A DNA stretch of 39,554 bases from the NCBI GenBank assembly GCA_025963735.1, contig JAOQAF010000131.1, positions 1 to 39,554 of the forward strand, in the 5' to 3' direction. The DNA comes from Bacteroidota bacterium. GTDB lineage: Bacteria > Bacteroidota > Bacteroidia > B-17B0 > Aurantibacillaceae. Numbering within the stretch: position 1 is the first letter of the stretch; every line of letters begins with the position of its first letter. The notes below the pieces were generated by a model that was given only the letters and a program-made list of their open reading frames with translations, was not told where the DNA came from and ran no database searches. Position numbers and translations under genes: made by a program. Below are positions 1 through 39,554 of the stretch, one piece after another.

Positions 1-2303
1 CCCATCTTTTTTCCGTTAATTTTATAAGAGATCCTCAAATCTAAACGGTTATAAGCCGGAAACTGTAAGGTGTTTACTTTATCATCCTGTGCAACCACAT
101 CCATTATCGCATTACTGGCTGCAATGTTTACAGGCGAATACCTTTTGCCGCCACCATACGTGGCCTTGGTTCCAAAACTTAAAATGTTCTTTTTATTCTT
201 CCCAACATTAAATTCAAGGCCTCCTAACAGATTCATCATGTAATTGCCGTTAAAATCAGTATTGGCAGTTTTACCATTGCTTCCGGTGTAAGTGCTGTTA
301 AATAAACTTCCGCTGTACATGAAAAAATAATGATTGTGAAATAATTTTTCTACTGTAAAATCTATACCGTAATTTTCGCCAGTGCCTGTATTCTGCATGG
401 AGTATATCGGAAAGAAACGGTTAAATGTGGCGCCCCTGTTTAATAAAGATACACTTGATGGTACTGAATAAACGGGTACATTCCAGATGTATTGATAATA
501 GAGTTCAGTTTTAAATTTTAAATATTTTGTTGCGAATATATCGTAACCCGCCACAAAATGGTGACTTTTACTAAAATCAAGATTCTTATTGGCAAGTGTT
601 TTATTTGTGTTCGGTATTAAAACTCCGTTATTAACCAGGCTATCCGGAATAGCGAAATAAATATATGTGGCTTGCATCTGGCTGTGCAGGCCGTAAGCGA
701 ATGTAAGCGACTGATTTTTTTTCAGCTGATACTTTAAACTTAAACGGGGTTCCACGCTTGCGCGATTATTTAAGGTCAGGTACTGGCTAAAAACCCCGCC
801 ATTTATGCTTAGCCGTTCATTAAATTTATGTACATAACTTACGTAAGGCTGTAACAAGTAAAAACTTTCTTTTGAATTAATACGGGTTTTAAACGGTTTC
901 GCTTCAATGGTTGCCGCAAGTGTATCATACAAAGAATTAATTTTTACTTTGTCAATAAAATCCACATCAAACCGATTAACAAAAAATCCGGCCTTCAGAC
1001 TATTTTTAGGATTAAGTTTACTCTTGATGTACCAGGCAAGGGTTGTTTTTCCTTCATAAAAAGTATAATCTACAATATGAGGCAACGTATCTTTTGGTAC
1101 ATAATCTTTATTCCGCAGAATTAAAAAATGATCTACATCAATACCTTGCGCACCATACGCTAAACTGGTTTTCATGATGGTACGGCTGTTCAATGATATT
1201 ATATGGTTCAATATTCCAACACCCATGTTCGAAGCAAAGTACTGATCACGATTCTGATCTCCGTAAAGTTCCTTTGGCCGCGAATGTGTTTTGCTTAAAA
1301 TTATTTTAATATCACTTAAGCCTCCAATACTGCTGAAACTAAATACTCCGGCTTTTTGAGTCGGAAAATTTAAACGCAGACCCATGTCCTGATACCCCGG
1401 CACAGCACTAGTTCCGATGTGAAAATTAACCGCGCTGAATAACTGTAAAGTGGAGTAACGGTATGTAAATAAATAGCTGGCGCCTGATTTTTTACTTAAT
1501 GGGCCCTCCATTGCCAACTCTGTACCTAACACACCAAACTGAAATGTGCGCTCATGTTTTTCGTTATTACCGTTGCGTAACTTCAGGTCAAACACTCCTC
1601 CCAGCGCGTTACCGTAATTAGCCGGAAAAGCGCCGGTATAAAATTCGCTGTTGGCAAGATACTTGTTGTTGATAATGCTTTGCGGTCCCCCTGCAGAGCC
1701 TGCCACGGCAAAATGATTAGGATTTGGTATGTCTATTTCTTCCATTCGCCATAATAATCCTGCCGGACTGTTACCGCGTACAACAATATCATTCCGCGAA
1801 TCGTTAGTTCCCTGGACACCGGCAAAATTTTGCGCCATCCGTGCAGGATCATTTCTTGAGCCGGCATAGCGCTCGGTTTCTTCAATGCTAAAGGCTTTCA
1901 CGTTCACTGCTTGCATGGTACTTACCACATCTGTATCGTTGAAAGCGTTTATTTCAATTTCATCCATAGAGATGGTACTTTCTTCCATTTCAATATTCAT
2001 AACCATTTCCTTACCCGAAGTAACAATAATGTCATTTAAGGGTACCGTTTTGTAGCCGGTATAAGTAAATAAAAAAGACTGTCTTCCTACCGGAACATCA
2101 GGTAATTTAAAATATCCATTATTATCCGCTGTGGTTATCTGGCTCTCCGAAGAAGTTTTTAATTGTACAACAGCGCCAGGTAAACCGGTGCCTAATTCTT
2201 TGTCAACCACTCTTCCTTTAACTGTTTGGGTTATTTGCGCGCTAACTGTTGTCGTAAGCGCAAGAAGCATCAGCCAAAATTTTCTCAAAATCATCTCCCA
2301 CAT
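1..2303 (-). CDS. TonB-dependent outer-membrane receptor, C-terminus beyond window
   Basis: About 767 residues can be read; the gene runs off the left edge, so the end of the barrel is missing. A signal peptide (about residues 1-23, ending VSAQ) is followed by a carboxypeptidase-regulatory-like beta domain (about 25-110, with GRVVDKELGTGLPGA). A plug domain follows at about 135-240, with DIVVRGNSPAGLLWRMEEID and YGNALGGVFDL. The rest is aromatic-rich alternating beta strand typical of a 22-strand barrel. The family imports large substrates across the outer membrane using TonB energy. No SusD-like lipoprotein is visible on the known side, so the substrate cannot be guessed. Two starts are possible, ATG at 2303 or at 2294; the second gives a slightly cleaner signal peptide. 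Family certain, substrate unknown. Confidence 0.93.
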   Translation of the reverse strand, partial: MWEMILRKFWLMLLALTTTVSAQITQTVKGRVVDKELGTGLPGAVVQLKTSSESQITTADNNGYFKLPDVPVGRQSFLFTYTGYKTVPLNDIIVTSGKEMVMNIEMEESTISMDEIEINAFNDTDVVSTMQAVNVKAFSIEETERYAGSRNDPARMAQNFAGVQGTNDSRNDIVVRGNSPAGLLWRMEEIDIPNPNHFAVAGSAGGPQSIINNKYLANSEFYTGAFPANYGNALGGVFDLKLRNGNNEKHERTFQFGVLGTELAMEGPLSKKSGASYLFTYRYSTLQLFSAVNFHIGTSAVPGYQDMGLRLNFPTQKAGVFSFSSIGGLSDIKIILSKTHSRPKELYGDQNRDQYFASNMGVGILNHIISLNSRTIMKTSLAYGAQGIDVDHFLILRNKDYVPKDTLPHIVDYTFYEGKTTLAWYIKSKLNPKNSLKAGFFVNRFDVDFIDKVKINSLYDTLAATIEAKPFKTRINSKESFYLLQPYVSYVHKFNERLSINGGVFSQYLTLNNRASVEPRLSLKYQLKKNQSLTFAYGLHSQMQATYIYFAIPDSLVNNGVLIPNTNKTLANKNLDFSKSHHFVAGYDIFATKYLKFKTELYYQYIWNVPVYSVPSSVSLLNRGATFNRFFPIYSMQNTGTGENYGIDFTVEKLFHNHYFFMYSGSLFNSTYTGSNGKTANTDFNGNYMMNLLGGLEFNVGKNKKNILSFGTKATYGGGKRYSPVNIAASNAIMDVVAQDDKVNTLQFPAYNRLDLRISYKINGKKM

Positions 2304-2395
2304 ATTATTCAAATAAGATGCAAGTTAAGCTTATCTCTTATAAAATTTAAGAAAGTAAGAATTTGTTTTGTATAAAAGTTTTGGTAAAAGAAGAA

Positions 2396-2452
2396 GCCGC
2401 CAAAACACCAATTTTATTACCTCTGAGGGTAATCATAAAGTGTTTTGGCGGC
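2396..2452 (-). terminator. Terminator-like nested hairpin after the lytic transglycosylase gene
   Basis: Perfect 13-base arms GCCGCCAAAACAC (2396-2408) and GTGTTTTGGCGGC (2440-2452) enclose a smaller inverted repeat, ATTACC (2416-2421) with GGTAAT (2428-2433). It lies 16 bases past the stop of the minus-strand lytic transglycosylase gene. Read on the minus strand it is followed by a T-rich stretch (TTCTTCTTTTACC). It also separates this gene from the TonB-dependent receptor. Intrinsic termination is the simplest reading. Confidence 0.7.
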
Positions 2453-2468
2453 TAATTTAAATAGAAAA

Positions 2469-3977
2469 TTACTGAAGCTTTTCTTTCACTTTTAAACTTT
2501 GGCCCATCTTCAGCCCATTGTCGTCAATGTTGTTTAAAGCCTTAAGTGTTTTGGAAGAAACCCCGTATTTTTTGGAAATGGAATATAGAGTTTCTCCTTT
2601 TTTCACTTTATGATATACATAATCGGAGGCAGATGAATTATTGTTTGCAAGCTGTTTATTTTCTTTGTCTTTAACCGATGCTATGTTTTTATCGGATCCG
2701 TTTTCAGATTTAATTTCAAGTTTGCTTTGTTCGGTTTTTGTTACCCTAACATAAACGGTTAATTTTTTGCCTGGCTTTAGTCCTTTTTTGCCAACGTAGT
2801 TCCAGCTTTTCAGATCTGCAATGGTAACGCCGTATTTGCGGGCAATGATACTAAGCTTTTCTCCTGAACGCACGGTATGTGTGCGTTTGATCTCTTCCAC
2901 ATTTTCAACAAGCTGACCTTCCTGTTTTTGGGCATTGATGGCATTGTAAATTTCCTGTTCGTTGGTTAAGAATATCCCGATTTTATTTTTAGGAAGGCAC
3001 ATGGAGTTGCCGCCGGCCGGAATAATATTTTTACGGTACTGTGGATTGAAATAAAGAATTTCTTCTTTTGATACATCAAGGGCTTGAGATAGCTGATCGA
3101 AGTTCATTTGTTCTTTTACAATTACAGTATCTACCTCAAAATAAGTTTTGCGAGGTAAGGCAGGGTAAATATTATGCTCAGGACCATGACTCATCACATA
3201 ATTTGCGGCAATAAATGCCGGAACATACCCTTGAGTTTCTGTAGGTAAGTATGGCCTTATTTCCCAATACGTCTTTTTGCCTCCGCTTCTTCGAATCGCT
3301 TTGGTAATAGTTCCCGGGCCTGCATTGTAAGCTGCCAGAACCATTTGCCAGTCGCCAAACATATCATATAGGCTTTTTAAATATTCAGCTGCCGCAACGG
3401 TGGCTTTATAGGGATTACAACGTTCATCCACATACGATGTAACATTTAATCCGAACATTTTTCCAGTAGGATACATGAACTGCCATAGACCGGTAGCACC
3501 GGCGCGCGATTTGGCGTAAGGGATAAGCGCACTTTCAATAACGGCCAGATGTTTAAGTTCCAGGGGAATGTTGTAACGGTCAAAAACCTCTTCAAACATT
3601 GGATAATAAAGTTGTGCAACACCCATCATCCGGCTAACGCTTTCGCGCTTGCGCACGGCGTATAAATTTATAAAACCTTTTACGTGTTCATTATACACAA
3701 GGTCGAAAGGTGAAACGGCGTCGAGTTTCGCAAGTCTGGCCTGGTAGGTATAGTCATCGTATTTCGGAATACTGTCCTGAGTGAATTTGTATTTATTATT
3801 TTTTGGAAATACAGGCTTGGCAAAAGCTGTTTCAAACATTTTCTGGTTTGATAAACTGTCAAGCATTGCGGCAATCGGATCATCCGAACCAATGGAAATT
3901 GGGTTATTCTGGGCTTTCCCTAATAAGCAGCAACTAAGTAAAACTGCTGAAACATAGTATTTTGTGTGTGAGATCAT
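2469..3977 (-). CDS. LysM-containing lytic transglycosylase (MltD-like)
   Basis: This 502-residue protein should cleave peptidoglycan glycan strands in the periplasm to 1,6-anhydro products. A signal peptide (about 1-22, ending GKAQ) precedes an SLT/GH23 domain at about 120-265. The catalytic Glu is E148 in HLAVIESALIPYAKSRAGA, followed by the family motifs GLWQFMYPTG and AAYNAGPG. Two LysM peptidoglycan-binding repeats end the protein, at about 365-410 (HTVRSGEKLSIIARKYGV) and 455-502 (HKVKKGETLYSISKKYGV). A lysine- and serine-rich linker separates them. Length and order match MltD-type enzymes of Bacteroidota. It seems to be a single-gene unit ending at the hairpin at 2396-2452. Confidence 0.93.
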   Translation of the reverse strand: MISHTKYYVSAVLLSCCLLGKAQNNPISIGSDDPIAAMLDSLSNQKMFETAFAKPVFPKNNKYKFTQDSIPKYDDYTYQARLAKLDAVSPFDLVYNEHVKGFINLYAVRKRESVSRMMGVAQLYYPMFEEVFDRYNIPLELKHLAVIESALIPYAKSRAGATGLWQFMYPTGKMFGLNVTSYVDERCNPYKATVAAAEYLKSLYDMFGDWQMVLAAYNAGPGTITKAIRRSGGKKTYWEIRPYLPTETQGYVPAFIAANYVMSHGPEHNIYPALPRKTYFEVDTVIVKEQMNFDQLSQALDVSKEEILYFNPQYRKNIIPAGGNSMCLPKNKIGIFLTNEQEIYNAINAQKQEGQLVENVEEIKRTHTVRSGEKLSIIARKYGVTIADLKSWNYVGKKGLKPGKKLTVYVRVTKTEQSKLEIKSENGSDKNIASVKDKENKQLANNNSSASDYVYHKVKKGETLYSISKKYGVSSKTLKALNNIDDNGLKMGQSLKVKEKLQ

Positions 3978-4121
3978 GTTCTTACTGATTAAAAGGGTGT
4001 GTGAACTTATTAAACGGTATAACTCTTAAAACGTTACAATTTATGAAAAATAATTATTAATACCGTAAGTACAAGTTTAAAAAATTAAAGGATTTAATGC
4101 TCTTTTTAGTTTTTTAATTTT

Positions 4122-4129
4122 TAACTTTG
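4122..4129 (+). promoter_or_regulatory. Bacteroidota -7 element TAACTTTG, very close to a start codon
   Basis: TAACTTTG matches the Bacteroidota -7 consensus TAnnTTTG exactly. No TTG is seen 19-21 bases upstream for a -33 element. It ends only four bases before the GTG start at 4134, so if active it would give a leaderless or nearly leaderless mRNA. A chance match in A+T-rich DNA is quite possible. Confidence 0.3.
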
Positions 4130-4133
4130 ATTT

Positions 4134-4574
4134 GTGAAAAAGCCTGAAAAAGACGAGATCCCCCTGGTTAATATCGAAAGAAATCCGCTCCTTCTGTTGT
4201 TGTGGATTGTGTTAAACGTTGGTATAGTGTTGCTTACGTATTCTTTATTTAAAGGAATGAATCCCTGGGGCTTTATTGTTATGATCCCCGCGGTTATTAT
4301 GTCATTTTTAACACTCTGGCTTTTGTTAAATCCTTTTGCCATTTTTTTTGAAGATAAACTCGAGTTAAAACAAAGTTTTTTTAACAATTCCACACTATAT
4401 TTTATAGATGTTAAAAAGGTAATAGATGTTAAAAATGGAAGATTAAAAATTATTTACAATGACGATGACAAAGCTGATTTTATTATCTATGGAATTAAAA
4501 CCTCTCATAAAGCGGTGTTAAAATCCCATCTGGAAAGTTTCGTTTCAGAGAGCATTCAAAAGCGCGACAAATAA
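4134..4574 (+). CDS. Small two-TM membrane protein, PH-like cytosolic end
   Basis: This 146-residue protein starts with GTG; no in-frame ATG occurs before residue 42. The first 15 residues are charged. Two hydrophobic helices follow at about 18-38 (LLLLLWIVLNVGIVLLTYSL) and 45-68 (WGFIVMIPAVIMSFLTLWLL). The last 75 residues form alternating strands rich in charged residues and end in a helix. The layout resembles bacterial PH-domain membrane proteins (two TMs, then a small beta domain), but no diagnostic motif was recognised. It stands alone between the divergent lytic transglycosylase gene and the ExbB cluster. Its function is unknown. Confidence 0.7.
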   Translation: MKKPEKDEIPLVNIERNPLLLLLWIVLNVGIVLLTYSLFKGMNPWGFIVMIPAVIMSFLTLWLLLNPFAIFFEDKLELKQSFFNNSTLYFIDVKKVIDVKNGRLKIIYNDDDKADFIIYGIKTSHKAVLKSHLESFVSESIQKRDK

Positions 4575-4691
4575 TCCTGTATCTTTTTACCTCCCTTCTA
4601 TTATAATAAACAAACCACTGTTTAAAATCCCTTTATGCAACAAAATTACCTGTGTCTTTAAGCACTACTTTCGTAATTAAAATTTATTCCA

Positions 4692-5417
4692 ATGTTGCAT
4701 TTTATTCTACAGGCAAATACCGTTATAGCCACGGCAGCCGATACATTACATAACGGTATCACCGGCATTCAAACTGCAGGTACAGGAATTACCGAAACTA
4801 AAATTTCCATGATGGATATGCTCATGAAAGCCTGGGCCATTATGATTCCGCTGGCAATATTACTCGCCATATCCATTTACATTATGGTGGAACGCCTTTT
4901 GGTTATAGGCAAGGGCTCTAAAAAAAATCCAAACCTTATTCCGAGTTTAAGAGAAACCATCCACAGTGGCAATATCAGCAACGCGATTCTTTTGTGCAGA
5001 AACATGAACACACCCGAAGGCTCCATGCTTGAACAGGGTCTCTCACGCATTGGCCAGCCTGTTCAGGAAATTCGCACCGCGTTGGACAAAAGCGGGTCAA
5101 ACGAAATCAACAAGCTTGAAAAAGGATTAAATGTTTTAAATATTGTGGGTCGGATTGCACCTATGGTAGGCTTTATTGGTACCATCATCGGGGTAATCAC
5201 CATTTTTTATGACATCTCTCTGGCTAAAACTGTAGAGATTGAAGTGATTTCAAAAGGTCTGTATCAGAAAATGATCAGTTCCTGTGGCGGCCTTATAGTG
5301 GGAGTTTTCGCCTTTATCTGTTATCATTGGCTGAACGGCCGCATTGATAAGGTGGCCCACAACATGGAAGAAACACAAATAAAATTTTTGGATATGATTA
5401 ACGAGCCAACTAAATAA
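4692..5417 (+). CDS. exbB: MotA/TolQ/ExbB family proton channel
   Basis: This 241-residue inner-membrane protein would form the proton channel that energises TonB together with the ExbD protein encoded next. Three membrane segments are visible at about 48-66, 152-173 and 196-213. Segment 2 carries the family signature in NIVGRIAPMVGFIGTIIGV, and the cytoplasmic loop between TM1 and TM2 is long, as expected. About 40 residues precede TM1, a common extension in Bacteroidota homologues. It is the first gene of an ExbB-ExbD-TonB-FolC run on the plus strand. TolQ is the alternative name, but the neighbouring TonB protein favours the ExbB role. Confidence 0.9.
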   Translation: MLHFILQANTVIATAADTLHNGITGIQTAGTGITETKISMMDMLMKAWAIMIPLAILLAISIYIMVERLLVIGKGSKKNPNLIPSLRETIHSGNISNAILLCRNMNTPEGSMLEQGLSRIGQPVQEIRTALDKSGSNEINKLEKGLNVLNIVGRIAPMVGFIGTIIGVITIFYDISLAKTVEIEVISKGLYQKMISSCGGLIVGVFAFICYHWLNGRIDKVAHNMEETQIKFLDMINEPTK

Positions 5418-5435
5418 ATTAATAATTAAAAAATG

Positions 5436-5476
5436 AAAGATTAAGAATGAGATTTAATTATCAATTCTTAATTTTT
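5436..5476 (+). promoter_or_regulatory. A+T-rich hairpin in the exbB-exbD gap
   Basis: ATTAAGAAT (5440-5448) and ATTCTTAAT (5464-5472) are perfect 9-base arms around a 15-base loop. The stem extends outward by a G-T pair and three A-T pairs to 5436 and 5476. The hairpin lies between the exbB stop (5417) and the likely exbD start (5489), so it could modulate exbD translation or mRNA stability. It has no T-run of terminator type. It may also be a relic of an A+T-rich dispersed repeat. Confidence 0.4.
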
Positions 5477-5488
5477 AATTCAAACAAA

Positions 5489-5893
5489 ATGGCTTTACGT
5501 AAAAAACACAGGGATGCAGAAGTGAGCACAGATTCTTTGAGCGACATCATGTTCTTTCTTCTGATCTTCTTTCTTATTTTATCTACCATGGTAAGTCCGA
5601 ACTCAATTAAGGTTAACCTGCCTAAATCAGACCCAAACGTTACGGTTGAAAATAATAAAAAACCAATTCACGTAGCTATTACTAAGGATAAAAAATATTA
5701 TGTAAACAGTTCGGAGGTTACGCAGGCTGATCTTGAAGCGGAAATTTCTAAGCTGGCTGCATTACAAACTGAACCTACCGTATTAATGCACCTTGATAAA
5801 GAGCTCTCCATTCAGGATGAGATAGATATTATGACGATTTGCTACAAGTTAAAATGTAAAACTGTTCTGGCAACCGCGGCAACGCAAAAATAA
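5489..5893 (+). CDS. exbD: ExbD/TolR family biopolymer transport protein
   Basis: This protein of about 134 residues is the single-pass partner of the ExbB channel. The N-terminus has the conserved DSLSDIMFFLLIFFLIL segment, with the membrane aspartate (Asp19) that carries protons. The remainder is a periplasmic alpha/beta domain of normal length. An in-frame ATG lies upstream at 5447, but the 14 residues it would add fall in an A+T-rich hairpin and look noncoding. MALRKKHRDAEVS at 5489 is the normal family start, so 5489 was chosen. The tonB-like gene follows after 36 bases. Confidence 0.9.
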   Translation: MALRKKHRDAEVSTDSLSDIMFFLLIFFLILSTMVSPNSIKVNLPKSDPNVTVENNKKPIHVAITKDKKYYVNSSEVTQADLEAEISKLAALQTEPTVLMHLDKELSIQDEIDIMTICYKLKCKTVLATAATQK

Positions 5894-5929
5894 ATTCAAG
5901 AAGAAATTTTTGTCTGAATAAATTGTAAC

Positions 5930-6799
5930 ATGCAACTAACAAGAGAAGAAGAAAATAAAAACAGGATGATATCGGGAGGAATTACCCTAACGGTTTTCGG
6001 CTTGTTACTATTGTTTTTAATTCTTTTTCATATTGTTACTCCTAACCCCCCTTTTCCGGAATCGGGAGGCGGCGGTGGCCAGGAGCTCGCACTGGGAATG
6101 ATGAATCTTGGCAATGATGATATTGATTTTGGAACCATGGGTAAAGCTACAAGTGTTGTGGTTAAAGAGGAAAAAGCCACAGCTAAAGAAAACATTTTAA
6201 CCGATCCGGGTGGAGAAGAGGTAAATATTAAATCAGAAGAAAAGCCAGAAATAAAAAACAACGAAACGGTTATTACCCCGGTTAAACCAAAAGCCGAAAT
6301 AAAAAAAGAAAAAACGGCTGCGGAAAAATTAGCCGAAAAATTTAAAAAAGAAACTGGCAAAAATGGTGGGGGTGTTGGCAACAACAGTGAAGCCGGACAA
6401 AACGGTTCACCTTCGGGCGACCCTTTTAAAAACGGAAATGGGGGACATGGCACCGGCGACGGTGGAGGTGAAGGAGATGGTGAAGGACCGGGCAAAGGGC
6501 CGGGCAAAGGACCAGGTTTTGGCGGAGGTAAATACGGAATTGATTTAAAAGGCAGGGCCGTGGTTAAACCGCCCGTTCTGCCAAGAGACACTAAAGAGGA
6601 AGGTAAAGTAGTGGTTGAAATCACAGTGGATGGAGATGGAAATGTAATTGAGGCAAATCCCAATGGACGCGGTACTACAACAAGCAGTGCTATTTTAAAA
6701 GCTAAAGCTAAACAAACGGCATTGGCAACAAAGTTTAATGTTGATGGTAAATTTGAAGAACAAAGAGGAACCATTACGATCATATTTTCCTTTGATTAA
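5930..6799 (+). CDS. tonB: TonB-family energy transducer with Gly-rich linker
   Basis: This 289-residue protein spans the inner membrane once (about 14-37, ISGGITLTVFGLLLLFLILF). It should carry energy from ExbB/ExbD to outer-membrane receptors such as the one at the left edge. A long periplasmic linker is first Lys/Glu-rich (about 75-145) and then strongly Gly-rich (about 147-200, with GPGKGPGKGPGFGGG). Most TonB proteins have a Pro-rich rod there instead. The C-terminal TonB domain occupies about 205-289 (GKVVVEITVDGDGNVIEANP). Gene order with exbB and exbD supports the role. Confidence 0.87.
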   Translation: MQLTREEENKNRMISGGITLTVFGLLLLFLILFHIVTPNPPFPESGGGGGQELALGMMNLGNDDIDFGTMGKATSVVVKEEKATAKENILTDPGGEEVNIKSEEKPEIKNNETVITPVKPKAEIKKEKTAAEKLAEKFKKETGKNGGGVGNNSEAGQNGSPSGDPFKNGNGGHGTGDGGGEGDGEGPGKGPGKGPGFGGGKYGIDLKGRAVVKPPVLPRDTKEEGKVVVEITVDGDGNVIEANPNGRGTTTSSAILKAKAKQTALATKFNVDGKFEEQRGTITIIFSFD

Positions 6800-6863
6800 A
6801 GAATATTATATGTAAATATGGGAAGCGGCGAGAGACTATTTAATTAAATAAATTAATAAATAA

Positions 6864-8162
6864 GTGACCTACCAGCAAACGCTTGATTATCTGTTCGCGA
6901 AATTACCCATGTATCAAAGGGTTGGAGCCGCGGCGTATAAAGCTGATTTAAGCAATACAATTAAAATTGTTGAAGTATTAGGTAAACCTCATCAGAAAAT
7001 AAAGTGCATTCACGTTGCGGGAACCAATGGCAAGGGAAGCTGCAGTCATATGATAGCCGCTATCCTTCAACAGGCGGGATATAAAACTGGATTATACACC
7101 TCGCCGCATTTAACAGACTTCAGAGAACGTATTAAGGTTAACGGTAAAATGATCCCTAAAAATTATATTATTGATTTTGTGGAAAAATACAAAGAGCCTT
7201 TCGAAAAAATTGAACCTAGTTTTTTTGAGTGGACCGTTGGACTTGCCTTTGATTTTTTTGCCAATCAGGAAGTGGATGTTGCTGTGATAGAAGTGGGGTT
7301 GGGCGGAAGATTGGATTCTACAAACATTATTACTCCAAAAGTTTCACTGATAACAAATATTAGTTATGATCATATGAATCTGCTTGGCGATTCACTTGAA
7401 AAAATAGGTTCAGAAAAAGCCGGAATTATTAAACCACGGGTGCCGGTGGTTATAGGTCAATACCAAAGTGAAACCGCCCCTCTGTTTATGCAGATAGCAA
7501 GAGAAAATAAATCACCTATTGAGTTTGCTGATAAAGTGTATAAGGTATTGTCAGCCCGTTCCAGCGGTGAATTTTTAAGCGTTACCGTTTTAAACCGGAG
7601 AGATAATTCGGAAACAACTTATGATCTCGATTTAACAGGCTTTTATCAGACAAAGAATTTACTTGGGGTTTTAAATACAATAGAGCATGTTGTAAAAGCG
7701 GGGTTTATGATTGAACCGGAACATATTAAAATAGCCCTGCAAAAAGTCTGTTCATTAACAAACCTTGCCGGAAGATGGCATAAGATAAGCGAAAAACCAC
7801 TGATTATTGCAGATGCGGGACATAATGAAGATGGCATCAGGCAGGTGGTTGAACATTTAAAAACACTTAGTTTTAATAAACTTCATTTTGTTTTTGGCAC
7901 GGTTAACGATAAAGAAGTTTCTAAAATATTGTCATTATTACCAAAAGAGGCTTGTTACTATTTTGTAAAATCAAGTGTTCCCAGAGCGCTCGGCGAAAAA
8001 GAATTATTAGAGCAGGCATTAAAATTTAAATTAGAAGGTAAAAGCTTTGCAAGTGTAAAAGAGGGCATCAGTGCCGCTAAAAAAGCTTATAAGAAAAACG
8101 ATTTAATATTTATTGGTGGAAGTACTTTTGTGGTGGGCGACGCGCTTGCGGAAAAAATATAA
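6864..8162 (+). CDS. folC: Folylpolyglutamate synthase / dihydrofolate synthase
   Basis: This 432-residue cytosolic Mur-ligase-family enzyme adds glutamate to dihydropteroate and/or folates using ATP. The nucleotide-binding loop HVAGTNGKGS is at about 50-59. Other family landmarks are YTSPHLTDFRERI, VGLGGRLDSTN, SYDHMNLLG and a C-terminal ligase domain beginning near LAGRWHKI. Translation starts at GTG, supported because TYQQTLDYLFAKLPMYQR right after it is the normal FolC N-terminus. It is the last gene of the ExbB-ExbD-TonB-FolC run, an order known from other Bacteroidota. Its stop is only three bases from that of the convergent ispG gene. Confidence 0.95.
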   Translation: MTYQQTLDYLFAKLPMYQRVGAAAYKADLSNTIKIVEVLGKPHQKIKCIHVAGTNGKGSCSHMIAAILQQAGYKTGLYTSPHLTDFRERIKVNGKMIPKNYIIDFVEKYKEPFEKIEPSFFEWTVGLAFDFFANQEVDVAVIEVGLGGRLDSTNIITPKVSLITNISYDHMNLLGDSLEKIGSEKAGIIKPRVPVVIGQYQSETAPLFMQIARENKSPIEFADKVYKVLSARSSGEFLSVTVLNRRDNSETTYDLDLTGFYQTKNLLGVLNTIEHVVKAGFMIEPEHIKIALQKVCSLTNLAGRWHKISEKPLIIADAGHNEDGIRQVVEHLKTLSFNKLHFVFGTVNDKEVSKILSLLPKEACYYFVKSSVPRALGEKELLEQALKFKLEGKSFASVKEGISAAKKAYKKNDLIFIGGSTFVVGDALAEKI

Positions 8163-8165
8163 TAC

Positions 8166-10106
8166 TTAAACAGTTTTTTCTACCCAGTCACCGTTTTCTT
8201 TTATAAGATTCACAAGTTCGTCAACGGCGGTTTCGCTGGTCACGTTTTTCTTTACCACTTCCTTGCCTTTGTACAAGCTAATTTTGCCCGGACCAGTGCC
8301 TACATAACCGTAATCAGCATCAGCCATTTCTCCCGGGCCATTTACAATACATCCCATGATACCAATCTTAATGCCTTTTAAATGATAGGTACGCTCTCTT
8401 ATTTTTTGAGTGGTCTCCTGAAGATCAAACAATGTTCGTCCGCAGCTGGGACAGCTAATGTATTCTGTTTTGCTGATGCGTGTGCGGGTGGCCTGCAATA
8501 TGCCGAAGGCAGTTGAATTACACACCTGTGGGTTCACGCAGTCTTTTTGTTTGATCCAAATGCCATCACCAAAACCATCAAGCAACAAACCGCCTAAATC
8601 AGTGCTGCTGTACAACTGAAATTGCTCTTCGTTCAAATTCGCATAATTACATTTTATTATGAAAGGAAGCGCGCACTGGTTAACAGATAGCTCCACGGCC
8701 ATTCGCCTGAGTTCCGGCATGGTGTGTGTGTTAAATGAATCCAACACAAGGCAAACGTTAGTTTCTTTTTTTATTTTATCTATAAATTCTTTGGTAAGTA
8801 CGTTAATATCAACGGCAACAAAATTTAAAAGTTGCGATCTAGCTTCCGATAAAAAATATTCTTCTCCACAAAACAATGGATAACTCCTTTCCTTATTTTT
8901 ATTTTTCAGCCACAATTCCGAATTATATATCAGTCCTAATGTCCCCGGAATTTCAAAACTAATTTCTTTGTCTCCTAAAAATAAATAATCTACTGCCATT
9001 TCTGTCAGATTCCATTTATCCAATGGTACAGAATAATTATAACCTACAGGGAAAAGGCTCGCCGGGCTAATCTCACTCTTCATGCTGTAATCGGCAACCA
9101 CCCGCGGAACGTTAGATTTTCCAAGATTTATTATGTCGTGACTTTGATATCTTGAATATTCAAAAGGGTTGTAAGGAAGATCAAAATTAACCGGGTTAAT
9201 AATGGAGTGATCTTTTCGTTTCGCATAACGATCCGCAAGCATTTTTGCAACCGGAATTTCGTATTCGGGCTCTTCGGTTAATGAAACGCGGATGGTATCG
9301 CCCAAACCATCTTCTAAAAGTGTTCCTATTCCTACCGCTGATTTAATTCTTCCGTCTTCGCCATCTCCTGCCTCTGTTACCCCAAGGTGCAATGGATAAT
9401 TGCGGTTGGTTTCAATCATCTTTGCCACAAGCAACCGGTACGCCTGTACCATTACCTGGGTGTTACTCGCCTTCATTGAAATTACAATGTTGTAATAATT
9501 ATTGTCTTCACATATCCGCAGAAACTCCAGGGCGCTTTCAACCATGCCTAACGGTGTGTCGCCGTAACGGCTCAGAATCCTGTCACTCAGCGACCCATGG
9601 TTAGTGCCAATACGCATGGCGGTGCCATACTCTTTACAAATTTTTACCAAAGGTGTAAACCGCGTGCGGATCCTTTCAAGTTCGGATTCATACGCGGCAT
9701 CGGTATAATCTATAGTTTCAAATTTTTTCTTATCGGCATAGTTGCCGGGATTAACTCTCACCTTTTCAATAACTCTTGCTGCAAATTCAGCGGCATTGGG
9801 AGTAAAATGGATGTCGGCACAAATTGGCGTATTGTAACCACGCGACTTCAGTTCTTTTTTAATGAGCTCAAGGTTTTTCGCGTCGTTTAAACTTGGCGCG
9901 GTTATACGCACGAGTTCACAGCCTGCCTCGATCATTCGAATACTTTGTTCCACTGTAGCTTTTGTATCCATGGTATCGGTAGTGGTCATACTCTGAATGC
10001 GAATGGGATTTTCAGCGCCCATTTTCAAACTGCCAATGGTTACTTCGCGGGTTATAAACCTTGAATAGCCGGTTAAACTATTGCAGTATTTTAAAGAATT
10101 ACTCAT
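8166..10106 (-). CDS. ispG: 4-hydroxy-3-methylbut-2-enyl-diphosphate synthase, long form
   Basis: IspG (GcpE) reduces methylerythritol cyclodiphosphate to HMBPP in the MEP isoprenoid pathway. The N-terminal TIM barrel shows IRIQSMTTTDTMDT, RVNPGNYADK and MRIGTNHGSLSDRI. The C-terminal 4Fe-4S part has cysteines in YISCPSCGRTLFDLQ and GIMGCIVNGPGEMADADYG. At 646 residues it is far longer than the roughly 370-residue E. coli enzyme. The extra domain between barrel and cluster domain (about residues 270-530) is the plant/Bacteroidota/Chlamydiae-type insertion. The polyprenyl synthase at 22727-23710 would use the products of this pathway. Confidence 0.97.
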   Translation of the reverse strand: MSNSLKYCNSLTGYSRFITREVTIGSLKMGAENPIRIQSMTTTDTMDTKATVEQSIRMIEAGCELVRITAPSLNDAKNLELIKKELKSRGYNTPICADIHFTPNAAEFAARVIEKVRVNPGNYADKKKFETIDYTDAAYESELERIRTRFTPLVKICKEYGTAMRIGTNHGSLSDRILSRYGDTPLGMVESALEFLRICEDNNYYNIVISMKASNTQVMVQAYRLLVAKMIETNRNYPLHLGVTEAGDGEDGRIKSAVGIGTLLEDGLGDTIRVSLTEEPEYEIPVAKMLADRYAKRKDHSIINPVNFDLPYNPFEYSRYQSHDIINLGKSNVPRVVADYSMKSEISPASLFPVGYNYSVPLDKWNLTEMAVDYLFLGDKEISFEIPGTLGLIYNSELWLKNKNKERSYPLFCGEEYFLSEARSQLLNFVAVDINVLTKEFIDKIKKETNVCLVLDSFNTHTMPELRRMAVELSVNQCALPFIIKCNYANLNEEQFQLYSSTDLGGLLLDGFGDGIWIKQKDCVNPQVCNSTAFGILQATRTRISKTEYISCPSCGRTLFDLQETTQKIRERTYHLKGIKIGIMGCIVNGPGEMADADYGYVGTGPGKISLYKGKEVVKKNVTSETAVDELVNLIKENGDWVEKTV

Positions 10107-10214
10107 GATTAAATCGAGGTAAAGGTACCGAATTTATGTGGGAGAACTGGTATATCAGACTTCTGTTTTTATAACATTAACAAAGCAAAAAAGATAATTT
10201 CTCCAATTAAAAAA

Positions 10215-13178
10215 TTATTTAATTTCAATTTCATCAATAAAAATAAAAGCTCCGTCGCCCTTTCCTTGATGCCACTCAGGAAGCTGGCCAAAATTTTTCG
10301 CTATAATTTTTATATAACGAACGTTTTCGCTTTTTAATTGTGTAACAAATCTCTGAAGCTGGATAGTGTAATCTTTAGGATTTATTTTGTTTTTTATAAT
10401 CTGCAGGAGTTTAAAATTTTTATTGTCGGACGAAAAATAGATAGCCACCTGTTTAGGGAAAATTATCCAGGAACGTGTATCCTGCAAAAAATTTATTGAT
10501 ACAGAATTTATTTTTTTTGGACGGCGGAGGTCTACGGTACATTCAAAATCTGTATACTGATATCCCTGCCAGTCGCCTTTACGCCAGTTAACATCTCCAT
10601 AAATGCCATCTATAATACCATCATCGCCGCCAGCCGTATATTGTTTGTTGTAGGGTGAACTGATTGAAATTTTCCAATCATTTGGCTTTTTAAAAAAATA
10701 CGCGGATGTAGTTTTACTGCTGTCGACTTCAAAATAAGTTTTTGCCTTAATTAAATAGTTATTCTCAATTGAAATGGGACCATTGTATAAAGAAGAATGT
10801 TTTGTCGGTTCATTGCCATCAAGTGTATAAACGGTTTTATATTTCTCGGAAGCAATAATACTGACTTTTTGTTCTGCGAAAAAGGATTTTGAAGGTGCTG
10901 AAATTACGGGCGCGGTAATGATAAGATTCGCTGTTACTTCTGTGTGGGGCCTGTCCGATCCTTTTTTTCCAAACCAGTTAACGGTATCTGATAACGCTTG
11001 AAAGGAAAAGGTCATGGTTCCGCCATTGCTGATTTCAGTATAATTAATAAAGGATTGAAGGCTTGTTTTATTATTAAGTTCGATTGATTTAATATATGGT
11101 GCCGGCTCTGTATTAAAATATTTGGAGATAGCAAAAATAGTCCCGTTTTCAAGATTCATTTCGCATCTGTCAAACTGTGGCTTGCCAATTATGTATTCTG
11201 CGTCGGCAGGACATACCGGATAAAAGCCAAGAGAACTGAAAATATACCAGGCGCTCATCTGTCCGCAATCTTCATTTCCTATTAAACCGTCCGGACAATT
11301 CTTATAAAAGTTTTTTATTATGTAATCCACCTTGTCCTGAGTTTTGTCCGGCCGGCCGATAAAGGTGTAAAGATAAGCCATGTGATGGCTGGGTTCATTG
11401 CCGTGCGCGTACTGTCCTATTAGGCCTGTGAGGTCGCCTTGTGTGCGTCCTGAGGTTTGATCGCCTGTAAGAAAAAGACTATCCAGATGTTGTTCAAATT
11501 TTTTCGTGCCTCCATTTAATGTAATAAGTGTACGAATGTCATGTGGAACATAAAATGAATATTGCCAGCTGTTGCCCTCCGTATAATAATTGTTTACTTC
11601 TTTGGGGTCGAATGGTGAAAGCCAACCACCATTTTTTCTTGGCCTCATGAAATATATTGAAGTGTCAAAAACGTTCTTATAAGATTGTGCTCTTTTTATG
11701 AAGGTGGCAAAATCCTCCGGCTTGTGCAATCGACGCATTATCTGTGCGATGCACCAGTCGTCGTATGAGTATTCCAGGGTTCGCGAAACGCTTTCGGCTT
11801 CATCGTCGGCGCTCACATACCCGTTTTGAATATAAGCCGGAATGCCAAATCCACTGTATGTAGCGGCGGCTTTTACTGCGTCATATATAAGGCTTGTATC
11901 AATTCCCTTTACATTTTTTGTCAGGGCATCGGCAATTACTGAAACAGAATGATAACCGATCATACAATCTGTTTCGTTTGATGAAAGTTCCCAAACAGGT
12001 AAACGGTTGCTTTCTTTATACTGATGTAAAAAAGTATTTATAAAGTCGGAAGTTCTTTGCCTCTCAATTATTGTAAATAAAGGATGAAGGGCCCTGTATG
12101 TATCCCACAAAGAAAAAACAGAATAATTTGTAAAGCCTTTAGCAATGTGAATTTGATTGTCGCGCCCACGGTATTTGTTATCCGCATCCATGTTCAGTGA
12201 TGGATGAATGCAGCAATGGTAAAGGGCAGTATAAAAAGTGGAAAGTTTATCTTTATTACTTTCGCTAATGGTGATTTTTTGTAGTTGTTGATTCCAGGCA
12301 GACTCTGCCTCTTTTTTATATTTTTCAAAGTCCCAATGTTCCGCTTCTTTATTAAGATTATTTAAAGCGCCTTCAATACTAACGCCTGAAATGGCCACCT
12401 TTACCATTAAAGGTTTGTTTTCAGTATTAAATTGAAAAATGGCAGCGTCAGCTTTTTTATTTTTTAAAGAATCATGTGGGGTTTCTTTTTTATTTTGATA
12501 ATAAATGATTTTTTTAAGTGGCTTGGAAAATTTTATAGCGAAATAACAGTGTTGTTCCCTGGCCCACGCTTCGCTGATACGATGTCCTGTTATTGTTACG
12601 CTGTCGGTTTGTTTTATATCCCCATTAAGAAGTTTATCGCGGTGAAGAAGATCTAAGACAACATTACCTTTGGAATTTTCAGGAAAGGTATATCTGTGAA
12701 TTCCTGCCCGGGCAGTCACGGTTAGTTCAACATTTATCTTTTCATCTTTAAGAAAAACCTCGTAAAAACCGGCGGTTGCTTTTTCTTTATCGTGTGAAAA
12801 TTTAGAAGAGTATTTTTTATTATCCACTGATGGTTTGGTAGTCATTGGCATCAACATAACATCGCCCCAATCACTTACACCGGTGCCACTAAGGTGTGTG
12901 TGCGAAAAGCCATAAATTGTATTATCAGAATAATGATATCCGCTGCAACCATCCCAGCTTCCGTCTATTCGGGTGTCGGGACTTAACTGAACCATTCCAA
13001 AAGGAAGAACGGCACCGGGAAAAGTATGACCATGCCCACCCGTACCTATAAAAGGATTCACATGTTGACTAAGTTGCGCAGATAAGTTAACAGGTAAAAA
13101 AAAATGAAATAAAGTAACACAAAGAATGTTTCTTGTAATTGCTGCTAGCCTTTGAATAATTCCGATGTGCTTTTCCAT
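10215..13178 (-). CDS. GH92 alpha-mannosidase with C-terminal accessory domains
   Basis: This 987-residue exported glycosidase has a signal peptide (about 1-35, ending NLSAQ). The family's first motif is NPFIGTGGHGHTFPGAVLPF at about 41-60. Other GH92 signatures are SLWDTYRALHPLFT, GNEPSHHMAYLYTF and GNEDCGQMSAWYIFSSLGF, the last with the acidic residues typical of the active site. GH92 enzymes are Ca-dependent exo-alpha-mannosidases acting on N-glycans and yeast mannan. After the catalytic core (about 1-745) comes a chitobiase-type beta domain (about 760-820, YTLDGNEPTKHSS). A discoidin-like carbohydrate-binding domain ends the protein (about 840-987). It lies 24 bases downstream of the sugar transporter gene and is presumably co-transcribed. 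Confidence 0.93.
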   Translation of the reverse strand: MEKHIGIIQRLAAITRNILCVTLFHFFLPVNLSAQLSQHVNPFIGTGGHGHTFPGAVLPFGMVQLSPDTRIDGSWDGCSGYHYSDNTIYGFSHTHLSGTGVSDWGDVMLMPMTTKPSVDNKKYSSKFSHDKEKATAGFYEVFLKDEKINVELTVTARAGIHRYTFPENSKGNVVLDLLHRDKLLNGDIKQTDSVTITGHRISEAWAREQHCYFAIKFSKPLKKIIYYQNKKETPHDSLKNKKADAAIFQFNTENKPLMVKVAISGVSIEGALNNLNKEAEHWDFEKYKKEAESAWNQQLQKITISESNKDKLSTFYTALYHCCIHPSLNMDADNKYRGRDNQIHIAKGFTNYSVFSLWDTYRALHPLFTIIERQRTSDFINTFLHQYKESNRLPVWELSSNETDCMIGYHSVSVIADALTKNVKGIDTSLIYDAVKAAATYSGFGIPAYIQNGYVSADDEAESVSRTLEYSYDDWCIAQIMRRLHKPEDFATFIKRAQSYKNVFDTSIYFMRPRKNGGWLSPFDPKEVNNYYTEGNSWQYSFYVPHDIRTLITLNGGTKKFEQHLDSLFLTGDQTSGRTQGDLTGLIGQYAHGNEPSHHMAYLYTFIGRPDKTQDKVDYIIKNFYKNCPDGLIGNEDCGQMSAWYIFSSLGFYPVCPADAEYIIGKPQFDRCEMNLENGTIFAISKYFNTEPAPYIKSIELNNKTSLQSFINYTEISNGGTMTFSFQALSDTVNWFGKKGSDRPHTEVTANLIITAPVISAPSKSFFAEQKVSIIASEKYKTVYTLDGNEPTKHSSLYNGPISIENNYLIKAKTYFEVDSSKTTSAYFFKKPNDWKISISSPYNKQYTAGGDDGIIDGIYGDVNWRKGDWQGYQYTDFECTVDLRRPKKINSVSINFLQDTRSWIIFPKQVAIYFSSDNKNFKLLQIIKNKINPKDYTIQLQRFVTQLKSENVRYIKIIAKNFGQLPEWHQGKGDGAFIFIDEIEIK

Positions 13179-13202
13179 CGGATTATATTTTAAAGTTGCT
13201 CA

Positions 13203-14630
13203 TTAATGAGGTGTCACCTGGGTTACATCAAAATCAATTCCCTGTTGTTTTAGAATAGAAGCGGCTTTCCATCCATAAAATGCCAGGTAAAGAAAGCAAG
13301 CAACGCCTACAATATAACTCCATTGAATGCCAAGTAAATGATCACCGGCTAACCATCCCTGAAGCAGACTGATAAATCCTCCGCCCATTATCATCATAAT
13401 CAAATAACTTGACCCCTGGTTGGTATACTTCCCTAAACCGGAAATAGCCAGTGTAAAAATACAGGGCCATAACGTAGAGCAGAATAAACCCACGCTGATA
13501 AAGGCATACACGCTTATCATTTTATCTGAAAGAATACCAATCATTAAAGCGGTGATGCCCATCAACGAAAAAATCAATAATTGACGTGCCGGATTTCCTT
13601 TACTTAAAATGTCGCCAGTAATCATGGCAACAATTACAAAGGCGTATAAATAAAAAGGAGTAAGGTCGTTACCAGCGAGTGTGTTCACGAATAAAAAAAC
13701 GCCGAAAGCAAGATATGGCATTATGAATCTCATTAAGGGTTTGATGCCTTGCTTAAGGTTGAAAGCCCCAACGGCACCTGTCCACCTACCTATCATTAAG
13801 CTTGCCCAGAACAATGAAACATAAGGCGCGACGTTATTTGTAGAGGTGTTTAAGTGCTGTTTCATAAACTCAGGAAGGTTGGAAGCTGTGGACACTTCAA
13901 CGCCTACATATAAAAAAATGGCAATCATACCCATCACTAACTGAGGATAAGCGAGCGCATTTTTTCGTGGTGAAGAACCGGTTGTTATAATTTCTTCCTT
14001 GTGCTCTATCTTATTTGGAAGCGAAGAGAATTTAAACAGAAATGCTACAACAATGAATGCCGCTCCTAAAATAAGATATGGAATTTTTACAGATTCTATA
14101 TTATCTAATTTAGCGCCATTTGCTATTGAACCAAAAATAGCGAAGCTCACAAGTACCGGTCCAATGGTGGTTCCCAGATTGTTAATGCCGCCTGCCAAAC
14201 TTAAACGTTGTGAACCAAACCTGGCATCGCCCATTGTTATTGCAAGGGGATTAGCGGCCGTTTGCTGAAGCGAAAAGCCAAGGCCTACAATGAATAAACC
14301 CGTAATCATTAATCCAAAAGAAGAAGTTTGCGCCGCCGGATAAAATAAAAGTGTTCCGCATGCAGAAATAACCAATCCCAAAGCAATGCCATTTTTATAT
14401 CCTATTTTATTTAAAATGTCACTGCCGTTAATTTTAGATAACATTACATAAATAATAGAACCAACTGTATAAGCTACGTAAAAGGCAAAAGAGATCATCT
14501 GGCTCTGCCACTGTTCAAGGTTCAGCTTCTCTTTAAATACAGGGATAAGAATGTCATTGCTGGCTGCCACAAAGCCCCAGAAGAAAAAAACTGAAATAAG
14601 TATCAAAAAAGAAGAGCTTGATTTTTGCAT
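13203..14630 (-). CDS. FucP-type sugar MFS transporter
   Basis: This 475-residue inner-membrane protein has about 12 hydrophobic helices. FFFWGFVAASNDILIP near the N-terminus is the mark of the FucP/glucose-galactose branch of the major facilitator superfamily, which are sugar-proton symporters. QQTAANPLAITMG in the N-terminal half and a C-terminal half starting near YPQLVMGMIAIFLYVGVEV agree with this. It is the first gene of a two-gene minus-strand unit with the GH92 mannosidase. Mannose or a related sugar released by that enzyme is therefore the likely substrate. The substrate is inferred from context only. Confidence 0.9.
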   Translation of the reverse strand: MQKSSSSFLILISVFFFWGFVAASNDILIPVFKEKLNLEQWQSQMISFAFYVAYTVGSIIYVMLSKINGSDILNKIGYKNGIALGLVISACGTLLFYPAAQTSSFGLMITGLFIVGLGFSLQQTAANPLAITMGDARFGSQRLSLAGGINNLGTTIGPVLVSFAIFGSIANGAKLDNIESVKIPYLILGAAFIVVAFLFKFSSLPNKIEHKEEIITTGSSPRKNALAYPQLVMGMIAIFLYVGVEVSTASNLPEFMKQHLNTSTNNVAPYVSLFWASLMIGRWTGAVGAFNLKQGIKPLMRFIMPYLAFGVFLFVNTLAGNDLTPFYLYAFVIVAMITGDILSKGNPARQLLIFSLMGITALMIGILSDKMISVYAFISVGLFCSTLWPCIFTLAISGLGKYTNQGSSYLIMMIMGGGFISLLQGWLAGDHLLGIQWSYIVGVACFLYLAFYGWKAASILKQQGIDFDVTQVTPH

Positions 14631-14764
14631 GAAAAATAATTTACTCTAAAGTATTGCTTTTGCAACCTAATAAAGTTTAACCGCCAATAAGTTTTTAACA
14701 TAGTAATCACGATATTTCCTTAGGAAGATTTTTAAAGTAAAAATAATTAGACTTAATTTTAACC

Positions 14765-15640
14765 ATGGAATTATTATGCCCGAAAAACTGGACCGATTAC
14801 GAACTGTTGGATTGCGGTGAATTTGAGAAGATGGAGCGGTTTGGAAAATATATTACCATAAGGCCCGAACCGCAAGCAGTGTGGCCAAAGATATATTCTT
14901 CCACGGATTGGGAAAAAGAAGCCCATGTTAAGTTTGTTCCAAAGTCGAGTTCAAGCGGCGACTGGAAAAAATTAAAGCAGATGCCTGAACAATGGGACAT
15001 TAATTATAAACTTGGTGACAAAAATTTAGTGTTCAGGTTAGGGCTTACATCATTTAAACATGTGGGTGTTTTTCCGGAGCAAGCAGTTAACTGGGATAAA
15101 ATATATTCTTTTTTAAACTCAAAAAATAACGTTAAATTTTTAAATCTGTTCGCCTATACCGGTGGGGCAAGTTTAGCTGCCAGGGCTGCGGGGGCTGATG
15201 TAACGCATGTGGATAGTATCAAGCAGGTTGTTACATGGGCCAATGAAAATATGCAGAAAAGTAATCTCGACAACATACGATGGATGATTGACGATGCACT
15301 TAAATTTGTAAAAAAGGAAGTGCGACGCGGAAATTTATATGATGGAATTATTTTAGACCCGCCTGCTTTTGGACATGGACCGAATGGCGAAAAATGGCAA
15401 CTGGAAGATAATATTTCAGAAATGATTCAAAGTGTGCTGCAGATACTAAATCCCAAACAACATTTGCTAATTCTGAATGCATACTCGCTTGGCTTTTCGG
15501 CACTCGTACCTGAAAATCTTTTAAAACCCTTTGCCACAAAAAACAAAAGTGAACTAAAAGTTGGGGAATTGTTTTTACCTGCTAAAAGCGGAATTAAGCT
15601 TCCACTCGGTGTTTGGGGAAGCCTGAACAAATCAGTTTAA
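14765..15640 (+). CDS. Class I SAM-dependent methyltransferase, RlmI/RlmK-like
   Basis: This 291-residue Rossmann-fold methyltransferase belongs to the rRNA cytosine-C5-type group. Motif I is in FLNLFAYTGGASLAARAAG, and the motif II acidic residue is in THVDSIKQVV. DDALKFVKKEVRRG and the catalytic-loop motif ILDPPAFGHGP follow. The N-terminal 90 residues are a small beta domain rather than a PUA domain, as in the shorter family members. 23S rRNA is the likely but unproven substrate. The stop TAA shares three of its four bases (TTAA, 15637-15640) with the stop of the convergent gene. Confidence 0.88.
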   Translation: MELLCPKNWTDYELLDCGEFEKMERFGKYITIRPEPQAVWPKIYSSTDWEKEAHVKFVPKSSSSGDWKKLKQMPEQWDINYKLGDKNLVFRLGLTSFKHVGVFPEQAVNWDKIYSFLNSKNNVKFLNLFAYTGGASLAARAAGADVTHVDSIKQVVTWANENMQKSNLDNIRWMIDDALKFVKKEVRRGNLYDGIILDPPAFGHGPNGEKWQLEDNISEMIQSVLQILNPKQHLLILNAYSLGFSALVPENLLKPFATKNKSELKVGELFLPAKSGIKLPLGVWGSLNKSV

Positions 15641-16860
15641 GGTCTGTATTCTAATTTAAATTCAGATAAAAGTTTTGTATTGGGCTGAATGTAAAAATTA
15701 AATTTAGATAAAGATTTAAGAACCTTACTTACCTTGTTTTTTTCCTTTGTGGTAAGATCATAAGCATTAAGAAATTTTACATTTACAACCTGCTTTTTTT
15801 CGTCGACATTTAAAACAACATCAAACTTTTTATTAACCTGTTCCGCTAAAAGTTTTTCGCGAACATCTTTTATCAAATCGGTTTCACCACCAACATAATA
15901 ACAGGAATTAGCAGGCGAATTGTATTTTTCTGTTTTTTCAAGTTCAGGGGAAGATGGGGCAGATTTATTATCGGAAGAAACCATTGGAATATTGTTGGCT
16001 GTCCCAGCTTCAGTATGAGCGCTTTTAAATACGGGCTGGCTACCCCCTGTATTATGGCTGGCTAATTTGTTTTCGTCTTTTAAATTATCATCATACGGAT
16101 TTTCTTTGCGTTTTTCTTTTCCATCTTTAACAGCGGATTTTTTTGTTACTTCTTTATCGTATGCTTTTGATTCACTTACCTGGTCAGCAACAGGTTCTTT
16201 TGCGTTTACCGATTCGTCGTTAATGTGACCTTCGGAATTTTTGGTGCTAATATTAACATTATCCAAATTCGCATCCTTCAACCCTTGTTGATTTACTTCG
16301 GTAACAGGTTTAAAATCCTTATCATCTCTTTTATCAAAGGCTATACTGTTTTCATTTGTGCGTTTCGGATTTTGAGCTGGCATTATAACAGAGCGTGGAG
16401 AAAGCACGGCGCGTTTTTTTCCGGGGCTGTTATCCTCTTCGGTATTTTGTTGCCTGCTTTTTGGTTGTTCTGCGGCGGCAACCGGGGTAGGCTTTTCGGT
16501 GGGCACGCTGATTTCCTTTTCCTCTTCCAGATTTTTTATTTCCCGGGCAGGAACCAGCGCTACGTCTTTTTGATTAATGGATTGATTATTTAAAATAAAA
16601 TAAATGCTTAGTCCAATTACTAAAAATAATCCTGCAGCCGCAAACCAATATACTTTTGGGTTGTTTTTTTTATCTGTAAAGACTTCTTCACTTATTCGTT
16701 TGTCGAGTGTGCCTTTCAATGACATGGCTTCTTCTTCAGAATGAAGCAATGCAAACCCTTCTAATGCCTCACGATCAAAGTCGTCAAGGTCAGCAGACTT
16801 TTTTGTCATGTTTTGTTTCAGAAGTTCTTCTAAATTTTTATTATGTAGCCGGTCGTTCAT
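15637..16860 (-). CDS. Probable membrane anti-sigma factor with TonB_C-like end
   Basis: This 407-residue protein overlaps the sigma-factor gene by 20 bases, a layout typical of sigma/anti-sigma pairs. The cytosolic part (1-70) is acidic and helical and has no zinc-binding HxxxCxxC motif. One TM lies at about 71-90 (YWFAAAGLFLVIGLSIYFIL). A long low-complexity Lys/Glu/Asn/Pro region fills about 95-315 and looks like a periplasmic tether. The last 89 residues start CYYVGGETDLIKDV and continue FDVVLNVDEKKQVVNVKF. That pattern resembles a divergent TonB C-terminal domain, whose Bacteroidota form often begins with GGE. The anti-sigma role is inferred from position and topology; the TonB resemblance is a reading by eye. 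Confidence 0.65.
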   Translation of the reverse strand: MNDRLHNKNLEELLKQNMTKKSADLDDFDREALEGFALLHSEEEAMSLKGTLDKRISEEVFTDKKNNPKVYWFAAAGLFLVIGLSIYFILNNQSINQKDVALVPAREIKNLEEEKEISVPTEKPTPVAAAEQPKSRQQNTEEDNSPGKKRAVLSPRSVIMPAQNPKRTNENSIAFDKRDDKDFKPVTEVNQQGLKDANLDNVNISTKNSEGHINDESVNAKEPVADQVSESKAYDKEVTKKSAVKDGKEKRKENPYDDNLKDENKLASHNTGGSQPVFKSAHTEAGTANNIPMVSSDNKSAPSSPELEKTEKYNSPANSCYYVGGETDLIKDVREKLLAEQVNKKFDVVLNVDEKKQVVNVKFLNAYDLTTKEKNKVSKVLKSLSKFNFYIQPNTKLLSEFKLEYRP

Positions 16861-17428
16861 TAACTAATGCTTCCATTTTTAATTTTAAATTGCGTTTACC
16901 GTTTTGAATATGACTTTTTACTTCATTGTTCGAGTAGCCGGTAAGCTCAATTATTTCGTTGTATGATTTATTTTTCAAGTAAAACAGTTCAATGCATTTT
17001 TTTTGTTCCAGGTTGAGCGCTTCCAAAGCCTTTTCCATGAGCGTTATCTGGTTTTCTTTCTCTTGAAGATGCTCGGGAGTCGAAAAATCCATAATTAAAT
17101 GCACATTATCTTTTAATTCAAGCTCTTTTTTTAACGTGCTTTGGCGTTTACGCAGTTCCATCAGGCAAAAATTCTTACTATACACATAAAGCCAGCTTTT
17201 AAAAAACTGAATTTTGTGCCGGGTAAGATCCTTAAGCAGTGAGGTGAAAATCTGAATAACGGCATCCTGGGCTTCATCTTTGTTTTTTAAATACTTAATA
17301 CATAAACCTAAAACAAGGTGGCCATACCGCTCATATAACAAGCCTACAAAAGAGTTGTCACCCGTTTGTAAAAATGTGTTAATCAGTTCAGTGTCTGTAT
17401 AATCCTTGTATTTTGAATTAACGAGCAA
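16841..17428 (-). CDS. ECF-type RNA polymerase sigma factor
   Basis: This 195-residue protein has sigma region 2 at about 25-95 (LLYERYGHLVLGLCIKYLKN, DEAQDAVIQIFTSLL, WLYVYSKNFCLMELRKR). Region 4 is at about 130-185 (LNLEQKKCIELFYLKNKSYN and GYSNNEVKSHIQNGKRNLK). Region 3 is absent, as in group 4 sigma factors. It should direct RNA polymerase to a small set of promoters, often including its own. The only upstream in-frame start codon is TTG at 17428; no ATG occurs before residue 131, inside region 2-4, so a rare start seems real. It is the first gene of a pair with the overlapping membrane protein and diverges from the YfiR-like operon. Confidence 0.9.
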   Translation of the reverse strand: MLVNSKYKDYTDTELINTFLQTGDNSFVGLLYERYGHLVLGLCIKYLKNKDEAQDAVIQIFTSLLKDLTRHKIQFFKSWLYVYSKNFCLMELRKRQSTLKKELELKDNVHLIMDFSTPEHLQEKENQITLMEKALEALNLEQKKCIELFYLKNKSYNEIIELTGYSNNEVKSHIQNGKRNLKLKMEALVNERPAT

Positions 17429-17487
17429 TTCGCGGTATTTTAGTGCTAATTTACCAAAAACTATAATAGCTATTTAAAAGCAAATAC

Positions 17488-17495
17488 TATATTTG
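17488..17495 (+). promoter_or_regulatory. Bacteroidota -7 element TATATTTG upstream of the YfiR-like gene
   Basis: TATATTTG matches the TAnnTTTG consensus exactly and lies in the 119-base divergent region between the sigma-factor gene and the YfiR-like gene. It predicts transcription starting near 17500, just before AAGGAAAA (17503-17510). No -33 TTG is seen at 19-21 bases, so another sigma factor or an activator may be involved. Confidence 0.4.
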
Positions 17496-17547
17496 TAAAC
17501 TAAGGAAAATTATTCTGTTTAAGGGATATAAATATCTGTTACTCTTT

Positions 17548-18042
17548 TTGTGCTTGGTATCGTTAAGATTTCAGCAACCCTCTAACTTTGATGCAAATGC
17601 CAAGATCAAAGCTGTATTTCTGTACAACTTTACACGTTATTTTGAATGGCCCGATAAGAAAAAAAACGGCAATTTTATCGTGTATATTGTTGGTAAAAAC
17701 GATAACCTTATCACTGAGCTTAAAAATCTCGCTTCCAAGAAAAAAGTTGGGGTACAGGATATAGAAGTGAAAAGCACACTTACTTTTGATCCATCAGTAA
17801 ATCCTCAGATCATATATTTATTACCGGATGTTTCTTCAGCGGTAAAAGATGTTGCTTCCAAAAATAAAAGTAAAGGAACACTAGTTGTAGCTGAAAATAA
17901 CGGGGCCTGCAAATCGGGCTCAAGCATTAATTTTCTTGTAATTGAAAACAAATTGAAATTCGAATACAGTAAAAATAACGCGGTTAAAGCAGGATTAAAA
18001 ACCAATGATGATTTTAAAGCTCTTGCTATAAATGTAGATTAA
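17548..18042 (+). CDS. YfiR-like (DUF4154) periplasmic protein
   Basis: The sequence after the signal region, FDANAKIKAVFLYNFTRYFE, is the hallmark start of the YfiR/DUF4154 family, and the length is normal. YfiR of Pseudomonas is a periplasmic repressor that holds the HAMP-GGDEF receptor YfiN inactive. The only conventional start is TTG at 17548, but it cuts into the signal peptide. The frame is open back to 17470, and a start at ATT 17509/17512 or CTG 17515 would give a proper signal peptide (FKGYKYLLLFLCLVSLRFQ). AAGGAAAA sits just upstream of those codons. It is the first gene of an operon with a helical repeat protein and a HAMP-SpoIIE phosphatase, which fits a partner role for the receptor. 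Confidence 0.82.
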   Translation: MCLVSLRFQQPSNFDANAKIKAVFLYNFTRYFEWPDKKKNGNFIVYIVGKNDNLITELKNLASKKKVGVQDIEVKSTLTFDPSVNPQIIYLLPDVSSAVKDVASKNKSKGTLVVAENNGACKSGSSINFLVIENKLKFEYSKNNAVKAGLKTNDDFKALAINVD

Positions 18043-18053
18043 AAAAAATAACG

Positions 18054-18956
18054 ATGAACGGATTGCGCTATATATTTAAAAACTTCATCCTTGTGCTTTT
18101 ATTAAGCACGGGAATGAATGGTTTTGCGCAGATTGACAGGCTAAACAGGGCCCAGCATTTATTGCAGGCAAAAACTCCTGAGCTGGCTCAACCTGCCATT
18201 GACAGCGTTATACATCATCCTGAAACAAAAGATGATTTTGTTAGCTGGACCACCCGGGCCTATATTTATTTTGAGATCTATAAAAAAACAGATAAACAAA
18301 AACTGAACTCTGCCTTAAGAGATACAATAATTTCTTCGGTTAAAAAATCAAACGCGTTAAAGCCGGATGCCGATTACAAAAACAATAACAATAAACTTCT
18401 TGTAAGCTTATCAACGCATTATTACAACATTGCTAAAACCTTATTACAGGATTCCATTAATGATACAAGGAGCGCCCAGGCTTACAATAAATGCAAAGAA
18501 CTTTACCTGATCGTGAAGCCGGATACAAATTTTATTGCGCGTGATATTGAATATTATGTGGCGGTGGGAAGCGTTTATTCCAACATTTTTAATAACGACA
18601 ATAAAAACACAAAAGCGCACGACATTGCAAAAGTGGCGCACCTGAAGGTGTTTGATCTTCAGCCGGATAATATACCTGCCAACATGAACATGGGTTTAAT
18701 GTATTTAAATCAGGGAATCAATCTTGTGAAATCATTGGATTATGGCGCAGATATAAGCCAAATTGACGCCATTCAGGAAAACATTGTAAAACTTGCCAAA
18801 CAATCTGAACAGTTTATTTTAAAGGTTTATAAAAAAGACAATAAGAACCCAAAAGCGGTGCAGGCCCTGTATTATATTTACAGGCTTTTGAACGATTCAG
18901 CCAAACAAGAAGAATTTAAAAATAAATCAAAGGAGTTAAACATTAAACTTGATTAA
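18054..18956 (+). CDS. Exported TPR-like helical repeat protein
   Basis: This 300-residue protein has a signal peptide (about 1-26, ending NGFAQ) followed by continuous helical segments with TPR-like spacing. Examples are AQHLLQAKTPELAQPAIDSV, YNIAKTLLQD and AHLKVFDLQPDNIPANMNMG. This would give a periplasmic protein-interaction scaffold. It begins 11 bases after the YfiR-like gene and ends three bases before the HAMP-SpoIIE gene, so the three are almost certainly one transcript. It may link the YfiR-like protein to the receptor or the envelope. No enzymatic motif is visible. Confidence 0.75.
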   Translation: MNGLRYIFKNFILVLLLSTGMNGFAQIDRLNRAQHLLQAKTPELAQPAIDSVIHHPETKDDFVSWTTRAYIYFEIYKKTDKQKLNSALRDTIISSVKKSNALKPDADYKNNNNKLLVSLSTHYYNIAKTLLQDSINDTRSAQAYNKCKELYLIVKPDTNFIARDIEYYVAVGSVYSNIFNNDNKNTKAHDIAKVAHLKVFDLQPDNIPANMNMGLMYLNQGINLVKSLDYGADISQIDAIQENIVKLAKQSEQFILKVYKKDNKNPKAVQALYYIYRLLNDSAKQEEFKNKSKELNIKLD

Positions 18957-18959
18957 CCC

Positions 18960-20741
18960 ATGCGATTTCATTTTACAATAGGCAGAAGAATCGGTTTAGG
19001 TTTTGGAATTTTTATTCTATTAACTTCCATTGCTTTTATTTTAACCGTTGTAACGGTAAAGGATAGTAAAAAGCGTACCGAAACCGTGGTGGGTCAGGTA
19101 ACACCAAGTGTTGCTGAATTAAAGGAACTTAACCTTTTGCTGCAACGCACGCATACCGATATTTCAAAATGGTTTTATAACAAAAGTTTTAACGACGTTG
19201 AATTCAGAAACGAATTAAAAACCATTATAGCTGTTGAATATCCAAAGCAAAAAAAATCATTGGTTAAACTGTCCCTTAACTGGAATCCGGAAGAAAAGGA
19301 ACAGCTGCGTATAATTTTTGGTCGGATTGAAACATTGTTTAAAGTTTATCAGAACGAAATAATAAATCAGCTTAATTCAACGGAGGCATACGAAGACGCT
19401 AACATATTAATGATGGCCAGACTCCCGTATGAAGATTCGGAGGTAAGTATCAAAACCATTTATAAAAATCTGAATAATTTAATTGCCGCTAAACAATCTT
19501 CCGCAGCTACAGAACAGGAAGAAATGTTTAAAAAATTCAGCTTCCTTAACTGGTTTGTTGAATTGTTAGGTGTTGCGCTTTTAATCGGTGGATTTTCGAT
19601 TGCCCTGTTCACCACGCGTTCTATTACAAAGCCTATTCAAAAACTTAAAAAAATGTTGCTGTCGATGGGTTTGGGAATTTTGCCCAAAGAACGCATCCGG
19701 GCTACCAATGACGAAATTGGTGAAATGGGAACAGCCCTGAATGAACTGATCCAGTCGATGCATCAAACAACTGATTTTGCAAAGGAAACAGGTTCGGGTA
19801 ATTTTAACGCTACGTATACCCCGCTTAGTAAAGATGACAGTCTTGGGCATGCATTAATAAAAATGCGTGATGACCTTGCCGAAAATGAACGTTTTCTTGA
19901 ACGTAAAGTAATTGAGCGTACTGAAGAAGTTGTAAGGCAAAAAGAAGAAATTGAAAATAAAAATGAGGAGCTTGAAATACTTTATAAGCAGGTTACAGAC
20001 AGCATTCATTACGCGAAGAGGATCCAGGAAGCCATCCTTCCGCCCAATCATTTTATTAATCAGGTATTACCAAATTCATTTGTGTTGTATAAACCAAAAG
20101 ATATTGTAAGCGGCGATTTTTACTGGATTGAGAAAAAGAACGACCTTGTTTATTTTGCGGCTGTAGATTGTACGGGCCACGGTGTTCCGGGCGCATTCAT
20201 GAGTTTGGTGGGACATAATATTTTAAAAGACATTATAAATAACACCAGCATTGTTAAGCCTTCAGAAATCATGGATAAGTTGCGTGAAGGTGTTGTAAAT
20301 ACCCTTCATGCCGATAAGGCAGGAAAAGAAACCAAAGACGGCATGGATATGACCCTGTGTTGTATTAACTACAAGACGCTTGAGTTGCAGTTTGCCGCGG
20401 CATTCAATCCTTTATATATTGTTCGTAACGGTTCGCTGGTTGAGTATAAAGCGAACAAATTTCCTATAGGCGCCTTTATTGGCGAGAAAGCTAATTTTGA
20501 CAACAACAGCATTCAGCTTCAGAAAGGTGATCAGATATTTATATTCAGTGACGGTTATGCCGATCAGTTTGGCGGACCGAGAGGTAAAAAGTTCATGGTA
20601 GGTAATTTCCGGAAACTTTTAACTGAAATTTCTCTTCTTCCACCCTCTGAACAAAAGCAAAAGCTGGATATAACTCTTGCAAACTGGCAGGGCGATCAGG
20701 AGCAGGTTGATGATGTCCTGGTGATAGGGGTTCAGTTCTAA
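18960..20741 (+). CDS. HAMP-domain receptor with SpoIIE-type PP2C phosphatase output
   Basis: This 593-residue protein has TM1 at about 11-33 and a helical periplasmic sensor at about 35-195, of the four-helix-bundle kind seen in chemoreceptors. TM2 is at about 197-219, HAMP at about 220-275 and a coiled coil at about 305-345. The SpoIIE/PP2C serine phosphatase domain occupies about 345-593. Metal-binding aspartates are visible in SGDFYW (D386), AVDCTGHGVPGAFMS (D403), FSDGYADQ and the terminal QVDDVLVIG (D584/D585), so it should be active. DSIHYAKRIQEAILPP joins coiled coil to phosphatase, as in many Bacteroidota proteins. SpoIIE-type enzymes usually dephosphorylate STAS anti-anti-sigma proteins, but none is encoded here. 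Co-transcription with the YfiR-like gene suggests that protein controls the sensor. Confidence 0.9.
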   Translation: MRFHFTIGRRIGLGFGIFILLTSIAFILTVVTVKDSKKRTETVVGQVTPSVAELKELNLLLQRTHTDISKWFYNKSFNDVEFRNELKTIIAVEYPKQKKSLVKLSLNWNPEEKEQLRIIFGRIETLFKVYQNEIINQLNSTEAYEDANILMMARLPYEDSEVSIKTIYKNLNNLIAAKQSSAATEQEEMFKKFSFLNWFVELLGVALLIGGFSIALFTTRSITKPIQKLKKMLLSMGLGILPKERIRATNDEIGEMGTALNELIQSMHQTTDFAKETGSGNFNATYTPLSKDDSLGHALIKMRDDLAENERFLERKVIERTEEVVRQKEEIENKNEELEILYKQVTDSIHYAKRIQEAILPPNHFINQVLPNSFVLYKPKDIVSGDFYWIEKKNDLVYFAAVDCTGHGVPGAFMSLVGHNILKDIINNTSIVKPSEIMDKLREGVVNTLHADKAGKETKDGMDMTLCCINYKTLELQFAAAFNPLYIVRNGSLVEYKANKFPIGAFIGEKANFDNNSIQLQKGDQIFIFSDGYADQFGGPRGKKFMVGNFRKLLTEISLLPPSEQKQKLDITLANWQGDQEQVDDVLVIGVQF

Positions 20742-20776
20742 CTGTTTTATACAGTCAGTAATTTTCGGGTTTACTT

Positions 20777-22303
20777 ATGATGCGATTTATTTTTTATATC
20801 TTATTTTTTCTTCAGCCTTATTTGTTGTTTCAGCAAAACACTGATTATTTTAAAGTGTATAACTCACTGATAGGTAATTCCGCTATTAGCATTACAACTC
20901 TTACTGCAAAAACATACAGCTTTAATCTGCCATTATATAAAATAGTTACCGATACGGTTTCAGGAAATTTATATATAAGCACAAGACAAAAGGATGCAGG
21001 TGATAGATTCTATACCAATAAAGGTTATCATCTTATTTTAAACAAAAATGATTCCGCTTGTTGTGTTCTGGAGGAAAGTAAACTTGACCTTACGCTCGCG
21101 GCAGATTATCTGCTTCTTTCAAGCGACACGAAGTCGGCAAGAATAAACAGAAAGTTTGGATACGAGCAGTTTGAATATCCTTCCAAAATACTTTATCCTA
21201 TTCTTAAAAATAACTCGGGCCTTACTTATAACCCCACTACAAAAGTAAACGGACAGGTAAGTTTAAGTTGCATTTCTCTCAATGACGGATCAGTCTTATG
21301 GTCGGCGCCGGTAAACAAAGAACATGACTGGAACGACATTGTTTTTTTAAATGACAGTGTTTTGTTGCTTGCGGCCGGTGGATTACACGCCATAAATATC
21401 CAAAGGGGCCTGGCATGGTCATATTCTTTAACTACGCATCAGAGAAATTCGAAGCCATATATTTATTCGTTACTTAACCCTATCACAGCGCAAAAATATT
21501 TTTCACAGCCTTACACTTCGGATGAAGAAGGAAGGGTAAATCAATTAGCCTCGAATATTTTAATAACCGACAGTTTAATTTATTTTGCCTCCGCAAACAA
21601 ATTAATTGCGCTTAATAAAACAGGGAAACTCATTTGGGAAAAGAACATGTCGGGATATCCTATGTCAAAATGTGTGTTGCAGCAACATAACAATAAGCTT
21701 CTTTTAATTAATCTGGGAGTTGCGCGTTACAATGAGAACTTGGTGGTGTATGGAAACCCTTTTGTTTGTGCCTTTAACAAATTTTCAGGGGATGTTATAA
21801 TGGAGGTGAAGAATGAATTAAAAAATCTTTTAGATATTACTGACTCACAAGGTTCGAAACTACTTGCCGATAAAAATTTAATAATTGAAGTAACAAGGGA
21901 TGCGCAGGTAAAAACCCGGATTGATTTAACGGAAGAGAAATTCGGGAACTTTCTGGAATTTATTAATGGCAATACTTATTTTGTGGAGAAAGAAGGTTTT
22001 TATGTGCCTTTAAATTTTATAAACGATAATGTTATTTACTTTAAAACAGATCATGGAAAGGTTTTTGGAATGAGTAATAATAATGTAGAATACGAGTATC
22101 ATTTCACCGAACTCTATCAACTCAACAAAAAAATTGACGGTAAAACATTAATTTCACAAAAAAATAAGTCTTTGCTTTTAAGCAGTAATTATGAGCCTCT
22201 GCAGATATTTAACACCGGAGAAAAGGCGTTGTTTCATAATAACAAAATATACTTTCCGGAAGGAAGACTTCTTTACATTATGAATGTAAATGAGCTGAAG
22301 TAA
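20777..22303 (+). CDS. Secreted PQQ-like beta-propeller protein
   Basis: This 508-residue protein has a signal peptide (about 1-19) and repeated four-strand blades of PQQ/outer-membrane-assembly type. Examples are LNDGSVLWSAPVNKEHDW, LHAINIQRGLAWSYSL and LIALNKTGKLIWEKNMSG. No catalytic motif was recognised. It follows the SpoIIE gene by 35 bases on the same strand, so it may be the last gene of that operon. Such propellers usually bind proteins or carbohydrates in the periplasm. An exact role cannot be read from the sequence. Confidence 0.7.
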   Translation: MMRFIFYILFFLQPYLLFQQNTDYFKVYNSLIGNSAISITTLTAKTYSFNLPLYKIVTDTVSGNLYISTRQKDAGDRFYTNKGYHLILNKNDSACCVLEESKLDLTLAADYLLLSSDTKSARINRKFGYEQFEYPSKILYPILKNNSGLTYNPTTKVNGQVSLSCISLNDGSVLWSAPVNKEHDWNDIVFLNDSVLLLAAGGLHAINIQRGLAWSYSLTTHQRNSKPYIYSLLNPITAQKYFSQPYTSDEEGRVNQLASNILITDSLIYFASANKLIALNKTGKLIWEKNMSGYPMSKCVLQQHNNKLLLINLGVARYNENLVVYGNPFVCAFNKFSGDVIMEVKNELKNLLDITDSQGSKLLADKNLIIEVTRDAQVKTRIDLTEEKFGNFLEFINGNTYFVEKEGFYVPLNFINDNVIYFKTDHGKVFGMSNNNVEYEYHFTELYQLNKKIDGKTLISQKNKSLLLSSNYEPLQIFNTGEKALFHNNKIYFPEGRLLYIMNVNELK

Positions 22304-22304
22304 T

Positions 22305-22730
22305 TTAATTTTCGAAATTATTTATTAAATCAACAAGAGTTTGAGGTAAAGGAATACTTTTCTGTTGAACATAGTCCATCGCCACCAAAATACTTATTCC
22401 GGAAGCGCACTCTATTATTTGGCCGTTTAAATTTTTTACAATGCTGTTTTTTATGGTAATGCTTTTGGTACCGGTTTTTATAACCTTGGTGCAGCAGTAT
22501 ATGTCGTCGTTTAAAAAAACAGGCGCTGCATAATTCACTTCAACCCGTGCAATAACAATACCTTTTTCATCCCAGTTTATAAAATCATTTATTACCTTAT
22601 TAAAATATTGCACGCGTCCCAATTCAAAGTAGCTTAGGTAGGTTGCATTATTTACATGGTTAAGGCGGTCAACATCGTTAAATCTTACCTGCACAGGTGT
22701 TATGTGATGATAGTCGGAAAACTGAATCAT
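22305..22730 (-). CDS. Hot-dog fold acyl-CoA thioesterase (4HBT family)
   Basis: This 141-residue cytosolic protein matches the 4-hydroxybenzoyl-CoA thioesterase/YbgC group. VRFNDVDRLNHVNNATYLSY holds the catalytic aspartate and the conserved His-Asn of the hot-dog helix. The expected central strands follow (RVEVNYAAPVFLNDDIYC, KSITIKNSIVK). It probably hydrolyses acyl-CoA thioesters; substrate unknown. Its start overlaps the end of the polyprenyl synthase gene by four bases, which suggests translational coupling. Its stop is one base from that of the convergent propeller gene. Confidence 0.88.
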   Translation of the reverse strand: MIQFSDYHHITPVQVRFNDVDRLNHVNNATYLSYFELGRVQYFNKVINDFINWDEKGIVIARVEVNYAAPVFLNDDIYCCTKVIKTGTKSITIKNSIVKNLNGQIIECASGISILVAMDYVQQKSIPLPQTLVDLINNFEN

Positions 22731-23710
22731 AATGTTCGGTTTAAAAGTCCGGCGGCAAATTGCTTAAGATTATTTTTTTTTGTTTCATCGGCAGCAATAG
22801 TAGCAAGATGATTAATTGCAATTTGGGTATGTTCATCCGCTTTCTGGCGACAGATATTGGAAATATTCAAATCGTTATAAAGATTCTTAACACCTTTAAT
22901 TTTTTCTTCTGCGTGTTCTTTTCCAAGTTGCATTAAACGCTTCAGTTCCGCCTGCTGCCACTCATTGCCGGTTTCCAAAGCTTTAATGAGAAGGTAGGTT
23001 TTTTTGTTGGCCACAATATCTCCACCGCTTACTTTGCCAAACTCAGAAGTGTTTCCGTAAGCATCCAAAAGATCATCCAGCAGTTGAAAAGCAATTCCAA
23101 GATGCCGGCCGAATTCATAAATGTTTTCCTGATCTTTTTTAGCAGCACCCGAATTAATAGCGCCCATCTGCAAGCTACAGCCAAGCAAAACTGCAGTTTT
23201 TCGGGTAATCATATTTAAGTAATCTTCCGCGCTAACCGATGTTTGATTTTCGAAATTCATATCCAGTTGCTGTCCTTCGCAAACTTCAATGGCGGTTTGT
23301 GAAAACAACTTTGCCAATTGTTTAAATTCCGGATCCGGATATTTTTCCAATAAACGAAAAGCTTTTACCAGCATAACATCGCCGCTGAGAATTGCAATGT
23401 TAGTGTTCCATTTTGAATGAACCGTGGCCTGGCTTCTTCTTAAAGGTGCTTCGTCAAGAATATCATCATGCACTAAAGAAAAATTATGAAACAACTCCAC
23501 GCACATGGCCGAATCAAGCGCGCATTCAGGTAAACCGTTAAAAAGATCGCAGGCTATTAATACCAGAAGCGGCCTTAATCTTTTGCCGCCAATCCCCAAG
23601 ATATAATTTTCAGGATCATATAACTCACGCGGTTCTACATTTTTAAGGCTTTCCCGATGTTGTTCGAGACGATTTAAAAATAACCCGGTAAGGTTTTCGT
23701 AGTGTTTCAC
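22727..23710 (-). CDS. Polyprenyl diphosphate synthase, probably short-chain
   Basis: This 327-residue trans-isoprenyl diphosphate synthase condenses IPP with allylic diphosphates. The first Asp-rich motif DDILD is at 82-86 and the second is in QLLDDLLDAYG. GGKRLRPLL at 41-49 binds the diphosphate. The residue five positions before the first motif is Phe77, and the motif has no two-residue insertion. By known chain-length rules this points to a C15-C20 rather than a long-chain product, as an inference. It starts with GTG, 15 bases after the rfbA gene, and in the same frame as the rfbA stop. The unit rfbA-synthase-thioesterase looks like one operon. Confidence 0.9.
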   Translation of the reverse strand: MKHYENLTGLFLNRLEQHRESLKNVEPRELYDPENYILGIGGKRLRPLLVLIACDLFNGLPECALDSAMCVELFHNFSLVHDDILDEAPLRRSQATVHSKWNTNIAILSGDVMLVKAFRLLEKYPDPEFKQLAKLFSQTAIEVCEGQQLDMNFENQTSVSAEDYLNMITRKTAVLLGCSLQMGAINSGAAKKDQENIYEFGRHLGIAFQLLDDLLDAYGNTSEFGKVSGGDIVANKKTYLLIKALETGNEWQQAELKRLMQLGKEHAEEKIKGVKNLYNDLNISNICRQKADEHTQIAINHLATIAADETKKNNLKQFAAGLLNRTL

Positions 23711-23725
23711 TCTCTTATAATCAAA

Positions 23726-24592
23726 CTAAAAATGTTTAGCTACTTCAAGCAAGTAAGTTCCATAACCACTTTTTGTTAGTGGTTGCGCAATTTTTATGAG
23801 CTGCTCTTTTGTTATGTAACCCATCTTATATGCTACCTCTTCTATGCAGCCAATCTTCAAGCCCTGTCGCTCTTCAATAACCTGCACAAACTGACCGGCC
23901 TGCATCAATGAAGCAAAAGTACCGGTATCAAGCCAGGCAGTTCCTCTGTCCATTATAGATACTTTAAGTTTACCGCGTTTTAAGTATTCTTTATTAACAT
24001 CGGTTATTTCGTATTCGCCACGCGGGCTGGGTTTTAAATTTTTGGCAATAGTTATTACTTCGTTATCGTAAAAATACAAGCCCGGAACGGCATAATGAGA
24101 TTTTGGTTTTTCCGGCTTTTCCTCAATCGACAAAGCTTTATTGTTTTTATCAAACTCAACCACGCCATATCTCTCAGGGTCGCTTACGTGATAAGCGAAT
24201 ACAACACCCCCATTGGGATTATTAATTTGTTGAAGCATGCGGCCCAGACCTACGCCATAAAAAATATTATCACCAAGTACAAGGGCCACTTTATCTTTTC
24301 CTACAAACTTTTCACCCAACACAAAAGCCTGGGCCAAACCGTTAGGAACTTCCTGCACGGTATAAGTAAACTTACAACCTATATTTTCGCCGGTTCCAAG
24401 CAAACGTTCAAAATGTGGTAGATCATGGGGCGTAGATATAATAAGAATTTCGTTTATGCCCGCCATCATTAAAACAGACAAAGGATAATAGATCATAGGT
24501 TTATCATAGATCGGCATCATTTGTTTGCTCATGGCAAGCGTAAGGGGATGTAAGCGGGTGCCTGATCCTCCTGCTAATATTATTCCTTTCAT
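23726..24592 (-). CDS. rfbA: Glucose-1-phosphate thymidylyltransferase
   Basis: RfbA makes dTDP-glucose from dTTP and glucose-1-phosphate, the first step to dTDP-rhamnose and related surface sugars. The 288-residue length is normal. The nucleotide-binding signature [16 protein letters not shown] is at 3-18, followed by [44 protein letters not shown] and [10 protein letters not shown] are also in place. No rfbB, rfbC or rfbD gene is nearby, so later steps must be encoded elsewhere. It leads a three-gene minus-strand unit. Confidence 0.95.
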
Positions 24593-24611
24593 TGTAGGTT
24601 GTGTAAGATCA

Positions 24612-24619
24612 CAAATTTA
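24612..24619 (-). promoter_or_regulatory. Bacteroidota -7 element TAAATTTG upstream of rfbA
   Basis: Read on the minus strand this is TAAATTTG, an exact TAnnTTTG match, 19 bases before the rfbA start codon. No TTG is found at the -33 distance. Position in the 71-base divergent gap between rfbA and the DUF1287 gene makes it a reasonable core promoter. Confidence 0.4.
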
Positions 24620-24663
24620 AACAAATCCAAAGAAGTTCCTGATTTTTATTAATTTTATGTATC

Positions 24664-25266
24664 ATGAGAATTTGCGCTGTTTTGCTGGCCTTTTTTCTGT
24701 TTGCGTTTACGAACAAACAGTCTGCTGATTTCTATGAAAAGTTGGTTGATAAAAGTATAGAGCAAACAAAAGAAAAAGTAAGGTATGAGCCCGCGTATGT
24801 TCAAATGAAGTACCCCAACGGAGATGTCCCGTCAAATACCGGGGTGTGCACCGATCTGGTGATTCGTGCTTACAGAGGTGTAGGAATTGATCTCCAAAAA
24901 GAAGTTCATGAGGACATGCTTAAACGTTTTAAAGATTACCCCAAATTATGGAACTTAAAAAAACCGGATTCTAATATTGATCACAGGCGCGTGCCTAACC
25001 TGATGGTGTACTTTAAAGGCAAAGGTGCGAGTTTAAAAATAACAGATAACCGGTCGGATTATAAACCCGGTGATGTTGTAACCTGGAACCTTGAGAATAA
25101 ACATTCAACAAGCGGTATTACGCACATTGGCATTGTAACGGATATAAAAAACATTCATGGCGATGGGTATATGATCGCTCATAACATCGGCGGCGGAAAT
25201 GTGCTGGAAGACATGCTGTTTTCTTACACCATTATTGGCCATTTTAGATTTAAAAAGGCGGATTAG
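24664..25266 (+). CDS. DUF1287 family exported protein
   Basis: This 200-residue protein has a short signal peptide (about 1-18). The conserved core YPNGDVPSNTGVCTDLVIRA contains Cys62, followed later by DHRRVPNLMVYF, YKPGDVVTWNL and HIGIVTD with a conserved His. The Cys-His arrangement resembles NlpC/P60-type papain-like amidases, so a peptidoglycan or amide hydrolase is possible, but the family has no settled function. It stands 60 bases before thyA and may be read with it. Confidence 0.82.
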   Translation: MRICAVLLAFFLFAFTNKQSADFYEKLVDKSIEQTKEKVRYEPAYVQMKYPNGDVPSNTGVCTDLVIRAYRGVGIDLQKEVHEDMLKRFKDYPKLWNLKKPDSNIDHRRVPNLMVYFKGKGASLKITDNRSDYKPGDVVTWNLENKHSTSGITHIGIVTDIKNIHGDGYMIAHNIGGGNVLEDMLFSYTIIGHFRFKKAD

Positions 25267-25326
25267 CTTTAAAACTTTTAATAAATCGGCGACAATAAAC
25301 ACAAGAGGATTTTTATTTTTACAAGT

Positions 25327-26121
25327 ATGAAGCAGTACCACGACCTGATGAGCCACGTTTTAGAAACCGGGGCAACAAAAACTGACAGAACGGGCACCGG
25401 CACCATTAGTGTGTTCGGTTACCAGATGCGTTTTAATCTTGAAGAAGGTTTTCCATTACTTACGACAAAAAAACTCCATACCAAAAGTATCATTCATGAA
25501 TTACTTTGGTTCTTAAAAGGGGAAACAAATATTAAATATTTAAAAGAAAACGGTGTAAGCATTTGGGATGATTGGGCCGATGCCCAGGGAAATCTTGGGC
25601 CTGTATATGGTTATCAATGGAGAAGCTGGCCAACGCCTAACGGCGGACACATTGATCAGATTTCGCAGGTGATTGACATGATTAAAAAGAATCCGGATTC
25701 AAGAAGACTGATTGTAAGTGCCTGGAACGTTGCTGATATAAACAACATGAAACTTCCGCCATGTCACGCTTTTTTCCAGTTTTATGTAGCGGATGGTAAG
25801 TTAAGCTGCCAGCTTTACCAGCGAAGTGCCGATATTTTTTTAGGAGTTCCTTTTAACATTGCTTCGTATGCTTTGTTAACCTTAATGGTGGCGCAGGTGT
25901 GCGGTTTAAAGCCCGGCGAATTTATTCATACATTGGGTGACGCGCATTTATATTCAAACCATATTGAACAGGCAAAACTGCAATTAACCAGAGATATAAG
26001 GCCTCTTCCGATCATGAAAATAAATAAGGATGTGACAAATATCTTTGATTTTAAATTCGAAGATTTCGAGTTGCTGAATTATGATCCACATCCACACATT
26101 AAAGCAGCGGTGGCCGTTTAA
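25327..26121 (+). CDS. thyA: Thymidylate synthase
   Basis: ThyA methylates dUMP to dTMP using methylene-tetrahydrofolate. At 264 residues it equals the E. coli enzyme, and the catalytic cysteine falls at Cys146 in [62 protein letters not shown] and [15 protein letters not shown] are all in place. Dihydrofolate reductase, its usual neighbour, is absent; a cyclase-family hydrolase follows after 17 bases. FolC, in the same cofactor pathway, is at 6864-8162. Confidence 0.98.
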
Positions 26122-26138
26122 TTATAAAATAAAATTCT

Positions 26139-26891
26139 ATGATCGCTAATTTATTTCACCGGGGTAAAACATACCAGATAGATTTCTTTAAACCCATTGA
26201 TATATCTATTCCTTTAGATGCGAATAAGGAAAGGGTAAGCGCCTGGTATGTTGAGCCAATGAAACTGGAACCGGTGGTTAATGGCGATTGGATCGGTGAT
26301 GTATCAAAAGGCGGAAGTGTAAATTTCAGAAATATAACGTTTAATCCGCACGGAAACGGAACGCATACAGAATGTGTAGGGCATATCAGTAAAGAATTTT
26401 ACAGCATGAATAAAACCTTGCAGAGGTTCATGTTTCTTGCAGAGCTGGTTACAGTGTTGCCTGATCAATTGGAAAATGGTGATTTTGTAATATCAAAAAA
26501 ATTTTTAAAAGACCATTTATCGGAAGGTCAAAAGCCTGAAGCAGTTGTTATAAGAACGCTTAGTAACGGATTAAATAAATTAACGCATCAATACAGTAAT
26601 ACTAACCCACCTTATATTCAAAAAGACGCAATAACTTTTTTAAATGAACTTGGGGTTGAACATATTCTTATTGATATGCCAAGTATTGATAAAGAAAAAG
26701 ATGATGGCAAGCTGGAAGGGCATCATGAATTTTGGAATTATCCGGAGGATCCCAAACTCCATAAAACCATTACCGAATTAATTTATGTTCCTAACGAAGT
26801 TATTGATGGAACATACATTTTAAACCTTCAGATCGCTTCTTTTGAAAATGACGCAAGTCCGAGCAAGCCGCTGTTGTATAAAATTTACTAA
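26139..26891 (+). CDS. Cyclase-family (kynurenine formamidase-like) metal hydrolase
   Basis: This 250-residue protein has the metal-binding signature HGNGTHTECVGH (His71, His76, Glu78, His82), a variant of the HxGTHxDxPxH motif of the cyclase/KynB family. DISIPLD near residue 21 and IDMPSIDKEKDDGKLEGHHE later are further family features. Known members hydrolyse N-formylkynurenine or close polyketide rings, but this branch has no assigned substrate. It follows thyA by 17 bases and is probably co-transcribed. A tryptophan-degradation role has no support from neighbours. Confidence 0.85.
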   Translation: MIANLFHRGKTYQIDFFKPIDISIPLDANKERVSAWYVEPMKLEPVVNGDWIGDVSKGGSVNFRNITFNPHGNGTHTECVGHISKEFYSMNKTLQRFMFLAELVTVLPDQLENGDFVISKKFLKDHLSEGQKPEAVVIRTLSNGLNKLTHQYSNTNPPYIQKDAITFLNELGVEHILIDMPSIDKEKDDGKLEGHHEFWNYPEDPKLHKTITELIYVPNEVIDGTYILNLQIASFENDASPSKPLLYKIY

Positions 26892-26955
26892 TTATTTGGT
26901 TTCCTTTTCTGTAACTCATCAAAAGAACAAGATTGAAATGTCTCTTGTGTTATAC

Positions 26956-26985
26956 TGTCATCCTAACGAAGAAAGATTTTCGCAA
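26956..26985. repeat. Possible remnant of a dispersed GTCATCCT intergenic repeat
   Basis: TGTCATCCTAACGAAG and the following AAAGATTTTCGCAA resemble the dispersed element GTCATCCTGAGCGAA...GGATCTCGCAA found between genes in many Bacteroidota. Several positions differ, so it looks degenerate. It lies between the convergent ends of the cyclase gene (26891) and a GNAT gene (27011). The match is from memory of the element. Confidence 0.3.
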
Positions 26986-27010
26986 TAAGTAGACAAGCTG
27001 TTCGCTAAAT

Positions 27011-27565
27011 CTAAGACTCCCTTTTCAATTTTGAAAAAATAAACGCGTCAGAATATTTTTCGTTGTGATAAGTATAATCTCTTAAACATCCTTCTTTTAC
27101 AAAGTTTGCTTTTTCCATCACGCGTAAGGAGGAAACATTCTCGGGGTCAACAATTGCTTCAATACAATTAAATTTCAGCACTTCAAATCCATAATTAAGC
27201 ACCTTGGCAAGTGCTTCCTGCATTAAACCTTTTTTATGGTAATCGGCATTTAAAACATATCCCACTTCTGCTCTTGCATTCGAAGTATTGATATGATGAT
27301 AACCAACAATTCCTATTAATTTATTGGCGCTCTTTTCATGCATACCCCAGTTAATCCGTTCATTAGAGATAATTCCAGCGTCTATTAACTCTATTAAGGC
27401 TAGTGCATCTTCTATAGTTTTAGCTACGGGTCGCGGAATAAACCTCATGGTTTCTTTATTGGAGCGGATAATGAAAAGGTCCTGTGCATCGGAAGCAACT
27501 ATACGTTTTAATAGTAGTCTTTCTGTTTCAAGAACAGGAAAAGGATCAAAGTTGAGTGTCAACAT
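27011..27565 (-). CDS. GNAT acetyltransferase, RimJ/RimL-like
   Basis: This 184-residue protein starts LETERLLLKRIVASDAQDLF, the standard opening of the RimJ/RimL branch of GNAT N-acetyltransferases. The acetyl-CoA strand and helix are in GIVGYHHINTSNARAEVGYV and YHKKGLMQEALAKVLNYGFE. The closing motif is NVSSLRVMEKANFVKEGCLR. It should acetylate a protein N-terminus or small amine, but the substrate is unknown. It is the last gene of a four-gene minus-strand set, 14 bases after the SRPBCC gene. Confidence 0.9.
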   Translation of the reverse strand: MLTLNFDPFPVLETERLLLKRIVASDAQDLFIIRSNKETMRFIPRPVAKTIEDALALIELIDAGIISNERINWGMHEKSANKLIGIVGYHHINTSNARAEVGYVLNADYHKKGLMQEALAKVLNYGFEVLKFNCIEAIVDPENVSSLRVMEKANFVKEGCLRDYTYHNEKYSDAFIFSKLKRES

Positions 27566-27579
27566 AAAAGTTTTATTGT

Positions 27580-28143
27580 TTATTCTTCAAGAAGTTTTTT
27601 TAAATTTTCAAGACGTTCGGACCAAAATTCTTTTAGAGAAGCAGCTTCATCTGAGTTTTTTATTTTTAAGTGCTGAATAACAATTTGTGTTTTATCCTGA
27701 GCTTTGGTATAAAAGTCTATACTAAGTGCCGATGAGCCATCATTCCAGGTAATCCTAGCCGATTTGTTTTCAGTTGCCTTCTTAATAATAATTTTTTCTT
27801 TCAGCCACTTTTTTCTTGTTTGTTCATGGATCATTGCATTGTAAAGTTGGTGAACGGGAACATGAATGGTTTTACTCACACTTATTTCAAAACCGTTTTC
27901 TTTTTGTCCTCTTTCGCGGATGCCACGGCTCCATTGATAGCTCGTAGCAAGCAGGTTCTGGTTCCATTCACCAAGCGCTTCCAGTCCTTTTAAATGATTA
28001 ACCAGTTTGTAAATTTCTTTAGTTGTAAATTGTTTTGCTCCTTTTTCATCAAGCACCATAAACCACTCTTCCAGGGTTTTGCCGGTTTTTTCTACAACTA
28101 ATTTGTCGGTGATAATTTTCCTCTCTTTAATTTGTTGCGCCAT
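27580..28143 (-). CDS. DUF4287-like / SRPBCC two-domain protein
   Basis: This 187-residue protein has two parts. The first (about 15-75) includes VEKTGKTLEEWFMVLDEKGA and HLKGLEALGEWNQNLLATSY, resembling the small DUF4287 domain. The second (about 85-187) opens with FEISVSKTIHVPVHQLYNAM and has ITWNDGSSALSIDFYTKAQD and a C-terminal helix. That is the layout of an SRPBCC/AHSA1-type ligand-binding fold. No catalytic residues can be named. It lies between two GNAT genes with gaps of 8 and 14 bases. Domain assignments are by pattern and the function is unknown. Confidence 0.72.
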   Translation of the reverse strand: MAQQIKERKIITDKLVVEKTGKTLEEWFMVLDEKGAKQFTTKEIYKLVNHLKGLEALGEWNQNLLATSYQWSRGIRERGQKENGFEISVSKTIHVPVHQLYNAMIHEQTRKKWLKEKIIIKKATENKSARITWNDGSSALSIDFYTKAQDKTQIVIQHLKIKNSDEAASLKEFWSERLENLKKLLEE

Positions 28144-28151
28144 AACTGTAA

Positions 28152-28676
28152 TTAAATTTCGAGTTTATAAAGAAAATCTATCTGCTCATCATCACCTAAA
28201 ATAAAAACGTGCTCATCAAATTTTTTAAGGCCGTGCCGTTCGTAAAATTCAATTACTTTATGATTTTTTTCCCATACGCCCAGCCATATAAATTTTTTCA
28301 TAAGTTCTTTTCCTTTTAGGATGGCCGTATTTAATAAGGCGTGGCCGGCCTTAAAGCCCTGGTGTGTTTTTAAAATATAAATTCTTTCAATTTCCAAAGC
28401 ATCGGCACCCATTTTTTCTGTTTGAGCTTCGCCGGTATTTAATTTTAAATAACCAATTATCACGTCAAAAAGAGAAATGAAATAAGTGAATGATTGCGGG
28501 TTGTCGATCTCTTTGGTAAGTACATCAATATTAAAATTGGCTTCAATATATTTTTTAAAATTATCAGGTGTATTTAAATGCCCGTAAGTTTCGGTAAAGG
28601 TTTTCACGCATATTTCCTGCAATAGGTTTACCTCTTGCTTTTGAACGGGAATTATTTTTAAGCGCGCAGTTTGCAT
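28152..28676 (-). CDS. GNAT acetyltransferase, PaiA-like
   Basis: This 174-residue GNAT protein opens with LLQEICVKTFTETYGHLNTP, an N-terminus like that of PaiA-type spermine/spermidine acetyltransferases. The acetyl-CoA site is in LEIERIYILKTHQGFKAGHA, where the usual Q/R-x-x-G-x-G/A loop is QGFKAG. IWLGVWEKNHKVIEFYERHG is the strongly conserved C-terminal part. Polyamine or another small amine is the likely acceptor, from family resemblance only. It is the second gene of the NYN-LOTUS set. Confidence 0.87.
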   Translation of the reverse strand: MQTARLKIIPVQKQEVNLLQEICVKTFTETYGHLNTPDNFKKYIEANFNIDVLTKEIDNPQSFTYFISLFDVIIGYLKLNTGEAQTEKMGADALEIERIYILKTHQGFKAGHALLNTAILKGKELMKKFIWLGVWEKNHKVIEFYERHGLKKFDEHVFILGDDEQIDFLYKLEI

Positions 28677-28716
28677 CCAATATGTACTTGCTTATTCACA
28701 ATAGATCATGAACCGG

Positions 28717-29496
28717 TTAATGCCGGGTTTTAACGTAAACATGTTTAATGTTTCGCTTACCGGTTTCGCGTTCGTCAATTTCAAATTGATCGAGGCTTTT
28801 TATTAAAGGAAGCATTTTTTCAAATCCGTAATTACGCGAATCGAAATCAGGTTTTTTCTTCAAAATCAAACTTCCTAATTCTCCAAGAAACGCCCAGCCA
28901 TTCTCATCTGCTACATCTGAAATGGTATCACTTAAAAGTTTAATCAATTCTTCATCTATACCTGTTAGGGGTGGGGGAGACTTTGGGAGCTCCGCTTTTT
29001 TAGGAGAACGAACGTTCGCGTTAGGAGAAGGTTTCTCTTTTATTATCGGCCTGTTATTTTTTAAGATTTCAAAATAAATAAATTTATCACAGGCTGTTAT
29101 AAAGGGTTTTAAAGTTTTTTTCTCACCAATGCCTATCACTTTCATGCCGGCTTCACGCAGCCTTGTGGCAAGCCTGGTAAAATCACTGTCGCTTGACACG
29201 ATGCAAAACCCATCTACTTTACCCGAATATAAAATATCCATCGCATCAATAATCATGGCGCTGTCACTAGAATTTTTTCCGCTCGAATAGCTGTATTGCT
29301 GAATGGGTGTAATTGCGTTTTCAAGTAAAACTGTTTTCCAGCCTGAAACTGTTGGTTTTGTCCAGTCGGCATAAATACGTTTAAAAGTAGGAGTGCCATA
29401 CTTCGCAATTTCTTCAAACATTCCTTTAACGTTAGAGTAAGGCACGTTATCCGCGTCAATAAGTACGGCTAGTCTGAGATCTTTAATTATATCCAT
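28717..29496 (-). CDS. NYN-domain RNase-like protein with LOTUS (OST-HTH) domain
   Basis: This protein of about 259 residues has a LabA-type NYN domain at about 7-150. Acidic active-site residues are in LAVLIDADNVP (D14, D16), NSSDSAMIIDAMDIL and CIVSSDSDFTRLA. NYN domains are PIN-like metal-dependent RNases. A Lys/Pro-rich linker leads to an OST-HTH/LOTUS RNA-binding domain at about 185-259 (LLSDTISDVADENGWAFLGE). The frame is open back to 29646, but MDIIKDLRLAVLIDADN at 29496 is the family's normal start and the extra 50 residues lack conserved character. It probably acts on RNA, target unknown. It is the first of four close minus-strand genes. Confidence 0.9.
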   Translation of the reverse strand: MDIIKDLRLAVLIDADNVPYSNVKGMFEEIAKYGTPTFKRIYADWTKPTVSGWKTVLLENAITPIQQYSYSSGKNSSDSAMIIDAMDILYSGKVDGFCIVSSDSDFTRLATRLREAGMKVIGIGEKKTLKPFITACDKFIYFEILKNNRPIIKEKPSPNANVRSPKKAELPKSPPPLTGIDEELIKLLSDTISDVADENGWAFLGELGSLILKKKPDFDSRNYGFEKMLPLIKSLDQFEIDERETGKRNIKHVYVKTRH

Positions 29497-29624
29497 GATG
29501 TAAATGTTTTTCTTCAACTCAGCTAACAGAATACTATTTAAACTGAGTTTTAAATTCTGCGGAAGGTACGAATTTGTTTTTTTACGGGAATATGTCGTTT
29601 TAAAAATCGCAAATTCGCCTTTTT

Positions 29625-29632
29625 TAATTTTG
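29625..29632 (+). promoter_or_regulatory. Bacteroidota -7 element TAATTTTG upstream of the lipoprotein gene
   Basis: TAATTTTG fits TAnnTTTG exactly and lies 35 bases before the lipoprotein ATG, a normal leader length. No clear TTG is seen at -33. The 171-base divergent gap to the NYN gene is otherwise featureless. Confidence 0.35.
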
Positions 29633-29667
29633 AAAACTTCTGGCACAAGCTTTTACAAAGAACAGGT

Positions 29668-30294
29668 ATGAAGAAAATAATATTACTTTTTATTCTGCCA
29701 TGTCTTATGCTTGTTTGTTGTTATCCTACAAGTAAAATTACAGGTTCATGGAAAACCCCAAAACAAACCGATAAGGTGTATAAATCAATTTTTATCGCGG
29801 CCTTAACGGGCAATACGGTTGCAAAATCAACCCTTGAAAAAGATTTGGAAACTGTGTTAACCAAACATGGGGTGAGTATCGTTAAAAGTCTTGATGAATT
29901 TCCGCCAAATTTTGAGCGCGACAGCGTTAATAAGGAAACCTTAATCAAAGCTGTTAGAAAGAAGGGCAGTGATGCCATTTTAACTGTATCACTTCTTAAA
30001 AAGGAAACAGAATCACGTTATACCGGCGGGGCGTATTCGCCTATGGGAAGGTTCGGCTATTATGGGAATTTTGGAGGATATTATAATTACTCTTATCCGT
30101 ATGCCTATAACGATGCTTATTACACCAAGGATGAAATTTATTACCTGGAAACCAATTTATACGATAGCTACTCCGAAGAATTAATATGGTCAGCTCAGTC
30201 GCAAACTTATAGCTACGATGGACTGGCAACGCATTCCAAAGAATTCAGTAAATTAATTGGTGAACAATTAAAAAAAGATGGAATCCTTAAGTAA
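29668..30294 (+). CDS. Lipoprotein of unknown function with Tyr/Gly-rich segment
   Basis: This 208-residue protein has a lipoprotein signal with Cys in LPCLMLVCCYPTSK. The mature part begins GSWKTPKQTDKVYKSIFIAA and has an alpha/beta pattern (TLEKDLETVLTKHGVSIVKS, DAILTVSLLKKETESRYTGG). This is reminiscent of small lipoproteins that assemble nucleotide-free Rossmann-like folds, such as the CsgG/DUF4136 kind, but no family is certain. A low-complexity segment at about 122-150 is rich in Tyr, Gly and Asn (GRFGYYGNFGGYYNYSYPYA). It is a single-gene unit facing the PhnA-like gene. Localisation is a sound inference; function is unknown. Confidence 0.75.
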   Translation: MKKIILLFILPCLMLVCCYPTSKITGSWKTPKQTDKVYKSIFIAALTGNTVAKSTLEKDLETVLTKHGVSIVKSLDEFPPNFERDSVNKETLIKAVRKKGSDAILTVSLLKKETESRYTGGAYSPMGRFGYYGNFGGYYNYSYPYAYNDAYYTKDEIYYLETNLYDSYSEELIWSAQSQTYSYDGLATHSKEFSKLIGEQLKKDGILK

Positions 30295-30333
30295 GGGAAG
30301 AAATGACGTGAGTTGTAGATTTATTTTCCCTTA
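30292..30333 (+). terminator. Hairpin between convergent genes with both stop codons in its arms
   Basis: TAAGGGAA (30292-30299) and TTCCCTTA (30326-30333) form a perfect 8-base stem around a 26-base loop. The left arm begins with the TAA of the lipoprotein gene, and the right arm ends with the TTA (minus-strand TAA) of the PhnA-like gene. On the plus strand GGATTTTTTC follows, which supports termination in that direction. The long loop lowers confidence. Confidence 0.45.
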
Positions 30334-30540
30334 GGATTTTTTCAGGAATTCCGTCCTTAAAACCATCTGACTTCCTCCTAATCTGCATTCTACCTCTGAA
30401 GCATCGTCGGTTAAGCGGATGTTCTTTACCGTTGTGCCTCGTTTAAGTGTAGTTGAAGAGCCCTTTACCTTTAGATCCTTTATTAAGGTTACGGTATCAC
30501 CATCATTCAGAATATTGCCGTTACTGTCTTTCGCTTCCAT
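30331..30540 (-). CDS. PhnA/YjdM C-terminal-domain-only protein
   Basis: This 69-residue protein matches the C-terminal domain of PhnA/YjdM: KDSNGNILNDGDTVTLIKDL, then KVKGSSTTLKRGTTVKNIRL and a lysine end. E. coli YjdM has about 110 residues with an N-terminal zinc ribbon of four Cys; that part is missing here and no Cys-rich sequence lies upstream. An in-frame ATG exists at 30606, but the extra 22 residues cover a likely promoter element, so ATG at 30540 was chosen. Despite the name, the family has no proven phosphonate role. It is a single-gene unit converging on the lipoprotein gene. Confidence 0.85.
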   Translation of the reverse strand: MEAKDSNGNILNDGDTVTLIKDLKVKGSSTTLKRGTTVKNIRLTDDASEVECRLGGSQMVLRTEFLKKS

Positions 30541-30557
30541 TAAGTCTTTGTTAAGCT

Positions 30558-30565
30558 CAAAGGTA
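30558..30565 (-). promoter_or_regulatory. Bacteroidota -7 element TACCTTTG upstream of the PhnA-like gene
   Basis: Read on the minus strand this is TACCTTTG, an exact TAnnTTTG match, 17 bases before the ATG at 30540. It falls inside the longer open frame that starts at 30606, which is one reason for preferring the shorter coding region. No -33 element was found. Confidence 0.4.
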
Positions 30566-30676
30566 TTATTAAGATCAATCTGACTTTTAGTTTTTATGAA
30601 CAGCAAAAAAAGAATAAGCTACTTATAACCCCAAGTGCATGATTGTTTTATATGTATCTTTACAAAAAATTATATT

Positions 30677-31261
30677 ATGAGCAAGAGTTTAATAATAGTA
30701 TTAGTATTTGGAGTAATTGTTTTGTTCGGAGGTGTTTGGGCCTGTAACAAACGTAATAGTTTTGTTGGCTTACGCGAAAATGCCAAAGCCCAATGGCAGC
30801 AAGTGGAAAGCCAATATCAACGCCGGTCCGATCTTATACCAAACATTGTTGCCACTGTTAAAGGAGAAGCTAATTTTGAAAAAAGCACGCTGGAAGCCGT
30901 TATTAATGCGCGTGCCAAAGCAACTTCTGTAAATATTAATCCTGAAAACCTGGATGAAAACTCTATCGCTAAATTTAAAGCGGCACAGGGAGAGTTAAGC
31001 GGGGCTTTATCCCGCTTATTAGTGGTAAGCGAAAATTATCCGAATTTAAAATCCAACCAGGGTTTTGCCGATCTGCGTGTAGTATTGGAAGGCACTGAAA
31101 ACAGAATTGCAGTGGAACGTATGAAGTACAATGAGCTGGCAAGAGAATTCAACAAGTCCATTCAGTTTTTCCCGGGTAACATGTTAGCCGGCGGGTTTGG
31201 ACCAATGCCATACTTTGAAGCGGAAGCGGGGGCGGAGAAAGCGCCAAAGGTTGAGTTTTAA
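30677..31261 (+). CDS. lemA: LemA family membrane protein
   Basis: This protein of about 194 residues has one N-terminal TM (about 4-23), then a long helical domain with the LemA signature AKAQWQQVESQYQRRSDLIP. NIVATVKGEANFEKSTLEAV, FADLRVVLEGTENRIAVERM and YNELAREFNKSIQFFPGN follow, all highly conserved. LemA proteins are found in the inner membrane with the bulk outside the cytosol; their job is not settled. An upstream in-frame ATG at 30635 would add 14 residues before MSKSLIIVLVFGVI; the 30677 start is typical. Two TPM-domain genes follow in the same direction (gaps of 21 and 1 bases), a recurrent association. Confidence 0.93.
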   Translation: MSKSLIIVLVFGVIVLFGGVWACNKRNSFVGLRENAKAQWQQVESQYQRRSDLIPNIVATVKGEANFEKSTLEAVINARAKATSVNINPENLDENSIAKFKAAQGELSGALSRLLVVSENYPNLKSNQGFADLRVVLEGTENRIAVERMKYNELAREFNKSIQFFPGNMLAGGFGPMPYFEAEAGAEKAPKVEF

Positions 31262-31282
31262 TAGTACATCACAGTTTAATAT

Positions 31283-31717
31283 ATGCCAACGGCCCGTAAT
31301 TTTTTTTCTGAACAGGAGCAGCAATTGCTTGTTCAATCTATTTCAAAGGCGGAAGAAAAAACGTCCGGCGAAATAAGACTGCATATTGAAAATTTTTGTT
31401 TTGGCAACGAATTAAAAGCGGCGAAAAAAATATTCGCAAAATTAAACATGCACGCTACCGCCGAACGTAACGGCGTGTTAATTTACATTGCCACAATGAG
31501 TAAAAAAATTGCAGTAGTGGGAGACGAAGGCATCCATCAAAAACTTGGGAGCGAATTCTGGGACCATGTTGTGACAGCTCTGATTAAAAAATTTAAAGAA
31601 GGAAGAAAAGCGGAGGCTTTGTCGGAATGTATTCTCGAATGCGGAGAACAGTTAGGAAAATATTTTCCGCGAAAAGATGATGACAAAGATGAATTAACCA
31701 ATACCATTTCTTATTAG
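31283..31717 (+). CDS. Cytosolic-type TPM domain protein
   Basis: This 144-residue protein consists of one TPM domain without signal peptide or membrane helix. Visible features are the opening FFSEQEQQLLVQSISKAEEK, then TSGEIRLHIENFC, RNGVLIYIATMSKKIAVVGD and EGIHQKLGSEFWDHVV. TPM domains have been described as acid phosphatases in the chloroplast homologue (TLP18.3), but bacterial roles remain open. It lies in the LemA operon and ends one base before the next TPM gene. Confidence 0.87.
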   Translation: MPTARNFFSEQEQQLLVQSISKAEEKTSGEIRLHIENFCFGNELKAAKKIFAKLNMHATAERNGVLIYIATMSKKIAVVGDEGIHQKLGSEFWDHVVTALIKKFKEGRKAEALSECILECGEQLGKYFPRKDDDKDELTNTISY

Positions 31718-31718
31718 T

Positions 31719-32498
31719 ATGAGAAATATAATTGGTCTTCTTTTTTTATTGTTTTTCGGAACCTTGCACGCTCAAATTGCAAACAGACCAAGTCCTCCGA
31801 AATTATATAATAATCTGTCAAAAGAGTTTCCTCAGTTTCTAAATCCCGCGCAGGCGGCACAGCTCGAAGAAAAGCTGGAGGTGTTCAGCAACCAGACATC
31901 GAACCAGATTTGCGTTGTGATTGTTGATGATCTCAATAATCTTGAAGCGGCTGATTATGCAACAAAAATCATTAACGAATGGGGTATAGGTCAAAAAGGG
32001 TCTAATAACGGTGTTGCTATTTTAGTGAAGCCAACCGGAGGTTCAGGCGGGAGGGATCTTTTTATTGCGGTGGGTTATGGTCTTGAAGGCGCTATTCCGG
32101 ATCTTGCCACTAAACGGATCAGGGAAGAAGAAATGTATCCTTATTTAAAGACGGGCGATAATTTTACCGCGCTTGATAAGGCCACTGATAAACTTATGCA
32201 GTTGGCCAAAGGAGAAATTGATGTTGTAAGTTATACACGTAAAGAATCAAAAAGGGGGAGCAGGGGTTCCAACCGTCACATGCCCTGGATTTTTATTATT
32301 GTAATAATAATACTGATAATAAGAAGTATTTTCAGAGGGGGCGGCGGAAGAGGAGGTTATACGTTTTCGCGTGGAGGAAGAATGTTTTGGGGCAGCGGCG
32401 GATTTGGGGGAGGTGGATTTGGCGGAGGCGGTGGTGGCGGCTTTGGTGGTTTTGGTGGGGGAAGCTCAGGTGGCGGTGGTTCGGGCGGGAGCTGGTAA
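31719..32498 (+). CDS. Membrane-anchored TPM domain protein, Gly-rich tail
   Basis: This 259-residue protein, similar to YgcG, has a signal peptide (about 1-19, ending LHAQ). A periplasmic TPM domain (about 35-165) contains SNQICVVIVDDLNNLEAADY, then GQKGSNNGVAILVKP and LFIAVGYGLEGAIPDLATKR. One TM is at about 188-206 (WIFIIVIIILIIRSIF). A tail of mostly glycine (about 207-259) ends in GGGGSGGSW, as in many members of this family. It is the last gene of the LemA-TPM-TPM set. Like its neighbours it probably serves envelope homeostasis, but no mechanism is established. Confidence 0.9.
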   Translation: MRNIIGLLFLLFFGTLHAQIANRPSPPKLYNNLSKEFPQFLNPAQAAQLEEKLEVFSNQTSNQICVVIVDDLNNLEAADYATKIINEWGIGQKGSNNGVAILVKPTGGSGGRDLFIAVGYGLEGAIPDLATKRIREEEMYPYLKTGDNFTALDKATDKLMQLAKGEIDVVSYTRKESKRGSRGSNRHMPWIFIIVIIILIIRSIFRGGGGRGGYTFSRGGRMFWGSGGFGGGGFGGGGGGGFGGFGGGSSGGGGSGGSW

Positions 32499-32522
32499 GT
32501 TCATTTTATTTACCAACTCATT

Positions 32523-32807
32523 TTAATGGTCCGCCTTGTTTTTCAATAAAAGAATTTCATGCTTTAACTCTTCGATGCGTTTCAGTAAATAAGCAACGGC
32601 TTCAACTCCTTCCAGGTTAAGGCCAAGGTCGCGGTGTAAACGCATTAAATGCTCTACCTCACTTAAATGTTCTTTTTCAATATAAGGCGCTTTCTCAACT
32701 TTGGTTACCTCAACTAAACCTATTTCATTTAAAGATTCAATAAATGAATATTCAATTTTGTAATGTGTGCACAAAAGCTCGATCGGAATAAGGTCTTCAT
32801 TTTTCAT
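32523..32807 (-). CDS. CbpM-like chaperone modulator
   Basis: This 94-residue protein has a MerR-type winged-helix fold: [20 protein letters not shown], then LNEIGLVEV and a C-terminal helix [20 protein letters not shown]. Such proteins encoded next to cbpA are CbpM, which binds the J-domain of CbpA and blocks its chaperone and DNA-binding activity. Its start overlaps the end of the DnaJ-family gene by 11 bases, so translation is probably coupled. The assignment relies on both sequence pattern and that overlap. Confidence 0.85.
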
Positions 32808-33714
32808 GTTTATGAAGTTTAGATAATTCTTTAAAAAGTTCTTTTTCTTTTTCTGAAAGTTTTGTTGGAATTTTTATCTGATACGTGATATATAAATCAC
32901 CAAACATTCCTTCCTGTTTATAAACCGGAAAGCCTTTACCTTTCAGTTTTATTTTTGTTCCGTTTTGTGTTTCGGGCGGAACATTTAATTTTACTTTCCC
33001 GTCAAAAGTTTCAACCATTACTTCACCCCCCAGTACCGCCGTATAAATATCCAGTTCAGCAGTTGTATACAAATTATTTCCTTCGCGCCTGAAACGGGTT
33101 GAATTTGAAATTAAAAAGGTAATGTATAAATCGCCGTTCGGACCATTATTTCTGCCCTCCCCACCGTGTCCGCTTATCTTAATTGTTTGTCCGTTTTCAA
33201 CTCCAGCAGGAATGGTTAAGCGGATTTGTTTGCCGTTTATTGTCAGAGTTTGTTTTTGTGTTTTGTAAACATCTTTTATATCCAGCTTAAGCTCCGCGTT
33301 TAAGTCCTGACCTTTGTATCTTACATTGCTTCTGCTTCCGCCAAAGGGCGAGCCACCTCCTCCAAACATCGATTCAAAAAAATCTGAAAAGTCTTCTTCG
33401 TTGCTGAAACCGCCCTGGCCTCTGTTTCCCTGGGTAAAGCCACCTCCACCGCCAGAATGTTGTCGGTTTGCATTTTCATATTCGGCGCCATGTTGCCAGT
33501 CTTTACCGTACTTGTCAAATTTTTTTCTTTTTTCAGGATCACTTAAAACTTCATTCGCCTCATTGATTTGCTGAAATTTTTTTTTCATCGTGGTATCATT
33601 CGGGTTAAGGTCGGGATGATATTTACGCGCCAGTTTACGATACGCTTTTTTAATATCGGCCTGGGTAGCGTTCTTATCGAGTTCTAATATTTTATAATAA
33701 TCAACAAATTCCAT
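32797..33714 (-). CDS. cbpA: DnaJ-family co-chaperone, CbpA-like
   Basis: This 305-residue protein has an N-terminal J-domain (about 4-70, [20 protein letters not shown]) with the HPD triad at 33-35, which stimulates DnaK. A Gly/Phe-rich linker follows (about 80-125). Two substrate-binding beta domains are in [20 protein letters not shown]-type form, here [17 protein letters not shown] and [19 protein letters not shown]. The Cys-rich zinc domain of true DnaJ is absent, which defines the CbpA class. It is the first gene of a two-gene minus-strand unit with the modulator. No CIRCE-type heat-shock operator is seen upstream. Confidence 0.93.
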
Positions 33715-33994
33715 ACGTGTATAATTAATTTATTTTTCGGCTGGAGGTTAAATTCCGAAAAAACATGAAGTATAAATCAGTTATTACTGTTTTATATTAC
33801 CTTACTAAGATACATTGATTTTAAAGCCTTGTCAAGTGTTTTTTGCAAATGCCTTCTTTGATGTATCTATGGTTTTCGTTATCCGGGTTTATTTTTGTTA
33901 AAACGTTTTGCCGTTAGGCTTGTTTTCATTAGCTTAGATTGCCGTTGTAGTAAAACAAACGTGTAGAATTAATTAATTAATAAAGCCCATTAAA
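33715..33994. other. Longest intergenic region, between cbpA and the T9SS cargo gene
   Basis: This 280-base divergent region should hold promoters for both flanking genes. On the plus strand, TATTTTTG at 33890-33897 fits the Bacteroidota -7 element TAnnTTTG and would give a leader of about 90 bases for the cargo gene. No matching element was found on the minus strand for cbpA. No open reading frame of note, tRNA, or strong inverted repeat is visible. Confidence 0.5.
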
Positions 33995-36900
33995 ATGAGA
34001 AAACTTTTATTATTGCTCTCTTTGGTATTACTTTCCAAAAATTATTTTTCACAAGATTGGATAGAGAAAGCAAGTAAGCCTAATGCAAATCTGTATGAAA
34101 TCCAAAAAGACTTTTATGAATATTTTAAAGACAAGGACCTAAGCGTAAAAAGTACCGGCTACAAAGCTTTTAAGCGTTGGGAATATTTTGTCGCCCCGCG
34201 AGTGTATCCTACAGGCGATATCTCAGTATTAAATCAGGCTGCTAAAAATTATTCTGATTTTTTAGTTAAGAATCCAAACGCGGTGTTTAACGCCAATAAG
34301 CCTTCCGGTAGTAATTCGGTTATGTCAGCCAGTTGGACTGCCGTTGGTCCTTTCGGGGCGCCAACCGGACTGGTAGGAGGTTTACCAAGAAAAGCAGGCC
34401 GCGATAATTTTGTAACGTTTCATCCTTCTAATTCTTCGACTATTTATGCCGGCTCGGCAGGTGGTGGTTTATGGGAAAGCTTAAACGGAGGCACATCCTG
34501 GACTCCTAAAACTGATAATTTGCCAGTTAGCGCGGTTTCCGATTTACTAGTTGATCCGAGTAATCCTAACATTATGTATCTGGCTACAGGTGGTGGCGAT
34601 GATATGTTATCAGGTTCACCTGTGGGTTCCGATGGTCTTTATAAATCAACAGATGCGGGATCTACATGGACATTGTCCAGTTTGGTTTTTTCAATTTCAC
34701 AATTAAAGGTTATTCATAAATTAGCTTTTGACCCTACCAACTCACAAATAATTTTTGCGGCAACAAGCGTAGGAGTATATAGAAGTATCAATGCAGGGGC
34801 AACATGGTCTGTTGTGTTAAATTCAAATATCTGGGATATAAAATTTAACCCGGGTAATGCTTCCATTGTATATGTTTCAGGAACATCTTTCTTTCGTTCA
34901 ACAAACGGCGGCAGTTCTTTTACACAGGTTTCAACCGGCATTCCTGTTTCAGGAAGTAACAGAATGGAAATAGCAGTAACACCTACAAACCCATCCAATG
35001 TATATGTTGTTGCGAGCAGAAGTTCCGACAGTCAGTTATTGGGTGTTTACCGTTCAACCAACGACGGGGCAAGCTTTGTAACAGCGTCAACTTCACCTAA
35101 TATTATAGGAAACGCATGTAATGGAAGTTATACCGGTACCGGACAGGGATGGTACGATCTTGCTATCGCTGCTTCACCAACAAACCCTAATGAAATTGTG
35201 GTTGGGGGAGTTAACGTGTGGCGCTCTTTAAATGACGGGGCAACATGGACAAACATTGGCTGCTGGGTAGGCACAGGTTCGCCGCCATTTATACATGCAG
35301 ATATCCACGAATTGGAATATTCACCATCCGGAACTTTATATTCAACAAATGATGGGGGTATATATTCTTACACCGGATCAGCATGGACTGATTTAACAGC
35401 CCAAAGGAATATTGCTCAGATCTATAAAATTGGGTTATCAGGATTAACGGCAAACAAATGGATTACAGGACATCAGGATAACGGAACAAATATCAAAAAC
35501 GGGGCTAGTTATGTGGCAAGTTTAGCGGGAGATGGAATGGATTGTTTTATTGACCGAACAAACGATAATGTAATGTTCGGCGAACAGTATAACGGTAACA
35601 TTTATCGCTCAACAAATGGCGGTGCAAGCTGGGCAGGTATCTCTACAGGAATTACAGGAACTGGTGCATGGGTAACTCCATGGAAACAGGACCCTGTAAA
35701 TGCAAGTACGATTTATTGCGGTCGCAATCAAATGTTTATTTCAAGCAACCTTGGAACGAACTGGACACAAATGGGAACAACAGGTGGAAGTGGGTCTATT
35801 ACTGAGTTTGCAGTCGCACCTTCGAACAATCAGGTAATGTATGTGTTGTATCCGGGCTCAATTCGGAAAACAACAGATGGTGGTACCAGTTGGACCAACG
35901 TGACTCAAAACGTTCCGGGTAATACCAGTTTTATTACTATAAGCCCAACCGATCCTAATAAAGCGTGGGTAACGGTTAGCGGTTTTGCCCTTACAGGAAA
36001 AGTATTTCAAACAGTTGACGGTGGCGCAACGTGGATGAATATTACCTCAAACCTCCCTAATTTACCTGCCAACTGTTCAGTATATGAACCGGGATCGAAT
36101 GACCGTATTTATATTGGTATGGACGTGGGTATTTATTACAAGGATAATTCAACTGCCAACTGGACTTTGTACAATACCGGCTTACCTAACGTTTCGGTAA
36201 TGGACATGGAAATGTCTCCTGCTGCTCCCGGTAAAATTTTCGCTGCCACTTATGGTCGTGGTGTTTACCAGGGCGATGTTATTCCTGTGACTGCAGCGCC
36301 TGTTCCTAACTTCTCTTATTATGGGAGTTTATGTGTGGGTCTTGATAAAGCCCTGGTAGATAATTCAACCAACACTCCTACGAGCTGGAGCTGGAGCATT
36401 ACGCCTTCTGCCGGTGTGGTTTTTAATTCACCAACAGTGCAAAGCCCAACACTTAATTTTTCAACGCCTGGAACTTATACTGTTTCATTAATTTCAGGAA
36501 ATAGTTTCGGTGCAGGACCTGTTGTAACAAAAACAATAACAGCGTATTCCTTTCCTTCTTTAACGCTTTCTATTAACAGCGCTACTGTATGCGATCAGGA
36601 TACAGTAAAGGTAACAGCTTCGGGTGCTTCTTCTTATACGTGGAGTAATAACGGTGGTAACGGACCAACCGCGTCTTATGTGCCCACAATCGATTGGACG
36701 TATTCGGTAACGGCTTCTAACGGTGGATGTAAATCTACCGCTACGTTCTCGGTAACTAACATAACCTGCGTAGGAATTATTGAAATAGAAGCTAATCATG
36801 CAAGCTTTAATATTTATCCTAATCCCGCAATTGATAATGTGATTTTGAGAATGAACTCACCTAAAAATGTTGATGTGAATGTGGAGTTATACGATGCCCT

Positions 36901-37051
36901 TGGCAAATTAAGTTTAAAGCAAACGGCCCGTTTCACAAAGGATAAGCCTGAATTTAAATTTAATATTGCATCCCTTGCCAATGGCATTTACTCTTTAAAA
37001 CTTGTTTCCAAAGCAGGAAGCTCCCAGACTTTGAAAATTGTAAAAGAATAA
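33995..37051 (+). CDS. T9SS-secreted sortilin/BNR-repeat propeller protein
   Basis: This 1018-residue surface or secreted protein has a signal peptide (about 1-20, ending YFSQ). A large propeller region (about 110-760) carries at least ten Asp-box-type repeats, such as NGGTSWTP, DAGSTWTL, NAGATWSV, NDGATWTN, NGGASWAG, DGGTSWTN and DGGATWMN. The fold is that of Vps10/sortilin-type propellers and glycosidase-like BNR proteins. A PKD-like beta domain follows at about 770-860. The last 81 residues (about 938-1018, FNIYPNPAIDNVIL ... GIYSLKLV) are a type A T9SS C-terminal signal, cleaved after export. No catalytic residue was identified, so it may be an adhesin or scaffold. It is a single gene ending at the terminator at 37071. 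Confidence 0.9.
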   Translation: MRKLLLLLSLVLLSKNYFSQDWIEKASKPNANLYEIQKDFYEYFKDKDLSVKSTGYKAFKRWEYFVAPRVYPTGDISVLNQAAKNYSDFLVKNPNAVFNANKPSGSNSVMSASWTAVGPFGAPTGLVGGLPRKAGRDNFVTFHPSNSSTIYAGSAGGGLWESLNGGTSWTPKTDNLPVSAVSDLLVDPSNPNIMYLATGGGDDMLSGSPVGSDGLYKSTDAGSTWTLSSLVFSISQLKVIHKLAFDPTNSQIIFAATSVGVYRSINAGATWSVVLNSNIWDIKFNPGNASIVYVSGTSFFRSTNGGSSFTQVSTGIPVSGSNRMEIAVTPTNPSNVYVVASRSSDSQLLGVYRSTNDGASFVTASTSPNIIGNACNGSYTGTGQGWYDLAIAASPTNPNEIVVGGVNVWRSLNDGATWTNIGCWVGTGSPPFIHADIHELEYSPSGTLYSTNDGGIYSYTGSAWTDLTAQRNIAQIYKIGLSGLTANKWITGHQDNGTNIKNGASYVASLAGDGMDCFIDRTNDNVMFGEQYNGNIYRSTNGGASWAGISTGITGTGAWVTPWKQDPVNASTIYCGRNQMFISSNLGTNWTQMGTTGGSGSITEFAVAPSNNQVMYVLYPGSIRKTTDGGTSWTNVTQNVPGNTSFITISPTDPNKAWVTVSGFALTGKVFQTVDGGATWMNITSNLPNLPANCSVYEPGSNDRIYIGMDVGIYYKDNSTANWTLYNTGLPNVSVMDMEMSPAAPGKIFAATYGRGVYQGDVIPVTAAPVPNFSYYGSLCVGLDKALVDNSTNTPTSWSWSITPSAGVVFNSPTVQSPTLNFSTPGTYTVSLISGNSFGAGPVVTKTITAYSFPSLTLSINSATVCDQDTVKVTASGASSYTWSNNGGNGPTASYVPTIDWTYSVTASNGGCKSTATFSVTNITCVGIIEIEANHASFNIYPNPAIDNVILRMNSPKNVDVNVELYDALGKLSLKQTARFTKDKPEFKFNIASLANGIYSLKLVSKAGSSQTLKIVKE

Positions 37052-37070
37052 ATAATTAATGAATAACAGA

Positions 37071-37105
37071 ACGCCCCACTATTAATTAGCGGGGCGTTTT
37101 TTTTT
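37071..37105 (+). terminator. Strong intrinsic terminator
   Basis: ACGCCCC (37071-37077) and GGGGCGT (37091-37097) form a G+C-rich stem of 7 pairs, followed directly by nine T (37097-37105). It lies 19 bases after the stop of the T9SS cargo gene. It faces the convergent small secreted protein gene, whose stop is at 37123. Activity for the opposite strand is less likely because no T-run follows there. Confidence 0.92.
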
Positions 37106-37122
37106 GGAAAGGCAACAACAAT

Positions 37123-37587
37123 TCAGGATGTATTTTTCGCTCGTTTTTTCCAATATTCAATTATGGATGTTCGGTCGGAGGGTAAAACAAACATAGTATA
37201 CTTTCCGTTAATATTGGTTTCGCTAATGGTTAAACCTTCCGCTTTTTCCTGGCCAAGAAAATATTTATTCAGATCACCTTCATTTGTCACTAATACTTTG
37301 GGCCCGGCAAAGGAAACATGCTTAAAATAGATGTGACAAAGAACAAGGTGGGCCATTATGGTTTTAGAGCTGTCGTTAAGGGCAGCAATCAATTTGGGAG
37401 TAACAGACTTGCCTGTTTTAATAAGTCTAAATGCTTCGGGACTATTCATGGAAAAACTCGCCTTTTTAGAATGGTCAATGGTAAACTGGCCATCATTCAG
37501 TTTTGTAATATAAAGATCTGCCTTTCGTTTCTGCGATAAACAGACAAAACAAACGCCCGAAAAAAGTAAAATTAAAATAATTCTCAT
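37123..37587 (-). CDS. Small secreted protein of unknown function
   Basis: This 154-residue protein has a signal peptide (about 1-18, ending CLSQ). The mature part has two regions. A helical one includes SPEAFRLIKTGKSVTPKLIA and NDSSKTIMAHLVLCHIYFKH, resembling a single HEAT-like pair. The other is a mixed alpha/beta end (TISETNINGKYTMFVLPSDR). No motif was recognised. It stands alone between the T9SS cargo gene and the PorE-like gene, on the opposite strand to both. Start and reading frame are well supported; function is unknown. Confidence 0.65.
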   Translation of the reverse strand: MRIILILLFSGVCFVCLSQKRKADLYITKLNDGQFTIDHSKKASFSMNSPEAFRLIKTGKSVTPKLIAALNDSSKTIMAHLVLCHIYFKHVSFAGPKVLVTNEGDLNKYFLGQEKAEGLTISETNINGKYTMFVLPSDRTSIIEYWKKRAKNTS

Positions 37588-37689
37588 GCCTTAAAGTTAC
37601 AAGAATCGGGCCGTTTCATTTGGTTCTGGGCGGTGTGCGCCAGTAAAACAAAAGATTGCTAATAATTTACAATCTGCATTCTTTAATAG

Positions 37690-37697
37690 TAAATTTG
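37690..37697 (+). promoter_or_regulatory. Bacteroidota -7 element TAAATTTG upstream of the PorE-like gene
   Basis: TAAATTTG matches TAnnTTTG exactly, 46 bases before the ATG at 37744, in a 156-base divergent gap. The only TTG upstream (37656-37658) is about 31 bases away, too far for the usual -33 spacing. Support is therefore from the -7 box and position only. Confidence 0.4.
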
Positions 37698-37743
37698 TTG
37701 CGGCAATATGTTAGTATAAAGGGCCATAATTAATTTTTAACCA

Positions 37744-39554
37744 ATGCGAAAAAAAACAATCCTTTTTTATATTATTATTTTTTCATCATTTCTGTTTAAA
37801 GCTCAGGAGGATGAAGATTCTAAAAAACTATGTAATGAAGACCTGAATAAAAAAGCGATTCAGTTGTACGAGAAAGGGTGCGATAAAAAAAAGTACAAAA
37901 AACCTGAGCGTCTCGAATTTTTAAATAAGGCACTTGAATTAGAACCTGATTTCGCGGAGGCCAATTTAAAAATGGGTTTTGAAATTATTGTAAGGCAAAA
38001 GCTGGGCGAGCAACCGTTTACACCGGCAGTTCCGTATTTTTTAAAAGCTATCCGTTCATGTCCGCAAATACACAGTGAGCCTTATTATTACATTGGCTTT
38101 GATTATTACGAACAATTAAAGAATGATTCGGCAGTTAAGTATCTTGAAAAATTTATTGCCTTTAAAGATGAAGAAGGAAGTAAGTTCGCGAAAGATTACA
38201 ATGAAGAAATTTATCAGGCTAAAATGATGATTAAATCGGCTAAAAAAGAAAACAGTCTTAAAAAAGGAGTTCCTTTCGATCCAAAGGTAGTCAAAGGTGT
38301 ATCTACAGAGCGTGATGAGTACCTGGCTTATATTTCACCGGACGATAAAAAATGTTTTTTTGTAAGACGTTTGCCAATAAAAAATTTGAACAAGGTATAT
38401 GAGAGTGATAAAGAAAAAGAGGTTTTTATGGTTGCACTAAGGGATAAAACAGGTATGTTTAATTCGGGTGAACCAATGCCATTTCCTTTTAATGAAACAG
38501 AAGACAACCAGGGAGGTTGCAGTATTTCTATTGATAACAAACATTTGTATTTTGCAATGCAACGCCAGGAAGGCGGCGCTCAGCCAAATTGTGACATATA
38601 CGTAACAGATAACGTTGATGATTCGTGGGGGGAAATGCGAAAATTAAGCGCTGTAGTGAACCACCCCGTTTATTGGGATAGTCAGCCTAGCATTGCTGCC
38701 GACGGATTGACTCTTTATTTTGCAAGCGACAGACCCGGAGGATATGGAGGCATAGATCTTTATGTTACCAAAAAAGATCCTAAAAGCGGTATCTGGAGCG
38801 TGCCGCAGAATTTAGGTCCAAAAATAAATACCCGTGGGGATGAAAAAACGCCATTTATACACAGCGATAGCGAAACCCTGTATTTTAGCAGCACGGGCCA
38901 GTTTGGTTTTGGCGGATATGATATTTTTTTAGTAAGGAAAAACGACAAAGGAGAGTGGATGGAGCCCGAAAACATTGGCTCTCCTATTAACGGTGGCACC
39001 GATGATACCGGATTTTTTGTGAGCAGCGATACAAAAAGCGGTTATTTTTTCAGCTATGATGAGGGTAAGGTAAGAGGCAAAGGCGTAGGCCGTTATGATC
39101 TTTATAGTTTTGATCTTTATCCTGAAGCACGACCCCAGGAAATGGTGTTCACCAAAGGAAGTATAAAGGATAAGGAGGGAAACCCTGTTACAGGTGCTAT
39201 AGTTGAAATAAAAAATACAGTTACAAAAGAAAAAACAAATGCTGTGGTAGACAGTATTACGGGTAATTGGATGGCGGCCATAAGTTTAAAAAAGAAAGAT
39301 AATCTGATCATAACGGTTAAAAAGGACAGCGTGGCTTTTAACTCTGTAATTGTAGATATGAAGAAAGCAAGCTTTAACAGCCCGCCGGCTGAAATTAAAT
39401 TAAATGTTGCAAAGGCCGATCCGGGAAAAAGTTTTGTAATTAATAATATTTACTACAACACAAATAGTGCAGATGTAAAAGAAGAAAGCACTTTGATCCT
39501 TCAGTCTTTTGCTGAATATCTGATTGAAAATCCGAATTTAAAAATTGAAATACA
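37744..39554 (+). CDS. PorE-like TPR/propeller/CRD/OmpA protein, C-terminus beyond window
   Basis: 603 residues are readable before the window ends. A signal peptide (about 1-21) is followed by TPR helices (about 30-160, LEFLNKALELEPDFAEANLK). A PD40/WD40-type propeller (about 185-455) has repeats such as PSIAADGLTLYFASDRPGGY and YFSSTGQFGFGGYDIFLV. A carboxypeptidase-regulatory-like domain lies at about 465-555 (GSIKDKEGNPVTGAIVEI). An OmpA-type peptidoglycan-binding domain starts at about 566 (FVINNIYYNTNSADVKEEST) and is cut off. This order (TPR, propeller, CRD, OmpA) is that of PorE, the component anchoring the type IX secretion machine to the cell wall. Related gliding or OmpA-family paralogues share it, so the PorE label is likely but not certain. 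Confidence 0.85.
   Translation, partial: MRKKTILFYIIIFSSFLFKAQEDEDSKKLCNEDLNKKAIQLYEKGCDKKKYKKPERLEFLNKALELEPDFAEANLKMGFEIIVRQKLGEQPFTPAVPYFLKAIRSCPQIHSEPYYYIGFDYYEQLKNDSAVKYLEKFIAFKDEEGSKFAKDYNEEIYQAKMMIKSAKKENSLKKGVPFDPKVVKGVSTERDEYLAYISPDDKKCFFVRRLPIKNLNKVYESDKEKEVFMVALRDKTGMFNSGEPMPFPFNETEDNQGGCSISIDNKHLYFAMQRQEGGAQPNCDIYVTDNVDDSWGEMRKLSAVVNHPVYWDSQPSIAADGLTLYFASDRPGGYGGIDLYVTKKDPKSGIWSVPQNLGPKINTRGDEKTPFIHSDSETLYFSSTGQFGFGGYDIFLVRKNDKGEWMEPENIGSPINGGTDDTGFFVSSDTKSGYFFSYDEGKVRGKGVGRYDLYSFDLYPEARPQEMVFTKGSIKDKEGNPVTGAIVEIKNTVTKEKTNAVVDSITGNWMAAISLKKKDNLIITVKKDSVAFNSVIVDMKKASFNSPPAEIKLNVAKADPGKSFVINNIYYNTNSADVKEESTLILQSFAEYLIENPNLKIEI

Follow-up and report, generated by a model that had tools for sequence, protein, structure and literature searches.

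The window analysed here, the whole 39,554 nucleotide stretch of contig JAOQAF010000131.1 from a member of the Bacteroidota, carries genes for a YfiR-like protein, an exported TPR-like protein and a receptor phosphatase, which form one tight unit on the forward strand, separated by 11 and 3 bases (Table 1). This three-gene arrangement, described in the original prediction from the bare sequence, is real, with Pfam domains and intergenic gaps in agreement. The first protein belongs to DUF4154 (PF13689, E-value 1.7e-24, 86.9 bits against a curated cut-off of 24.9), and its export is predicted, the hydrophobic N-terminus having been judged by eye. The second has a sub-threshold TPR match in Pfam; its AF2 model (pLDDT 92) is all helical, and the closest folds in the PDB are TPR proteins, at low TM-scores. 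The third matches the HAMP and SpoIIE families of Pfam and has two transmembrane segments by hydropathy, at about residues 15–33 and 199–217. In its AF2 model (pLDDT 84.6) residues 1–240 form helices and no strands, there is no YfiN-like PAS domain, and the sensor gives a weak match to 4HB_MCP_1 in Pfam. In 60 relatives the acidic residues of the PP2C domain (D386, D403, D531, D584 and D585) do not vary, and so the phosphatase looks active, as had been proposed.

Table 1. Features of the YfiR–TPR–receptor phosphatase locus (positions in the window).
Feature	Position	Strand	Remarks
TAnnTTTG, Bacteroidota -7-type promoter element before yfiR	17488..17495	+	TATATTTG
yfiR-like gene (DUF4154), predicted exported	17515..18042	+	likely CTG start, 17515-17517
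Exported TPR-like helical-repeat protein	18054..18956	+	300 aa
Receptor phosphatase	18960..20741	+	593 aa
Predicted periplasmic sensor, helical bundle, between TM1 and TM2	19059..19553	+	receptor residues 34-198
HAMP domain	19608..19763	+	receptor residues 217-268; PF00672, 5.1e-7
PP2C/SpoIIE domain, apparently SiaA-like	20148..20735	+	receptor residues 397-592; PF07228, 9.6e-20
Downstream exported beta-propeller-like gene	20777..22303	+	weak PQQ_2 match

The start of the yfiR-like gene requires correction. The previously assigned position, 17470, is merely where the reading frame opens, and a gene drawn from there would contain the TAnnTTTG element, which occurs at an almost equal distance in every anchored locus of the same genus except one. 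No ATG, GTG or TTG follows this element until the signal peptide's hydrophobic core is reached. A CTG is found at the identical codon in 18 of 26 anchorable loci, with a few loci using other codons, and from this codon pattern translation likely begins at the CTG at 17515.

Among the relatives searched, the order yfiR–TPR–receptor is intact in all 33 loci of the same genus that have a close ortholog (L034–L066), and the same order occurs in loci from several further families of the class. A second search, with the sensor-HAMP segment of the receptor alone as query, gave 80 named loci, including some from Flavobacteriales, Cytophagales and Vicingaceae. Six of these are truncated by contig ends; the remaining 74 reach far enough upstream, and all of them have yfiR and the TPR gene in order before the receptor gene, so that the TPR-like gene is conserved together with both of its neighbours. 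The original prediction had made conserved adjacency its own test, and with the triplet kept in 33/33 and 74/74 loci it is not refuted. It might be argued that the cluster is a chance proximity of functionally unlinked genes, as the genes are close and some neighbour of this kind would not be rare in a genome with approximately 35 SpoIIE domains. Conserved order on this scale shows that the arrangement is not due to chance, and further evidence against chance comes from natural fusions and from another YfiR of this genome, which has a receptor of the same type (both described below), so that this explanation can be dismissed for practical purposes.

DUF4154 was found in 79 of 197 Bacteroidia genomes. 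In a sample of 80 YfiR loci, 48 are linked to a phosphatase of this type (40 as the triplet, seven as YfiR-phosphatase fusions and one beside a TonB-dependent receptor together with the same type of receptor phosphatase), while 14 lie near kinase-like genes, one is a YfiR-kinase fusion, six show a TonB-dependent receptor alone, and 11 are unclear; these proportions are rough, as the loci were picked mostly from the best-scoring matches. The YfiR-phosphatase fusions amount to 21 proteins in 18 genomes, with a transmembrane helix between the one or two YfiR domains and the PP2C domain, and are direct evidence that YfiR, on the outside, and PP2C, on the inside, can share one signalling path. The tandem neighbour of one of these fusions is an adenylate cyclase fused to YfiR. 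The genome analysed here has a second yfiR (on contig C166), which adjoins a TonB-dependent receptor gene and the gene for a divergent HAMP-SpoIIE receptor whose sensor is related, and in two further loci (L073 and L091) a related sensor is joined to a histidine kinase. Taken together, the second yfiR and the two kinases indicate that an input of YfiR and a helical-bundle sensor is kept while the outputs vary.

Conserved adjacency and natural fusions thus strongly support the proposed link from YfiR to the phosphatase. A different view would be that YfiR and the TPR protein serve some other envelope process, such as transport or the assembly of the outer membrane, and that their only tie to the receptor is co-expression; it could draw on the many other YfiR genes that have TonB-dependent receptors, and not TPR proteins, beside them. 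We consider this very improbable, as single proteins exist that combine YfiR with PP2C, kinase or cyclase outputs, and as no untruncated locus retrieved with the receptor alone departs from the gene order.

A more specific part of the original prediction, that the operon follows YfiR/YfiN logic, is supported in part. The pairing of YfiR with a HAMP receptor stands, on the evidence of adjacency and fusions, but the sensor is a helical bundle, not a PAS domain, and the TPR-like protein is not a partner of the YfiB type. As in YfiBNR of P. aeruginosa and the modular Yfi systems, a periplasmic YfiR (DUF4154) is encoded with a two-TM HAMP receptor of variable output (PMC3375315). Unlike in YfiBNR, the output is PP2C rather than GGDEF, and the second gene encodes a TPR-like protein rather than an OmpA/Pal-type outer-membrane lipoprotein such as YfiB. 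Output swapping as such has been known in YfiR systems since 2012, when Malone et al. presented YfiR-YfiN as a modular system with outputs of the GGDEF-EAL, HPT, histidine kinase and MCP types (PMC3375315). In the limited open-access literature that was searched, we found neither YfiR together with SpoIIE nor a phosphatase output, a TPR partner or a SiaBC link in a YfiR system.

At the level of residues, the YfiR-like protein resembles its Pseudomonas counterpart in part. A profile matches the solved structure of Pseudomonas YfiR (6.8e-7), and this profile is required, since the single sequence gave no match among solved structures. In Pseudomonas YfiR, F162, E163 and I169 are tied to YfiN binding and Cys145-Cys152 form a disulfide (PMC3375315, PMC4655355). 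In the profile alignment F162, E163 and G173 are retained, Ala takes the place of I169 and the Cys145-Cys152 pair is lost, the protein of the operon being without the Cys pairs of Pseudomonas YfiR. This pattern is compatible with retention of the partner-binding face and does not prove a contact. Covariation between YfiR and receptor across 127 operons has as its top pair F168 of YfiR and the periplasmic R83 of the receptor, and in the top 0.1% periplasmic receptor positions are enriched 2.6-fold over cytoplasmic ones, yet the cytoplasmic T277 ranks second and third, and for this reason covariation was left out of the evidence.

The cytoplasmic part of the receptor is most similar to SiaA. It matches SiaA in NCBIfam with 206 bits, which is under the equivalog cut-off of 700, and the PP2C domain of SiaA is the closest solved structure by sequence (4.1e-27, followed by RssB at 1.4e-4) as well as by fold (2.2e-18, TM-score of 0.91 over the target). 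No RsbU or SpoIIE structure scored under an E-value of 0.01 when solved structures were searched with the PP2C sequence. From sequence and model comparison the output thus looks SiaA-like rather than RsbU-like. When a TPR-PP2C paralogue of this genome was taken as a control, SiaA was again the best match, with a nearly equal score, so that the match is not specific to the receptor of the operon, and SiaA-likeness is weakened as a proof of a specific pathway.

SiaB and SiaC are encoded together at two sites of the genome, and there is one further SiaB; the siaBC genes lie on other contigs and not beside the operon. SiaB scores 168 bits against a cut-off of 85, and the better SiaC has the peptide EYFNTSSSK aligned with LLYLNTSSIK, the T68 peptide of Pseudomonas SiaC (PMC7647112). 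In several relatives these genes adjoin the operon itself. They precede yfiR on the same strand in three loci (L101, L103 and L105, with a short siaC frame in L101) and follow the receptor gene in three others (L122, L145 and L149), with gaps within about 200 bases where starts can be placed; in a further locus (L082) siaC lies approximately 10 bases after a YfiR-phosphatase fusion. These cases represent at least two distinct arrangements, and, given the few SiaC genes per 4 Mb, we estimate that well under one such adjacency would arise by chance in the sample. SiaC is present in 50/50 triplet genomes versus 65/147 others, a contrast that is inflated by shared ancestry. The approximately 35 SpoIIE/PP2C phosphatases of this genome have two SiaC proteins between them, which, like the location of siaBC on other contigs, weighs against the interpretation favoured below.

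The resemblance to SiaABCD of P. aeruginosa thus comprises a two-TM HAMP-PP2C receptor with a SiaA-type phosphatase, a SiaB and a SiaC with a T68-type site in the genome (PMC7647112, PMC8457831) and, in some relatives, siaBC beside the operon. Unlike in SiaABCD, the input consists of YfiR and a TPR protein, siaBC lie outside the window, and no GGDEF protein (SiaD) was found in the genome.

Partner-switching phosphatases such as RsbU and RsbP offer a second comparison, as in these, too, PP2C is driven via an upstream helical linker and sensors are exchangeable (PMC12143880). They differ from the present receptor in that SiaA is its best match by structure and sequence, that no clear RsbV-type substrate is apparent, and that its input is periplasmic. 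With the same YfiR/TPR input, the phosphatase might act on an RsbV-like STAS protein and so release a sigma factor or some other partner, in the manner of the general stress response. Three STAS matches do occur in the genome, as do a stressosome-like cluster and RsbW-like ATPases, and coiled-coil linkers join varied sensors to this phosphatase class (PMC12143880). We nevertheless consider an RsbV-like substrate unlikely: the PP2C domain matches SiaA, siaBC and not rsbVW were found next to the operons of relatives, and the sole STAS protein that stands alone, away from the stressosome-like cluster, carries by our reading an Asn at the phosphoserine position. As no STAS_2 match was found in the genome, an RsbV/STAS_2 substrate was set aside, and the STAS/HPK partner originally suggested is less likely than SiaB/SiaC.

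We favour, with moderate confidence, an envelope operon in which YfiR and the TPR protein control a receptor whose PP2C domain counters a SiaB-type kinase by acting on a SiaC-type phosphoprotein. In the periplasm, YfiR and the TPR protein would act on the inner-membrane receptor, composed of helical-bundle sensor, HAMP domain, coiled coil and cytoplasmic PP2C; direct contact between YfiR and the sensor, the role of the TPR protein and the sign of the control are what we infer here. The PP2C domain would then remove the phosphate from SiaC, its presumed substrate, with the SiaB-type kinase counteracting, and the state of SiaC would switch its targets. A signal from outside the inner membrane would thus probably set a phosphorylation switch in the cell instead of making c-di-GMP. 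Such an architecture agrees with a 2025 study, which argues that sensors can be shared among phosphatases, cyclases and kinases by means of coiled-coil linkers (PMC12143880).

Rather than a c-di-GMP synthase, the presumed effectors would probably be proteins whose coiled coil binds SiaC. A search of the whole genome for GGDEF, as in the SiaD-type cyclase, gave no match, and a c-di-GMP output is for this reason unlikely. In the three loci where siaB and siaC follow the receptor (L122, L145 and L149), they are in turn followed by a gene for a small coiled-coil protein that carries the motif K-V-S-D-[RK]-L-Q and is hydrophobic in its C-terminal half. Pseudomonas SiaD binds SiaC via stalk residues that include R80, I81, S82, D83, R84, Y85 and Q86 (PMC8457831), and two of the three coiled-coil proteins align weakly to SiaD at this stalk motif (NCBIfam, E-values 0.003–0.005). 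We regard the coiled-coil protein as a candidate target of SiaC, as a lead only. For this sixth gene of the Cytophagales-type operons no homolog was found among solved structures, nor in the genome analysed here, by a search that had no positive control. A widespread path in Bacteroidota might run from YfiR and the TPR protein via a SiaA-like phosphatase to SiaB/SiaC, without c-di-GMP, and in some lineages from SiaC to the sixth-gene protein as a membrane-anchored coiled coil with a SiaC-binding stalk motif; we offer this longer chain tentatively, and would sooner bet against it than for it.

The association first noticed in a single genome holds up, is widely conserved within a large class of environmental bacteria and has stronger support than when it was initially proposed; the label of YfiN logic with an RsbU-like output is better changed to that of a SiaA-like phosphatase under the presumed control of YfiR and a TPR protein. 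Genomes of Bacteroidota like the one analysed here encode dozens of SpoIIE/PP2C phosphatases, the inputs and substrates of which are mostly unassigned; the operon, the fusions and the siaBC-linked versions give one conserved phosphatase a named input (YfiR and TPR) and a candidate substrate (SiaC). They also show that the YfiR module is not bound to c-di-GMP, as within a single bacterial class its companions are phosphatases, kinases and an adenylate cyclase. If our interpretation is correct, two modules known separately from c-di-GMP control in Pseudomonas have been joined and work without this messenger.

The exported beta-propeller-like gene downstream adjoins the receptor gene in many, although not all, loci of the same genus, at lower sequence identity, and is a possible fourth member of the operon within the genus only.

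The linker and the start of the PP2C domain in the receptors of two species of the genus (L058 and L062) are similar to those of the proteins that join YfiR to a phosphatase across a transmembrane helix (e.g. L074), a likeness which suggests, at the level of sequence, that output domains have been swapped between the receptor-type and the fusion-type systems. YfiR is also found fused to other outputs in relatives: a cyclase fusion (Guanylate_cyc domain match 4.2e-55) in L285 and a histidine kinase in L296.

Features in the window, in other contigs of the source genome and in loci from relatives
Feature	Location
ECF sigma factor and putative membrane anti-sigma genes, divergent from yfiR	window 15637-17428
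383-aa protein with two SiaB-type kinase domains, then siaC	contig C204, L304:5932-7430
STAS protein gene adjoining cellulose-synthase-like glycosyltransferase gene	contig C40, L211:282-2603
Stressosome-like cluster	contig C74, L213:5088-8258
Sixth gene, 3' of siaB-siaC	L122:8828-9343; L145:8856-9344; L149:8857-9399
Tandem genes: YfiR-PP2C fusion, then YfiR-adenylate/guanylate cyclase fusion	L285:5872-9830
Single protein, YfiR and PAS-GAF histidine kinase	L296:5872-9090
Receptors with fusion-like linker and PP2C start	L058:5576-7348; L062:4894-6705

Where siaB and siaC follow the receptor (L122, L145 and L149), the sixth gene encodes a small coiled-coil protein with a hydrophobic C-terminal half and a motif like that of the SiaD stalk, and, judged from these features, its product is a possible SiaC target lacking GGDEF. 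No GGDEF match was obtained in the whole 3.5 Mb source genome, in which about 35 SpoIIE domains exceed the cut-off. The stressosome-like cluster comprises a receiver protein, RsbR-like and RsbS-like STAS proteins, an RsbT-like ATPase and an ATPase-phosphatase protein. The STAS protein of C40 apparently has Asn at the usual phosphoserine position.

In the window and the anchored same-genus loci (among L034-L065), yfiR has no ATG start, and a conserved CTG (window 17515-17517) seems to serve instead; a conserved TAnnTTTG promoter element lies a short distance 5' of it. The upstream region is common to yfiR and the divergent sigma and putative anti-sigma genes. Most of the genus retains this arrangement, and L067 and L069 likewise have a sigma gene upstream.
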